Source: Bordetella parapertussis
GTDB taxonomy: Bacteria > Pseudomonadota > Gammaproteobacteria > Burkholderiales > Thiobacillaceae
Assembly (NCBI GenBank): GCA_945890495.1
Contig: CAMDCO010000008.1
Location: forward strand, 1 to 64,000
Length of the DNA: 64,000 nucleotides
Direction of reading: 5' to 3'
Below are positions 1 through 64,000 of this stretch, in pieces. The number at the start of each line of letters is the position of its first letter. The stretch's first letter is position 1. The notes below the pieces were generated by a model, which saw nothing but the letters and a program-made list of their open reading frames with translations, was not told where the DNA came from and did no database searches. The translations under genes and the position numbers were made by a program.

Positions 1-107
1 GTTATATGTCGTTTCGTGTAGAATGCCTTCCATCGCAGTTCGGTACCGCTTCGGTCTGACAGCGAAATGCCTTCTAACCCTTTATCTTACTTTTTGGAGT
101 TACACAC

Positions 108-749
108 ATGAAACTGTCTGCCCTCGCTTCTGCTCTGGTTCTGTCTTCCATCGCTTCCGTGTCGTTCGCCGCTGATGTGGCCAAGCTGGTTGGCGCCGTC
201 TCCACCCCCAAGGCTGCCGCTGCCACCATGCAGTCCCTGATGGATCCGGCCACCTCGATCGCTCTGATCGAAGCCAGCATCAACCCGGCTACCTACACGA
301 AGTTGGGTCAGTCCGCTATGGACCCCAAGACCGCCGCCGCTTTCATGGTCTTCGCTGACCCGGCTCAGTACACCCAGTGGATGGCCGCTTCCATGGACCC
401 GAACTTCGCCATGAGCATGGTTACCCCGATGATGAACCCGAACACCTATGTGAAGTGGATGTCCGCTCCCATGGATCCCCGCGTTCTGAACCTGGGCAAC
501 CAGATGATCAACCCGGCTCTGTACACCCAGTGGATGACGGCTCCGATGTCCCCCGCGAATGTGAACCTGATGATGGCTCCGATGAACCCGAACCTGTACA
601 CCGGCTTCGGTGGCGTCATGGTTGACCCCAAGACCTACGGTTCCATGGGCCAGTTCATCAACCCGAACACCTACAGCGCTTTCATCAACCCGATCACCGC
701 GCTGGTTCCGGCTGTTGCCCCCATCGCCGCTCCGGCTGCCAAGAAGTAA
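108..749 (+). CDS. Secreted Met/Pro periodic-repeat protein of unknown function
   Basis: 213 aa, not assigned to a family. It starts at an ATG behind a GGAG ribosome binding site (96-99) and has a Sec signal peptide with likely cleavage after SFA at residue 21, so it is exported. The mature part is a regular repeat: prolines preceded by D, N or S occur at residues 47, 60, 73, 85, 98, 111, 124, 136, 149, 161, 174 and 186, a 12-13 residue period. Alternate units carry [ND]PxxY, with tyrosines at 63, 88, 114, 139 and 164 giving a 25-residue super-repeat. About 20 methionines (~10%) and no cysteine are present; QWM/KWM recurs. The tail is Ala/Pro-rich and ends in KK. It is monocistronic, followed by a strong terminator. 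Possible roles (structural or envelope protein, metal-binding Met-rich protein) are guesses. Confidence 0.85.
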   Translation: MKLSALASALVLSSIASVSFAADVAKLVGAVSTPKAAAATMQSLMDPATSIALIEASINPATYTKLGQSAMDPKTAAAFMVFADPAQYTQWMAASMDPNFAMSMVTPMMNPNTYVKWMSAPMDPRVLNLGNQMINPALYTQWMTAPMSPANVNLMMAPMNPNLYTGFGGVMVDPKTYGSMGQFINPNTYSAFINPITALVPAVAPIAAPAAKK

Positions 750-771
750 TCGCTCACGCGATCCGCTGTAA

Positions 772-805
772 CGCAAAAAAGGACGCCTCGGCGTCCTTTT
801 TTGCG
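772..805 (+). terminator. Intrinsic terminator of the repeat-protein gene
   Basis: A perfect inverted repeat (CGCAAAAAAGGACGCC and its complement) with a run of six T lies 22 bp after the stop codon. It isolates the preceding gene from prfB and suggests an independently, possibly strongly, expressed mRNA. Confidence 0.9.
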
Positions 806-913
806 TATACCGCCCGACACATCCCCTTATTTAAACACCTCAGACCCTCAGGTGCATCGCCCGAGAGCGGCTATAATCCACGGCTTGAAAATTTGCCGAT
901 CGCCTCAACCCCC

Positions 914-2018
914 ATGGAAGCTGAACACCTCAATCAAATCAATGCCCGATTAACCGACCTCGCCGCGCGTGCGGGGGAACTTCGGGGGTATCTTTGACTA
1001 TCCTAGCAAGCGCGATCGCCTAGACGAAATCCTTCGTCTCTCAGAAGACCCCAAGCTCTGGGACGACCCCAAAAAGGCGCAGGACCTCGGTAAAGAACGC
1101 AAGGCGCTCGAAGATATCGTGGTGGTGCTGGAGCGCGTTGACGGGGACATCGAAGGTGCGCGCGAGTTGTTTGACCTGGCTCAAATGGAAGGCGACGACG
1201 ACACCCTGTCCGCCGTCGGCGAGGACGCGCTGAACATCGAGACGGCCATCGCCCAACTCGAATTCCGCCGCATGTTCTGTCACGAGATGGACCCGGCACC
1301 CTGTTTCATCGAGATCAACGCCGGTGCCGGCGGCACCGAGGCGCAAGATTGGGCCTCGATGATCGAACGCATGTACCTGCGCTATTGCGAACGGCGCGGC
1401 TTCAAGACCGAACTGCTGGAAGAATCCGAGGGCGATGTGGCCGGCATCAAGAGCGCCACCATCCGCGTCGAGGGCGAATATGCCTACGGCTATCTGCGCA
1501 GCGAAACCGGTGTGCATCGTCTGGTGCGCAAGTCGCCGTTCGACTCCAACGCCCGCCGCCACACCAGTTTTTGCAGCGTGTTTATCTACCCGGAGGTCGA
1601 TGATTCGATCCAGATCGACATCAACCCCGCCGATGTGCGCACCGACACCTACCGTGCCTCGGGGGCGGGCGGTCAGCACATCAACAAGACCGACTCGGCG
1701 GTGCGCTTGACGCACATGCCCACCGGTATCGTCGTGCAATGTCAGAACGACCGTTCGCAGCACCGCAACAGGGACGAGGCGTGGTCGATGCTACGCGCCC
1801 GCCTGTACGAGCTAGAACTGCGCACCCGTCAGGCCGAGCAGCAAAAGCTGGAAGACTCCAAGACCGACATCGGCTGGGGCCACCAAATTCGTAGTTATGT
1901 GCTCGACCAGAGCCGCATCAAGGACTTGCGCACCAACCATGAGGTCGGCAACACACAGGCCGTGCTTGACGGCGACCTCGACGACTTTATTGCCGCCAGC
2001 CTGAAACAAGGCGTTTGA
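914..2018 (+). CDS. prfB: Peptide chain release factor 2 (RF2), with programmed +1 frameshift
   Basis: Recognises UGA and UAA stop codons and triggers peptide release on the ribosome. Translation starts at ATG 914, reads 27 codons to CTT (992-994), meets an in-frame TGA (995-997) and must slip +1 to continue from GAC at 996 to the stop at 2018, giving 367 aa (about the usual RF2 length). The SPF codon-recognition motif falls at residues 207-209 and the catalytic GGQ at 252-254. A possible -10 box TATAAT is at 872-877, without a clear -35. lysS follows after 11 bp, so the two are probably co-transcribed. The frameshift is the known autoregulation of prfB and not a defect. Confidence 0.97.
983..998 (+). 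promoter_or_regulatory. prfB programmed +1 frameshift site
   Basis: The sequence CGG GGG TAT CTT TGA C matches the conserved RF2 recoding site: an internal Shine-Dalgarno-like G run three bases before CTT, then the slippery CTT and a poor-context UGA followed by C. When RF2 is scarce the ribosome slips one base and makes more RF2. Confidence 0.97.
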
Positions 2019-2029
2019 AGAGAATCCAC

Positions 2030-3535
2030 ATGAGCGAAGAAAACCTGCCATCCCCCGCCGACGACAACCAGATCGTGGCCGAGCGCCGTGCCAAACTGAC
2101 CGAACTGCGCAGCCAGGGCATCGCCTTCCCGAACGACTTTGAGCGCAAGGATTACGCCGGCGACCTGCACGCCCGCTACGCTGAGACCGATGCCGAGGCC
2201 TTGGCCGCACAGCCCATCCATGTGCAACTGGCTGGCCGCATGATGCTCAAACGCGTCATGGGCAAGGCCAGCTTTGCCACGGTGCAGGACATGAGCGGCC
2301 GTATTCAGCTCTACATCGCCCGCGATAACATCGGCGAGGCAATCTACACGGCCTTCAAGCACTGGGATCTGGGCGACATCCTCGGCGTCGAAGGGACGCT
2401 AATGCGCACCAAGACCGGCGAGTTGTCGATCCAGGCCAGCCAGATCCGTCTGCTGACCAAGGCCCTGCGCCCATTGCCAGAAAAGTTCCACGGCCTCGCC
2501 GATCAGGAACAGAAATACCGCCAGCGCTACCTCGACCTGATCACCAACGAAAACAGCCGCGAGACCTTTATCCGCCGCTCGAAGACCATCCAGTCCATCC
2601 GCGAATTCATGACCGGACACGGCTTTCTGGAGGTCGAGACGCCGATGATGCACCCCATTCCCGGCGGCGCGGCGGCCAAGCCCTTCACCACCCACCACAA
2701 CGCGCTGGACATGCAGATGTTCCTGCGCATCGCGCCGGAGTTGTATCTCAAGCGTCTGGTGGTGGGTGGGCTGGAAAAGGTGTTCGAGATCAACCGCAAC
2801 TTCCGTAACGAAGGTCTGTCCACGCGCCACAACCCCGAGTTCACCATGATGGAGTTCTACGAGGCCTACCGCGATTACCGCTACCTCATGGGCTTTGTCG
2901 AAGACCTCCTGCGCCGCGTTGCGATCGAGGTCACCGGTCACGCGGCGGTTCCCTACCAAGGACACCACATCAACCTGGCTCAACCCTTTGCCCGCCTGAC
3001 CCCGGTCGAGGCCACGCGCCTGTACAACCCAGACCTGAAGGACGCGCCGCTCGACGACAAGGCCTTCGTGCTGGCCGAGCTACAACGGCGCAAGATCGCC
3101 TACCGCAAGAATGACGGCCTCGGTGGTCTGCAACTGACCCTGTTCGAAGAGACCACCGAACACCTGCTGATCCAGCCCACCTACATCATCGAGCACCCGG
3201 TCGAGGCCTCACCGCTGGCGCGCGCCAACGACCAGCGCCCCGAGGTCACCGAACGCTTCGAGCTCTACATCGCCGGCCGCGAGGTCGCCAATGGTTTCTC
3301 CGAGCTCAATGATGCCGAGGATCAAGCCGCCCGTTTCCAAGCCCAGGTCGCGGCCAAGGAGGCCGGCGACGAAGAGGCCATGTATTACGACGCCGACTAT
3401 ATCCGCGCCCTCGAGCACGGTCTGCCGCCTACCGGCGGCTGCGGTATCGGTATCGACCGCTTCGTGATGATGCTCGCCGATGCCGCCAGCATCCGCGATG
3501 TCATCCTGTTCCCGCAATTGCGCCGAGAAGACTGA
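2030..3535 (+). CDS. lysS: Lysyl-tRNA synthetase (class II)
   Basis: Charges tRNA-Lys with lysine in the cytoplasm. 501 aa, close to the typical length. An N-terminal OB-fold anticodon-binding domain (about residues 55-150) precedes the class II catalytic core, with motif 2 ([14 protein letters not shown]) and motif 3 ([13 protein letters not shown]) near the C-terminus. The ATG at 2030 is chosen over an upstream in-frame TTG at 2015 because AAGAGAA sits just before it. It follows prfB by 11 bp, a common pairing. Its last ~58 bp recur at 10340-10397. Confidence 0.97.
3474..3531 (+). repeat. lysS 3'-end direct repeat, copy 1 (inside lysS)
   Basis: These 58 bp, coding the last residues of LysS, match 10340-10397 in direct orientation at 54 of 58 positions by eye. 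Three of the four differences are synonymous in the lysS frame, so the distal copy looks like a real lysS tail from a related source and not a chance match. Confidence 0.9.
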
Positions 3536-3578
3536 GCCCGGCACAACCCGCCCGCAAAGGGCGGTGCATCGGCTGCAC

Positions 3579-4064
3579 ATGGGCACCATGCAACGCAACT
3601 TCTACGGCTTCGATGCGAGTTACCATGTCGCCCGCGCCCGCTTCGTCCACAAGACACCGCAGGCCTGCATACAACCGCAGGCCAAGGCGATGGCCATCGC
3701 GGCCCTCAAGGCCAACGGGCGGTCTGTCGGCATGGTCGGCGACGACGTCAACGATGCCCCTGCACTCGCCAGCGCCGATGTCGGTTTTGGCATGCACGCC
3801 GGAGCCGATATCGCCCGCGAGGCCGCCGACATCACCCTGATGCGCAACGACCTCCACGCCCTTGCCGATGCCATTGAACTGGCCCGCGCCATGACAACGA
3901 AGATCCGCCAGAACCTGTTTTTCGCCTTTGTTTACAATGTTCTCGCCCTGCCGCTCGCCGCCATCGGGATGCTGAACCCCGTCATTTCTGGCGCAGCCAT
4001 GGCCTGATCGTCGGTCAGCGTGGTCAGAAACTCCTTGTTGTTGAAGCGGTTCAAGGGCCGATAA
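3579..4064 (+). pseudogene. Remnant of a heavy-metal (copper-type) P1B ATPase, C-terminal part
   Basis: The reading frame contains the GDDVNDAPAL hinge motif of P-type ATPases, then the ADITLM region and a last membrane segment (FFAFVYNVLALPLAAIG) ending PVISGAAMA. A TGA at 4005-4007 interrupts the frame where family members continue, and the same frame then reads SSVSVVRNSLLLKRF up to a TAA at 4062-4064, the normal tail of CopA-like pumps. The N-terminal metal-binding domains, most membrane helices, the DKTG phosphorylation site and CPx motif are all missing. It is therefore truncated at the 5' side and carries a nonsense mutation. It sits directly between lysS and the GntR regulator, as debris at the edge of the inserted block. 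Confidence 0.8.
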
Positions 4065-4074
4065 TTATCACAGA

Positions 4075-4084
4075 TTGTCGACAA
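4075..4084. promoter_or_regulatory. Putative GntR operator, upstream site
   Basis: TTGTCGACAA is a perfect 10-bp palindrome, with the general TTGTnnACAA look of FadR-subfamily GntR operators. It lies about 57 bp (centre to centre 62 bp) upstream of a second similar site, in the leader of the regulator gene. Assignment to this regulator is inference. Confidence 0.6.
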
Positions 4085-4123
4085 AACAAAAAATTACAGC
4101 CAAATAATTTCGCATAAGTGCTA

Positions 4124-4159
4124 ACATTCCATCAGATTGTTGACAATATGACGGAATGT
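4124..4159. promoter_or_regulatory. Putative GntR operator, 36-bp palindrome over the translation start region
   Basis: An interrupted palindrome with half-site ACATTCCnTCAnATTGT is centred on 4141.5; only three symmetric base pairs fail to match. Its core ATTGTTGACAAT resembles the site at 4075-4084. It ends four bases before the chosen start codon of the regulator, so binding would block its expression (autoregulation) and that of the prp genes behind it. Confidence 0.65.
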
Positions 4160-4162
4160 CCG

Positions 4163-4840
4163 ATGAGCACCCCAACCACTCTCGCTGATACAGCCGCCGA
4201 TCGCCTGGCACAGGCGATCATCACGGGCGAGTTGGCGCAAGGTCAAAAGCTCAACGAGGCCGAGTTGGCCGAACACTACGGCATGGGTCGTGGCCCCTTG
4301 CGCGAAGCCTTGCGGCGGCTGGAAGGCCAACGGCTGGTCAGCCGCATCCCCAACGCCGGCGCCCGTGTCATCGTCCTCGACCGCAAGACGCTCGCCGAAC
4401 TTTACGCCGTGCGCGAGGCGCTGGAGGGGATGGCCTGCCGTCTAGCCGCCAGCGAAATGAGTGACGCCGAAATCCAGCAATTGCAGGATCTGCTGACGCA
4501 GCACGAACAGCAAATCGAGGAACAGGGCGGCCAGGTCTATGCGCAAAGCGAAGGCGATCTGGACTTTCACTACCTGATCGTGCGCGGCAGCCGCAATGCC
4601 CTGCTGATGGACCTGCTCGGTGGCGAGCAATACCAGTTGTTGCGCATGTGCCGCTACCGCTCCAGCCGTAATGCGCAGCGGCCGCGCCCAGCGCTGGCGC
4701 AACACCGTCACATCGTCGAAGCACTGGCCGCGCGTGATGGCGAACTGGCCGAGTTGCTGATGCGCCGCCATATCCACGGTGCCTGGCAAAGTATCAGCGC
4801 CCTCATGGATGCCGAATCAAAAACCAAGGAATGCTCATGA
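4163..4840 (+). CDS. GntR-family (FadR/FCD subgroup) regulator of the prp operon
   Basis: 225 aa. An N-terminal winged helix-turn-helix (about residues 10-75, containing [25 protein letters not shown]) is followed by an all-helical FCD ligand-binding domain with the expected acidic/His positions ([21 protein letters not shown]). The start at ATG 4163 is preferred to ATG 4148 and GTG 4118 because those lie within a 36-bp palindromic operator. Its stop overlaps prpB (ATGA). Position as first gene of prpBCDE suggests it senses a propionate-pathway intermediate; the ligand is not visible from sequence. Confidence 0.9.
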
Positions 4841-5727
4841 ACCGTACGCAAACCCCCGGCCAGAAGCTGCGCCAGGCCATCGCCGACAACCATCCGTTGC
4901 AGGTGGTCGGCGCGGTGACAGCCTATTGCGCCCTTCTCGCGCAAAAGACCGGCCACCAGGCCCTTTACCTCTCCGGCGGCGGCGTGGCGGCCTCGTCACT
5001 AGGCATCCCTGATCTGGGCATCACCACCCTGCATGATGTCTGCGAGGACACGCGCCGCATCACGGCCGCCAGTAACCTACCGCTTCTGGTAGACATCGAC
5101 ACCGGCTGGGGCGGGGCGTTTAACATCGCCCGCGCCACCCGCGAGATCGCCCAAGCTGGAGCAGCAGGTTTCCATATCGAAGACCAAGTGATGCAAAAAC
5201 GCTGCGGCCACCGCCCCAACAAGGCCATCATCACGCAAAGCGAGATGGTGGACCGCATCAAGGCAGCAGTGGACGCCCGAGTGGATCCGAGTTTCGTGAT
5301 CATGGCCCGCACCGATGCGCTGGCCGTGGAGGGCATGCCCAGCGCCATCGAACGCGCCCAAGCCTGCGTCGAGGCCGGTGCCGACATGATCTTCCCCGAG
5401 GCGATGAACACCCTGGCGCAATACGCCGAGTTCACCCGCGCCGTAAATGTGCCGGTGCTGGCCAACATCACCGAGTTCGGCGCCACGCCGCTCTATACGA
5501 CCGAAGAACTGGCTGGTGTCGGCGTGAAACTGGTGCTCTATCCGCTCTCCGCCTTCCGCGTCATGAGCCAAGCCGCGCTCAAGGTCTATCAGCACATCCT
5601 CGCCGACGGCACCCAGCAAGCCGTCGTACCGGATATGCAAACGCGCATGGCCTTGTACGACTTTCTGGGCTACCACGCCTTTGAACAACAACTCGATCGC
5701 CTGTTCGCTGAAGGAGGCCCGCAATGA
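4837..5727 (+). CDS. prpB: 2-methylisocitrate lyase
   Basis: Cleaves 2-methylisocitrate to pyruvate and succinate, the last step of the methylcitrate cycle. 296 aa, TIM-barrel isocitrate lyase/PEP mutase family. The catalytic loop KRCGH falls with its cysteine at residue 123; the metal-binding DIDTGWGG and EDQ segments are present. The ATG at 4837 overlaps the regulator stop and has AAGGA six bases upstream; ATG 4831 is too close to that site. Its stop overlaps prpC by ATGA, so the genes are translationally coupled. Confidence 0.97.
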
Positions 5728-6869
5728 GCGAGACCCTCGCGTCAAAACCGAAAAAATCCGTCGCCCTGTCCGGCACGGTCGCTGGCAATACCTCCGTCTG
5801 CACCGTCGGTCACACCGGCAACGACCTGCATTACCGGGGCTACGACATCCTCGACTTTGCCGAACAGGCCGAGTTCGAGGAGATCGCCCACCTCTTGATC
5901 CACGGCAGACTGCCCAACCGCGCCGAGCTGGCCGCCTACAAGACTAAACTCACCGGACTGCGAGGATTACCGCCGCCGCTCAGACAAGTGCTGGAGGCCA
6001 TCCCCGCCAGCGCCCATCCGATGGATGTGCTACGGACCGGGTGCTCCATGCTGGGCTCCTGTGAGCCAGAAGGCCCGATCAGCGACATCGCTGGTACGCA
6101 GGATGCGATCGACCGTTTGCTGGCAAGCCTAGGTTCGATGCTGATGTACTGGCATCACTACAGCACCTCCGGCCGGCGCATCGAAGTGGAAACGGATGAC
6201 GACTCAACCGCGGGCCATCTCCTGCATCTCCTTCATGGCAAGGCACCGCGCCCATCCTGGATACGCGCCATGCACACCTCGCTGATCCTCTACGCCGAGC
6301 ATGAGTTCAACGCCTCGACCTTCACCGCCCGCGTCGTGGCTGGCACAAACTCCGATCTCCATTCGTGCATCGCCGCCGCGATCGGCGCGTTGCGTGGCCC
6401 CAAACACGGGGGCGCCAACGAGGAGGCCTTCCGCATCCAAGACCGTTACACCGACGCCGATGCCGCCGAGGCCGACATCCGCGAGCGCGTGGCCAGGAAA
6501 GAGATCATCACCGGCTTCGGCCACCCGGTGTACACCCTCGCCGACCCGCGCAATGAGGTCATCAAGCGCGTCGCGCAGGGACTTTCCGACGAAAACGGCG
6601 ACCGGCGCCTGTTCGCCATCGCCGCGCGTCTAGAGGTCGTGATGTGGGATCTGAAAAAGATGTTCCCCAATCTCGACTGGTTCTCAGCCGTGTCTTATCA
6701 CCAGATGGGCGTGCCGACCGCCATATTCACCCCCCTGTTCGTCATCGCCCGCGTCACCGGCTGGGGCGCGCATGTCATCGAGCAGCGCCAAGACGGCAAG
6801 ATCATCCGCCCCAGTGCGCACTACACCGGCCCGGAAAACCGGCCCTGGACACCCATCGAACATCGCTAA
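5724..6869 (+). CDS. prpC: 2-methylcitrate synthase
   Basis: Condenses propionyl-CoA with oxaloacetate to 2-methylcitrate. 381 aa, citrate synthase superfamily, short form without the N-terminal extension of TCA-cycle citrate synthase. Recognisable elements are the [19 protein letters not shown] start, the [13 protein letters not shown] segment with an active-site histidine, and [12 protein letters not shown] with the second histidine. It overlaps prpB by 4 bp and precedes prpD by 28 bp. Assignment to methylcitrate rather than citrate synthase rests on length and operon context. Confidence 0.96.
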
Positions 6870-6897
6870 TCAGCAACGCCCACCCCGAAAGCCCCCC

Positions 6898-8385
6898 ATG
6901 AGCGCCAATGTAGACCTGAACAACCGCCCAGCCCCCGATCAGGTGCTGGTTGATATCGCCCGCTATGTGTGTAACACCGATCTCTCCTCGCAGGAGGCAT
7001 ACGACACCGCGCGCAGTTGCCTGATCGACACCCTCGGCTGCGGCCTCCTCGCGCTGCGTTTTCCCGAATGCACTAAGCATCTCGGCCCGATCGTGCCAGG
7101 CACCACGGTGCGGCACGGCGCCCGCGTACCGGGCACCTCACACGAACTCGATCCGGTCAAGGCCGCCTGGGACATCGGCGCCATGGTGCGCTGGTTGGAC
7201 TACAACGACACTTGGCTGGCTGCCGAATGGGGTCACCCCTCGGACAACCTGGGCGGCATCCTAGCCGTAGCCGATTATCGGTCGCGGTGTCGAGTCGCCG
7301 AGGGAGAAGCACCGCTAACGATGCGAGATGTACTCACCGCGATGATCCAAGCACACGAGGTGCAAGGCGTACTAGCGCTGGAAAACAGCTTCAACCGCGT
7401 TGGTCTCGATCATGTAATCCTGGTCAAGGTTGCCTCGACCGCTGTCGTCACCCGTCTGCTTGGCGGCTCGGAGGCACAGGTGATCGACGCCCTGTCGCAG
7501 GCCTTTGTTGACGGTCAGGCCCTGCGCACCTACCGCCACGCGCCCAACGCCGGTTCGCGCAAATCCTGGGCGGCGGGCGATGCCACCTCGCGCGCCGTGC
7601 GCCTGGCAATGATGACGATGGCCGGCGAGATGGGCATCCCCGGCGTGCTGACCGCACCGCAATGGGGCTTTTACGATGTGCTATTTGCCAAGACCAACAA
7701 GGATCAGCAGATCAAACCTGCCGAACAACGCCACTTCAAGATCGCGCAGCCTTACGGCACTTATGTGATGGAGCAGATCCTGTTCAAGATTTCCTTCCCG
7801 GCCGAGTTCCACTCGCAAACCGCCTGCGAGGCAGCCGTACGCCTGCATCCGCAGGTCAAGGATCGTCTGGACGAGATCGAAAAGATCGTTGTTACGACGC
7901 ATGAGTCAGCCATCCGCATCATCTCCAAGGTCGGGCCGCTGGCCAATGCCGCCGACCGCGACCATTGCCTGCAATACATCATCGCGGTGCCGCTCATCAC
8001 CGGCCATCTGGTCGCCGAAAACTACGAGGATGCCTTCCACGCCGCCCATCCGTTGATCGACAGGCTGCGCGACAAAATGGAGATCGTCGAGGACCCGCGT
8101 TACAGCCGCGAATATCTGGAACCGGACAAGCGCTCAATCGCCAATGCCATCCAGGTGTTTTTCAAGGACGGCAGCCGCACCGAGAAAATCGCGGTCGAAT
8201 ACCCGATTGGCCATCGCCGCCGCCGCGCCGAGGGCATCCCGGTGCTGGAGCAAAAGTTCCTCGACAACCTGCGCACCCGTTTCCCCGAGGGCCGTTGTCA
8301 GGCAATCATGGCGCTGTGCCTGGATCAGGCCCGGCTCGAGGCCACGCCGGTGCACCACTTCATGGACCTGTTCGGCATTAACTAG
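6898..8385 (+). CDS. prpD: 2-methylcitrate dehydratase
   Basis: Dehydrates 2-methylcitrate to 2-methyl-cis-aconitate. 495 aa, MmgE/PrpD family, near the size of the E. coli enzyme. The N-terminal part carries the family patterns [37 protein letters not shown] and GNAT-unrelated helical core; the C-terminal lid ends [10 protein letters not shown]. No acnD/prpF pair accompanies it, so this is the prpD-type version of the pathway and hydration of the product would depend on an aconitase encoded elsewhere. Start ATG 6898 follows prpC by 28 bp without a strong ribosome site. Confidence 0.96.
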
Positions 8386-8420
8386 TCCCACCTCCTTAGC
8401 CCCCCTCCCCGGAGACGATC

Positions 8421-10310
8421 ATGCGCTACCAAACCGAGTTTGACCGTTCGATGCACGACCCCGAGGGCTTCTGGCGCGAGCAGGCCCGTGCCCTGCCGTG
8501 GTACCAGTTTCCAGAGCAAATCCTGATCCGTGACCGGGACGGCATCGGCTACTGGTTCGCCGACGGCGAGATGAACACCGCCTACATGGCGCTCGACCAT
8601 CATGTCGAAAACGGGCGCGGCGCGCAGACGGCGCTGATCTACGACTCGCCTGTCACCGGCATGAAGGCGCGTTACACCTACGCCGAACTCACCGATGCCG
8701 TGGCACGCACCGCCGGCATGCTGGCCCAACTCGGCGTCATCAAGGGCGACCGCGTCATCATCTACATGCCCATGATCCCGGAGGCCGTCATTGCCATGCT
8801 CGCCGTGGCACGCCTGGGCGCGATCCATTCGGTGGTGTTCGGCGGCTTTGCCGCACCCGAACTGGCGTTGCGCATCGACGACGCAACCCCAAAGGTTATC
8901 CTGTCGGCCTCGTGCGGCATCGAAGTCACCCGCCGCATCGAATACAAACCCCTCCTCGACCGCGCCCTGGAACTGGCCAAACACGCACCACAATGCTGCG
9001 TCATCTTCCAGCGCCCGGCCCTGCCTGCCACGCTTGTCGCCGGCCGCGACCATGACTGGGCCTCTCTGCTGGCCCGGGCCCAACCGGTGGGCTGCACGCC
9101 GGTCAAAGGCGCCGACCCGCTCTATATCCTCTACACCTCCGGCACCACCGGCAAACCCAAGGGCGTAGTGCGCGAAAACGGCGGTCACGCCGTGGCGCTC
9201 AAATACAGCATGAAGGCCATCTACGATACCGAGCCCGGCGAGGTATTTTTCGCCTGTTCCGATGTCGGCTGGGTGGTCGGCCACTCCTACATCGTCTATG
9301 GCCCGCTATTGCAGGGCTGCACTACCATCGTCTATGAAGGCAAGCCGGTGATGACACCGGACGCCGGGGCGCTGTGGCGGGTCTGCACCGAATACGGCGT
9401 GAAGGCCCTCTTCACCGCGCCCACCGCCTTCCGTGCCATCAAGAAAGAAGACCCCGACGGCACACTGATGCATCGCCACGACCTCTCCCGCCTGCAAACC
9501 ATCTTCTCGGCCGGCGAACGGCTCGACCCGCCCACCCAGGCCTGGCTGGGCGAGATGAGCGGCAAGCCGGTGGTCGATCACTGGTGGCAGACCGAGACCG
9601 GCTGGGGCATCACCGCCAACCTGCGCGGCGTGGAACCGATGCCGATCAAGCCGGGCTCGTCGACCGTGCCAACGCCTGGTTTCGATGTGCAGATCCTCGA
9701 CGAAAATGGTCAACCAGTGCCGCGCGGCGTCCAGGGCTACATCGCCCTTAAATTACCGCTGCCGCCGTCCTGTCTGAACCGCATCTGGGGCGACGACCAG
9801 CGCTTCGCACAGAGCTATCTACGCTTCCTGCCGGGCTACTACACCAGCGGTGACGGCGGCTATATCGACGCCGACGGCTATGTATTTGTCATGGGCCGCG
9901 TCGACGATGTCATCAATGTTGCCGGCCATCGCCTATCCACCGGCGAGATGGAAGAGGTGATCGCCAACCACCCGGCCATCGCCGAATGTGCCGTCATCTC
10001 CCGCGACGACGAACTCAAGGGCCAGGTACCGATGGGCCTGGTGGTGCTCAAGGGCGGCATAACCCTGAGCGAGGACGAGGTGCAAAGGCAACTCGTTGCG
10101 CTGATCCGCGACCAGATCGGCGCCATCACCTGTTACAAGGACACCGTGGTGGTCGTCCGCCTGCCGAAGACCCGTTCCGGCAAGACCCTGCGCAACACCC
10201 TGAGCCGGCTGATCAATGGACGCGAATACACCGTACCCTCCACCATCGACGACACCGCCGTCATCCCTGAAATCGCCGACCGGTTGCGTACCCGGGGCCT
10301 TATCCCATAA
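8421..10310 (+). CDS. prpE: Propionyl-CoA synthetase (propionate-CoA ligase)
   Basis: Activates propionate with ATP and CoA, feeding prpC. 629 aa, acyl-adenylate-forming (ANL) superfamily, close to the E. coli length. The P-loop-like motif YTSGTTGKPKGVV, the adenylation motif WWQTETGW and the C-terminal hinge GRVDDVINVAGHRLSTGE are all present. Lys588 in RSGKTLRN is the catalytic lysine that Pat-type acetyltransferases modify in this family. GGAG stands 8 bases before ATG 8421. Last gene of the prp operon. Confidence 0.96.
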   Translation: MRYQTEFDRSMHDPEGFWREQARALPWYQFPEQILIRDRDGIGYWFADGEMNTAYMALDHHVENGRGAQTALIYDSPVTGMKARYTYAELTDAVARTAGMLAQLGVIKGDRVIIYMPMIPEAVIAMLAVARLGAIHSVVFGGFAAPELALRIDDATPKVILSASCGIEVTRRIEYKPLLDRALELAKHAPQCCVIFQRPALPATLVAGRDHDWASLLARAQPVGCTPVKGADPLYILYTSGTTGKPKGVVRENGGHAVALKYSMKAIYDTEPGEVFFACSDVGWVVGHSYIVYGPLLQGCTTIVYEGKPVMTPDAGALWRVCTEYGVKALFTAPTAFRAIKKEDPDGTLMHRHDLSRLQTIFSAGERLDPPTQAWLGEMSGKPVVDHWWQTETGWGITANLRGVEPMPIKPGSSTVPTPGFDVQILDENGQPVPRGVQGYIALKLPLPPSCLNRIWGDDQRFAQSYLRFLPGYYTSGDGGYIDADGYVFVMGRVDDVINVAGHRLSTGEMEEVIANHPAIAECAVISRDDELKGQVPMGLVVLKGGITLSEDEVQRQLVALIRDQIGAITCYKDTVVVVRLPKTRSGKTLRNTLSRLINGREYTVPSTIDDTAVIPEIADRLRTRGLIP

Positions 10311-10339
10311 ATCGACCGCGCAGATCGTTGAGATGAGGT

Positions 10340-10397
10340 TCGCCAATGCCGCCAGCATCCGCGATGTCATCTTGTTCCCGCAGTTGCGCCGCGAAGA
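10340..10397 (+). repeat. lysS 3'-end direct repeat, copy 2 (orphan)
   Basis: Matches the end of lysS (3474-3531) at 54/58 positions but lacks the stop; the frame reads [16 protein letters not shown] and continues into the following repeat element. It starts 29 bp after prpE. With copy 1 it brackets the ATPase remnant plus the prp genes, which suggests that a ~6.8 kb segment entered at the lysS tail. Confidence 0.85.
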
Positions 10398-10406
10398 ATA
10401 TGGGCT

Positions 10407-10495
10407 CTATGTGATTTGGCACAATGTCCTAGATGACCCACTACAAATCACATAGACCCACTAATTTGGTGTATTTAGTAAACTGTCACCGAAAT
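10407..10495. repeat. Dispersed ~89-bp hairpin element, copy 1
   Basis: Starts with a perfect 12-bp inverted repeat, CTATGTGATTTG (10407-10418) and CAAATCACATAG (10444-10455), followed by a conserved AT-rich tail ending TGTCACCGAAAT. A second copy lies at 62357-62444 with about 81 of 89 positions shared by eye. No coding capacity. Confidence 0.85.
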
Positions 10496-10524
10496 CACGC
10501 CTTCCTGTATCCGCCGAACCGCGG

Positions 10525-11061
10525 TTAAACCGCCAGCAAGGCCTCCACAGCGGCCGCAAGGTCATCAAACACCTGAGTGTCTTCGGGCAGACCGCCCTTG
10601 GCGAGGGTACGCAGACCTTTGCCGGTACGCACCAGGTAAGGCTGACAACCCACGGCGGCCCCGGCCTGCAAATCGCGCAAGGAATCACCTATAGTGGGTA
10701 CGCCATTCAGGTCTATGTGATAACGGTGGGCGATCTCTTCAAATAGGCCCGGCTTAGGTTTTCGGCAATCGCAATCAGCATCCGCAGCATGCGGGCAGAA
10801 GAACACCGCCTCAATCCGCCCACCGGCCTGCAGCACCAGCTTATGCATCTTGATATGAATCGCATTGAGCGTATTCATGTCAAACAAGCCGCGGCCGACA
10901 CCCGACTGGTTGGAGGCGACTACGATCCGGTAACCGGCCTGATTCAGGCGGGCAATGGCCGCCAGGCTACCGGGGATGGGCCGCCACTCGTCCGGCGACT
11001 TGATGTACTGATCCGAATCAAAATTGATGACGCCGTCCCGGTCGAGAATGATGAGTTTCAT
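10525..11061 (-). CDS. gmhB: D-glycero-D-manno-heptose 1,7-bisphosphate 7-phosphatase
   Basis: Removes the 7-phosphate in ADP-heptose synthesis for LPS inner core. 178 aa, HAD superfamily, histidinol-phosphatase-like group. The nucleophile motif DRDGVIN opens the protein, SNQSGVGRG is motif II, and the zinc-binding loop CPHAADADCDCRKPKPG is complete; GDSLRDLQAG is the motif IV aspartate pair. Its ATG overlaps the glyS stop (ATGA), continuing the glyQ-glyS-gmhB operon. Confidence 0.95.
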   Translation of the reverse strand: MKLIILDRDGVINFDSDQYIKSPDEWRPIPGSLAAIARLNQAGYRIVVASNQSGVGRGLFDMNTLNAIHIKMHKLVLQAGGRIEAVFFCPHAADADCDCRKPKPGLFEEIAHRYHIDLNGVPTIGDSLRDLQAGAAVGCQPYLVRTGKGLRTLAKGGLPEDTQVFDDLAAAVEALLAV

Positions 11062-13184
11062 GCCGCCGCCCCACCGCCCGAATCGCTACTCAGTTCACTA
11101 ATATCCGCCACCGAATTCATCAATCGGCTCAGATGCGCCAGAAGGGCCAGACGGTTGGCGCGCACGGCCAGATCGTCGGCCATCACCATAACCTCCTCAA
11201 AGAAACGGTCCAGCGGCGACTTCAGGGTGGCTAACGCGGTGAGTGCCCGGGCGTAGTCACCGTGCACCAGTGCGGCCTGTACCGCCGGTTCGGTCGCCAA
11301 CAGGGCTCGATGCAGGTCATGTTCGGCCGCCTCCTGCAAACGCGCTGCATCGACCGGCCGCAGTTCACCCTCGGCCTTTTTGAGAATATTGCGGACGCGC
11401 TTGTTGGCGGCCGACAGGGCCGCCGCTTCGGGCAGGGTACGGAAACCCTGCAAGGCGGCCAGACGCGCCGGGATCTGGTCGATACGCTCAGGTGATCGGC
11501 AGACCACGGCCTCGACCGCATCGGCGGCGTGACCCTGATCCTTCAGGTAAACGCGCAACCGATCCTGCATGAAGCGATAGACATCGACAGCGACCGTGGC
11601 ACTAATCTGTTCCGCGGCAAACGCCCCCGCCGCAAGACCCAGGACATTCGGCAGGGCGATCGCCAGACGCTGTTCAAGCAAGATACGCAGCACACCGAGC
11701 GCATGGCGACGCAGAGCGAACGGATCCTTGTCGCCCGTCGGGATCTGGCCGATGCCAAACAGTCCCACCAAGGTCTCCAGCTTGTCGGCCAGGGCCACCA
11801 CACTACCGACCTCGTTGCGCGGCAGGCTATCGCCCGCAAAACGCGGCTTGTAATGGTCTTCAATGGCATTGGCCACATCGGCCGTCAGCCCATCGGCGAG
11901 GGCGTAATAACGGCCCATGATGCCCTGCAATTCGGGGAACTCGCCCACCATATCGGTAACGAGATCGGCCTTGGCCAGTTGTGCGGCCTGATCGACGAGA
12001 TCCACCGGTTGTCCCAAGACCTGCGCGATCGCACGAGCAATGTGACGAACCCGCTCGATACGCGCCCCCAGGCTGCCCAAGCGGTTGTGATAAACCACCT
12101 TGTCGAGCGCAGCCACCCGATCCACCAGAGGACGCTTGCGATCTTGGTCAAAGAAGAAACGGGCATCGGCCAGACGCGGCCGCACCACGCGCTCGTTGCC
12201 ACCGATAACGGCGGAGGGATCGGCCGGGCGAATATTGGATACCAACAGGAAGTGATGGGTGAGGTGACCTTCCGCATCCAGCAGCGGGAAATATTTCTGG
12301 TTCGCCTTCATGGTCAGGATCAGACATTCCTGCGGCACCGCGAGGAAGGCCGGGTCAAACTGACAGGCCATCACGGTGGGCCGTTCAACCAGGGCCGTGA
12401 CCTCATCGAGCAAGGCGTCGTCACGGGTCACCGTCACGCCACCCATCTGCTCGGCCGCTGCCTGCAACTGACGCGCAATCTCGGCGCGACGCTCGGCGAA
12501 GCTGGCGATCACGGCACCTTCTACGGCCATCTGCTCGGCATAGCTGTCCGCCGTACGGATCGTCAGGATCGGCTGCGCGGCCTCAAAACGATGCCCCTGG
12601 GTACGGCGCCCCGCCGTCAGACCAAGGACCGTCACGGGCACGACCGCGTCCCCATGCAGGGCCACGAGTCCATGTGCCGGACGAACAAAGTTTACCGTCC
12701 GCCAGCCGTCCTCGATCTGATAGCTCATCACCTTGGGGATGGGCAGACGGACCAAGGCCTCGTCGATGGCCTTTTGCAGGCCTACGGCCAGCGTCGCGCC
12801 GGCCACCACGCTGTCATGGAACAGGGTCTCGGCCTTGCCATCCGGGGCGCGCCGCAATTGCGGCAAACAATCGGCCGACAAGCCCAGCGCTGCCAACTTC
12901 TTGAGCAAGGCCGGGCTGGGTTGACCGTCCGCCGTCAAGGCCACAGCCACCGGCATCAGCTTTTGCGCGACGGCGCGTTCGGCCGCCTGAGCGGCCACGC
13001 CCGTGATATGAACGGCCAAGCGACGCGGTGAGGCAAAGGGTGTCACTATGGCATCGGCCGTGACCAACCCTTGCGCACGCAGGCTATCGGCAATGCCAGC
13101 GGCAAAGGCCACACCCAGTTTGTTGAGGACCTTGGGCGGCAACTCTTCAACGAAGAGTTCAACGAGGAGGTTATTCAGGCTCAT
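11058..13184 (-). CDS. glyS: Glycyl-tRNA synthetase, beta subunit
   Basis: Beta chain of the tetrameric bacterial glycyl-tRNA synthetase; binds tRNA and is needed for charging. 708 aa, slightly longer than the E. coli protein. Starts with the typical [13 protein letters not shown] and contains the central HD-like region and a C-terminal DALR-type anticodon-binding helical domain ([19 protein letters not shown]). The start overlaps the glyQ stop by ATGA and the stop overlaps gmhB, so the three genes are coupled. Confidence 0.97.
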
Positions 13185-14092
13185 GCGACCTCCCGCTGCG
13201 CCAAGACCTCATCGGCCCAGGCCTTGGGGGCCATGGGAAAGCCCAGGCGGGCACGCGAATCCAGATAGCTCTGCGCCACCGCACGGGCTAGGTTGCGGAT
13301 ACGACCAATATAGGCCGCACGCTCGGTCACCGAAATAGCGCCCCGGGCGTCGAGCAGGTTGAAGGTATGCGCCGCCTTCAGCACCTGTTCATAGGCCGGC
13401 AAGGCCAGTTGCTCCTGCATTAGGTGCTGGGCCTGTTTCTCATACGCGTTGAAGGCCGTAAGCAGGAAGGCCACATCGCTATGTTCAAAATTGTAAGTAG
13501 ACTGTTCCACCTCGTTCTGGTGGAAGACATCGCCGTAACTGACCCCCGGGGCATACTGAAGGTCGAACACATTGTCGACGCCCTGCAGATACATCGCCAG
13601 GCGCTCCAGACCGTAGGTGATCTCGCCGGTAATCGGCTTGCAGTTGATGCCGCCGACCTGCTGGAAATAAGTGAACTGGGTCACCTCCATGCCGTTCAGC
13701 CAGACCTCCCAGCCTAGGCCCCAAGCACCGAGCGTCGGGTTTTCCCAATCGTCCTCAACAAAGCGAATGTCATTCTGCTTCAAGTCAAAACCCAAGGCCT
13801 TGAGTGACCCCAGATAGAGATCAAGGATGTTTTCCGGTGCCGGCTTCAGAACGACCTGAAACTGGTAATAATGTTGCAGGCGGTTGGGGTTCTCGCCATA
13901 GCGACCATCCTTGGGTCGCCGGGACGGCTGCACATAAGCCGCCTTCCAGGGCTCTGGGCCGAGGGAACGCAAGAAGGTCGCCGTGTGACTGGTCCCCGCG
14001 CCCACTTCCAGATCATAGGGTTGCAAGATCGCGCAGCCCTGCTCGCTCCAAAAGCGTTGCAAGGTAAGGATAATGTCCTGAAAGGCCAGCAT
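13181..14092 (-). CDS. glyQ: Glycyl-tRNA synthetase, alpha subunit
   Basis: Catalytic alpha chain of the alpha2-beta2 glycyl-tRNA synthetase. 303 aa from ATG 14092, the same length as the E. coli protein; the frame stays open upstream but the added 30 residues do not resemble the family. Family signatures include [12 protein letters not shown] at the N-terminus, the [19 protein letters not shown] loop and [20 protein letters not shown]. First gene of the minus-strand operon with glyS and gmhB; transcribed away from the NlpC/P60 gene. Confidence 0.97.
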
Positions 14093-14198
14093 GTCAGCGT
14101 CATTCGTAGCAAAGATGCGCGATTCTACCTTGCCACAGCCACTCCGGACACGGCACAGGGTAGACAAGAACACCTCTGGCATGGCCTAATCGTCTCCC

Positions 14199-14726
14199 AT
14201 GTTGCCCCGCTTCATCTCCCGACTTTTCCCGACGGTCCTCCTATGCGCAGGTCTTGCCTGTCCGCTACAGGCCGTTGCCGCCGGAGAAAAGGGCGACGAA
14301 AATGGCAGCGTGAGTGAGGACTTGATGACACGCACCAAGCCCCTGCTCTATGCCCTGACCCTGATCGGCAGTCCTTACAAACGCGGCGGCACCGACCCTG
14401 ATAAAGGCATGGATTGCAGCGGTTTTGTGCACCATGTGTACAGCGATGCCAGCGGCCTGGAACTCCCTCACAACGCCCTGCAAATAAGCCATGAAGGGGA
14501 TGCCATCGAAAAGACAGCGCTCGAACCGGGCGATCTGGTCTTCTTCAACACCCGCCGCAAACCGTTCTCACATGTCGGGATCTACCTCGGCGACGGTCGC
14601 TTTGTGCATTCCGCCAGCACCCGCAGCAAGCATGTCACGGTCTCCAATCTAGCCGACCGTTACTGGACCGTGCGTTATAACGGGGCCCGCCGCATCAGCC
14701 CCGAGCGTCTGAAAAAGACCTTCTAA
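14199..14726 (+). CDS. NlpC/P60 family cell-wall endopeptidase
   Basis: 175 aa with an N-terminal signal peptide (about residues 1-28, ending AVAA), so it acts in the periplasm or envelope. The papain-like NlpC/P60 domain has the catalytic Cys73 in MDCSGFV, His125 in SHVGIYLG and a third polar residue His137 in FVHS. Members cleave peptidoglycan stem peptides (D-Glu to diaminopimelate bond). Single domain with no obvious lipobox or SH3 targeting domain. Convergent with mogA, 6 bp apart. Confidence 0.93.
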   Translation: MLPRFISRLFPTVLLCAGLACPLQAVAAGEKGDENGSVSEDLMTRTKPLLYALTLIGSPYKRGGTDPDKGMDCSGFVHHVYSDASGLELPHNALQISHEGDAIEKTALEPGDLVFFNTRRKPFSHVGIYLGDGRFVHSASTRSKHVTVSNLADRYWTVRYNGARRISPERLKKTF

Positions 14727-14732
14727 ACGGCT

Positions 14733-15305
14733 CTAAATCGGTCGCCGCTGCGCCGACTTGGGTCGAAAGGCCTGCACAACCTCAACGCGCGTCTCCAGAT
14801 ACGGCCCGCCGACGAGGTCCACACCATACGGAACGGCCGCGAACACGCCGTCTAATGTCTCCTTAATCGCCTTCGGTTGACCGGGCAGGTTGAGGATCAG
14901 ACAGGAGCCGCGCACCACCCCGACCTGGCGCGACAGGATCGCGGTCGGGACATATTTCAGCGATACCGCCCGCATCGCCTCGCCAAAGCCAGGCAGCACC
15001 TTGTCGGCCACAGCGAGGGTCGCTTCCGGGGTGACATCGCGCGGCGCGGGGCCGGTCCCGCCCGTGGTCAGAACCAGACAACAGTGCGCGGCCAGATCGA
15101 TCAGCGTCGCCTCGATCTCCGCCTGCTCATCCGGAATCAGCCGTTCAACGAAGGTGATGGGGTTATGTAGCGCCGCTGTCAGCCATTCTTTCAGCGCCGG
15201 CAGGCCCTTGTCTTCATACACACCGCCCGAGGCGCGGTCGCTGATCGAAACAATGCCGATGCTGGCGGGTTCAAACGGAATATCTGACAACGGAATATCT
15301 GACAT
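14733..15305 (-). CDS. mogA: Molybdopterin adenylyltransferase (MogA type)
   Basis: Adenylylates molybdopterin before molybdenum insertion. 190 aa; MoCF-binding fold with GIVSISDRAS near the start, the TTGGTGPAPRDVTPEAT loop and the LPGQPKA segment that shape the active site; length fits MogA rather than the shorter MoaB. The first 11 codons hold a tandem 15-bp duplication giving SDIPLSDIPF, so the exact N-terminus may vary. No other molybdenum-cofactor gene is in the window. Confidence 0.92.
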   Translation of the reverse strand: MSDIPLSDIPFEPASIGIVSISDRASGGVYEDKGLPALKEWLTAALHNPITFVERLIPDEQAEIEATLIDLAAHCCLVLTTGGTGPAPRDVTPEATLAVADKVLPGFGEAMRAVSLKYVPTAILSRQVGVVRGSCLILNLPGQPKAIKETLDGVFAAVPYGVDLVGGPYLETRVEVVQAFRPKSAQRRPI

Positions 15306-15451
15306 AAGGGCTTTCGGTCAAAGTTTCAGCCAATGGAAAGTAACCGCGTCCGGCCAAGGGGATTAACCGTGCGGAGGCCGGCTACAATAGCGAAAAACCG
15401 AGCGAAAAACCTGACCTGCCTGCAAATAAGTTTGCACATAATCGAGCCCCC

Positions 15452-16072
15452 ATGAAAGATGGCCCAATGAGAAATGAATTACTGACCGCATTCCACCGTC
15501 GTCACGCCAGCCACAGTTTCACCGATCGACCAATCACCGAGGCCGATCTTGACTATGTGCTGGAGGCCGGACGCCTGTCGCCCTCCGCCTTCGGCCTGGA
15601 GCCGTGGCATTTTGTCGTTTGCCAAGGGGCCGCCGATAAGGCCGCCTTGCAGGCCGCCTGTTTCGGGCAACCGCAGGTCGGCGAGGCCGCCGCTGTCATT
15701 GTCATCCTTGCCCGTGTCAGCGAGCTGGCCCCCGACCAACCCTATACCCTGCGCCTTCTGGAACGAGAGTATCCCGGTGAGCGACTGGCCGGGGGGCTGG
15801 CCATGTATCGCGATTTTTACGCCGCCGTGGATGTCGCCGCCTGGAGTATCACCCAGTGCCATATCGCCGCCGCCAACATGATGACGGCCTCTGCTGTGAT
15901 CGGCCTGGATTCCTGCCCCATCGGCGGCTATCTCCCGGATGCCGTTGCCGCCGCCATCAGCGCCGATCCCGTGCGTTTCCGCCCAGCCCTGATCCTCGCC
16001 TTGGGATATAGCAACGAGACCGTGCCTGCCAAACAACGCCTGGACATGGACACCATCGTGACGCGTCGCTAA
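15452..16072 (+). CDS. Nitroreductase-family flavoprotein
   Basis: 206 aa. NAD(P)H-dependent FMN oxidoreductase family: an N-terminal RRHASHSFTDRPI FMN phosphate-binding pattern, SPSAFGLEPWHFVV, and the C-terminal GLDSCPIGGY segment. Physiological substrate is unknown; homologues reduce nitroaromatics, quinones or enones. The start may instead be ATG 15467 (MRNELLTAF). Stands alone between mogA (divergent) and the lytic transglycosylase gene. Confidence 0.92.
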   Translation: MKDGPMRNELLTAFHRRHASHSFTDRPITEADLDYVLEAGRLSPSAFGLEPWHFVVCQGAADKAALQAACFGQPQVGEAAAVIVILARVSELAPDQPYTLRLLEREYPGERLAGGLAMYRDFYAAVDVAAWSITQCHIAAANMMTASAVIGLDSCPIGGYLPDAVAAAISADPVRFRPALILALGYSNETVPAKQRLDMDTIVTRR

Positions 16073-16184
16073 TACCGATCGTCAATCCCCCAATCCCCCA
16101 ATCCCCTTTTCACGGGCACGGTTTTTTCTCGCACGACCCTATCCGCCGGTGAATTGGCGCGGGCTTTCAGTTACCATCCAGCCC

Positions 16185-18119
16185 GTGCTTAAAATACTCT
16201 TTCTGATTGGCGCCCTGCTCTCTGGCAGCCTGGCGGCCGCAAGCCCTGAGAAGGCCTTCCTTAACGCGCGTGAGGCCATTACCAAGGGCAACTCCAGCCG
16301 CTTTGAACAAGCCGCCAAACAGGTCCCTGCGGATCATCTGTTAGCCCCTTACATCGCTTGGTGGCGGGTGGGTGATGCCCGAGTAGAAGCAGATCAGTTA
16401 CGCGCCTTTGCCCAAAAATTTCCCGACTCTCCCCTGTCGAACCGGGCGCACAAACGCCTGATCGCCTCGCTCTACACGCAGCATCAATGGGCCTCCGTCC
16501 TCCTTGAGGCACGCAACCCGAACGGGGGGCATTACGGTGCCGACCGCGAGATCGAATGCATGGTCCTGCACGCACGCACGATGCAACACGATTACGCGGC
16601 CATTCAGGAAGCCAAGACCCGCTTCACGACCGCCTTGGCTCAGGCCGAACCTTGTGAAGCGCTTTACACGCACCTGCACAACCAAGGACTAATCAACGAG
16701 GACGAGGTCGCATCTCGCCTGCGGTTCGCCTTCTCCGAAGGACAAACGGGCCTTGCCCGTCGTCTGGATACTTGGCTACCCGAGGGGCAACGCATGGAGG
16801 CCACCGCCCTGCGTGATTCAGAGAACGGTACGACGGCGCTCATCGAAACCCTCTCCAGCGCCCGGGGCCAGCGTGAAGCCGCCCTTCACGCCCTCCATCA
16901 AAAGGCCAAAAAGGATCCGGCCGCGGCGGCCCATCTTTGGGCAACCGCTGGAAACCCGTACAGCGAGACCGAGCGACGCTACGGTTGGGGCCAGATCGCC
17001 GTCGAGGCCGCACGCCGCCACGACCCCATGGCCAATACCTGGTTCCGCTATATGGGTGGGGCATTCAGCGACCTACAGCACGAATGGCGCGCCCGCAGCC
17101 TGCTCCGCAGTCAGCGCTGGCCCGAGGTCTATGCGACCCTGCAGGCCATGCCGCCGCGCCTGCAAGATGAACCCGTTTGGCGCTATTGGAAGGCGCGTGC
17201 CCTGCAAGCGATGAATGCCCACGCCAGCGCCCAACAGATCTTTGCGCCGCTCTCACAAGAATTCAATTATTACGGACGGCTGGCAGAAGAGGCCTTGCCC
17301 CAGCGTCTGCAATCACGCCCCATCGCCCTGCCCCTGGCCGATAGCGAACTGCGTTTTGCGGAAGACCATGCGGGGCTAAAACGCGCCCTCCTGTTGCGCA
17401 AACTGGACCTGAATGAAGACGCCCTGGCCGAGTGGAACTGGGCCCTGCGCGATATGAACGACCGGCAACTCCTTGCCGCCGCCGAACTGGCGCGTCAGGC
17501 CCGCTGGTATGACCGCGCCATCAGCACGGCCGAACGAACGCGTGAAGCGCACAGCATCGACTTGCGCTATATCACGCCCTACCGTGACCTGGCCGAGGCC
17601 TTCTCCCGTGAACAGAATCTGGATGTCGCCTGGGTCTATGGCCTGATGCGGCAGGAGTCGCGCTTTATCGAATATGCCCGCTCCCGCGTCGGGGCCGGCG
17701 GTCTGATGCAGATCATGCCTGGAACGGCGCGCTGGATCGGTCAACAAATGGGTGCCAGCCGCAAAACGGTCAACAAGGTCGGACAACCAGAGACCAACAT
17801 CCGCTTCGGCACTTGGTATCTCAAGAAACTGTATGGCGGCCTCGACCAATCCGCCGTGCTGGCCACGGCTGCCTACAATGCCGGCCCGGGGCGCGCGCGC
17901 AAGTGGCAATCAAATACCACGCTGGAAGGGGCCATCTATGTGGAGACCATTCCCTTCCTCGAGACCCGCCAATATGTCAAAAAGGTCCTCGCCAACGCCA
18001 TGTTCTACGCCGAGCGACTGGGCGGGCCGCAAACCAGTCTCAAGGATCGGCTCGGTGTCGTCCCGCCGCGCAGCAACGCCCCCCTGCCGGAAGATGAATT
18101 AACCCCCGCCATCGACTAA
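16185..18119 (+). CDS. slt: Soluble lytic murein transglycosylase
   Basis: Periplasmic exolytic transglycosylase that cleaves the MurNAc-GlcNAc bond of peptidoglycan to 1,6-anhydro products. 644 aa from GTG 16185, which gives a compact signal peptide (LKILFLIGALLSGSLAAA); an in-frame GTG at 16149 would add 12 residues. A long alpha-superhelical U/L domain (about residues 30-450) leads to the C-terminal SLT domain with the catalytic glutamate in RQESRF, then GAGGLMQIMPGTA and AAYNAGPGRA. Size matches Slt70. Confidence 0.94.
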   Translation: MLKILFLIGALLSGSLAAASPEKAFLNAREAITKGNSSRFEQAAKQVPADHLLAPYIAWWRVGDARVEADQLRAFAQKFPDSPLSNRAHKRLIASLYTQHQWASVLLEARNPNGGHYGADREIECMVLHARTMQHDYAAIQEAKTRFTTALAQAEPCEALYTHLHNQGLINEDEVASRLRFAFSEGQTGLARRLDTWLPEGQRMEATALRDSENGTTALIETLSSARGQREAALHALHQKAKKDPAAAAHLWATAGNPYSETERRYGWGQIAVEAARRHDPMANTWFRYMGGAFSDLQHEWRARSLLRSQRWPEVYATLQAMPPRLQDEPVWRYWKARALQAMNAHASAQQIFAPLSQEFNYYGRLAEEALPQRLQSRPIALPLADSELRFAEDHAGLKRALLLRKLDLNEDALAEWNWALRDMNDRQLLAAAELARQARWYDRAISTAERTREAHSIDLRYITPYRDLAEAFSREQNLDVAWVYGLMRQESRFIEYARSRVGAGGLMQIMPGTARWIGQQMGASRKTVNKVGQPETNIRFGTWYLKKLYGGLDQSAVLATAAYNAGPGRARKWQSNTTLEGAIYVETIPFLETRQYVKKVLANAMFYAERLGGPQTSLKDRLGVVPPRSNAPLPEDELTPAID

Positions 18120-18180
18120 TCAGGCGGCGTAAGATAGCGGTATTCCGTTCTCATCCTATTCTCACCATTAGGCAGGCATC

Positions 18181-19119
18181 ATGAAAATCAAACAAATCTG
18201 CATCCTCGGCGGTGGCGGCTTCGTGGGCTCCCACCTCACGGCCCAGCTCGCCAAAACGGGCGTTTCTATCCTCATCCCGGGCCGTCGGCGCATTGATTTG
18301 CGCCATCTGGATGTCCTGCCCACCATCACCACCGTCGAGGCCGACATCCATGACCCGGCCCAGCTGGAACGCCTGTTCCAGGGTTGCGATGCCGTCATCA
18401 ATCTGGTCGGCATCCTGCATGGCAGCGCGGCTGAGTTCGAACGGGTCCACGCTGAACTACCCGCCAAGATCGTCGCCGCCTGCCGTGCTACCGGCGTACG
18501 CCGCCTCCTGCACATGAGCGCCCTTGGCGCATCGACCGACTCGGCCAGCCTGTACCAGCAAAGCAAGGCCCGCGGCGAGGCCATCATCATGGCCGCAGAG
18601 GACCTGCATCCCACCGTGTTCCGGCCCTCGGTCATCTTTGGCCCCGACGACAGCTTCCTGAACCTGTTTGCCAAGCTCCTCTCACTGACCCCCGTCCTGC
18701 CGCTGGCCGGCGCCAAGGCCCGCCTCCAGCCGATCCACATCAACGATGTCGCGCGCGCCTTCAGCCTCAGTCTTGACGATCCTGAAACCTGGGGCCAAGC
18801 CTACAACCTCGCTGGCGACACCCGCTACACCCTGGAAGAATTGGTGCGCCTCACGGCCACCACATGCGGCCTCAAGCGCTTCATCCTGCCGCTGGGCGAG
18901 ACGGCCTCCTACGCTATGGCCATGGCCATGGAACTCATACCGGGTCCGACGCTGATGAGCCGCGACAACTGCCGTGCCCTGCGCACGGATAATGTCTGTT
19001 CCGAAGCTTACCCAGCGCGTTTCGGACAGCCGGCCAGTCTGGCCGCGAACCTCGACTATCTGCGTAATGAAGATAGCCGCAGCATCTACGCCACCTACCG
19101 CATCCACGCGCGGCGCTAA
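18181..19119 (+). CDS. NAD(P)-binding epimerase-like protein (complex I NDUFA9-like subgroup)
   Basis: 312 aa, atypical short-chain dehydrogenase. The N-terminal Rossmann motif is GGGGFVGSHL; DLRHLD and NLVGILHG follow, but the active-site YxxxK is represented by YQQSKARGE after HMSALGA, as in the NDUFA9-like/NmrA-like group. The precise reaction is unknown; relatives bind NADPH and support quinone biosynthesis or complex I. Followed 13 bp later by cca, probably one transcript. Confidence 0.88.
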   Translation: MKIKQICILGGGGFVGSHLTAQLAKTGVSILIPGRRRIDLRHLDVLPTITTVEADIHDPAQLERLFQGCDAVINLVGILHGSAAEFERVHAELPAKIVAACRATGVRRLLHMSALGASTDSASLYQQSKARGEAIIMAAEDLHPTVFRPSVIFGPDDSFLNLFAKLLSLTPVLPLAGAKARLQPIHINDVARAFSLSLDDPETWGQAYNLAGDTRYTLEELVRLTATTCGLKRFILPLGETASYAMAMAMELIPGPTLMSRDNCRALRTDNVCSEAYPARFGQPASLAANLDYLRNEDSRSIYATYRIHARR

Positions 19120-19132
19120 GTAGAAAAACCGT

Positions 19133-20365
19133 ATGTCGCTGCCACCGCCTACCCAGATCTACGAGGTCGGTGGCGCGGTACGCGATGCCCTGCTCAACCT
19201 CCCCATCAAAGACCGCGACTGGGTCGTCGTCGGGGCCACCCCGGAAGCCATGACGGCGGCCGGTTTTCTACCGGTCGGACGAGACTTTCCCGTCTTCCTG
19301 CATCCCAAGACGCATGAGGAATACGCCCTCGCCCGCACCGAACGCAAGACCGCACCCGGCTACCGAGGCTTCGTCGTCCATGCCGATCCGGCGGTCACCC
19401 TGGAAGAAGACCTCGCCCGCCGCGACCTGACTATCAACGCCATGGCTCGTGGCGCAGATGGCCACCTCATCGATCCCCATGGCGGACAGCAAGACCTGAC
19501 CTCCCGCTGCTTCCGCCATGTCTCGCCCGCCTTCGCCGAGGACCCGGTACGCATCCTGCGCGTTGCCCGCTTTGCCGCCCGTTTTGCGGATTTTACGGTC
19601 GCGGCCGAGACGCAGGCACTGATGCGCACGATGGTCGAGGCCGGCGAGGTGGACGCACTGGTCCCTGAACGCGTCTGGCAGGAGATCGCCCGTGGTCTGA
19701 TGGAGGCCCATCCCGAACGCATGCTTGAGGTCCTGCGCGACTGCGGCGCCTTGGCTCGCCTGCTACCGGAGGTCGAGCGCCTGTTCGGGGTCCCGCAGCG
19801 GGCCGATTTTCATCCGGAGATCGACACCGGGGCCCACCTGCTGCTCTGCCTGCGTGCGGCGGCTCAAGCCAGTGCCCGTCTGCCGGTGCGCTTCGCCGTT
19901 CTTTGCCATGATCTGGGCAAGGGCACAACACCCGCCGACCTTCTACCCCGCCATCATGGCCACGAACAGCGCAGCGCCGAACTCGTCGGCCCCCTGTGCG
20001 AGCGCCTGCGGGTCCCCAACGACTGCCGCGAACTCGCCCTCGCCGTTGCCCGTCACCATGGTGTAGCCCTGCGTGCGGCCGAACTACGGCCCGAGACGAT
20101 GCTGCGCCTCTTGACCGATATCGGCGCCCTGCGTTCACCGCAACGGCTAGAGGATTTTATTCAAGCTTGCATCTGCGACCATCGCGGTCGCCTCGGTTTT
20201 GAGGGCAGCGACTACCCGTCCCGTGCCCCGCTCGAAGCCGCCCTGGCTGCCGTGCGCGGGGTTGATGCGGCCGCCCTCGCCCAAAAAACAGCCCCCGAGA
20301 ATATGGCCGAGGCCATGCGCACGGCCCGGATCGCGGCCATCCAGGCCCGGCCGACGCCACCATAG
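19133..20365 (+). CDS. cca: CCA-adding tRNA nucleotidyltransferase with HD phosphohydrolase domain
   Basis: Adds or repairs the 3' CCA of tRNAs. 410 aa, the size of the multifunctional gammaproteobacterial/betaproteobacterial type. Nucleotidyltransferase head starts [12 protein letters not shown] with the metal-binding DRDW; a neck with [11 protein letters not shown] and [16 protein letters not shown] follows; the C-terminal HD domain shows CHDLGKG and ARHHG (about residues 225-330), linked to phosphatase/phosphodiesterase activity in this class. Confidence 0.96.
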
Positions 20366-20390
20366 CCGGTCACGCCCGTAACAGGCAGAC

Positions 20391-23099
20391 CTACAGCCGG
20401 CGCACCACGCGGCGAATGGCCTCGTCTTCGGGATGGCGCTCCACCCGAAAACCCAAACTCTCGGCCAAGTGCAACATATTACTGTTGCCCTTCAAAACCT
20501 CGCCTTCCATGATCCGGATGCCTTTCGAGCGGGCAATCTCCATCAGCATGCTCATCAGTTTGTGGGCCAGGCCCTTGCCGCGCACCTGATCATCCACGAC
20601 CACAGCGAACTCACAGGCGTCGCCATTCGGCAGCGAAGCATAGCGGGACACGCCCAGGATACGCTCCTCGTCCTCGGCGCCATCCCCACGACTGACCGCG
20701 ATCAAGGCCATCTCGCGGTCATAATCCATCTGAGTGAAGCGCACCAACATGGCCGGAGAGAGCTCGTTAATGGTCTGCATATAACGCAGGTAACGCGTCT
20801 CAGCCGACAAGCCGCGGACAAAGGCCTGCACCCCCTCGGCATCTTCCGGGCGCATAGGACGGATCTCGATATTGAGGCCGTCCACCGTCTGCCATTCGGT
20901 GACAAGGTGCGCCGGATAAGGATGGATGGCCATGTGTCCGTAGCGGTCACCGCTCGGCACGCACGACTGGATGATGATGCGCGCATCAGCCGCCAAGGCC
21001 CCGTTCACATCCACCAGCAAGGGGTTGATATCCATTTCCTTGAGGTAGGGTAGTTCGCAAACCATCTCCGAAACCCGCAGGAGGATCTGCTCGACCATAT
21101 CCATCGAGGCCGGCGGACGATTTCGGAATTCGCCCAAGAGGACGGAGGCACGGGTACGGCGGATCAGATCGCGCGCCAAATACCGGTTGAGCGGCGGCAG
21201 GGCGACGGCACGATCTTGAAAGGCCTCGACATCGACGCCGCCCGCCCCAAAGGCAATCACGGGCCCCAGCACCGGATCGCTGGTCACGCCGATCATGATC
21301 TCGCGCGCATGTGGACGAATGACCATCGGCTCGATCACCACCCCCTCCAGGCGCGCCTCCGGACAGCGTTTTTCAATCAGATGCATCATCTCGGCATAGG
21401 CACTGCGCACGGCGGCGGCGTTGGCCAGGCCCAGCTTCACCCCACCCACATCGGATTTGTGGCTAATGTCCTGTGAGTTAATCTTCATGACCACCGGGAA
21501 GCCAATCTGCTGTGCCATGAGCATGGCCTCGGTCGGATCACGCGCAATCAGGGTCTGCGCCACCGGGATATGGAAGGCCGACAACAGGGCCTTCGATTCG
21601 ACCTCGCTCAACACCTTGCGGCCATGGGCTAGGGCGCTCTCAATAATCAGCAAGGCCCCCTCGACATCGGGCAGGGCGTGGCGTGAGACCGGCCCGGGAA
21701 CCTGCATCAAGAGGCGCTGATTCTGGTTGAAGGCCGACAGGTAGGAGAACACCTCGACCGCCGGCTCGGGTGTCGTAAAACACGGAATCCCCGCCTCCTT
21801 GAAACGCTGCCGGCCAGCCATCACTTGGTTCTCGCCCATCCAGCAGGCGAGCACCGGCTTGAGCGAGGCCTTGACCAGTGGAATCACCGCCTCGGCCACC
21901 TCGGCCGGCCGGGTCATGGTCTGTGGCGTCAACACCACGAGCACGCCATCAACCCCATCGTCGCTCAGGCAGGCCTCAACCGCCTTCCGGTAGCGTTCGG
22001 CCCCTGCATCCCCAATGACATCAACCGGATTGCCGTGTGACCAGTTGGCGGGCAAGGCCGCGTTGAGGGCCTGCACGGTATCGGGTGACAGATCCGCCAG
22101 TTTCACGCCGAGATCCACAGCACGGTCGGTGGCCATCACACCAGGGCCCCCGCCGTTGGTCACGATGGCGAGTCGGTTACCGCGCGGATTGATGTGGCTG
22201 GACAAGGCGCGCGCCGAGGCAAACAACTGCTCGATGGTCTGCACCCGAACCACACCCGCACGACGCACCAAGGCATCAAACACGGCATCGGAACCGACCA
22301 GGGCACCGGTATGCGACTGCACCGCCTTGGACCCCGCCTCGTGACGCCCCACCTTGAGCAGGACGATGGGCTTGATCCGCGCCGTGGCCCGCAAGGCGCT
22401 CATGAAGCGGCGCGCATCACGGATCCCCTCGATGTACATCAGGATGCCCTTGGTCGCCGTATCGTAGGCCAGATAGTCGAGGATCTCGCCAAAATCGATA
22501 TCGGCCGACGCCCCACTGGAAATGACGCTGGAGAAACCAATGCCATTGGCCTCGGCCCAATCCAACATCGCCGTGCACAAGGCACCCGATTGCGAGACCA
22601 GCGCCAGATCGCCGCTGAGAGAAACGCCCTGGCTAAAGGTCGCGTTCAGCCCAATCGACGGCCGCTGAATGCCCAGGCAATTGGGGCCGACAAAACGGAT
22701 GCCGTGTTCACGCGCAACCTCCAGCACCCGATCTTCCAGGGCCAGGCCCGCCGCCCCTACCTCGCGGAACCCCGCCGACAGGACCAAGGCGCGACGAATC
22801 CCGTTGAGACCGAGATCGTTCATGATCGCCGGGATCGTCGCCGCCGGCGTGGCGATAATGGCTAGATCGGGCACCTGCGGGAGATCTGCCGCCGAGGCAT
22901 AACAGGGGTCACCATACAGACGGTCATGCTTGGGATTGACCGGATACACCGGGCCACCGAAAGCACCCTGAGCGCCCTGGCCCGTCTGCTCGCGCAGGTT
23001 GCGGTAAATCACCCCGGCCACGGATTCCTCGCGCTCACTGGCACCAAATACCGCAACCGAGCGGGGACTAAACAACGACGATAAATAATGACTGCTCAT
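20391..23099 (-). CDS. ADP-forming acyl-CoA synthetase/GNAT fusion (Pat-type protein lysine acetyltransferase)
   Basis: 902 aa, four parts: CoA-binding Rossmann domain (about 1-140, FSPRSVAVFGAS), succinyl-CoA ligase-like domain (about 150-460, SQSGALCTAMLDWA), ATP-grasp domain (about 490-710, GFPVVMKINSQDISHKSDVGGV) and a C-terminal GNAT acetyltransferase domain (about 740-890, VVDDQVRGKGLAHKLM, the acetyl-CoA loop). This is the architecture of Pat/PatZ, which acetylates and silences acyl-CoA synthetases; the ligase part is usually catalytically dead there. PrpE in this window has the kind of lysine these enzymes modify. Monocistronic. Confidence 0.9.
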   Translation of the reverse strand: MSSHYLSSLFSPRSVAVFGASEREESVAGVIYRNLREQTGQGAQGAFGGPVYPVNPKHDRLYGDPCYASAADLPQVPDLAIIATPAATIPAIMNDLGLNGIRRALVLSAGFREVGAAGLALEDRVLEVAREHGIRFVGPNCLGIQRPSIGLNATFSQGVSLSGDLALVSQSGALCTAMLDWAEANGIGFSSVISSGASADIDFGEILDYLAYDTATKGILMYIEGIRDARRFMSALRATARIKPIVLLKVGRHEAGSKAVQSHTGALVGSDAVFDALVRRAGVVRVQTIEQLFASARALSSHINPRGNRLAIVTNGGGPGVMATDRAVDLGVKLADLSPDTVQALNAALPANWSHGNPVDVIGDAGAERYRKAVEACLSDDGVDGVLVVLTPQTMTRPAEVAEAVIPLVKASLKPVLACWMGENQVMAGRQRFKEAGIPCFTTPEPAVEVFSYLSAFNQNQRLLMQVPGPVSRHALPDVEGALLIIESALAHGRKVLSEVESKALLSAFHIPVAQTLIARDPTEAMLMAQQIGFPVVMKINSQDISHKSDVGGVKLGLANAAAVRSAYAEMMHLIEKRCPEARLEGVVIEPMVIRPHAREIMIGVTSDPVLGPVIAFGAGGVDVEAFQDRAVALPPLNRYLARDLIRRTRASVLLGEFRNRPPASMDMVEQILLRVSEMVCELPYLKEMDINPLLVDVNGALAADARIIIQSCVPSGDRYGHMAIHPYPAHLVTEWQTVDGLNIEIRPMRPEDAEGVQAFVRGLSAETRYLRYMQTINELSPAMLVRFTQMDYDREMALIAVSRGDGAEDEERILGVSRYASLPNGDACEFAVVVDDQVRGKGLAHKLMSMLMEIARSKGIRIMEGEVLKGNSNMLHLAESLGFRVERHPEDEAIRRVVRRL

Positions 23100-23315
23100 G
23101 GCTTTCCCTGTTTAAGACAGCACTCACACACCCCCCATTTGTAATGGGGCGCGGCACACACAACCTCACCGATACAGCACCCAGCCCTTCGGATTACGAA
23201 CAGACTAGCCGAATCATCCTAGAACATGAAATCAGAATATTCAATTGCGGCATCCCACAGGGCCAACACCGCTTCATCATTAACCCCTGCGCCTCTATAA
23301 TCTTATTCAACTTAT

Positions 23316-24254
23316 GTGACCAATGACACCGTGCCGACAGCCTATATCACCCACCCGAGTTGTCTTCTGCACCAAAATTTCCCCGGCCATCCGGAGGATG
23401 CAGCGCGTCTGGCCGCCATCGAAGATCACCTCCATGGCGCACGCCTGTATGACTACCTGACCCACTTAGAAGCCCCTCCAGCCACTCAGGCACAACTGTT
23501 GCGTGTCCATGCAGAGGCCTATGTCGCCGCAATCCATGCCAGCGCACCCACCTCCGGCAGCGTGATGATCGACGCCGATACCTGCATGAATTCGCATTCG
23601 CTGGATGCGGCGCTGCATGCCGCGGGGGCCGTTGTTCTGGGCGTGAATCAGGTCTGCACCGGCAAGGCGAAGGTCGCCTTCTGCGCCGTTCGCCCCCCCG
23701 GTCATCATGCCGGCCGAGCCCGGTCAGCCGGATTCTGCCTGTTCAACAACATCGCCGTCGGTGCCGCACACGCCATGGCGGCATATGCTCTGGATCGCGT
23801 CGTCATCGTCGATTTCGATGTGCACCATGGCGACGGCACCGAGGATATCTTCGCCGACGACCCCCGCGTCCTATTCTGCTCGACCTTTTTGCATCCGTTC
23901 TACCCCTACTGCGGTGCTGACACCGTCAGCGACCACATCATCAATGTACCCCTAGAACGGGGCACATCCGGGACGCGCTACCGGGAGATCTTCAGCGCAC
24001 GAATCCTACCGGCCCTGGAGGCCTTCAAGCCCCAATTGATCCTCATCTCGGCCGGCTTCGACAGCCACCGCGAAGACGACATGGGAGGACTGGGGCTCGT
24101 GGAGGCCGACTATGTCTGGGTCACCGAACGCTTACAGGATATCGCGAAGCGATACAGCGGCGATCGCATCGTCTCGGTCCTGGAAGGGGGCTACCACCTC
24201 AGCGCCCTCGGCCGCAGTGCCGCGGCCCACATCAAGGCACTGGCCCGCCTGTAG
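23316..24254 (+). CDS. Histone deacetylase-family (acetoin utilization/HDAC-like) hydrolase
   Basis: 312 aa, zinc-dependent amidohydrolase of the arginase/deacetylase fold. Visible family motifs are RPPGHHAG (charge-relay histidines), VDFDVHHGDGTEDIF (zinc ligands Asp and His), SAGFDSH and the C-terminal EGGYHLSALG. Bacterial members deacetylate polyamines, acyl-lysines or small amides; the substrate here is unknown. Start is a GTG at 23316 (alternative GTG 23331). The stop codon TAG lies in the first bases of a dispersed repeat (24251). Next to, and divergent from, the Pat-like acetyltransferase, which is suggestive of an acetylation/deacetylation pair. Confidence 0.9.
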   Translation: MTNDTVPTAYITHPSCLLHQNFPGHPEDAARLAAIEDHLHGARLYDYLTHLEAPPATQAQLLRVHAEAYVAAIHASAPTSGSVMIDADTCMNSHSLDAALHAAGAVVLGVNQVCTGKAKVAFCAVRPPGHHAGRARSAGFCLFNNIAVGAAHAMAAYALDRVVIVDFDVHHGDGTEDIFADDPRVLFCSTFLHPFYPYCGADTVSDHIINVPLERGTSGTRYREIFSARILPALEAFKPQLILISAGFDSHREDDMGGLGLVEADYVWVTERLQDIAKRYSGDRIVSVLEGGYHLSALGRSAAAHIKALARL

Positions 24255-24332
24255 GGGCAGGCCCCTGTGCCTGCCCTAGCGGTGAATGGGCAACCATGGG
24301 GATGCAGGGCAACCACAGGGGGTTGCCCCTAC
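24251..24332. repeat. GTAGGGGCA...TGCCCCTAC double-hairpin repeat, copy at 24 kb
   Basis: Bounded by inverted termini GTAGGGGCA and TGCCCCTAC. It holds one GGGCAGG/CCTGCCC hairpin and one GGGCAACC/GGTTGCCC hairpin with an extra partial unit between. Related copies are at 54657-54719 and 61961-62072, and the second hairpin type is tandemly repeated at 57888-58046. It fills most of the gap between the deacetylase and narL-like genes. Confidence 0.85.
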
Positions 24333-24394
24333 GCCGTTGAGGTGCGCCTGCGCGATCCTTTCAACCCCATCGGCCAGAAGGCTGGCCTCCTCCC

Positions 24395-25051
24395 CTAATC
24401 GGGCGACAAGCGTTGTTCGACCGCAAAGACGGCCGCCTCTACCCGCGAAGTCAGATTGAGTTTGGCGAGGATATGGCGCACATGCAGCTTGACGGTGTCG
24501 TAGCTGATATTCAGCGCCCGGGCGATGGCCTTGTTGCTCTCACCACGCGACAGATGCGCCAAGATCTCCCGCTCGCGCTGGGTCAGCGTCGACAACAAAT
24601 CGCTATGACTCTGCGCTCCATCGGCACGATGATCCAGAAGACGCACCAGTTTTGCCGTCATCGTCGGTGCCACCACGGTTTCACCGCGCACCGCACGCAA
24701 GACGGCCTCGATCACCTCGTCCGGTTCCATGCTTTTGAGCAAATAGCCCTTGGCCCCATTGCGCAGGGCACGGGCGAGGTCACGGTCTGCCTCAGAAACG
24801 GTCAGGATCAAAACCGGTAGCGCAAACCCTTGCGCACGCAATTCCTGCATCAGGGTGATGCCATCGGTCGGCGGCAGGTTGAGATCAAGAATCACCGCAT
24901 CCGGGCTGTGTTCACGCAACAAGGCGACGACCTGATACGGGTCTCCGGTCATGGCCACGACATGGATGTGACCATCGCGCTCCAGTAATTCGGCCAAGCC
25001 CTTGCGAAACAAGGTATGGTCATCGGCCAAGACAATACGCGCAGCACTCAT
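24395..25051 (-). CDS. NarL/FixJ-family response regulator
   Basis: 218 aa. Receiver domain (about 1-125) with acidic pair D10-D11, phospho-acceptor Asp56 in VILDLN, and Lys in YLLKS; C-terminal LuxR-type helix-turn-helix (about 150-210, LTQREREILAHLSRGESNK). Its start overlaps the sensor kinase stop by ATGA, so it is the cognate partner. Nitrate or redox control is inferred from family only. Confidence 0.94.
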   Translation of the reverse strand: MSAARIVLADDHTLFRKGLAELLERDGHIHVVAMTGDPYQVVALLREHSPDAVILDLNLPPTDGITLMQELRAQGFALPVLILTVSEADRDLARALRNGAKGYLLKSMEPDEVIEAVLRAVRGETVVAPTMTAKLVRLLDHRADGAQSHSDLLSTLTQREREILAHLSRGESNKAIARALNISYDTVKLHVRHILAKLNLTSRVEAAVFAVEQRLSPD

Positions 25052-26364
25052 TGAAATAACTCCTTGCTGCGGATAGTGGCGCTGGAAGTGCTGCGCGTAC
25101 TTTCCGCTGTTGCGATATCCGGTTTAGCAACCCCCTTGGCCGCGGGGAAACGCAAGCGCACGGTCGTACCCCCCGCCGGACGGCTTTCGATCAACAGTTG
25201 CCCGCCCAGTTTCTCGGCCCGCTCGCGCATGATGGTTAGGCCAAAGCTACGGCCCACGCTGGCCGAGGCGTCAATCAGACCCACCCCGTCATCGGCCACA
25301 TTGACCACATATTCACCGTCCTCCAGATCCAGCGTGACAACGACATGCCGCGCCCGGGCGTGCTTGCTGATGTTATACAAGGCCTCCTGGATGATGTGGA
25401 AGACCTGAATCTCTTCTTCCGGCAGCAGCATCACATCCTGAGTGAGATTCAGAAATTCCACATCGGCATTGGCCTTCTGACGGAAACTCTTCACCATCTC
25501 GGTCAGGGCCGGGACTAAGCCGCGTGGGTCAATGCGGTCGCGGAACTGGGTGATCAGGTTGCGCAACTCAGAATACGCCATGTCCACCGCCTCCTCGACA
25601 TCGCCCAGATAGCGCTGCGTATCATCCATCTGCCCCTCCTGCACGGCCTCATGGAGCACCGACAAGCGCATCTTGGCATAGGCCAAGGTCTGCGCCAGCG
25701 AATCATGGATCTGGTTGGCCAGCATGGTGCGCTCGCTAATCAACGAGATGCGCATGTTTTCGCGCGTCAGACGCATGTTCTCCAGCGCCATGCCGAGGTG
25801 CTCTGAGATCGAGTTGAAGAGAAAACGAACATCGTCGGGGATGACCTGATCCTGTTCCATGAACAGGTTGTACACGCCCAGCACCTTGCCTTTGTGACGC
25901 AAGGGGATCGCCAGGATGCGCGCACAGTCCTGCTGCAGGTAGGCATGGCGCACCTGCTTCTGGCAAACCGTCATCACCTGGTCTTCCTCCGGTATCAGCG
26001 AGCTAACCGCCTTACCACACACCCCGCAACCGAGCGGCACAAAGCGTTCCCTTTCCAGCACCTGGTCAGAAAGGTTGATGGAACCCGCCAGACGCAGGTG
26101 TCCTCCATCGGCGGTCAGCACCCGCACGGCCCCCGCACGGGCCCCGGAAATACGCACCATAATGCCCAGGAAACGGGTCAGCATCTGCTCAATATTGGCG
26201 TCCGAACTCATGCTGCTGGCGATCTCGGCCAGCACCTCGGCCACTGGCGAGGTCAGCGGGGCTGCTTGTGCAACCTGGGCGATGGGTGCGGCGACGCTCG
26301 CAGTCTTTTTATGAGGGGTAGAGGATTTGCGAACCATGGCGGGGGGTGAGAAGGGATCCATCAA
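25048..26364 (-). CDS. Cytoplasmic NarX-type sensor histidine kinase with GAF domain
   Basis: 438 aa with no membrane segment. A GAF domain (about residues 45-195) carries four cysteines, C113, C116, C134 and C147 (C-x2-C-x17-C-x12-C), followed by a HisKA_3 dimerisation region with phospho-acceptor His220 in NQIHDSLAQT and a HATPase_c domain (N box QEALYNISKHA, G box DDGVGL). NarX-family members act with NarL-type regulators. Cysteines suggest a redox or Fe-S/thiol input, which is inference. Start is ATG 26364 or 26361; the first ~40 residues are Ala/Pro-rich and disordered. Confidence 0.92.
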   Translation of the reverse strand: MMDPFSPPAMVRKSSTPHKKTASVAAPIAQVAQAAPLTSPVAEVLAEIASSMSSDANIEQMLTRFLGIMVRISGARAGAVRVLTADGGHLRLAGSINLSDQVLERERFVPLGCGVCGKAVSSLIPEEDQVMTVCQKQVRHAYLQQDCARILAIPLRHKGKVLGVYNLFMEQDQVIPDDVRFLFNSISEHLGMALENMRLTRENMRISLISERTMLANQIHDSLAQTLAYAKMRLSVLHEAVQEGQMDDTQRYLGDVEEAVDMAYSELRNLITQFRDRIDPRGLVPALTEMVKSFRQKANADVEFLNLTQDVMLLPEEEIQVFHIIQEALYNISKHARARHVVVTLDLEDGEYVVNVADDGVGLIDASASVGRSFGLTIMRERAEKLGGQLLIESRPAGGTTVRLRFPAAKGVAKPDIATAESTRSTSSATIRSKELFQ

Positions 26365-26370
26365 TAGAGA

Positions 26371-27588
26371 TCAATCCAGACGCGCTGTCTTCTCGGGACG
26401 ACTAAGGGGCGGGTTGGTCGCCAAATAACGCGACAGGCCCGCCACAATGGCCGTCGCAATACGCTCCTGATGCACCTCGTCGGTCAATTTTCGCTCCTCC
26501 TCCGGATTGGAGATAAAGGCCGTCTCAATCAGGATGGAGGGAATCGTCGGCGCCTTGAGGACGGCAAAGCTCGCACTCTCGACGATGGACTTATGCAGGT
26601 CATTAATCTCACCAATCTCTTGCAAGATGCCATTCGCTAGCGTCCGGCTGTTCTCGATCTGTTTGTCGGTTGTCAAATCCATGAGCGTCTGGCGCAGAAA
26701 GATATTCTTGACATCAGCCCGCACCCCCCCCACCAAGTCAGCATTGTTTTCACGCTTGGCCAGCCATCGCGCCGACAACGACGACCCCCCTTTTTCCGAC
26801 AACACGAAGACGGACGAACCCTTGGCACTGGCCTTGTAAAAGGCATCCGCGTGAATGGAGACGAAGAGGTCAGCCTGCGCCCGGAGCGCCTTGTTAACCC
26901 GCTCGTGCAGGGGGATGAAGTAGTCGCCCTCGCGAATCATGATCGCACGCATGGTGTGGGTCTGCTCGATCTGTGCCCGAACTCGGCGGGCGATCGACAG
27001 GGTCACCGTTTTCTCCAAAGTGCCTCGTGCACCGCTCGCACCGGGGTCCTCACCCCCATGCCCGGCGTCGATCGCAATAGTCACCAAACGAGGGGTTTCA
27101 GGGGTGAGTGTGGGCCGAGTCACCGGAACCGCCGGTGCGAGGGTTTCAGCCCGGGCATCCCCCTTAAAATCTATAACCACTCGGTGGGCATAGTCCCCTG
27201 CCGGTTTGAGCGAAAACACCTCCGCCCGTGCGACCGTCTTCAATTCGATGACTAGGCGAGTCACATTGGGACGGTTCAGCCCCACCCGCATCGAGGCAAT
27301 GTAGGGGTCCTGCGGCGTCAAGCGCGTCGCGATCTCCATCAGGGCACCGTCCGGCAGAACCCCTTCCAGATCGATCACCAGACGCTCAGGGCCCTTCAAG
27401 CTGAAATGCTGGTACGCCGGGGCCTCAGCAAATTCGAGAACCACCCGCGAGGCCTCCGGTGAAGGTTGCACCCGCACCGCCCGAGCAGACTGCGCCAAGG
27501 CGCCCGCCCGACCGGGCTGCGGCAGCCCCATGGCCAGCAACAAAGCCAGCGGGGCCTTCAACCGCCAGTAGCGAGCGTCGCGAGACAT
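26371..27588 (-). CDS. amiC: N-acetylmuramoyl-L-alanine amidase with AMIN domain
   Basis: Periplasmic zinc amidase that cuts stem peptides from MurNAc during daughter-cell separation. 405 aa: signal peptide (about 1-30, LKAPLALLLAMGLPQPGRA), AMIN septal-targeting domain (about 35-135), linker, and Amidase_3 catalytic domain (about 165-395) with zinc-binding DAGHGGEDPGA, VSIHADAF and the catalytic glutamate in LIETAFISNPEEE. Start overlaps the end of tsaE by 31 bp, the usual tsaE-amiC arrangement. AmiB/AmiC distinction is not resolved. Confidence 0.93.
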   Translation of the reverse strand: MSRDARYWRLKAPLALLLAMGLPQPGRAGALAQSARAVRVQPSPEASRVVLEFAEAPAYQHFSLKGPERLVIDLEGVLPDGALMEIATRLTPQDPYIASMRVGLNRPNVTRLVIELKTVARAEVFSLKPAGDYAHRVVIDFKGDARAETLAPAVPVTRPTLTPETPRLVTIAIDAGHGGEDPGASGARGTLEKTVTLSIARRVRAQIEQTHTMRAIMIREGDYFIPLHERVNKALRAQADLFVSIHADAFYKASAKGSSVFVLSEKGGSSLSARWLAKRENNADLVGGVRADVKNIFLRQTLMDLTTDKQIENSRTLANGILQEIGEINDLHKSIVESASFAVLKAPTIPSILIETAFISNPEEERKLTDEVHQERIATAIVAGLSRYLATNPPLSRPEKTARLD

Positions 27589-28073
27589 TGTTTACCGTTC
27601 AAGGTCTGAGGGGAAAGCGTCGCCTGACGCCCACCCCCCTGATGGACAATCTCGAGGCGCAGGATCACATCGGCCAGCGGAAGGCAGCCCGCCGCCTTTT
27701 GCGGCCATTCCACCAAGCACACGCTGTCGCCATTGAAATGTTCGCGGAAACCCGCATCCAACCATTCTTCAGGATCCTCGAAACGATATAAATCAAAGTG
27801 ATAGAGATTAAGCCTCAAAACCGAGTAATGTTCAACTAGGGTAAAGGTCGGGCTCTTAACCCGCCCATGATAGCCGAGTGCGCGCAACAAGCCCCGCACC
27901 AAGGTCGTTTTACCCGCACCAAGATCGCCCTGTAATTCAATGTAAAGCCCAGGCCGCAAGACAGCCGCCAACCGTGCGCCTAGGGCAAGCGTAGCGGCCT
28001 CATCGGGCAGGCACAATTCCAGCGGCTCCAAAGGGGCGCTATCATCCTTCTCATGCTGCAACCCCCTCTGCAC
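27558..28073 (-). CDS. tsaE: tRNA threonylcarbamoyladenosine biosynthesis ATPase TsaE
   Basis: Part of the TsaBDE complex that makes t6A37 in ANN-decoding tRNAs. 171 aa from GTG 28073, chosen because GAGGAG lies seven bases before it; the frame is open to GTG 28109, and no in-frame ATG exists near the start. Walker A GDLGAGKTTLVRG, SPTFTLVEHY and the DLYR motif are present. The 5' end overlaps queG, transcribed the other way, by about 21 bp. Confidence 0.93.
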   Translation of the reverse strand: MQRGLQHEKDDSAPLEPLELCLPDEAATLALGARLAAVLRPGLYIELQGDLGAGKTTLVRGLLRALGYHGRVKSPTFTLVEHYSVLRLNLYHFDLYRFEDPEEWLDAGFREHFNGDSVCLVEWPQKAAGCLPLADVILRLEIVHQGGGRQATLSPQTLNGKQCLATLATGG

Positions 28074-29144
28074 CCACACTCTCCTCAATCCGAACCGGAA
28101 CTCAAACACGCCATACGCCGCTGGGGGGCAGAACTGGGCTTTGCATCCGTCCGTTTTGCACCCCTGGATCTGTCCGATGCCGAACCGGGCCTACAGGCCT
28201 GGTTGGCGGCGGGGTTCCACGGCGACATGGATTATATGGCCCGGCACGGTACCCTGCGTGCCCGTCCGACAGAATTGGTCCCCGGCACGCAGAGCCTCAT
28301 CAGCGTGCGCCTTGATTACCTGCCCGATGCGGACGAGGCCGAGACGCTGCTGGCCGATCCGGAGCGCGCCTATGTCTCACGCTATGCCTTGGGGCGCGAT
28401 TACCACAAGCTGTTGCGCAACCGCCTGCAACGACTGGCCAACCGGATCGAGGCCGAGATCGGCCCCTTCACCTACCGCGCCTTCACCGACAGCGCCCCGC
28501 TCCTGGAGGTCGAACTCGCTGCCCGCGCTGGCAATGGCTGGCGCGGCAAGCACAGCCTGCTGCTAACCCGTGCCGGTTCCTGGTTTTTTCTCGGCGAGTT
28601 ATTGACCAATCTCCCCCTCTCCCCTGACGCCCCCGAAGAGCCCGAGCATTGCGGAACCTGCACCGCCTGCCTTTCGGCCTGCCCAACCCACGCCATCGTC
28701 GCCCCCTATCAGGTCGATGCGCGGCGTTGCATCTCCTATCTGACCATCGAACACCCCGGCGCAATCCCGGTCGATCTGCGCCCCTTGCTCGGCAACCGCA
28801 TCTACGGCTGCGACGATTGCCAGCTCACCTGCCCCTGGAACCGCTTTGCGACACCCGCCCAAGAGGCCGATTTCCAGCCCCGCAACGGCCTTGATCATGC
28901 CCGACTAATCGACCTGTTTGCCTGGAGCGAGGCCGAATTCGAGGCCCGGCTAGCCGGTTCCGCCATCCGCCGTATCGGCTGGGAACGCTGGCTACGCAAT
29001 ATCGCCGTCGCCCTCGGCAACCAAGCGCACGCGGATCCTGCCACTCTCGTTGCCCTCCGGGAACGGCTTGATCACCCCTCGGCCATCGTGCGCGAGCATG
29101 TAGAATGGGCCCTGCAACAACTGACCGAACGCCTCGACCCATGA
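28053..29144 (+). CDS. queG: Epoxyqueuosine reductase
   Basis: Cobalamin- and Fe-S-dependent enzyme for the last step of queuosine synthesis in tRNA. 363 aa. Two [4Fe-4S] motifs are visible, CGTCTACLSACPT and CDDCQLTCPWN, after the N-terminal DUF1730-like domain; the C-terminus is HEAT-like (EHVEWALQQL). Start ATG 28053 is divergent from and overlaps tsaE; the stop overlaps murI by ATGA. Confidence 0.95.
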   Translation: MLQPPLHPHSPQSEPELKHAIRRWGAELGFASVRFAPLDLSDAEPGLQAWLAAGFHGDMDYMARHGTLRARPTELVPGTQSLISVRLDYLPDADEAETLLADPERAYVSRYALGRDYHKLLRNRLQRLANRIEAEIGPFTYRAFTDSAPLLEVELAARAGNGWRGKHSLLLTRAGSWFFLGELLTNLPLSPDAPEEPEHCGTCTACLSACPTHAIVAPYQVDARRCISYLTIEHPGAIPVDLRPLLGNRIYGCDDCQLTCPWNRFATPAQEADFQPRNGLDHARLIDLFAWSEAEFEARLAGSAIRRIGWERWLRNIAVALGNQAHADPATLVALRERLDHPSAIVREHVEWALQQLTERLDP

Positions 29145-29953
29145 CCGCTACCCTTGACCCCCGCAGCCCGATCGGCGTATTCGACTCCGGCGTCGGCGGC
29201 CTGACCGTTGTGCGGGCCCTGATGGAGCGCCTGCCATTCGAAAATATCGTCTATTTCGGCGACACCGCGCGCGTCCCCTATGGCGTCAAATCGCCCGAAA
29301 CCATCGCCCATTACACCACCCAGATCGCCGAGTTCCTGCTTGAGCGTCAGGTCAAACTCCTCATCATCGCCTGCAACACCATGGCCGCCGTCGCCGCTCA
29401 GGCCGTGCACGACCTATCCGACACACCCGTCCTGGATGTCATCGAGGCCGGGGCACAGGCGGCGCTGGCCGCTACGCACAACCACAAGATCGGCGTCATC
29501 GGCACACCCACCACCATCAACAGCAATGCCTATACACGCGCCATCCATAGCGGCAAGGAACCCATCCGCCTCTACGCTCAGGCCTGCGCCCTGTTAGTGC
29601 CCCTAGTCGAGGAGGGCTGGCTGGATCACCCCGTCACCCGCCTTGCCGCACAGGAATATCTGAAGCCCCTGCTCGCCGAGGGGATCGACAGTCTCGTCTT
29701 GGGCTGCACGCACTACCCACTCCTCAAGCCCCTGTTGCAAGAGGTCGCCGGCCCCGGCGTCGCCCTGGTCGATTCGGCCGATGCCATGGCCGAACAAACC
29801 GCCCGACTCCTGTCCGAACGCGGCCTGGCGAACCCCGATCGCAACTCACCGCGTTACGACTTTTATGTCACCGATGTCCCCCTGCGTTTCCAGACCATCG
29901 GCGAGCGCTTTCTCGGTCGCGCCCTGCCCCATGTGCACTTAATCAAGTGGTAA
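29141..29953 (+). CDS. murI: Glutamate racemase
   Basis: Converts L-glutamate to D-glutamate for peptidoglycan. 270 aa. Asp/Glu racemase fold with GVFDSGVGGLTV at the N-terminus, first catalytic cysteine in IACNTMAA, and second in GCTHYPLL. The ATG at 29141 overlaps the queG stop by 4 bp; in-frame upstream codons lie inside queG and are not needed for family length. Confidence 0.96.
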   Translation: MTATLDPRSPIGVFDSGVGGLTVVRALMERLPFENIVYFGDTARVPYGVKSPETIAHYTTQIAEFLLERQVKLLIIACNTMAAVAAQAVHDLSDTPVLDVIEAGAQAALAATHNHKIGVIGTPTTINSNAYTRAIHSGKEPIRLYAQACALLVPLVEEGWLDHPVTRLAAQEYLKPLLAEGIDSLVLGCTHYPLLKPLLQEVAGPGVALVDSADAMAEQTARLLSERGLANPDRNSPRYDFYVTDVPLRFQTIGERFLGRALPHVHLIKW

Positions 29954-29965
29954 ACCCTTTTTTTA

Positions 29966-29994
29966 TTGACGACCTTCCCCAAGGCCGGTATGTT
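29966..29994 (+). promoter_or_regulatory. Sigma70-type promoter of the cytochrome c gene
   Basis: TTGACG (29966-29971), 17 bp spacer, TATGTT (29989-29994), about 75 bp before the start codon. The 5' leader contains a perfect 14-bp palindrome AATCACGCGTGATT (30014-30027), a possible operator. Confidence 0.7.
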
Positions 29995-30013
29995 TCGCTC
30001 CCGTGATCATCAC

Positions 30014-30027
30014 AATCACGCGTGATT
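30014..30027. promoter_or_regulatory. 14-bp palindrome in the cytochrome c leader
   Basis: AATCACGCGTGATT is fully symmetric and lies about 20-33 bp after the -10 box, a position for a repressor or for mRNA structure. The binding protein is unknown. Confidence 0.4.
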
Positions 30028-30067
30028 ACCATTTTGACCAAGTGCTAAAACCCAACCGGAGATTAAT

Positions 30068-30358
30068 ATGAAACTGTTCACCGCTTTGCTGGCCGCTGGC
30101 TTCGCCGTTATGGCCACCCCCGCTTCTGCCGACATCTTCGCCGACAACGGCTGCATTGGTTGCCACGACGCATCCAAGAAGAAGATGGGCCCGACCTGGA
30201 AAGATGTTGCTGCCAAGCGCGCTGGCGACAAGGCCGCCATCGTCCACGCCATCAAGGAAGGTTCTAAGGGTGTCTATGGCAAGATCCCGATGCCGCCGCA
30301 GCCGAAGGCCGCTGCCCACGCCGACGCACTGGCTGACGCCATCCTGGCCGTCAAGTAA
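30068..30358 (+). CDS. Small periplasmic class I cytochrome c (c551/c552-like)
   Basis: 96 aa with a Sec signal peptide (to about residue 21, ASA). Mature ~75 residues hold one haem c site CIGCH and a likely axial methionine in KIPMPPQ, the pattern of soluble monohaem electron carriers such as c551. The likely role is electron transfer to a terminal or denitrification oxidase/reductase, not resolvable here. Monocistronic: own promoter and terminator, and GGAG at 30057-30060. Confidence 0.94.
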   Translation: MKLFTALLAAGFAVMATPASADIFADNGCIGCHDASKKKMGPTWKDVAAKRAGDKAAIVHAIKEGSKGVYGKIPMPPQPKAAAHADALADAILAVK

Positions 30359-30374
30359 GTCTCTGCAGCACAAT

Positions 30375-30402
30375 AAAAACGCGGGCTGTGGCCCGCGTTT
30401 TT
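30375..30402 (+). terminator. Intrinsic terminator after the cytochrome c gene
   Basis: Stem AAAAACGCGGGC / GCCCGCGTTTTT around a TGTG loop, 16 bp after the stop codon. As the A/T tracts are symmetric it can also serve the convergent purL transcript. Confidence 0.92.
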
Positions 30403-30429
30403 ATTTGTTGGTCAATCGCAAAATAACGA

Positions 30430-33400
30430 TCATCCCACCCAGCGCCGCGCGTTGCGGAAGAGGCGCAGCCAAGGGCCGTCTTCTTGCCAATCGTCTGGCC
30501 GCCAAGAGTGCTGGATGGCGCGGAATACCCGCTCGGGGTGCGGCATCATAACGGTAAAGCGGCCATCGACCGTAGTCACACCCGTGATACCGGCAGGCGA
30601 ACCATTGGGGTTGGCCGGAAACTGCTCGGTGGGTTTGCCGCTGTTGTTGATGTAACGCAGGCTGGTCAACGCCCGTTTTTGCTGGGCGATGGTGTCGAAC
30701 ACGGCACGGCCCTCACCATGCGACACGACGACGGGCAACTTCGAACCGGCCATGCCATCAAACAAGATGGACGGCGTTTGCAGCGCCTCAACCATGACGA
30801 AGCGCGCCTCAAACTGTTCGGACAGATTGCGCTCAAAGCGCGGCCAATCTTGAGCGCCGGGGATGATGCCCTTTAACCGGCTCATCATCTGGCAACCGTT
30901 GCACACGCCCAGCGCAAAGGTGTCGGCGCGATTGAAGAAGACCTCGAAGGCATCGCGGGCACGGGCGGAGTGCAAAATGGATGCCGCCCAGCCACCCCCA
31001 GCACCGAGCACATCACCATACGAAAATCCGCCGCAAGCCGCCAGGCCCTTGAAGCCAGACAGATCCAACCGCCCACTGAGGATGTCGCTCATGTGCACAT
31101 CAACCGGCACAAAACCGGCACGATCGAAGGCCGCCGCCATCTCGACCTCGCCGTTGACCCCCTGTTCGCGCAGGATGGCCACTTTGGGCTGCGCCTTCTT
31201 GCGTTTGATGGACGGCCCGTCGGCTCGGATGAACGGCGCGGCAATGTTGTCGTTGAGGTCAAAGCTGAGCTTGACGGACAGGCCCGGGTCCTTGCGCTGC
31301 AAGGTCTCGAAGGTCTGCCGCGTGCAATCGGGATTGTCGCGCAGGTGCTGCATGCGCAGGCTGGTGGCGCTCCACGCGGTTTGCAGGTCTAGGCGCGTCT
31401 CATCGAGCACCGCCACCCCTTCGCGCAAGATACGCACGCGGTCGCTGCGGTTGAGGCTGCCGATGATGAACAACTCGTCGCGCAGACCGGCGTCGATGCA
31501 GGCATCGATGACGCGGCCCATGTCGCCACGGCGCACCTGCAACACCGCGCCCAACTCTTCGTTGAACAGGATGTTGAAGATGCGGCTGGTATAAGGCTCG
31601 TGCGGTGCCGGTGCATCGTCTAGGGCCTCGGCGATATCGTCGTGAAAGCGCTTGTAGCGCAGCTCGTCGGTGTCAATATCGATACCACAATGACCGGCGA
31701 AGGCCATCTCGCACAGGGTGGCGAACAGGCCACCGTCGGAGCGGTCGTGATAAGCGAGCAACAGGCCCTCGCGGTTTAGGTGCTGGATCAGGGCAAAGAA
31801 GGCCTTGAGTTGTTCAGCCGAGATCAGATCGGGCGCGACATCACCCAGGGCGTTGTAACACTGCGCCAGAATGGAGCCGCCCAAGCGGTTGTGGCCTTGG
31901 CCCAGGTCAAGCAGTAATAGATCGGTCTCGCCGCAATCGGTGCGCAGTTGCGGGGTCAGGGTGCGGCGTGCGTCCGGCGTGGGCGCAAAGGCGGTCACAA
32001 TCAAGGACAGCGGCGACACCACGGCCTTGTTTGTCTTTCCATCTTGCCAGCGGCTTTGCATGGACATCGAATCCTTGCCGACCGGGATGCTGATCCCGAG
32101 CGCCGGGCAGAGTTCTTTGGCCACCGCACGCACCGTGTCGAACAGCGCAGCGTCCTCGCCGGGGTGACCCGCAGGGGCCATCCAGTTGGCCGACAGACGG
32201 ATGTCGCCGATCTCATTGACCGTCGCGGCAGCCAGGTTGGTGATCGCCTCGGCGACCGCCATGCGGCCGGAGGCCTCCGGGTTGATGAGCGCCAGCGGCG
32301 TGCGTTCGCCGAGCGCCATCACCTCGCCTTTTTCGCTGTCATAACTGATCGTGGTCACCGCGCAATCGGCCACCGGAATCTGCCACGGGCCGACAAACTG
32401 GTCGCGCGCTGTGTAGCCGCCGACGGTGCGATCGCCAATGGTGATGAGGAAGGTCTTGTCGGCGACCGTCGGGTGACCCATGACGCGATAGGCTGCCTCG
32501 CGCAGGTCCAGCCCATCGGCACAGAAGGGGGTTAGCACCGGCGCGACATGGGCGACATCACGCAACATCTTCGGCGGCTTGCCCAGCAGCACCTCCATTG
32601 GCATATCCACCGGGCTATTTTTGAAGTGCGCATCGGTCACCTGCAACTGGCCATCGGCAGTCGCCTCGCCCACCACCGCAAACGGGCAGCGCTCGCGTTC
32701 ACACAGCGCGGCAAAGCGCGCCAGATCGGTCGGGGCAATGGCCAGCACATAGCGTTCCTGGGCCTCGTTACACCAGATCTCTTTCGGCGCCATGCCTGGC
32801 TCTTCAGAATGCACCTGGCGTAGTTCAAACCTCGCGCCCAAACCCGCGCCGTGTGCCAGTTCTGGCATGGCGTTGGACAAGCCACCCGCACCCACATCGT
32901 GAGCGGAACGGATCGGGTTATCTGTGCCCAACTGCCAGCAACGGTCGATAACCTCCTGAGCGCGGCGTTGAATCTCCGGATTGCCGCGCTGCACCGAATC
33001 AAAATCCAGCGCCTCGGCGTTGCTACCCGAGCCCATGCTCGAAGCCGCGCCACCGCCCAAACCGATGAGCAGACCCGGGCCGCCCAACTGGATCAACAGG
33101 GTGCCAGCGGGGAAAATCTCCTTATCGACATGATCCTCGCGGATATTGCCCACGCCGCCCGCCAGCATGATCGGTTTGTGATAACCGCGCATCTGGCCAT
33201 TCGGGGTCTGGAGCTCAAAGCTGCGGAAATAACCGGTCAGGCAGGGGCGGCCAAATTCGTTGTTGAACGCCGCCGCACCGAGCGGGCCTTCGAGCATGAT
33301 GTCGAGCGCCGAGGCGATACGATCCGGTTTTCCATAGGCCTGTTCCCACGGTTGACGCGCATGCGGAATATGAAGGTTTGACACCGAAAAACCACACAGT

Positions 33401-34413
33401 CCAGCCTTGGGCTTGGAGCCGCGTCCGGTCGCGCCCTCGTCGCGAATCTCGCCGCCTGAACCGGTGGCCGCGCCCGGGAACGGGGCAATCGCGGTCGGAT
33501 GGTTGTGCGTCTCCACCTTCATCAAGATGTGAATCGGCTCTTGGTGGGCGCGATACACGCCGTCGCGGTCCGGATAAAAACGCCCAGCGGTATAACCCTC
33601 AATCACCGAGGCATTGTCCGAATAGGCCGACAGCGTGCCTTGCGGGCGCACCGCGTGGGTGTGGCGGACCATGCCAAACAAGGTTTCATTTTGCTTCTGA
33701 CCGTCGATGATCCAGTCGGCGTTGAAGATCTTGTGGCGGCAGTGTTCCGAGTTGGCCTGCGCGAACATCGTCAACTCGACATCGGTCGGATTGCGCTTCA
33801 CCTTCTTGAAGTTGGCGACCAGGTAATCGATCTCGTCCTCGGACAAGGCCAGGCCCAGGGCCAGGTTGGCCTTGATCAGCGCCGCCTTGCCACCTTTGAG
33901 TATGTCGACCGTCTCCAGCGGCTTGGGGGATTGGTGCGAGAACAACCGAGCCGCCTCGCGCTCGTCATCCAGCACACTTTCAGTCATGCGATCATGCAGG
34001 GCGGCAATCAGCTCTGCCAACGCCTTCTTACCCGGCTTGCCTTCAATCTTCCAAACCACACCATGTTCGATGCGATTGATCGCCGCAAGTCCACAATTAC
34101 GGGCAATGTCCGTCGCCTTCGATGACCACGGCGACACAGTGCCAATGCGCGGCGTGACCAGCAGCGTAGGCCCCCCTCGCCCCTTGCGGGAGAGGGGTTG
34201 GGGGAGAGGGGTTGGCTGTGGCCTCGCGTGCAGCAGTTCGCAGAGGAAGGCGTGATCGGCCTCAGCCAAGGGCGCATTGAGTTCCACGAAATAACGATAT
34301 TCAGCCGCCAGCCCGGTAACCGGCACGCCGGCCTCCTGAACCGTCGCAAGCAACTTGGAGATACGGAATTCGGAACGCGCCGCGCCGCCGCGTAGGGTAA
34401 GGATTTCGGCCAT
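30430..34413 (-). CDS. purL: Phosphoribosylformylglycinamidine synthase (FGAM synthase)
   Basis: Converts FGAR to FGAM in purine synthesis using glutamine. 1327 aa from ATG 34413 (a TTG at 34431 would add six residues). Large single-chain form: N-terminal PurS-like domain, two AIRS-type synthase halves ([34 protein letters not shown]) and a C-terminal class I glutamine amidotransferase with catalytic cysteine in GVCNGCQMM and the His/Glu pair in [10 protein letters not shown]. Residues about 68-81 ([13 protein letters not shown]) derive from a palindromic repeat inserted in frame (34171-34211), between the N-terminal domain helix and [10 protein letters not shown]. Confidence 0.97.
34171..34211. 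repeat. Palindromic GC-rich repeat inserted in the purL coding sequence
   Basis: 41 bp made of CCCCTTGCGGGAGAGGGG and a following TTGGGGGAGAGGGG. It matches 58113-58153 inside nrdB at 40 of 41 positions and resembles the intergenic 61843-61877. It keeps the purL frame. Confidence 0.9.
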
Positions 34414-34534
34414 GATCGTCTTTGAGAACAATTTGATGTGGCCGTGATTTTAACCGATCCCGTGCCCTGCCCTTCCCCGCGTGCAGGGATTTTGTTACCG
34501 TGCGTCATCAAAACCCTCAGGCATCACCCCCGTT

Positions 34535-35074
34535 ATGAACTATTGCAGTCAGTGTGGTGCGACCCTGATCCGTACCATTCCCGAAGGGGATAACCGGCAC
34601 CGTTATTGCTGCCCGGCCTGCGGCACTATCCACTATGAAAACCCCAAGATGGTGGTCGGCTGCCTAGCCGAATGGGAAGACAAGATCCTCCTCTGCCGCC
34701 GGGCCATCGAACCCCGAAACGGCTTATGGACCCTGCCGGCTGGCTTCATGGAAAACGGCGAGAGCGCCATGGAAGGTGCGCTCCGCGAGACGCTGGAAGA
34801 GGCGGGTGCCCGCGTGCAGGAGCCCACGCTATACAGCCTGATCAGCCTGCCGGATATCAACCAGGTTTATCTGATGTTCCGCGCTCAGCTCAGCGACCTG
34901 GACTTTGCCCCTGGCGAAGAAAGCCTGGAGGTCGCGTTATTTTCCGAGTCCGAGGTCCCCTGGGACGCCCTCGCCTTTCGCACCATCCGAGCCACGCTAG
35001 AACGCTATTTTGACGATCGGCGGCGGGGTGAATACCCCCTCCATATTGAGGATATTCGCCACCGCAACCACTGA
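34535..35074 (+). CDS. Nudix hydrolase with N-terminal zinc ribbon
   Basis: 179 aa. Zinc ribbon CSQC...CPAC (residues about 4-30) followed by a Nudix domain whose box GFMENGE-x5-(A)-x-RETLEEAG fits Gx5Ex7REUxEExGU. This domain pair occurs in NADH pyrophosphatase-like proteins, but the protein is shorter than NudC, so substrate (NAD(H), ADP-ribose or another nucleoside diphosphate derivative) is open. ATG 34535 is chosen since the zinc ribbon begins right after it. Divergent from purL. Confidence 0.9.
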   Translation: MNYCSQCGATLIRTIPEGDNRHRYCCPACGTIHYENPKMVVGCLAEWEDKILLCRRAIEPRNGLWTLPAGFMENGESAMEGALRETLEEAGARVQEPTLYSLISLPDINQVYLMFRAQLSDLDFAPGEESLEVALFSESEVPWDALAFRTIRATLERYFDDRRRGEYPLHIEDIRHRNH

Positions 35075-35200
35075 GGCACGGTTATTCCAGCGAAATGCCG
35101 CTATCAACCAGAAGCGGCCCCCGACAAGGGCATGATCACCCACCCTGTCGAAGCGCAGCCTCTACGCGAGCCTTATCGGCGCAAGGCGATCCCTCGGTGA

Positions 35201-37066
35201 CTAAAACGCCAGCGCATTAATGCGGCGCACAAACGCGGCCGGATCGGCCAGTGCACCGCCGTCGAGCAGCACGGCCTGATCAAACAACACCGCCGCCAGA
35301 TCATCAAAACGCTCGCCCTCAGCGGCCTGCATGCGTTGCAGGATCGGGTGTGACGCATTGATCTCCAGGATCGGCTGGGTGTCCGGCGCCTCTTGGCCCA
35401 TCGACTTCAGCAAGCGCTTCAGGTTCTCGCCCATGTCCTGATCCCCTGCGACCAGACAGGCCGGAGAATCGACCAGACGACGCGACACGCGCACCTCATG
35501 AGTCCGCCCGGACAGCGCCGTTTGCAGACGCTCAACCAAGGCCTTTTGATCCGCCTCATCAACGGCGGGTTTTTCTGCCGCAGCGGTATCGCTGGCCACA
35601 TCGGCAATCGCGTCCAGGTCCACATCACCGCGTGCAATGCTGGCCAATTTCTTGCCAGCGAATTCGGGCAGGTGGCCCACCATCCACTCGTCCACGCGCT
35701 CGGTCAGCAACAGAACCTCGACGCCTTTCTTGCGGAAGATCTCCAGGTGCGGACTGGCCTTGGCGGCCGCCAGCGAGTCGGCGGTGACATACCAGATCGT
35801 GTCCTGACCTTCTTTCATGCGGCCAATATAGTCGGCCAGCGACACGGTATCGCCCTCGCCCTGGGTGGAGAACAGGCGCAGCAGACCGGCGATGCGTTCC
35901 TTGTTGCCCATGTCCTCGCCCACGCCTTCCTTGAGCACCTGGCCGAAGTGGGTCCAGAATTTAGCGTAATCGTCCTTGCGGTTTTCGGCGAGGTCATCGA
36001 GCAGGTCGAGGACCTTCTTCACGCAACCGCCCCGGATCATCTCCATGTCGCGGGTCTCCTGCAGGATCTCGCGCGACACATTGAGCGGCAGGTCGGCCGC
36101 ATCGATCACCCCGCGCATGAAGCGCAGGTAGGCCGGCATCAGCTTGCGCGCATCTTCCATGATGAACACGCGCTTCACATACAACTTGACGCCCACCTTG
36201 GCCTCGCGATCCCACAGATCGAACGGCGCGTGGGACGGGACATAAAGGAGCGCGGTGTAATCCTGCCGCCCCTCAACCCGGACATGGGTCCAAGCCAACG
36301 GGTCTTCGTAATCGTGACCGACATGCTGATAGAAGGCCTTGTATTCCTCCTCCGTGATGTCGTTCTTGCTGCGCGCCCACAAGGCATTGGCACGGTTGGC
36401 GGTCTCTTCCTCTGCCTTGCCGTCCTTCTCGCTGACGAAGATCACCGGTAGCGGCACATGATCCGAATACTGACGAATCAGCGTCTTGATCCGCCAATCC
36501 TCGAGGAAATCGTCTTCACCCTCCTTCAGGTGCAGGACGATCTCCGTCCCGCGCGCCGCGCTTTCCACCGGCTCCAGGGTGTAGTCCCCCGCACCCGCCG
36601 ACTCCCAGCGCACGCCATGTTCGGCCGTCGTGCCAGCACGACGCGTCGTCAGTGTCACCTTGTCAGCGACGATAAAGGTGGAATAAAAACCCACCCCAAA
36701 CTGACCGATCAGTTGCGCGTCCTTCTTCTGGTCACCCGACAGCTTGCCGAAAAACTCCTTGGTGCCCGACTTGGCAATGGTGCCGATATGCTCAACGACC
36801 TCTTGACGGCTCATGCCGATGCCGTTGTCGCGGATGGTCAGGGTGCGCGCCGCCTTGTCAGCACGGATCCAGATCTTCAAATCGGCATCGCCTTCCAGCA
36901 AGGCCGCGTCCGACAGCGCCTCAAAGCGCAGCTTGTCCGCCGCATCCGACGCGTTGGAAATCAGCTCGCGCAAAAAAATCTCCTTGTGCGAATACAAGGA
37001 GTGGATCATCAGTTGCAGGAGTTGTTTGACTTCCGCTTGGAAGCCGAGGGTTTCTTTGCCGCTCAT
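35201..37066 (-). CDS. htpG: Chaperone HtpG (Hsp90)
   Basis: ATP-dependent cytoplasmic chaperone. 621 aa, normal length. GHKL ATPase domain (about 1-215) with [20 protein letters not shown] and GQFGVGFYS; middle domain with [12 protein letters not shown]-terminal dimerisation domain ending VRRINALAF. Monocistronic; the 28-bp inverted repeat (37152-37208) lies upstream, between it and dapB. Confidence 0.97.
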
Positions 37067-37151
37067 CGCGAGTTTTCCTTGGAGTAATAACGAACGCCAC
37101 CAAGGATGGGGGTCGCTCCGAGTATTTCAATAGCCCGCCGCGACTTTCTAA

Positions 37152-37208
37152 ATAATTAAGGGGACACAATACTTAATTGCCAATTAAGTATTGTGTCCCC
37201 TTAATTAT
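37152..37208. repeat. Perfect 28-bp inverted repeat, 1-nt spacer
   Basis: Left arm 37152-37179 and right arm 37181-37208 are exact reverse complements; the core reads GGGGACACAATACTTAATT. It lies between dapB (stop side) and htpG (start side), both on the minus strand. AT-rich next to GC-rich genes. Looks like a small non-autonomous palindromic element of the kind moved by REP-associated tyrosine transposases; none is present here. Confidence 0.9.
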
Positions 37209-37233
37209 CCCACCTTAATTAAAAACAGGCGCC

Positions 37234-38462
<1,229 letters not shown>

Positions 38463-38525
38463 AATCGGTCACAAGAGAATAAGTCGCGCTATGATAACGC
38501 ACCCTATAAAGGACCCGCACAGGAA

Positions 38526-38957
38526 ATGACAACCGGCGATCAACTCAAAAGTCTCGGACTGAAGGTAACCGCGCCGCGCAAGCGCATCTTGGAACTATTC
38601 GAGTCCAGCGAGCGGCACCACCTCTCCGCCGACGATGTCTATCGTATCCTGACCGCGGAGGACTACGATGTGGGCCTAGCGACCGTGTATCGCGTCCTGA
38701 TGCAGTTTGAACAGGCCGGGCTGCTGCTACGGCATCACTTTGACGATGACAAGGCCGTTTTCGAGCTAGATCCCGGGGAACATCATGATCACATGGTCTG
38801 CATACAGTGCGGCCGCGTGGAGGAGTTTCACGATGCCGAGATCGAGGCCCGGCAAACTGCCGTGGCCAAGAAACATGGCTTCAAGATCCATGAGCACCAC
38901 CTGACGCTGTATGTCGAATGCACCCACAAGGACTGCGCGCATCAGCGCAAAGCCTAA
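38526..38957 (+). CDS. fur: Ferric uptake regulator Fur
   Basis: Iron-responsive repressor. 143 aa from ATG 38526, with AGGA just upstream. Winged helix (LKVTAPRKRILELFESS, HLSADDVYR, VGLATVYRVL) followed by the metal-binding dimerisation domain (EHHDHMVC, CxxC in CIQCG and a second CTHKDC pair). Its stop overlaps the recN stop by 4 bp (convergent). Confidence 0.96.
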   Translation: MTTGDQLKSLGLKVTAPRKRILELFESSERHHLSADDVYRILTAEDYDVGLATVYRVLMQFEQAGLLLRHHFDDDKAVFELDPGEHHDHMVCIQCGRVEEFHDAEIEARQTAVAKKHGFKIHEHHLTLYVECTHKDCAHQRKA

Positions 38958-40618
38958 ACGGCAGCCCCTTTACGAATCAGTTCGGCCGCGTGTTCACGCG
39001 TCGTCGCCGTCATTTCCAGTCCGCCCAACATGCGCGCGATCTCGTTGATACGCTCCTCGGCGTCCAGCCGACAGACCCCCGTTGTAGCCTGCCCGGCCTC
39101 CACCGTCTTGCTCACTGCGAACTGATAATCCGCAGCAGCGGCCACCTGCGGCAGATGCGTCACGCAGATCACTTGTCGATTGCGGCCGAGCGCCGCCAGC
39201 TTTTGTCCCAGCACACTGGCCACGCGCCCACCGATGCCGGCATCGACCTCGTCAAATACCAGGGTATCGCTACCCCGGTCTTCGGCCAACACCGTCTGCA
39301 AGGCCAGCCCAATGCGTGACAGTTCGCCGCCCGAGGCCGTCTGAGCCAAGGATTTCAGACCCTGGCCGGCATGCGGTGACACTTGGAATGCAACGCTATC
39401 CTGGCCCTGAGGCCCTGCCGCGCCGCGTTCCACGACGATCTCCAGACGACCGCCCGCCATGGCCAGTTCCTGCATCACCGCTGTCACCGCCAGCGCCAGC
39501 GGAACGGCGCCCTGAACACGCGCCGCGCTAAGACGATCGGCCTGCGTCTGCCATTGTCTTGCGGCCTCGCTCACCGCTGCCTGCAGTGCCTGAAGGTCGG
39601 CACTGGCCTGGGCCTCGGCCAGCCGTTGCTGCGTCACCACAAACAATTCCGGCAAGGCATCGACCGCCACCTGATGACGACGCGCCGTCGCACTGATATC
39701 CGCCATCCGCAACTCGATCTGGTTCAGGGCCTGCGGATCGATCTCGATCCGTTCCGCGTAGCGATTCAGGCTGCGTGCCGCTTCCTCAAGCTCAGCCATG
39801 GCGCTGTCGATCAAGGCTTGAGTCTCGGCGAGACAAGGATCGATTTCGGCCAAGCTGGCCAGACGCTGCCGCGCGCCGCTCAGCCGAGTCAGCGTGGCCG
39901 CCTCATCGCCCGCAAGCGTTGCGGCCACCTCTTGCGTCCCAGCCAACAAGTCGGCCGCGTGGGCGAGGCGGCTGTGTTCAACCTGAATCTGCGCCCATTC
40001 CTCCGGCTGCAGACCCAGCCGCCGCAGGTCGTCTGCCACCCATTGCCACTGCGACAGCGCCTGGGCCCGCATCTCGCCTTGGGAAGTCGCGTCAGCCAGA
40101 CGGTGCTCAGCCGCCTTCCAGTCCCGCCAAGTTACGGCCAGCGCCGCCGTGTCCGCCGCAAGACCGAGGGCCTCGTCGAGGATCTCCATCTGGCGTGCCG
40201 GTTTTAACAAGGAGTAATGCGCGTGCTGGCCGTGGATGTCGATCAGATATTCGCCCACGGACTTGAGTTGGGCCTGGGTCACGCTGATGCCGTTGATCTG
40301 CGCACGCGAACGGCCGCCCGTCTCCACCGTCCGCCGCACCAAACAAAGGCCCGGATCACCCACCAGATCCTGCTCTTGCAACCAGATAGCGGCGGGGCTC
40401 TCGTCGGGACAGGAAAACTCGGCATTGATCTCGGCCCGCTCGGCCCCCTGCCGAATAAGGTCCCCTTCCGCACGCCCCCCCAAGGCCAGATTGAGTGCGC
40501 CCAACAAAATGGATTTTCCAGCGCCCGTCTCGCCCGTCAGGACTCCAAAGCCGGACGAAAACGCAAGATCCAGCCGATGGACCAAAACAAAATCACGGAT
40601 CGAGAGGGACAGCAGCAT
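38954..40618 (-). CDS. recN: DNA repair protein RecN
   Basis: SMC-like ATPase in double-strand-break repair. 554 aa. N-terminal Walker A GETGAGKSILLGAL, a central coiled coil (about 160-380) and C-terminal signature SGGELSRIGLAL with Walker B TLVFDEVDAGIGG. Preceded by nadK with a 6-bp gap, so nadK-recN form an operon. Confidence 0.96.
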   Translation of the reverse strand: MLLSLSIRDFVLVHRLDLAFSSGFGVLTGETGAGKSILLGALNLALGGRAEGDLIRQGAERAEINAEFSCPDESPAAIWLQEQDLVGDPGLCLVRRTVETGGRSRAQINGISVTQAQLKSVGEYLIDIHGQHAHYSLLKPARQMEILDEALGLAADTAALAVTWRDWKAAEHRLADATSQGEMRAQALSQWQWVADDLRRLGLQPEEWAQIQVEHSRLAHAADLLAGTQEVAATLAGDEAATLTRLSGARQRLASLAEIDPCLAETQALIDSAMAELEEAARSLNRYAERIEIDPQALNQIELRMADISATARRHQVAVDALPELFVVTQQRLAEAQASADLQALQAAVSEAARQWQTQADRLSAARVQGAVPLALAVTAVMQELAMAGGRLEIVVERGAAGPQGQDSVAFQVSPHAGQGLKSLAQTASGGELSRIGLALQTVLAEDRGSDTLVFDEVDAGIGGRVASVLGQKLAALGRNRQVICVTHLPQVAAAADYQFAVSKTVEAGQATTGVCRLDAEERINEIARMLGGLEMTATTREHAAELIRKGAAV

Positions 40619-40624
40619 CGCGGA

Positions 40625-41497
40625 TCAGAGCTTTTCGCCCCAATGCAGCTTCTGTCGCAGGGTGTCGTAGTAATTGTGGTTGACGGGGTGCAACAGGCGC
40701 ACAGTATTGGCGGCACGGCGCACGATGACACGCTGACCAACACTCAGGTCGAAGTGATCCTGACCATCAAAGTGCACGCGCGCATCGGCCGCATGGATGA
40801 GATTGATCTCAATCTCGAAATGGCTGTTGACCGCAATCGGTCGGGCCGACAGGGTGTGCGGACAGATCGGTGCCAACACCACCGCCTCCAAGGTCGGGTG
40901 CAGGATAGGGCCGCCCGCCGACAGGGCGTAGGCCGTCGAACCCGTCGGGGTCGCCACCACCAGACCATCGGCGCGCTGGCTGTACACAAACTGGCCGTCG
41001 ATATAGACCTCAAACTCGATCAAGCGGCCCATCGCCCCCTTGCTGACCACCACATCGTTAAAGGCATGTGTCGCCAGCAGTTGGCTGTCGCCGTCCTCGA
41101 CACGACAGTCGAACAGGATGCGTTCCTCAATCTGGTGCGCCCCGCCTAACATCTCCTGCAAGGTCTGGATCATGGTGTCCACAGAGACATCGGCCAGAAA
41201 ACCTAGGCGACCTTGGTTGACCCCGATCAGCGGCACCTGATAATCCGCTATCCGGCGCGCCATATGCAGCATAGTGCCATCGCCACCCAGGACAATGGCC
41301 AGGTCAGCCTGAGCGCCAATCTCTTCGAAACTGGCTAGGCGCGCATCACCCGCACCGCACAGCCCAACGGTCTCGGGCATCACCAAAACCTCATAGCCCG
41401 ATCGGGTCAGCCAGGCATTGAGACGCGTCAGCGAACCGCAAGCGACAGCGCTCTCATATTTACCAACCAATGCAATGGTCTTGAAAAGTGTGGACAT
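40625..41497 (-). CDS. nadK: NAD kinase
   Basis: Phosphorylates NAD to NADP. 290 aa. Diagnostic GGDGTMLHMAR (phosphate-binding), GVNQGRLGFLAD, and the conserved TPTGSTAYALSAGGPI segment. First gene of the nadK-recN operon; divergent from hrcA across 73 bp, in which I see no CIRCE element. Confidence 0.96.
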   Translation of the reverse strand: MSTLFKTIALVGKYESAVACGSLTRLNAWLTRSGYEVLVMPETVGLCGAGDARLASFEEIGAQADLAIVLGGDGTMLHMARRIADYQVPLIGVNQGRLGFLADVSVDTMIQTLQEMLGGAHQIEERILFDCRVEDGDSQLLATHAFNDVVVSKGAMGRLIEFEVYIDGQFVYSQRADGLVVATPTGSTAYALSAGGPILHPTLEAVVLAPICPHTLSARPIAVNSHFEIEINLIHAADARVHFDGQDHFDLSVGQRVIVRRAANTVRLLHPVNHNYYDTLRQKLHWGEKL

Positions 41498-41570
41498 AGC
41501 GTAGGATTATAGGGGCTGAGATAATAAAACTGACTGAAACTGACAAGGATGCTGCGCCACCAGGCGCCAA

Positions 41571-42638
41571 ATGAGACCCATGGATTATGGCATGCCGCCA
41601 AGCGCTGAACTAAAACCCCGTGCCCGCACCCTGCTCAAGACGCTGGTTGAACGCTATATCCATGACGGACAGCCGGTCGGTTCACGGACGCTGGCCCATC
41701 ATGCGGGCCTTGACCTATCACCCGCCTCGATCCGCAACATCATGTCCGACCTTGAGGAGGGGGGCTTCATCACCAGCCCGCACACCTCGGCCGGTCGCAT
41801 CCCAACCCCGCGTGGCTACCGGCTGTTCGTCGATACCCTGCTGACCGTCAAGCCCCTGAACGAGCCCGATCGCAACCAGATCGAGACCGCCCTCCTGTCC
41901 AACAACCAGGCCAGCGATCCCCATCGCATTATCACCACGGCGGCCACCTTGCTCTCGGAGCTGACCCAGTTCGCGAGTATCGTCGCCGTCTCCAGGCGCC
42001 GCGAACCTAGTTTTCGGCAGATCGAATTCCTACGCCTCTCAGACACCCGCGTCCTACTCATCATCATCACCGATGAGGGCGATGTACAGAACCGGATCCT
42101 GTTTACCGACCGCGCGTACGGCCAGGAACAACTCTCCCGCGCCGCGAGCCATTTCAACAGCCACTACGCCGGCCTGACCTTCGAGGCCGTTCGGCCGCGC
42201 CTAAAACAGGAGCTGTCCGGCCTGCGCGCCGACATCAGCGCCCTGATGGCCATGGCCGTCGAGGTCGGCAACGAGACCCTGAATGCCGCCAGCGAGCAGT
42301 ATGTGGTGAGCGGTGAATCCAACCTGTTGCATACCCCGGAGCTGTCCTACAACATGGATCGGATGCGCGAGCTATTCCGCCTGTTTGAACACCGCACTGA
42401 ACTGATGCAGCTGCTAAATCTCGGCCACCACGCCAACGGCATCCAGATGTTCATCGGTGCCGAGGCGGGCGTAGCCTCGCTCGACGAATGCAGCGTCGTG
42501 GCGGCCCCCTATTCCGTCAACGGCGAGGTGGTCGGCACCCTGAGCGTCATTGGCCCGACCCGGATGGCCTATGAACGCGTCATCCCCATCGTCGATATCA
42601 CCTCGCGCCTGTTATCCAGTGCGCTCAGTCACCCCTAA
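41571..42638 (+). CDS. hrcA: Heat-inducible transcription repressor HrcA
   Basis: Repressor of groE/dnaK-type heat-shock genes through CIRCE. 355 aa from ATG 41571 (ATG 41580 also possible). N-terminal winged helix (GQPVGSRTLAHHAGLDLSPASIRNIMSDLEE, TSAGRIPTPRGYR), then a GAF-like and inserted dimerisation domain ending GEVVGTLSVIGPTRMAYERVI. No CIRCE inverted repeat is visible at its own promoter or elsewhere in the window. Its stop lies in the first unit of an 11-bp tandem repeat. Confidence 0.95.
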   Translation: MRPMDYGMPPSAELKPRARTLLKTLVERYIHDGQPVGSRTLAHHAGLDLSPASIRNIMSDLEEGGFITSPHTSAGRIPTPRGYRLFVDTLLTVKPLNEPDRNQIETALLSNNQASDPHRIITTAATLLSELTQFASIVAVSRRREPSFRQIEFLRLSDTRVLLIIITDEGDVQNRILFTDRAYGQEQLSRAASHFNSHYAGLTFEAVRPRLKQELSGLRADISALMAMAVEVGNETLNAASEQYVVSGESNLLHTPELSYNMDRMRELFRLFEHRTELMQLLNLGHHANGIQMFIGAEAGVASLDECSVVAAPYSVNGEVVGTLSVIGPTRMAYERVIPIVDITSRLLSSALSHP

Positions 42639-42726
42639 ATCACCCTAAGTTGCCCCTAAGTTGCCCCTAAGTCATCCCTAAGTCATCCCTAAGTCATCCC
42701 TAAGTCACCCCTAAGTCACCCCTGAA
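42629..42726. repeat. 11-bp tandem repeat (about nine units) between hrcA and hemH
   Basis: Nine units of TCAyCCCTAAG-type sequence (variants TTGCCCCTAAG, TCATCCCTAAG, TCACCCCTAAG; the second unit is 10 bp) run from the last codons of hrcA to 11 bp before hemH. Every unit contains a TAA or TGA in one frame. Copy number could vary by slippage. Confidence 0.9.
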
Positions 42727-42736
42727 AGAAGCGTTC

Positions 42737-43753
42737 ATGCCCCTGTTTGCATCGCCTTACTTGCCTGAACCGCCCCTGCGCCCAAGCGTCACCCAGCATC
42801 GCAAAGGGGTGTTACTGGTTAATCTGGGGACACCGGATAGCCCTACCGCCCCGGATGTGCGCCGCTATCTAAAGGAATTCCTGTCCGATCCCCGCGTCGT
42901 CGAACTGCCGAGCCTGCTCTGGCAACCCATCCTGCGCGGCCTCATTCTCAACACCCGACCGGCCAAATCAGCGCGCAAATACGCCAGCATCTGGACCCCG
43001 GACGGCTCTCCGCTGCTCGTTCACACCCTGCGCCTCGCCGCGAAACTGGAAGCGGCCCTAGAAGACACCCGCGTCGTTACCGCGATGCGCTACGGTCAAC
43101 CCTCCATCGCCACCGGCCTGGAAGAACTGCGCGCCGCCGGCTGTGATCGCATCGTTATCCTGCCCCTCTACCCGCAATACGCCGCCAGCACCGTGGGGAG
43201 CGTCTATGACGCCGTCTTTGCCACGCTGCAACGCTGGCGCAACCAACCCGAGTTGCGCCTGGTCCGACAATACTTCGACCACCCGGCACACATCGAGGCC
43301 CTCAAACAACGAGTCTTGGGCTACTGGCAACAACACGGCCGCCCGGATTGCCTGCTGATGAGTTTTCACGGCCTGCCGCAAAAAAGCGCCGAACAGGGCG
43401 ACCCGTATGCCAACGAATGTCTCTACACGGGCCGCGCCTTGGCCGATGCCCTGGAACTCCCCGAGGAGGGGTATCGGATCACCTTCCAGTCCCGTTTCGG
43501 CCTGCAAGAGTGGTTGAAACCCTATACGGACGAGACCCTGCGCACCTTGGCCAAAGAGGGATGCCGGCGCGTCGATGCCCTCTGCCCGGGTTTTGCCACC
43601 GACTGTCTGGAGACCCTAGAAGAGATTGCCATGGAAGGAAAGGAGACCTTCCTTGGCGCGGGCGGGCGGGAGTTCCACTACATCCCGGCCCTCAACGACA
43701 GTGATCTGGGCGTGAGCATGCTGCAAGCCATCGTGGCCAGCCACGATGCCTGA
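42737..43753 (+). CDS. hemH: Ferrochelatase
   Basis: Inserts Fe2+ into protoporphyrin IX, the last haem step. 338 aa. N-terminal GVLLVNLGTPDSP, the catalytic-histidine segment LLMSFHGLPQKS, and the GYRITFQSRFG / CPGFATDCLETLEEI patterns are present. Follows hrcA; the tandem repeat between them occupies the ribosome-binding approach, with GAAAGAAG just before the ATG. Confidence 0.96.
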   Translation: MPLFASPYLPEPPLRPSVTQHRKGVLLVNLGTPDSPTAPDVRRYLKEFLSDPRVVELPSLLWQPILRGLILNTRPAKSARKYASIWTPDGSPLLVHTLRLAAKLEAALEDTRVVTAMRYGQPSIATGLEELRAAGCDRIVILPLYPQYAASTVGSVYDAVFATLQRWRNQPELRLVRQYFDHPAHIEALKQRVLGYWQQHGRPDCLLMSFHGLPQKSAEQGDPYANECLYTGRALADALELPEEGYRITFQSRFGLQEWLKPYTDETLRTLAKEGCRRVDALCPGFATDCLETLEEIAMEGKETFLGAGGREFHYIPALNDSDLGVSMLQAIVASHDA

Positions 43754-43759
43754 TCAGCC

Positions 43760-45271
43760 TTATAAATCCTGACCCAGCCGCCCCAGCATCTCCAAGCCCC
43801 AGGCCACACCGAAACCCGTCACCTCCGTGTCCACCGCGCCGAGACCGTCCTTGCAGCGGCTCGCGGACAGGTCCATGTGTAGCCAAGGCCGATCCTCCAC
43901 AAAGCGTTTCAGGAACAGTGCCGCCAAGATATGGTCGGCCTCACCCTCCAAGGTGCATTGCTTGACATCGGCGATCTCGGAATCGAGCGCCGAGTCATAA
44001 TCGGCCGCCAGCGGAAAGGCGCAGACCCGCTCCCCCGTGGCCACACCCGCCGCCACGGCCTCGCCCAACAGCGTCTCACGATTAGACAAAACCCCCGAAT
44101 AACGCGTCCCCAATGCGGTATGCATCGAACCGGTCAGGGTTGCAAAATCGAGGATGGCATCAGGTTTAGCGCGCGCGGCCAAGGTCAAGGTATCAGCCAG
44201 AACCATGCGCCCCTCGGCATCGGTATGAACCACCTCAATCGTCGTGCCGTTTAAGGCCGTCACGACGGCATTCTGGGTATAGGCCTCCGGGCTGAGATGG
44301 TTTTCGGCCACCGCCAGCCAGGCCGTCAAACGCAGCGGCAACTTGAGTCGCGTGGCCGCCAACAAGATCCCTAGAACGACCGCCGAACCGTTCATGTCCT
44401 CATGCATCCCCGACATATAGCGGGCCGGCTTCAGGTTGTGCCCGCCGGTATCGAAGCAAATGCCCTTGCCGACCAAGGCAAGATCCCCCCCGCTCCGTTT
44501 TCCGTTCGTCGGCCGCCCGTCATAGACCAGCTTGACGATGGCGGCATCGGCCTGTGATGAGCCCCGCTGTGAACCCTGCGCGACCGCGACAAAGGCCCCC
44601 GCCCCCATCGTGCGCAACTTCTCCAGTCCATAAGTCGTCATCTGCCAACCCTGCCCACGCGCCAAACCGGCCACCTCTTTTCGATAACGACCGGGCGTCA
44701 ATAGATTGGGCGGCATCAAGGTCAGGTGCCGGGTTAAGGTGTTGGCCTCGGCCAACGCTCGCAGACGCGGCAGATCAGGCAAGGTCGCCGCACCTTGCAA
44801 GGTTAATTTTTTTAATGCCGTCGGCCGGGGCTTCGTCTTCAAGGTGGGCAAGGGGCTGGCATTGAGCCAGACGCAATACGCCGCTGCCGCCAACATTCGC
44901 GCCCGAAAATCGTCCGGGCCATAGACCGCCACATGCAGGCGCTCCGCATGTTCTGCCAGAAGCGGCTTGAGGGCCTCGCGCAAACGGGTATGCACCGCGA
45001 AGCTTGCACCCCCGGCCGGAACCCTGACCCAACTCACCAAGGCCCCGCCGGACATTTCGACCCACACGGGCTTGTCGGTCAGCGCCTTACTACGCCGCCG
45101 CGCCAAGTTGGCCTGCAGCGCCTCCAACCCAGGGGCTCCCTGCCCGACCTCGGGCCAAGCACCCTCCTCAGGAAAAATCAGGCACAAATGCTGCACCCCT
45201 TTGGGCCACTCGGACATGACCGTCTTGATCAAACGGGCCGTGGCCAACTCGGGCCGATCAGATACTTTCAT
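43760..45271 (-). CDS. M17 leucyl aminopeptidase-family protein
   Basis: 503 aa. C-terminal catalytic domain has the family metal and active-site residues: VGKGICFDTGGHNLKP, HEDMNGSA and HTDAEGRMVLADTL. The N-terminal half is divergent from PepA, so it is called a family member and not pepA. Cytosolic, no signal peptide. Convergent with hemH, 6 bp apart. Confidence 0.92.
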   Translation of the reverse strand: MKVSDRPELATARLIKTVMSEWPKGVQHLCLIFPEEGAWPEVGQGAPGLEALQANLARRRSKALTDKPVWVEMSGGALVSWVRVPAGGASFAVHTRLREALKPLLAEHAERLHVAVYGPDDFRARMLAAAAYCVWLNASPLPTLKTKPRPTALKKLTLQGAATLPDLPRLRALAEANTLTRHLTLMPPNLLTPGRYRKEVAGLARGQGWQMTTYGLEKLRTMGAGAFVAVAQGSQRGSSQADAAIVKLVYDGRPTNGKRSGGDLALVGKGICFDTGGHNLKPARYMSGMHEDMNGSAVVLGILLAATRLKLPLRLTAWLAVAENHLSPEAYTQNAVVTALNGTTIEVVHTDAEGRMVLADTLTLAARAKPDAILDFATLTGSMHTALGTRYSGVLSNRETLLGEAVAAGVATGERVCAFPLAADYDSALDSEIADVKQCTLEGEADHILAALFLKRFVEDRPWLHMDLSASRCKDGLGAVDTEVTGFGVAWGLEMLGRLGQDL

Positions 45272-45464
45272 ATGGCTCCACTATTAAGAAAATGAATACT
45301 CGGTATTAAATTGACTCAAGGCCCAATGGCGGTGAAAATTGGTTCTCAATGTACGCGATTCCTTACGCTATCAAAAACGCCAACCAAAAACGCATCACAT
45401 CGAATTTGAAACCCTCGAATTCTCAGGCACAACCGCTATAAGCGCCCCTTCGGAGAGCTATACC

Positions 45465-48149
<2,685 letters not shown>

Positions 48150-48169
48150 GCCAAAGGATCAGGAACATC

Positions 48170-49495
48170 ATGACGACACAGAAGGAAATCCTCGTCCCCG
48201 ATATCGGCGGCTTTGACGCGGTCGAGATCATTGAGGTACTGGTTGCCGTTGGCGATACCATCAGCAAAGAACAGACCCTCATCACCCTCGAATCCGACAA
48301 GGCCTCGATGGAGATCCCCAGTCCAGCGGCCGGCATTGTGCGCGAGATCAAGATCAAACTCGGCGACAAGGTCTCAGAAGGCCACCCGATCTTGGTTCTG
48401 GAAACAACCGAAAACGCGGGGGCAACAACGGCCGCCACGGCACCCGTGGTGACCTCTTTCACCCCGCCCGCAGCAGAAACAGCCGCCGCCGTGCCGCCGC
48501 CCTCGCGCCCAGCCCCTGCCGTTCCGACCCCCATCGCCCCGAAAGACACCCCCAACCCGATCGCCGAACGCGTTGAATTTGCCCCCGGAAAGCTACCGCA
48601 CGCCAGCCCCTCGGTGCGCCGTTTTGCCCGCGAACTGGGGGCCAACCTGGCGCTCATAACCGGCTCCGGCGCACATGGCCGCATCCTCAAGGAAGATGTG
48701 CAGGCCTGGGTCAAAGGCGAACTCGCCAAGCCGCGCAACGAGGCACAAGGCTTTGCCCTGCCTACGGCCCCGGTCATCGACTTCAGCAAATTCGGCCCAA
48801 TCGAAACCCAAGCGCTCCCGCGTATCAAGAAGCTGTCCGGCGCCAACCTGCACCGCAACTGGATCACGGCCCCGCATGTCACCCAGTTCGACGAGGCCGA
48901 CATCACCGATCTGGAAGACTTCCGCAAGTCCATGGGCGACGACGCGGCCAAGAAAGGCGTCAAGCTCACCCTGCTCGCCTTCATGATGAAGGCCGTGGTC
49001 AATGCCCTGCGTACCTACCCGAACTTCAACGCCTCGCTGAATCCGGATGGCGAGAGCCTGATCCTCAAGCAGTACTTCCACATCGGCTTTGCCTGCGACA
49101 CGCCTGATGGTCTAGTGGTCCCCGTGATCCGCGATGTCAACCAAAAGGATGTCATGGCCATCGCCCGCGACCTGGCTGACCTCTCTGCCCGTGCCCGTGA
49201 ACGCAAGCTCAAGGTTGAGGAGATGCAAGGGGGCTGCTTCACCATTTCCAGCCTGGGCGGCATCGGCGGCACGGCCTTCACGCCCATTATCAACTGCCCG
49301 GAAGTCGCCATTCTGGGACTCTCCCGCGCCGACATAAAACCGGTCTGGAACAAGACAACCAAGGCCTTTGAGCCACGCCTGATGCTGCCGCTATCCCTGT
49401 CTTACGACCATCGCGTCGTCGACGGTGCCGATGGCGCGCGCTTCACCAGCCACCTGCGCCTGATGCTGTCGGATCTCCGCCGCCTGTTGTTGTGA
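48170..49495 (+). CDS. aceF: Dihydrolipoamide acetyltransferase (PDH E2), one lipoyl domain
   Basis: 441 aa. Single N-terminal lipoyl domain (about 1-80) with the lipoyl lysine in ESDKASME, an Ala/Pro-rich hinge (90-135), peripheral subunit-binding domain (about 145-185, HASPSVRRFARELG) and C-terminal acyltransferase core with YDHRVVDGADGARF. E. coli AceF has three lipoyl domains, so this is the short form. 20 bp after aceE. Confidence 0.97.
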   Translation: MTTQKEILVPDIGGFDAVEIIEVLVAVGDTISKEQTLITLESDKASMEIPSPAAGIVREIKIKLGDKVSEGHPILVLETTENAGATTAATAPVVTSFTPPAAETAAAVPPPSRPAPAVPTPIAPKDTPNPIAERVEFAPGKLPHASPSVRRFARELGANLALITGSGAHGRILKEDVQAWVKGELAKPRNEAQGFALPTAPVIDFSKFGPIETQALPRIKKLSGANLHRNWITAPHVTQFDEADITDLEDFRKSMGDDAAKKGVKLTLLAFMMKAVVNALRTYPNFNASLNPDGESLILKQYFHIGFACDTPDGLVVPVIRDVNQKDVMAIARDLADLSARARERKLKVEEMQGGCFTISSLGGIGGTAFTPIINCPEVAILGLSRADIKPVWNKTTKAFEPRLMLPLSLSYDHRVVDGADGARFTSHLRLMLSDLRRLLL

Positions 49496-49597
49496 TTAAA
49501 TAAGCGGATGCATGCAGACGCGCCATCCCACGCTGTAGGGACGCAATCCTCTGTGCGACCCATCCTCCTAACGAGACGATCTATTTAAAGGCCCATC

Positions 49598-51364
49598 ATG
49601 AGCAGCACCGTTAAAGTCCCGGACATCGGCGGGTTTGATGCCGTCGAAATCATCGAAATCCTCGTGCAACCGGGTGACACGGTCAGCAAGGAGCAGTCCC
49701 TCATCACCCTCGAATCCGACAAGGCCTCGATGGACATCCCCTGCCCGCAGGCCGGTGTCATCAAGAAGCTGCTGGTAAAGGTCGGCGACAAGGTATCGGA
49801 GGGCACGCCCATTGTGGAAATGGAGGCGGCAAGCGAGGCATCGAGCGGCAAGGCTGCACCGGCTATGCCCTCCCCTACACCGGCCGCCCCTGCCCCGGCC
49901 TCTCCAGCACCCACCGCCCCGGCGGCCGCACCCACCCCGCAGACCTCAGACCTCAGCACTCAAGTACTGGTGCTTGGTGCCGGCCCCGGCGGCTACACCG
50001 CAGCCTTCCGCGCCGCCGATCTGGGCAAGAAGGTGGTCTTGGTGGAACGCTACCCCAGCTTGGGCGGCGTCTGCCTCAATGTGGGCTGCATTCCGTCCAA
50101 GGCCCTGCTGCACGCCGCCAAGGTGATCACCGAGGCCGAAGAAATGGCGCATCACGGCGTCACCTTCGCCAAGCCCGTGGTGGACCTCGACACCCTGCGC
50201 AACTGGAAGGCCACCGATGTCGTCGCCAAGCTGACCGGTGGCCTGATGGGTCTCGCCAAGGCGCGCCATGTCACCGTCATCCAGGGCACGGCACAATTTA
50301 CCAGCCCGAACACCGTTTCCATACGGGGTGCAGACGGCAATACGCAAACCCTTCGCTTCGAACACGCCATCATCGCCGCCGGATCCTCAGCCATCAAACT
50401 GCCGTTTCAGCCGGACGACCCGCGTGTCATCGACTCTACCGGTGCGCTGGCGCTGGCCGATGTACCTCCGCGCCTTTTGGTCATCGGCGGCGGCATCATC
50501 GGTCTGGAAATGGGCACGGTGTACGACGCCCTCGGCAGCCGTGTCACCGTGGTCGAGCGCGGCCCGCAACTCATCCCTGGCTGCGACCCCGATCTGGTCA
50601 AGCCGCTGGCCAAACGCATGAGTGGCCGCTTCGAGGCCATCCGCCTGTCCACCGGCGTCACCGGTATGGCGGCCAAAGAGGATGGCATCCATGTCACTCT
50701 GGACGCCAATGGCACCGCAGAGACGGCCGTGTTTGACCGCGTCCTGGTCGCCATTGGCCGCCGTCCCAACGGCCGGCAGATCGCCGCCGAGGCCGCTGGT
50801 GTCACCGTGGATGAATACGGCTTTATCCCCGTGGACAAGCAAATGCGCACCCATGTGCCGCACATCTTCGCCATCGGCGATGTCGTCGGCCAACCCATGC
50901 TCGCGCACAAGGCCGTACACGAAGGCAAGGTCGCCGCCGAGGTGATCGCCGGGCACAAGGTCGAGTTCCAGGCCCTGGTCATCCCCTCGGTCGCCTACAC
51001 CGACCCCGAGATCGCCTGGGTGGGCATGACCGAGACCGAGGCCAAGGCCAAAGGTATCGCCATCGAGAAACAAAGCTTCCCTTGGGCCGCCAGCGGACGG
51101 GCGCTGTCCATCAGCCGTACCGAGGGCAGCACCAAGATGATCATCGACCCCGAAACGCATCGCATCATCGGCGTCGGTATCGTCGGCACCAACGCCGGAG
51201 AGCTGTTGGCCGAGGCCTGTCTTGCCATCGAAATGGGGGCGGTACCCGAAGACATCGGCCTCACCATCCACGCCCACCCGACCCTGTCTGAAACGGTGTG
51301 CTTCGCGGCCGAAATGCTCGACGGCACCATCACCGACTTTCTGCCGCCCAAGAAAAAGGCCTGA
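49598..51364 (+). CDS. lpd: Dihydrolipoamide dehydrogenase with N-terminal lipoyl domain (PDH E3)
   Basis: Reoxidises the lipoyl group with NAD. 588 aa: lipoyl domain (about 1-80, ESDKASMD), Ala/Pro linker (about 85-120), then a class I disulfide oxidoreductase with FAD-binding [17 protein letters not shown], redox-active [20 protein letters not shown] site [10 protein letters not shown] and C-terminal HAHPTLSE with the catalytic His-Glu. A lipoylated E3 is known in several betaproteobacteria and Neisseria. 102 bp after aceF; a 35-bp exact match links both lipoyl domains. Confidence 0.97.
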
Positions 51365-51399
51365 TCCAACGAATCCGTCTTGCGCGATAATCGCGCCCC

Positions 51400-53316
51400 A
51401 TGATTCGCCTCCAACAACTCGGCCTCATTCGAGGCACCAAAACCCTGCTGAACAAGGTCGACCTCGTCATCCATCCGGGTGAACGGTTCGGCCTGATTGG
51501 TGCCAACGGATCGGGCAAAACCAGCCTGTTTGCCCTCCTGCGCGGCGTCATTCATGCCGATGCCGGTGACGCCTTCCTGCCTGCCGGCTGGCGGATTGCC
51601 CATGTCGCCCAGGAAACTCCCGCCTTGGAGCGCAACGCGCTCGACTATGCCCTCGACGGCGACACCACCTTGCGCCAACTTGAGGGTGAACTCGTCCTGG
51701 CCGAGGCCGCGCATGATGGCCACCGCATCGCCGAACTACACATCGCCCTGCAGGATGCCGATGCCTACACGGCCGGTAGCCGTGCCCAGCAATTACTAAC
51801 CGGCCTCGGCTTTAGCCAGGCCCAGATGAGCCAGCCCGTGGCGGCGTTTTCCGGCGGCTGGCGCATGCGCCTCAACCTCGCCCAGGCCCTGATGTGTCCG
51901 TCCGACCTTTTGCTGCTGGACGAACCCACCAACCACCTCGATCTCGACGCCATCCTCTGGCTGGAGGACTGGCTCAAACGCTATCCCGGCACCCTGATCG
52001 TCATCTCGCACGATCGCGACTTCCTTGATGGGGTGGTCACCGCCATCGCCCACATCGATGCGGAGCAGATCAAGCGCTACGGCGGCAACTATTCCGAATT
52101 TGAACGCCAACGCGCCATTCACCTTGCCCTCACCCAAGCGGCCTATGTCAAACAGAGCCGCGAACGCGCCCACCTGCAATCCTTCATCGACCGCTTCAAG
52201 GCCAAGGCCAGCAAGGCCAAGCAAGCCCAGTCGCGCATGAAGATGCTGGCGCGGATGGAAGACCTCGCGCCTATTCACGCCAGCGCCGCCTTCGGATTCG
52301 AATTCCGCGAGCCCGAGCGGGCCCCCAACCCGCTTCTGGTCCTCGAACAGGTCAGCGCCGGTTACCACGCAGACACGCCCATCCTGAGCCGCCTCGATCT
52401 CAACCTGCAAAGCGGTAGCCGCATCGGCCTCCTGGGCGTCAATGGCGCTGGCAAGTCGACCTTCATCAAGACTCTAGCGGCTGAACTGGCCCCTCTGAGC
52501 GGCAAGATCACCGCCGGGCAAGGGCTCAACATCGGCTATTTTGCCCAGCACCAGGTCGATCGTCTGCGCCACGACCAATCGGCCCTCTGGCACCTGCAAC
52601 AGATCGCCACCACGGCCCGCGAACAAGATCTGCGCAGCTTCCTCGGCGGATTTAATTTCGCCGGCGAGATGACCACCCAGGCCATCGCCCCCTTCTCTGG
52701 CGGTGAAAAGGCCCGCCTCGCCCTGGCCCTGATCGTCTGGCAACGCCCCAACCTGCTCCTGCTGGACGAACCGACCAACCACCTCGACCTCGAAACCCGC
52801 GAAGCGCTCACCGTCGCCCTCGCCCAGTTTGAAGGCACCCTGGTCCTGGTCTCGCATGATCGTCACCTGTTGCGCGCCAGCACCGACGAATTCCTCATCG
52901 TCGCCCACGGCGGCCTCGCGCCCTTCGACGGGGATCTCGACGACTATCGCGATTGGCTGTTCAAGACCCGACTAGCCCCGACATCCGCCGCTACGCCCTC
53001 GTCCACGCCCACCGTTATCGCCCCGGCCGTGGACCGCAAGGAACAGAAACGGCTGGAGGCCGAGGCCCGGCAACGGCTTGCCGTTCAACGCAAGCCCATC
53101 GAGGCCCGCATCAAACGCCTGGAAGACCTCATGGCCCGGCACAACCGCCGCAAGGCCGAGCTCGATGTGGAACTGGCTGACCCCGCCCTCTACAGCGACG
53201 CCAACAAGGAGCGGGTCAAACAATCCCTGTTTGAACAAGCCCAGTTGACCCGCGAACTGGAGCAACTGGAAGGCGAATGGCTGGCCGAACAAGAACAACT
53301 AGAGGCCTTGGCCTAA
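51400..53316 (+). CDS. ABC-F family ATPase (YheS-like)
   Basis: 638 aa, two ABC ATPase domains and no membrane part. First Walker A GANGSGKTSLFALL and signature FSGGWRMRLNLAQAL; a linker (P-site tether) helical region about 235-300 (SRERAHLQSFIDRFKAKA); second Walker A GVNGAGKSTFIK and FSGGEKARLAL; a charged C-terminal coiled coil (about 540-638). Family members act on the ribosomal E site; the match in length and sequence style is to YheS rather than Uup or EttA. Confidence 0.93.
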   Translation: MIRLQQLGLIRGTKTLLNKVDLVIHPGERFGLIGANGSGKTSLFALLRGVIHADAGDAFLPAGWRIAHVAQETPALERNALDYALDGDTTLRQLEGELVLAEAAHDGHRIAELHIALQDADAYTAGSRAQQLLTGLGFSQAQMSQPVAAFSGGWRMRLNLAQALMCPSDLLLLDEPTNHLDLDAILWLEDWLKRYPGTLIVISHDRDFLDGVVTAIAHIDAEQIKRYGGNYSEFERQRAIHLALTQAAYVKQSRERAHLQSFIDRFKAKASKAKQAQSRMKMLARMEDLAPIHASAAFGFEFREPERAPNPLLVLEQVSAGYHADTPILSRLDLNLQSGSRIGLLGVNGAGKSTFIKTLAAELAPLSGKITAGQGLNIGYFAQHQVDRLRHDQSALWHLQQIATTAREQDLRSFLGGFNFAGEMTTQAIAPFSGGEKARLALALIVWQRPNLLLLDEPTNHLDLETREALTVALAQFEGTLVLVSHDRHLLRASTDEFLIVAHGGLAPFDGDLDDYRDWLFKTRLAPTSAATPSSTPTVIAPAVDRKEQKRLEAEARQRLAVQRKPIEARIKRLEDLMARHNRRKAELDVELADPALYSDANKERVKQSLFEQAQLTRELEQLEGEWLAEQEQLEALA

Positions 53317-53428
53317 ACGGCCGGGCCGGTGTCATTCTAGGTAGAGCCATCCCTAGCGATCACAAAGGGCAAGTCCACCGCTTCAATAAGCGTCATGGCT
53401 TATTTTCAGAAAAAACCCCAGTCGCTCC

Positions 53429-53457
53429 TTGGCAAGCAACGGAAGCGATCGTATAAT
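53429..53457 (+). promoter_or_regulatory. Promoter of tRNA-Arg
   Basis: TTGGCA (53429-53434), 17-bp spacer, perfect TATAAT (53452-53457), followed by a G+C-rich discriminator GCGCGGC typical of stringently controlled stable-RNA promoters. The tRNA begins 14 bp after the -10 box. Confidence 0.85.
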
Positions 53458-53471
53458 GCGCGGCTTACAAA

Positions 53472-53548
53472 GCGCCCGTAGCTCAGCTGGATAGAGTACT
53501 CGGCTACGAACCGAGTGGTCGGGAGTTCGAATCTCTCCGGGCGCACCA
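53472..53548 (+). tRNA. tRNA-Arg (anticodon ACG)
   Basis: 77 nt cloverleaf: acceptor GCGCCCG/CGGGCGC, D arm GCTC...GAGT, anticodon stem CTCGG/CCGAG with loop CTACGAA (anticodon ACG, A34 normally edited to inosine to read CGU/CGC/CGA), T arm GGGAG-TTCGAAT-CTCTC, discriminator A and encoded CCA at 53546-53548. Confidence 0.98.
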
Positions 53549-53552
53549 AACA

Positions 53553-53590
53553 AAAAATGGCTTACGGCTTAATCGCTGCAAGCCATTTTT
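53553..53590 (+). terminator. Intrinsic terminator of tRNA-Arg
   Basis: AAAAATGGCTT and AAGCCATTTTT pair around a ~16-nt loop, with a T run, 4 bp after the CCA end. It may also terminate purU, which converges from the other side. Confidence 0.8.
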
Positions 53591-53648
53591 CTTTGGCTTC
53601 AACAAAAGTACACCGCAGAAGTACACAACAGCAAGCAACAGCACGCCG

Positions 53649-54503
53649 TCAGTCAAACACCACCGTCTTGTTGCCATAGACCAAGATACGGTTGTCGATG
53701 TGCCATTTAACGGCGCGCGACAAGACCACCTTTTCCAGATCCGCCCCCTTCTGCACCAGGTCATCAAGGTCGTCGCGATGCGAAATGCGGGTCACCGCCT
53801 GGTCGATGATCGGACCATCATCCAGCACCTCGGTCACATAGTGGCTGGTCGCGCCGATCAGTTTCACGCCGCGTTCAAACGCCCGTTGGTAGGGCTTGGC
53901 ACCGTGAAAGGCCGGCAGGAAGGAATGGTGGATGTTGATGATGCGCTGCGGATAATGGGCGATAAAGTCGGCGGACAGCACTTGCATGTAGCGCGCCAAC
54001 ACCATGAAATCAATGTGATGCGCCGCTAGCAGCGCGCGCTGTTGCGCCTCCGCCTGAGGCTTGTTGTCCTTGGTCACCGCGATGTGCTGGAACGGGATCT
54101 GGTAGGCCTCCGCCAGCCAATGCGTGTCCGGATGATTGCTGATAATCAGCGGAATCTCGCAATACAACTCACCGGCGTGATAGCGATAAAGCAGATCGGC
54201 CAGGCAATGCTCGTACTTCGACACGAAGATGGCCATGCGCGGTTTCACTGACGACAGCGAGAGCCGCCATTGCATCTGCTGCGCCTCCGCGATGGGCCCG
54301 AAGACCTCGTCGAAACGGTGCAGGCCGAGATCGAAGCCCTCCAGATCCCACTCCACCCGCATCAGGAACAGATTCGCTTCGCGGTCCTGATGTTGGTCAG
54401 CGTGGAGGATGTTGGCGTTATGCGCCAGCAGGAAATTGGCGATGGCCGCCACCAAACCCTTGCGGTCGGGGCAGACGATAGAGAGGACGGCTGTATTACG
54501 CAT
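53649..54503 (-). CDS. purU: Formyltetrahydrofolate deformylase
   Basis: Hydrolyses 10-formyl-THF to formate and THF. 284 aa from ATG 54503. N-terminal ACT domain (about 1-85, VLSIVCPDRKGLVAAIANFL) and formyltransferase-fold catalytic domain with ISNHPD, NIHHSFLPAFHG and GATSHYVTEVLDDGPIIDQ (Asn-His-Asp triad). Frame is open upstream to 54548 but homology starts at MRNTAVLS. Confidence 0.95.
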   Translation of the reverse strand: MRNTAVLSIVCPDRKGLVAAIANFLLAHNANILHADQHQDREANLFLMRVEWDLEGFDLGLHRFDEVFGPIAEAQQMQWRLSLSSVKPRMAIFVSKYEHCLADLLYRYHAGELYCEIPLIISNHPDTHWLAEAYQIPFQHIAVTKDNKPQAEAQQRALLAAHHIDFMVLARYMQVLSADFIAHYPQRIINIHHSFLPAFHGAKPYQRAFERGVKLIGATSHYVTEVLDDGPIIDQAVTRISHRDDLDDLVQKGADLEKVVLSRAVKWHIDNRILVYGNKTVVFD

Positions 54504-54656
54504 GAGGAAGGATGATACCCGAAAGCGCGGAATCACCCGCCAGATCAAGACCCTTGATCAAGACCATTATGCCGGCCATAAAATTTCGGCTCTTGGTGAT
54601 TGGTAGTGGATCTGGCCACATTACACATTTTGGCAACCACGACGGCCATGGCCTAT

Positions 54657-54719
54657 GTAGGGGCAGGCCCCCGTGCCTGCCCTAACGGTGAATGGGCAAC
54701 CACAGGGGGTTGCCCCTAC
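54657..54719. repeat. GTAGGGGCA...TGCCCCTAC double-hairpin repeat, copy at 54.6 kb
   Basis: Cleanest copy, 63 bp: terminal inverted repeats GTAGGGGCA/TGCCCCTAC, hairpin GGGCAGG/CCTGCCC and hairpin GGGCAACC/GGTTGCCC. It sits in the 468-bp purU-nrdA gap, whose upstream half shows nothing else and whose nrdA-proximal part holds the nrdA promoter. Confidence 0.9.
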
Positions 54720-54850
54720 GAAAATCAGGCAAGCACAGGGTTCTCCCCCTCCCCTCCGCAACTCCTCCTCGCGGGTCCGTACGATGAATTGCACCACCCA
54801 CTCGATTTCATATAGCGCAGAAATTTATTTTCAGGAACCTGAAATTTCAC

Positions 54851-54878
54851 TTGACGAATATCAATGCGACACTAGAAT
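54851..54878 (+). promoter_or_regulatory. nrdA promoter
   Basis: TTGACG (54851-54856), 16-bp spacer, TAGAAT (54873-54878). The -10 box is embedded in the first NrdR box, consistent with repression by blocking RNA polymerase. Confidence 0.75.
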
Positions 54879-54915
54879 CAGCGTCTAATTCAAAGCGTGA
54901 CACTATATATAGCGT
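54869..54915. promoter_or_regulatory. Pair of NrdR boxes upstream of nrdA
   Basis: Box 1 ACACTAGAATCAGCGT (54869-54884) and box 2 ACACTATATATAGCGT (54900-54915) match the ACACwATATATwGTGT-type NrdR consensus and start exactly 31 bp apart, three helical turns, the spacing known for NrdR-controlled ribonucleotide reductase genes. nrdR itself is not in the window. Confidence 0.88.
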
Positions 54916-54971
54916 TTCTTATAGACCTCGCCCCGAATCGAAAACTACCTCACAAGTGCCAGGAGACCTCA

Positions 54972-57881
54972 ATGCAAACCACGACCACTCAGCCTATTAG
55001 CCGCCCTTCCTTCCATCCTGGCCACGAGATTCCCAGCGAATCAAGCCTCGGAAGTGCCTATTCAGCCTATGCCGTCGTGCGTCGCAACGGTTCCGTGGCC
55101 TCTTTCGAACCGAGCAAGGTCGGGATTGCCCTCACCAAGGCCTTCATCGCCGTACATGGAGGGCAGGCCGCGGCCAGCGCCCGCGTCCGTGAGACGGTGG
55201 AACAACTCACGGCCAATGTCGTCACCGCCCTGATGCGCCGTCTCCCGGAAGGCGGTGCCTTCCATATCGAAAGCATCCAGGACCAGGTTGAGCTGGCGCT
55301 GATGCGCTCTGGCGAACACGAAGTCGCCCGCTCCTATGTGCTCTACCGCGAGAAACGCGCCGAGGAACGCACCCAGCAGGGCACACAGGCCGCCGAGATC
55401 GTCATCCATTGCGTCGAAAACGGCGTGCGTCACCCACTGGATATGCCACGCCTGAAGGGCTTGGTCACCGCCGCCTGCGAAGGCCTGTCAGAAGCCCAGC
55501 CGCAGATCATCCTCGACGCCACCCTGCGCGACCTCTATGACGGCGTGCCGCGCGCCGAGGTGCGCAAATCCCTGGTGCTGTCGGCCCGCTCGCTGATCGA
55601 AAAAGACCCCGACTACAGCCTCGTCACCGCCCGCCTGCTGCTCGACAATATCCGCGCCGAGGTGCTGGGCGAGGATGTGTCGCAGGCCGAGATGGCTGGC
55701 CGTTACGGCGACTATTTCCTGCAATATATCCAGCAAGGCATCGAGGCCGAGTTGCTCGACGAAAAACTGGGCCAGTTCGACCTCGCCCGTCTGGCCGCCG
55801 CGATTGACCCCAACCGCGACAACCTGTTCCAGTACCTGGGCCTGCAAACCCTGTACGACCGCTATTTCCTGCACATCGACGAGCGCCGCATCGAGCTGCC
55901 GCAGGCCTTCTTCATGCGCGTGGCCATGGGCCTGGCCATTAACGAGATCCAGCGCGAAGAACGCGCCATCGAGTTCTACGAAATCCTGTCGCGCTTTGAC
56001 TATATGTCCAGCACGCCGACCCTGTTCAACGCCGGCACCCGCCATTCGCAACTGTCCTCCTGCTACCTGACCACCATCCCGGACGATCTGGACGGTATCT
56101 ATCAGGGCATCAAGGACAACGCCATGCTGCAAAAGTATGCCGGCGGTCTGGGCAACGACTGGACCCGCGTGCGTTCGCTGGGCGCCTACATCAAGGGCAC
56201 CAACGGCCGGTCGCAGGGCGTCGTGCCCTTCCTCAAGGTCGCCAACGACACGGCTGTCGCAGTCAATCAGGGTGGCAAGCGCAAGGGCGCGGTCTGCGCC
56301 TTCCTGGAAACCTGGCACATGGACATCGAGGAGTTCCTCGAACTGCGCAAGAACACCGGTGACGAGCGCCGTCGCACCCATGACATGAACACCGCCAACT
56401 GGGTGCCCGACCTGTTCATGAAGCGCATGATGGAAGGCGCCGAGTGGACCCTGTTCTCGCCCTCCGATTGTCCCGACCTGCACGACCTGACCGGCCGCGC
56501 CTTTGAGACCGCCTATACCGCCTACGAAGAAAAAGCGGCCCGGGGCGAGATCAAGGTGTTCAAGAAGGTTCAGGCCGTGGTGCTGTGGCGCAAGATGCTG
56601 ACCATGTTGTTCGAGACCGGCCATCCGTGGATCACCTTCAAGGACGCCTGCAATGTGCGCTACACCAACCAACATGTCGGCGTGGTTCATTCCAGCAACC
56701 TGTGTACCGAGATCACCCTGCATACCAACGACAACGAGATCGCTGTGTGCAACTTGGGTTCGGTCAATCTGGTCAACCACCTCCGGGCAGGCGCGCTGGA
56801 CATGGACAAACTCTCCCGCACCATCAAGACCGCCATGCGCATGCTCGACAATGTGGTGGACATCAACTTCTACTCAGTCGGCAAGGCGCGCAATTCCAAC
56901 CTCAAACACCGTCCGGTGGGCATGGGCATCATGGGTTTCCAGGACGCCTTGCACGCCCTGCACATCCCCTACGCCTCGGCTGAGGCCGTCGAATTTGCTG
57001 ACCGCACCATGGAGTCCGTCTGCTACAACGCCTACTGGGCCTCGACGGATCTCGCCGCTGAGCGCGGTCGCTATTCCACCTTCAACGGCTCACTGTGGAG
57101 CCAAGGCATCCTGCCGCACGACTCGCTGAAAAAACTGGCCGACGAGCGCGGCGGTTATCTGGAGGCCGATTTTAGTGAACGCCTGGACTGGGCCGCCCTG
57201 CGCAGCCGCATCCAGCAAGTCGGCATGCGCAACAGCAACTGCGTCGCCATTGCCCCCACCGCCACCATCGCCAACATCGTCGGCGTCTCCGCCAGCATCG
57301 AGCCGACCTACCAAAACCTGTTCGTCAAATCCAACCTGTCGGGCGAGTTCACCGTCATCAACCAATACCTGGTGCGCGACCTGAAGGCCTTGGGTCTGTG
57401 GGACGAGGTGATGGTCGGCGACATCAAATATTTCGACGGCAACCTGGCCAAAATCGACCGCATCCCGGCCGAGCTGCGCACGCTCTACGCCACCGCCTTC
57501 GAGATCGACCCGGCCTGGCTCATCGAGGCCGGTGCCCGCCGCCAGAAATGGATCGACCAAGCGCAAAGTCTCAACCTGTATATCGCCGGCGCCTCCGGCA
57601 AAAAACTGGACGAAACCTACAAGCTGGCCTGGATTCGCGGCCTCAAGACCACCTACTACCTGCGCTCGCTCGGCGCCTCGGCGGCGGAAAAGTCCACCAC
57701 CAAGGGCAACGAAAACCACGAAAGCGAGAGCGGCTCCGCCATGGGTAGCGCTTCGATGGCGCCCTTAAGCGGCGGCGCATTAGCCAACGGGATCACCCTT
57801 CCGCAGCCGGACATCATCGGCCGCGCCTGTACCCTGCGCCCCGGCGACGCCGGCTTTGAAGAATGCGAATCCTGCCAATAA
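54972..57881 (+). CDS. nrdA: Class Ia ribonucleotide reductase, alpha (large) subunit
   Basis: Reduces ribonucleoside diphosphates to deoxy forms. 969 aa from ATG 54972 with AGGAG upstream. An N-terminal ATP-cone (about 35-130, VVRRNGSVASFEPSKV) gives dATP control; the catalytic barrel has SQLSSCYL, NLCTEI (active-site Cys and Glu) and the late PTATIANIVG loop; the C-terminus ends FEECESCQ, the mobile CxxC that re-reduces the site. Longer than E. coli NrdA (761) as in many betaproteobacteria. Partner nrdB follows after 183 bp of repeats. Confidence 0.96.
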   Translation: MQTTTTQPISRPSFHPGHEIPSESSLGSAYSAYAVVRRNGSVASFEPSKVGIALTKAFIAVHGGQAAASARVRETVEQLTANVVTALMRRLPEGGAFHIESIQDQVELALMRSGEHEVARSYVLYREKRAEERTQQGTQAAEIVIHCVENGVRHPLDMPRLKGLVTAACEGLSEAQPQIILDATLRDLYDGVPRAEVRKSLVLSARSLIEKDPDYSLVTARLLLDNIRAEVLGEDVSQAEMAGRYGDYFLQYIQQGIEAELLDEKLGQFDLARLAAAIDPNRDNLFQYLGLQTLYDRYFLHIDERRIELPQAFFMRVAMGLAINEIQREERAIEFYEILSRFDYMSSTPTLFNAGTRHSQLSSCYLTTIPDDLDGIYQGIKDNAMLQKYAGGLGNDWTRVRSLGAYIKGTNGRSQGVVPFLKVANDTAVAVNQGGKRKGAVCAFLETWHMDIEEFLELRKNTGDERRRTHDMNTANWVPDLFMKRMMEGAEWTLFSPSDCPDLHDLTGRAFETAYTAYEEKAARGEIKVFKKVQAVVLWRKMLTMLFETGHPWITFKDACNVRYTNQHVGVVHSSNLCTEITLHTNDNEIAVCNLGSVNLVNHLRAGALDMDKLSRTIKTAMRMLDNVVDINFYSVGKARNSNLKHRPVGMGIMGFQDALHALHIPYASAEAVEFADRTMESVCYNAYWASTDLAAERGRYSTFNGSLWSQGILPHDSLKKLADERGGYLEADFSERLDWAALRSRIQQVGMRNSNCVAIAPTATIANIVGVSASIEPTYQNLFVKSNLSGEFTVINQYLVRDLKALGLWDEVMVGDIKYFDGNLAKIDRIPAELRTLYATAFEIDPAWLIEAGARRQKWIDQAQSLNLYIAGASGKKLDETYKLAWIRGLKTTYYLRSLGASAAEKSTTKGNENHESESGSAMGSASMAPLSGGALANGITLPQPDIIGRACTLRPGDAGFEECESCQ

Positions 57882-57887
57882 CGGCAA

Positions 57888-58046
57888 GGGCAACCCTCGT
57901 GGTTGCCGCACAAGCTCGTAGGGGCAACCCCCCGTGGTTGCCCTACAACAGCGCAGGCGCAGCCCTCGTGGTTGCCGCACAAGAGCGCAGGCGCAACCCC
58001 TGTGGTTGCCGCACAAGCGCGTAGGGGCACCCCCCCGTGGTTGCCC
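57888..58046. repeat. Five tandem ~34-bp hairpin repeats between nrdA and nrdB
   Basis: GTGGTTGCC recurs at 57899, 57934, 57968, 58002 and 58037, a 34-35 bp period. Each unit can fold as GGGCAACC/GGTTGCCC-type hairpin and is related to the second half of the repeats at 24251 and 54657. It occupies nearly all of the nrdA-nrdB gap and stops 4 bp before the nrdB ribosome-binding site AAAGGA (58051-58056). Confidence 0.88.
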
Positions 58047-58064
58047 TTTTAAAGGAAATAAATC

Positions 58065-59222
58065 ATGCTAAATTTTGAAGACAGCTTTACGCCCGCCGCC
58101 ACCCCGGTGATACCCCCCTCCCCCCTTGCGGGAGAGGGGTTGGGGGAGAGGGGGCTACGCCTGCAACCCATCATGCCGTCCATGGCCCCCGCATCACCCG
58201 CGCCGACGGCCGGCGCTGCCCAAAGCATCCGCGCCGACGACAAGCGCGTCGTCAACGGTCGGGCCGACATCAACCAGCTCGCGCCGTTCAAATACCCCTG
58301 GGCTTGGGAATACTTCCTCAAGGCCAATCGCAATCACTGGACGCCGTTGGAAATCAACATGGCCCAGGATGTGCACGACTATCACCACAAGCTGACGCCC
58401 GCCGAGCGCCATGTATTCGAAAATGTGCTGGCCTATCTCACCACCTCCGACATCCTCGCCATGCGCAATATCGGCCTCGCCGTCATGGAAAAGATGACCG
58501 CGCCAGAGCTGCAAATCTATCAAGCACGTCAGGTCTATGAAGAGGCCCTGCACACCTGGACCTATCAACACTGCATCGAAACCCTCAATCTTGACCAAGC
58601 CGAGATCTACAACCGCTACCGCGTGGTACCCGAGATCAACGGCAAGATCCAGCTCGCCAACCGTCGCCTCAACCGTATCCTGCGCTCCGATTTTGACCTC
58701 AGCAACCGCGACAACCTGCACGAGTTCGCGCTCTCCTATCTGTTCTTCGCCGCCGTGTTTGAGGGCTGCTGGTTCTACAACGGCTTCTCGCCCATCTTCG
58801 CCCTGCAACGGCGCGGCCTGATGAAGGGTACGGCCGAGCAGTTGCAATACATCATGCGTGACGAGGTGCTGCACTGCGGCTTTGGCATGCGCGTCGTGCG
58901 CCAATTGATGCAGGAAGAAAACCTCCAGCTCGACCCCGACGCCGTTGCCGCCATGTGGCAGGAATGCGAGGCCGCCGAGACCGCCTACGCCTCCTTCGTG
59001 CTGCGCGACCCCATCCTCGGCTACTCCGCCGAGCTGCATGTCGCCCAATTCCGCCACATCGCCAACCGTCGCGCCCGTCAGATCAGCCTGCCCGAGCCCT
59101 ACCCCGGCGCCCCCAATGTCCTGCCCTGGCTCGATGAACAAATCAACCTGCGCAAAGAGAAAAACTTCTTCGAAACCCGTGTGACCGAGTATCAAACCGG
59201 CGGCGCGCTGGCTTGGGATTGA
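58065..59222 (+). CDS. nrdB: Class Ia ribonucleotide reductase, beta (small) subunit
   Basis: Houses the di-iron centre and tyrosyl radical for NrdA. 385 aa. Metal ligands and radical residue follow the E. coli spacing: E160, H163 and Tyr167 in EEALHTWTY, then the EGCWFYNGF glutamate and DEVLHCGFG Glu/His pair; so a tyrosyl-radical enzyme is expected. Residues about 17-30 ([14 protein letters not shown]) come from a palindromic repeat inserted near the N-terminus (58113-58153); the following Ala/Pro stretch is also low-complexity. The core starts about residue 58. Confidence 0.95.
   Translation: MLNFEDSFTPAATPVIPPSPLAGEGLGERGLRLQPIMPSMAPASPAPTAGAAQSIRADDKRVVNGRADINQLAPFKYPWAWEYFLKANRNHWTPLEINMAQDVHDYHHKLTPAERHVFENVLAYLTTSDILAMRNIGLAVMEKMTAPELQIYQARQVYEEALHTWTYQHCIETLNLDQAEIYNRYRVVPEINGKIQLANRRLNRILRSDFDLSNRDNLHEFALSYLFFAAVFEGCWFYNGFSPIFALQRRGLMKGTAEQLQYIMRDEVLHCGFGMRVVRQLMQEENLQLDPDAVAAMWQECEAAETAYASFVLRDPILGYSAELHVAQFRHIANRRARQISLPEPYPGAPNVLPWLDEQINLRKEKNFFETRVTEYQTGGALAWD
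58113..58153. repeat. Palindromic GC-rich repeat inserted in the nrdB coding sequence
   Basis: Same element as in purL (40/41 identical). Here its sense strand coincides with the nrdB coding strand, whereas in purL it is antisense, so two different peptides are encoded. It lies upstream of the conserved NrdB fold. Confidence 0.9.
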
Positions 59223-59282
59223 TCTGTAATTTCGTGGTCAATTTGAGGTAATCTTTGCCCGTAAATTCACGAGGAAACCTCC

Positions 59283-59471
59283 ATGCTTAATCACAAGACA
59301 CTCTTCTTGATCGGCAATGTCATTCTGGGCCTCGCCCTGTCGCTGTTCTTCATCCCGCCATTCTGGGCAGAGCTGGGCGGATGGGCCATGGTGGTCTGGA
59401 TAATCATGGTCTCCGTGGGCGTGTACCTGATCACCCGCGACAAGGGACCGAAGACGACCATGCCGGATTGA
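59283..59471 (+). CDS. Small two-helix membrane protein, unknown function
   Basis: 62 aa. Predicted membrane helices at about residues 6-25 (FLIGNVILGLALSLFF) and 31-52 (WAMVVWIIMVSVGVYL), with a charged KGPK tail. GAGGAAA stands 7 bases before the ATG. No family recognised. It is 12 bp before the M20 amidohydrolase gene, so it is probably co-transcribed. Confidence 0.75.
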   Translation: MLNHKTLFLIGNVILGLALSLFFIPPFWAELGGWAMVVWIIMVSVGVYLITRDKGPKTTMPD

Positions 59472-59483
59472 CGCCACGGGTTG

Positions 59484-60704
59484 ATGCCAATGTCCTCCCC
59501 CGACCGGCCACACGAGACCCCCACGTCTCCTTCGGGCGCCATCGTCTCCTTGGAGCGGTCCTTCGTCGACGAGATCACCGCCTTCCGTCACGATCTCCAT
59601 GCCCATCCTGAGCTGAGTCTGGCGGAATACCGCACCAGCGACCGGGTGGCGGAGTTTCTGGAAAGTTGCGGCATTGCGGTGCATCGTGGCCTGGCCGGTA
59701 CCGGCGTGGTCGGCGTGCTCCAATGTGGCAATAGCGAGCGCATCATCGGCCTGCGCGCCGACATGGACGCCCTGCCGCTGACCGAACTCAACCACTTTCC
59801 ACACCACTCGCAAACCCCCGGTGTCATGCATGCCTGTGGTCACGACGGCCATACCGCCATGCTGCTCGGTGCGGCCAAGAGGTTGGCCGAAACGCGCCGT
59901 TTCAACGGCACCGTGGTCTTCATCTTCCAACCCGCCGAAGAAACCGTGGGCGGCGCTCGCATCATGCTGGAAGAGGGCTTCCTGCAGCAATTCCCGGTCG
60001 AATCGGTCTATGGCCTGCACAACTGGCCGGGCCTGCCGCTGGGCCAGATCGCCGTACACAACGGCCCGGTTATGGCCTGCGCCGACAGCATCGACATCAC
60101 CGTGCGCGGGCACGGCGCCCATGCCGCCATGCCGCATCAGGGCAGCGATGTCATCCTCGCCGCCAGCCATCTGATCACCGCCCTGCAAGCCGTCTCTGCT
60201 CGCGCCACCGATCCACTCGAAGCGCTGGTGGTCTCCATCACCCGTTTCCACGCCGGCGAGGCCTACAACATCCTGCCCGAGGTCGCCCACCTCGGCGGCA
60301 CCGTGCGCGCCTTCAGCGTCAGTTTGCAAGACCAGGCCGAGGCCCTGCTCAACCGCATCTGTGCCGGCGTGGGCGTCGCGTTCGGCGTGCAAATCCAGCT
60401 TGAATACCGGCGCGGCTATCCGCCCACGATCAACACCCCCGCGGCCGCCGAGCGCTGTGCCGAAGTGGCCGCTGCCGTCGTCGGCCCGTTGCAAGTCCGC
60501 CGCGACCTGCATCCCTCCATGGGTGCCGAAGACTTCGCCTACTTCCTGCGCGAGCGCCCCGGCTGCTATGTCTGGCTCGGCAACGGCCCGGGCGAAGGCG
60601 GCTGCACCCTGCACAACCCCCACTACGACTTCAACAACGACGCCATCCCCCACGGCATCCGTTACTGGGTCGCGCTGACCGAGGCCCTGTTGCCTGCGCC
60701 ATGA
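59484..60704 (+). CDS. M20 family amidohydrolase (hippurate hydrolase-like)
   Basis: 406 aa from ATG 59484 (ATG 59490 also possible). M20D metallopeptidase: RHDLHAHPELSLAEY, metal-binding HACGHDGHTAMLLGAA and PAEETVGGARIM, a dimerisation insert (about 190-300) and C-terminal HPSMGAEDFAYFL. Members hydrolyse N-acyl amino acids or related amides; substrate unknown. Its stop overlaps ald by ATGA, which hints at release of an amino acid, possibly alanine, that Ald then deaminates (inference). Confidence 0.92.
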   Translation: MPMSSPDRPHETPTSPSGAIVSLERSFVDEITAFRHDLHAHPELSLAEYRTSDRVAEFLESCGIAVHRGLAGTGVVGVLQCGNSERIIGLRADMDALPLTELNHFPHHSQTPGVMHACGHDGHTAMLLGAAKRLAETRRFNGTVVFIFQPAEETVGGARIMLEEGFLQQFPVESVYGLHNWPGLPLGQIAVHNGPVMACADSIDITVRGHGAHAAMPHQGSDVILAASHLITALQAVSARATDPLEALVVSITRFHAGEAYNILPEVAHLGGTVRAFSVSLQDQAEALLNRICAGVGVAFGVQIQLEYRRGYPPTINTPAAAERCAEVAAAVVGPLQVRRDLHPSMGAEDFAYFLRERPGCYVWLGNGPGEGGCTLHNPHYDFNNDAIPHGIRYWVALTEALLPAP

Positions 60705-61777
60705 ACATCGGCATCCCCCGCGAGATCAAGGATCATGAATTCCGCGTGGCGCTCACGCCCACGGGTGTGCACGCCTTGGTCGCGGCCGGACATACCGTCC
60801 GCATCGAACACAGCGCCGGTGAGGCCATTGGTTTTACGGATGACGCGTACCGCGTAGCCGGGGCGCAAGTCGCCGATACCGACGCAATCTGGGCCTGCGA
60901 CCTGATCTTCAAGGTCAAAGAGCCGCAGCCCGTGGAATGCGCGCGGATGCACGAGGGCCAAGTCCTGTTCTGTTACCTGCATCTGGCCGCCGCCCCCAAT
61001 CTGGCCCACGAACTGATGCAGCGTGGCATCACCGCCATCGCCTTCGAGACAGTGCTTGACACCGCTGGACGCACCCCGCTCCTGGCACCCATGTCGCAGA
61101 TCGCTGGACGGCTGTCAATCCAGATGGGCATGCAGGCGCTGGAGATGAAAAACGGCGGTCGCGGCGTCCTGCTTTCCGGCGTTCCGGGCGTACTGCCGGG
61201 GCGCGTCGTCATCCTCGGCGGCGGCGTGGTTGGCGGCCACGCGGCGCGCATCGCCGTTGGCCTAGGCGCCGATGTCACCCTGCTCGACCGAAGCCCCGAG
61301 CGCCTGGCCGCGTTCGACGCCCACTACGAGGGCCGTCTGAAAACGCGCTACGCCCATGCCGAAAACATCGCTGACAGCGTCATCCAAGCCGATCTGGTCG
61401 TCGGTGCCGCCTATGTCCACGGTCGCCGAGCCCCGCGCCTGATCTCGCGCGAACTACTGCGGCAGATGCCGCCCGGCGCCGCCCTAGTCGATGTCTCGAT
61501 CGACCAAGGCGGCACGGCCGAGACCTCGCGCCCCACCACCCACAGCGCGCCGTTCTATATCGAAGAAGGCATCGTTCACTATTGCGTCGCCAACATGCCC
61601 GCCGCTGTCGCCCGCACCAGCACCCTGGCGCTGGCCGAGGTCACCCTGCCCTACCTCCAGCGCCTCGCCGCCGACCCGCGTGCGGCACTGGCCAACGACC
61701 CCGGCCTCCAGGCCGGTCTCAATATCGACGCCGGGCGCATTACACATCCAGGCTTGGCGAAGGATTTGGATCTCTGA
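60701..61777 (+). CDS. ald: Alanine dehydrogenase
   Basis: NAD-dependent reversible deamination of L-alanine to pyruvate and ammonia. 358 aa. N-terminal IGIPREIKDHEFRVALTP with the substrate-binding Arg and Lys, KVKEPQ, the NAD-binding GGGVVGGHAARIAVGLGA and DVSIDQGG with catalytic Asp. Overlaps the amidohydrolase stop by 4 bp. Alternative: a lysine/saccharopine-type relative is excluded by the Ald-specific motifs. Confidence 0.96.
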   Translation: MNIGIPREIKDHEFRVALTPTGVHALVAAGHTVRIEHSAGEAIGFTDDAYRVAGAQVADTDAIWACDLIFKVKEPQPVECARMHEGQVLFCYLHLAAAPNLAHELMQRGITAIAFETVLDTAGRTPLLAPMSQIAGRLSIQMGMQALEMKNGGRGVLLSGVPGVLPGRVVILGGGVVGGHAARIAVGLGADVTLLDRSPERLAAFDAHYEGRLKTRYAHAENIADSVIQADLVVGAAYVHGRRAPRLISRELLRQMPPGAALVDVSIDQGGTAETSRPTTHSAPFYIEEGIVHYCVANMPAAVARTSTLALAEVTLPYLQRLAADPRAALANDPGLQAGLNIDAGRITHPGLAKDLDL

Positions 61778-61842
61778 GCCGCCTCTGAGCTTTAAGCACT
61801 TCGAAAAAGGTTCTATGTGATTTGTCGTGGGTAAGTGCATTT

Positions 61843-61877
61843 CCCCCTCTCCCGCCGGGAGAGGGTTGGGGAGAGGG
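61843..61877. repeat. GC-rich palindromic repeat, intergenic copy
   Basis: CCCTCTCCCGCCGGGAGAGGG followed by TTGGGGAGAGGG, a shorter and cleaner palindrome of the family found inside purL and nrdB. Confidence 0.8.
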
Positions 61878-61960
61878 AAAGCCGCCCCAACTTTCATGGC
61901 ATTCATGCCACCCCAAATCATGAAACCGATTGCAGAGGCAATCCTCGTGCCCGCCCAACC

Positions 61961-62072
61961 AGGGCAACCACGGGGGGTTGCCCCTACGCCTGTTGAGGTG
62001 CGGTCACCTCGTAGGGGCAGGCCCCTGTGCCTGCCCTGGCGGTAAATGGGTAACCACGGGGTGTGCCCCTAC
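61961..62072. repeat. GTAGGGGCA...TGCCCCTAC repeats, copies at 62 kb
   Basis: A single GGGCAACC/GGTTGCCC hairpin (61961-61987) followed, after a CGCCTGTTGAGGTGCG spacer, by a full double-hairpin unit (62011-62072). The same GTTGAGGTGCG flank also follows the 24-kb copy, so flanking DNA has been copied with the repeat. Confidence 0.85.
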
Positions 62073-62200
62073 GCCAATGACCGTGTTGTTTCACACTAAC
62101 CAAGCACCGCCGGTTGATCAAGGCGCGTCCCTCATCCGCCCTGCGGGCACCTTCCCCCGGTGGGGAAGGAGCGTGTCACGCGTTCCGGCAAGACCGTGAC

Positions 62201-62344
62201 CGTTCGCCCTGAGCCTGTCGAAGGGGGGGGTTGAAAGCTCATGGTTCGCCCCACGACCGTTCGCGGTGAGTGACCGTTCGCGGCGAGCTTGTCGAACCGC
62301 CAGATACCCGGCAATACGGGCCTTCGACAGGCTCAGGCCGAACG
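62201..62344. repeat. Inverted repeat with 24-bp arms around CCTGTCGAAGG
   Basis: Arms at 62201-62224 and 62321-62344 are reverse complements at 23 of 24 positions; GTTCGCGG/CTTGTCGAAC partial copies lie between. This GAGCCTGTCGAAGG-type repeat is a common intergenic palindrome in proteobacteria. Confidence 0.8.
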
Positions 62345-62356
62345 ATTTATTTGACT

Positions 62357-62444
62357 CCATGTGATTGGCACGATGACCTGGATGACCCACTCCAAATCAC
62401 ATAGATCCACTAATTTAGTGTATTTAGTAAACTGTCACCGAAAT
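62357..62444. repeat. Dispersed ~89-bp hairpin element, copy 2
   Basis: Same orientation as 10407-10495; its left arm has drifted (CCATGTGATTGG) while the right arm CAAATCACATAG (62392-62403) is intact. Confidence 0.85.
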
Positions 62445-62484
62445 ACGGCCTGCGCAGGAATGACGAACTTTTCGAGGTGCCCCC

Positions 62485-63771
62485 TCAATGCTCCTGCAAG
62501 GCTCGGCCGCTGCCGGACATGAAGGGGGACAACAGATACTCCAGCACCGTGCGCTGGCCGGTGACGATGGCGACATCCACCTGCACGCCGGGCACCAGGC
62601 GATATTCATTGCCATCCTGTCGGAAACGGTCGGCCTCAGTCTCGACACGCACCTTGTAGAAGGCACCCTTCTCGGTCACGATCGAGTCCGGGCTGATGTG
62701 TGCCACTTCGCCCTCCAGACGCCCGAAGCGCGCCGAATCGGCCGATGCAAGGCGCACCGAGGCACGCTGCTTGGGCTTCACATAGCCGATCTCCTGCACC
62801 GGCAGCTTGGCCTCGATCACCAGCGAATCGCCCGAGGGAACGATCTCGATCGCCGTCTGCCCCGGTTGCACCACCCCGCCGCGCGTAGCGACATGCAGGA
62901 TCTTGACGACCCCATCCACCGGGGCACGCAACACGGCGCGGCGCTGCATATCGGTATGCTTTCCGACGCGCTCACGCATCTCGCCCATTTCGCGCGTCGC
63001 GCGGGCGAGGTCGCTACTCACCTGTTGCCGGTACCCCTGCTGGATAGCCACCAGTTGCGAGCGGGATTCAGCGATAGAGGACTCCAGCCGTTTGATCATC
63101 GCCTGATCCTCCTCCAACCGACTCTTAAGCGCAGATTCCTGCCGCTGCAACGACAGATGTTCCATCTTGGAGGTGATTTCCTCCTTGAGCAGTTTGTCGC
63201 TAATGGCGACCTGTTCCCGAATCAACTTGAGCTCATTACGCGTATTAGTGATGCGTGCGGTGATCTCGCGGATGGCGTGCTCACGCTGGGCGATGACCTC
63301 CTGCTGAGTGCGCAGGCTAGCGTTCAGGTTGGCGCGGCGACTGGCGAACAAGGCCTGCGCCTCCTTGGCCAAGTGTGCCGGGACGGCCCCAGACAGGGCA
63401 AACGATTCACGGCCCGCCGCCTCCGCCTGCAAGCGTTCCACCTCGCCCACCAGGCTGCCAATATGTACGCGCAACTCGCCCACATCGGCCGTCGAGCTTG
63501 TCGACTCCAGGGCAATGAGGGGTTGATCGCGCGTCACCCGATCGCCTTCTTTGACATAGATTTCCGAAACGATGCCACCCTCCAAGTGCTGCACCATCTT
63601 CACCTGCGTCGCCGGGATCACCTCGCCTTGGGCGCCACTCACCATATCCAGCGGCGCGAAGCTGGCCCAGCCAACAAACGCAGACACTGAAAGGGCGAGG
63701 GTATAACCGAACAGGCGGGCGCTCGGCACCTTGGCCCATGGCGCAACAGGGCCATTAGTCTGCGCTTGCAT
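62485..63771 (-). CDS. Type I secretion membrane-fusion (HlyD-family) adaptor
   Basis: 428 aa from ATG 63771. One N-terminal transmembrane helix (about 22-42, LFGYTLALSVSAFVGWASF), lipoyl/barrel-sandwich halves around a long periplasmic coiled-coil (about 115-280), and a C-terminal beta-barrel region with RAPVDGVVKILHV and LVPGVQVDVAIVTGQRTVLEYLLSPF, typical of PrtE/HlyD adaptors. It bridges the inner-membrane ABC exporter to TolC. The upstream ATPase gene overlaps by about 17 bp; no secreted substrate or TolC gene is visible. Confidence 0.94.
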   Translation of the reverse strand: MQAQTNGPVAPWAKVPSARLFGYTLALSVSAFVGWASFAPLDMVSGAQGEVIPATQVKMVQHLEGGIVSEIYVKEGDRVTRDQPLIALESTSSTADVGELRVHIGSLVGEVERLQAEAAGRESFALSGAVPAHLAKEAQALFASRRANLNASLRTQQEVIAQREHAIREITARITNTRNELKLIREQVAISDKLLKEEITSKMEHLSLQRQESALKSRLEEDQAMIKRLESSIAESRSQLVAIQQGYRQQVSSDLARATREMGEMRERVGKHTDMQRRAVLRAPVDGVVKILHVATRGGVVQPGQTAIEIVPSGDSLVIEAKLPVQEIGYVKPKQRASVRLASADSARFGRLEGEVAHISPDSIVTEKGAFYKVRVETEADRFRQDGNEYRLVPGVQVDVAIVTGQRTVLEYLLSPFMSGSGRALQEH

Positions 63772-64000
63772 TTTTGCCCTCCAAATCTTCACCGTCATCC
63801 GCTTCAACCGGCGGCAACCCAACCTCACCCGACGCAAACGCGGCCGACTGCGGCACCGGATACAAGCGCGGTACCGGCTTGACGCGCAGGTCCAGCACCC
63901 AGTCTACCCCACGCAAGATATGCCGGTCATGCGTCAGCACCACCAGGGTCACACCCTGGTCACGCAGGGTGTTCATCACCGCATACGCGGCCAGTCGCCC
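63755..64000 (-). CDS. Type I secretion ABC transporter ATPase, C-terminal fragment (runs off the window)
   Basis: 81 residues, open at the window edge. The visible part is the end of a nucleotide-binding domain: VTLVVLTHDRHILRGVDWVLDL contains the H-loop histidine and the following beta-strand, then an acidic C-terminal tail. Overlap with the adaptor gene fits a PrtD/HlyB-type exporter operon. The membrane domain and Walker motifs lie outside. Confidence 0.8.
   Translation of the reverse strand, partial: GRLAAYAVMNTLRDQGVTLVVLTHDRHILRGVDWVLDLRVKPVPRLYPVPQSAAFASGEVGLPPVEADDGEDLEGKNASAD

Follow-up and report, generated by a model that had tools for sequence, protein, structure and literature searches.

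P0001, encoded at positions 108–749 of the window (the whole stretch of 64,000 nucleotides analyzed here), is probably a structural protein that helps to store sulfur in the periplasm, to which the Sec pathway would export it. It belongs to a multi-copy family of sulfide-oxidizing Thiobacillaceae. We infer the binding of sulfur from the repeat pattern of the protein, the distribution of its family, and the genes with which the family is linked.

A predicted exported protein with a regular D/N-P repeat

The gene is an open reading frame of 213 codons on the forward strand (108–749, +), of which 141 homologous stretches were found among the loci collected. Inspection of the sequence located a Shine–Dalgarno-like GGAG at 96–99 (+), 8 nt 5′ of the ATG, and a plausible Sec-type signal peptide at residues 1–21 (108–170, +), MKLSALASALVLSSIASVSFA followed by AD, with putative cleavage between SFA and A. 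The hydrophobic N-terminus is conserved in the relatives, and P0001 is predicted to be exported, which agrees with the original prediction that the protein has a signal peptide of its own. The repeat domain spans residues 34–195 (207–692, +) and consists of alternating units A and B with one helix each, as delineated by the period, a 72-sequence consensus, and AF2 modeling. It is followed by an Ala/Pro/Lys-rich C-terminal tail (residues 196–213; 693–746, +), which is modeled with low confidence (pLDDT 59–61) and differs in length among paralogues.

All of the [DNS]-P prolines listed earlier (residues 47, 60, 73, 85, 98, 111, 124, 136, 149, 161, 174, and 186) were reproduced, and one further pair was found at residue 195, giving 13 pairs in total. 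The [ND]PxxY tyrosines at residues 63, 88, 114, 139, and 164 were likewise recovered, together with two more at 177 and 189 that the earlier list had missed. The best-fitting period of the [DNS]-P pairs is 12.55 residues. When equally many sites were placed at random, none of 5000 trials attained the power of the actual pattern at any period between 6 and 30. The mature chain of 192 residues contains 10.4% Met and no Cys, matching the composition reported before (Met near 10%, Cys absent), as well as no His, a single Glu, and a single Arg; the GRAVY of P0001 is +0.17. In the alignment of 72 relatives, the prolines from 47 to 174 are each 94–100% conserved. The consensus of unit A, [ND]P-x-x-Y-x-x-W-M-x-A, alternates with that of unit B, [DN]P-x-x-[YML]-x-x-M-M, and the overall composition of the 72 sequences is 18% Ala, 12% Met, 11% Pro, 0.2% His, and 0.1% Cys.

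Predicted fold and family assignment

The AF2 model calculated from the 72-sequence alignment has a mean pLDDT of 83, with values of 88–94 for residues 31–160. One helix of 10–12 residues is placed in each D/N-P unit with the D/N as the helix N-cap, and the helices comprise residues 34–44, 47–58, 60–70, 73–83, 85–95, 98–109, 111–122, 124–133, 136–147, 149–159, and 161–172. An earlier run with a 23-sequence alignment also gave a helix in every unit but reached a pLDDT of only 72. We used the 72-sequence model, which keeps the helices of this moderate model, in its place. The prediction supports an α-solenoid of approximately 25-residue helix pairs and bears out the 25-residue super-repeat with helix-cap-like D/N-P that had been suggested for the protein. 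A solenoid or a filament-like fold had been proposed; the solenoid is upheld by AF2, while the filament gains nothing from a monomer prediction, which is silent on assembly. The objection that the chain might be disordered without repeat geometry fails because AF2 places one confident helix per D/N-P unit in an ordered core.

The family had not been recognized in the original prediction, and our searches for a match to a characterized family in Pfam, NCBIfam, and the PDB likewise gave no confident hit. Among the 72 members, no Pfam family was matched at E ≤ 0.01 and the NCBIfam matches were weak and inconsistent, none of them convincing. P0001 alone returned only noise against Pfam, NCBIfam, and the PDB, with no sequence relative found in the PDB. 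Foldseek against the PDB gave a best E of 4.9 with TM of 0.14–0.17, a search that solenoids of other curvature can escape, and against viral models it found no related fold. Judged by sequence, this is a new repeat family that was previously unnamed.

Distribution of the repeat family

The repeat family is carried by 50 of 100 genomes of the window's bacterial family, with 3–10 paralogues each, and is absent from the other 50. Named relatives come from Thiobacillus, Thiobacillaceae, and Hydrogenophilales MAGs and from some MAGs labeled Gallionellaceae or Tepidiphilus, and include an isolate, Parasulfuritortus cantonensis LSR1 (L069). The window's own genome (G000; 1.69 Mb, 81% complete) has a second paralogue on contig C12 (43% identity), and its contig C17 ends in a partial copy that is near-identical. 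Each of the five genomes of the genus has copies located where contigs end (the starts of C8 and C15 and the end of C17 in G000; C3 in G001; C10, C32, and C35 in G002; C73 in G003; C33 in G004), as if near-identical multi-copy genes were breaking the assemblies. Several larger genomes have a second, more divergent member arranged in tandem with the main orthologue, directly downstream of it (L041:8794–9315, L048:8910–9485, L067:8798–9403, and L070:8709–9278).

Outside the window's bacterial family, full matches were limited to 7 of the 368 other genomes in the class, a count that leaves out G460 with its 39-residue stretch containing a stop. Six of these seven genomes have dsrA, compared with 111 of the 361 genomes that lack the repeat family (p = 0.005, kinship ignored); the remaining one, G208, has a completeness of 90%, and its congener G329 has dsrA. 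To judge from these genomes, the family is limited to sulfur oxidizers, mostly Thiobacillaceae with scattered Gammaproteobacteria. It is not required for sulfur oxidation because many dsr-positive Thiobacillaceae are without it. Scans of viral contigs, phages, and plasmids returned no family match, so the gene is not obviously phage- or plasmid-borne.

Genetic tie to sulfide oxidation

The repeat family is genetically tied to sulfide oxidation. Inside Thiobacillaceae, dsrA was dropped as a marker since its presence does not distinguish genomes with the repeat family from those without it, and we therefore used the copy number of flavocytochrome c sulfide dehydrogenase (FCSD, searched as PF21706). 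FCSD averages 4.0 copies per genome with the repeat family and 1.5 without it (p = 5e-12, kinship ignored), and the difference is also seen within genus g7 (3.4 versus 1.3, p = 2e-4). The copy numbers of the repeat family and FCSD correlate with a rho of 0.72, part of which is supplied by linked copies. SoxC exceeded the cut-off in none of the 50 family-positive genomes and in 4 of the 50 family-negative ones, a difference that is not significant alone. Sox without SoxCD leaves sulfane sulfur, and the lack of SoxC in family-positive genomes is what would be expected if this sulfur must be stored. In the window's own genome, at 81% completeness, dsrA is over the cut-off and three FCSD matches but no SoxC match were found.

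The tie extends to gene neighborhoods. Among the matches listed, at least eight repeat/FCSD pairs lie within 3 kb where 1.3 are expected (seven at about 1.1 kb and one at 2.5 kb), and FCSD occurs in the flanks of 9 of 80 loci against about 1.5 expected. One paralogue clade (L072–L078 and L080) sits between DUF302/rhodanese and a diheme cytochrome with FccB, in the operon order rhodanese, DUF302, repeat protein, diheme cytochrome, FccB, multiheme cytochrome. At L098 the order is MauG-like protein, cytochrome c, FccB, repeat protein, SoxY, SoxZ, DUF302, MNP-rich protein, and in G129, a distant genome, the neighbors of a relative are a Sulf_transp protein, two additional MNP-repeat proteins, DUF302, and SoxY. 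Across distant genomes, an exported DUF302-domain protein is repeatedly found next to the repeat family and FCSD/SoxYZ (L077:2770–3549, L098:9624–10340, L144:12672–13739, and L072:7162–7869); DUF302 may contribute to the handling of sulfur in the periplasm.

The window's contig, C8, begins 107 bases before the ATG of the P0001 gene, and its first 149 bases are identical, in reverse, to the first 149 of contig C15. Read toward the window gene, C15 encodes cytochrome c, FccB, two Sulf_transp proteins, and an SCP2-like exported protein; in sister genome G003, a single contig carries these genes in the same order and continues into an orthologue with 90% identity. The FCSD operon of C15 thus likely lies just upstream of the window gene; the junction is likely rather than proven because a second near-identical gene copy exists. 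The two Sulf_transp proteins in this operon are split and of the YeeE/YedE type (L114:1034–2026), in a streamlined genome. LuxR/histidine-kinase, seen upstream of a copy in G002, was rejected as the upstream neighbor: the kinase of the window's own genome is on C11, for which the search reported no family match. In larger genomes, the orthologue group of the window gene is usually found beside 5-formyl-THF cyclo-ligase and a branched-chain amino-acid transporter, and sulfur genes are not its usual neighbors.

The cytochromes in these operons suggest a different role, that of a periplasmic electron-transfer scaffold, in which the Met/Trp/Tyr-rich solenoid would organize c-type cytochromes (FccA-like, multiheme, or MauG-like) taking electrons from FCSD without contacting sulfur. 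FCSD-linked operons are indeed rich in c-type cytochromes, and the SoxY-DUF302 cluster of G129 includes an exported protein with a heme-like CxxCH site (CAACH) followed by very long MNP/MMNPM repeats (L144:11598–12590). However, the window gene and most paralogues have neither a heme site nor Cys, no cytochromes adjoin the copies located near 5-FCL or ABC-transporter genes, and the SoxYZ, DUF302, and sulfur-transport neighbors indicate sulfur, which makes such a scaffold unlikely.

Expression unit and other genes in the window

The gene appears to form a transcription unit of its own. A promoter-like element at 1–24 (+), identified by its match to the consensus, has its −10 hexamer TAGAAT at 19–24, and its −35 is broken between TTGA and GT by the contig start and completed by C15. 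C15 reads TTGAGT-N16-TAGAAT and sister genomes G002 and G003 read TTGCGT-N16-TAGAAT, so that a sigma70-like TTG[AC]GT-N16-TAGAAT is kept upstream of the gene in three species. A pattern scan of the window alone is blind to this promoter, the −35 being split. Downstream, a Rho-independent-type terminator at about 768–810 (+) forms a perfect hairpin, AAAAAAGGACGCC-loop-GGCGTCCTTTTTT, with an A-tract and a T-tract. It was not listed by a simple terminator pattern scan, and the fold of 748–812 has an energy of −34.6 kcal/mol (z = −7.3), in keeping with the strong terminator claimed earlier. The codon bias of the P0001 gene is the strongest among seven window genes checked (Nc 29.9 versus 34–40), with CTG used for 12 of 14 Leu codons. 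With prfB as the nearest downstream gene, the conserved promoter and the codon bias are consistent with the stand-alone, abundant expression that had been predicted from the DNA.

The prfB gene (release factor 2; 914–2018) shows the classical programmed +1 frameshift, with an ATG at 914 and an in-frame TGA at 995 in GGGGGTATCTTTGAC, and its true start differs from that of the listed ORF (GTG at 969). Behind lysS, an ORF at 3480–4007, the C-terminal part of which resembles the final segment of a copper-type P-type ATPase (VGDDVNDAPAL), is apparently a truncated remnant. A methylcitrate-cycle-like cluster at 4118–10310 (GntR regulator, prpB, prpC, prpD, and prpE, by translation) was observed in a lineage with reduced genomes of 1.2–1.7 Mb.

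Paralogues with an OmpA domain

Many family-positive genomes hold a paralogue in which a long Ala/Pro linker connects the repeat domain with an OmpA domain at the C-terminus (L031:785–2200 and L136–L142). We read eight paralogue genes, picked mostly for long reading frames, and in seven of them the C-terminus could be aligned visually with the OmpA domain from L031, which comes from the window's own genus. Pfam confirmed an OmpA-like domain (PF00691) in both L139 and L031, the two E values being 6e-20 and 1e-17.

Such fusions, which suggest that at least one type of paralogue is tied to peptidoglycan, would also suit a structural protein of the envelope in general (S-layer, sheath, or periplasmic spacer), with paralogues that are numerous in a sulfur-oxidizing family by chance. 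Small repeat proteins that are non-enzymatic and have a strong codon bias are typical structural components. Yet the presence of the repeat family is patchy inside one bacterial family and tracks FCSD copies even within genera, and its repeated placement in sulfide-oxidation operons is unexpected for a generic wall protein. We regard this explanation as quite improbable.

A proposed model for periplasmic sulfur storage

On the basis of the predicted periplasmic site, the hosts, the gene partners, and the thiol-free Met/aromatic surface, we propose a coat or scaffold of stored sulfur. Eleven or more short D/N-P-capped helices would pair into 25-residue repeats and stack as an α-solenoid lined with Met, Trp, Tyr, and Ala. 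FCSD, which oxidizes sulfide to sulfur or polysulfide in vitro in the account cited (PMC3368242), and SoxYZ would produce zero-valent sulfur or polysulfide in the periplasm, and the solenoid surface could bind it. The solenoids of many paralogues may then build the coat or scaffold (a sulfur-globule envelope), which OmpA-tailed paralogues would tether to peptidoglycan, and the stored sulfur would later be taken back for reverse-Dsr oxidation. In the literature searched, there is no record of sulfur globules in these uncultured species.

The Met content of 10–12% across the family also underlies the earlier hint that the repeats chelate Cu(I) or Hg(II), which we rejected as highly improbable on composition and gene context: the family has next to no His (0.2%) or Cys (0.1%), the conserved Met alternate with Trp/Tyr at hydrophobic unit positions, and the neighborhoods read contain no copper, mercury, or metal-resistance genes but many sulfur-oxidation genes instead. 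Neither Met/His clusters nor a copper-gene context, the features sought as signs of a Met-rich copper protein, were found for P0001, which lacks His and Cys.

Returning to the sulfur coat, we tentatively extend it to a general scheme, in which an unnamed α-solenoid class could coat the sulfur stored in the periplasm of chemolithotrophic Thiobacillaceae and scattered Gammaproteobacteria. Such an envelope would have no relation to the Sgp proteins found in purple sulfur bacteria, and OmpA-tailed members would attach it to the cell wall. Detailed knowledge of sulfur packaging is limited to a few purple sulfur bacteria, and how sulfur-globule envelopes are built structurally is described as poorly resolved in the passages cited (PMC10386293). 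An FCSD-linked, confidently predicted solenoid family would offer a structural entry point to sulfur storage and a metagenome marker for sulfur-storing chemolithotrophs, and its short, highly regular helical repeat might be of use in protein design.

Comparison with known systems

Like other α-solenoids (TPR, HEAT, Sel1, Pumilio, LRV, and others), the P0001 family is predicted by AF2 to stack short helices in series. Most α-α repeats have 33–45 residues, whereas two helices of the P0001 family fit into approximately 25, and neither a Pfam repeat model nor a PDB fold of the known repeats matches it. With the OmpA-family peptidoglycan-binding proteins (PF00691), one paralogue type shares the C-terminal OmpA-like domain, which P0001 itself does not have.

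The closest functional parallel would be Sgp. In Allochromatium vinosum, sulfur is kept in periplasmic globules coated by the hydrophobic Sgp proteins (SgpA–D), and sgpD is a separate transcription unit, according to the passages cited (PMC10386293 and PMC3368242 for the globules; PMC10386293 for sgpD). As Sgp is described there, both groups have a Sec signal peptide and a periplasmic site (for P0001 by inspection), are hydrophobic, low in charge, and repetitive with regularly spaced prolines, form separate transcription units with their own promoter and terminator, and are represented in each cell by several proteins that are paralogous or partially redundant; both hosts have reverse Dsr and FCSD and no SoxCD. 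They differ in that the prolines are 12–13 residues apart in P0001 and arranged as P-x2-P-x2-P in SgpD, and P0001 is predicted as a regular short-helix solenoid while SgpD has been modeled as two long helices with low-confidence loops. Moreover, SgpD is reported in these passages to be nearly confined to Chromatiaceae, unlike the P0001 family, and they describe no OmpA-tailed paralogues for Sgp. We do not claim membership of P0001 in the Sgp family, from which it is set apart by proline spacing and predicted fold; by analogy, the P0001 family would work like Sgp if it does bind sulfur.
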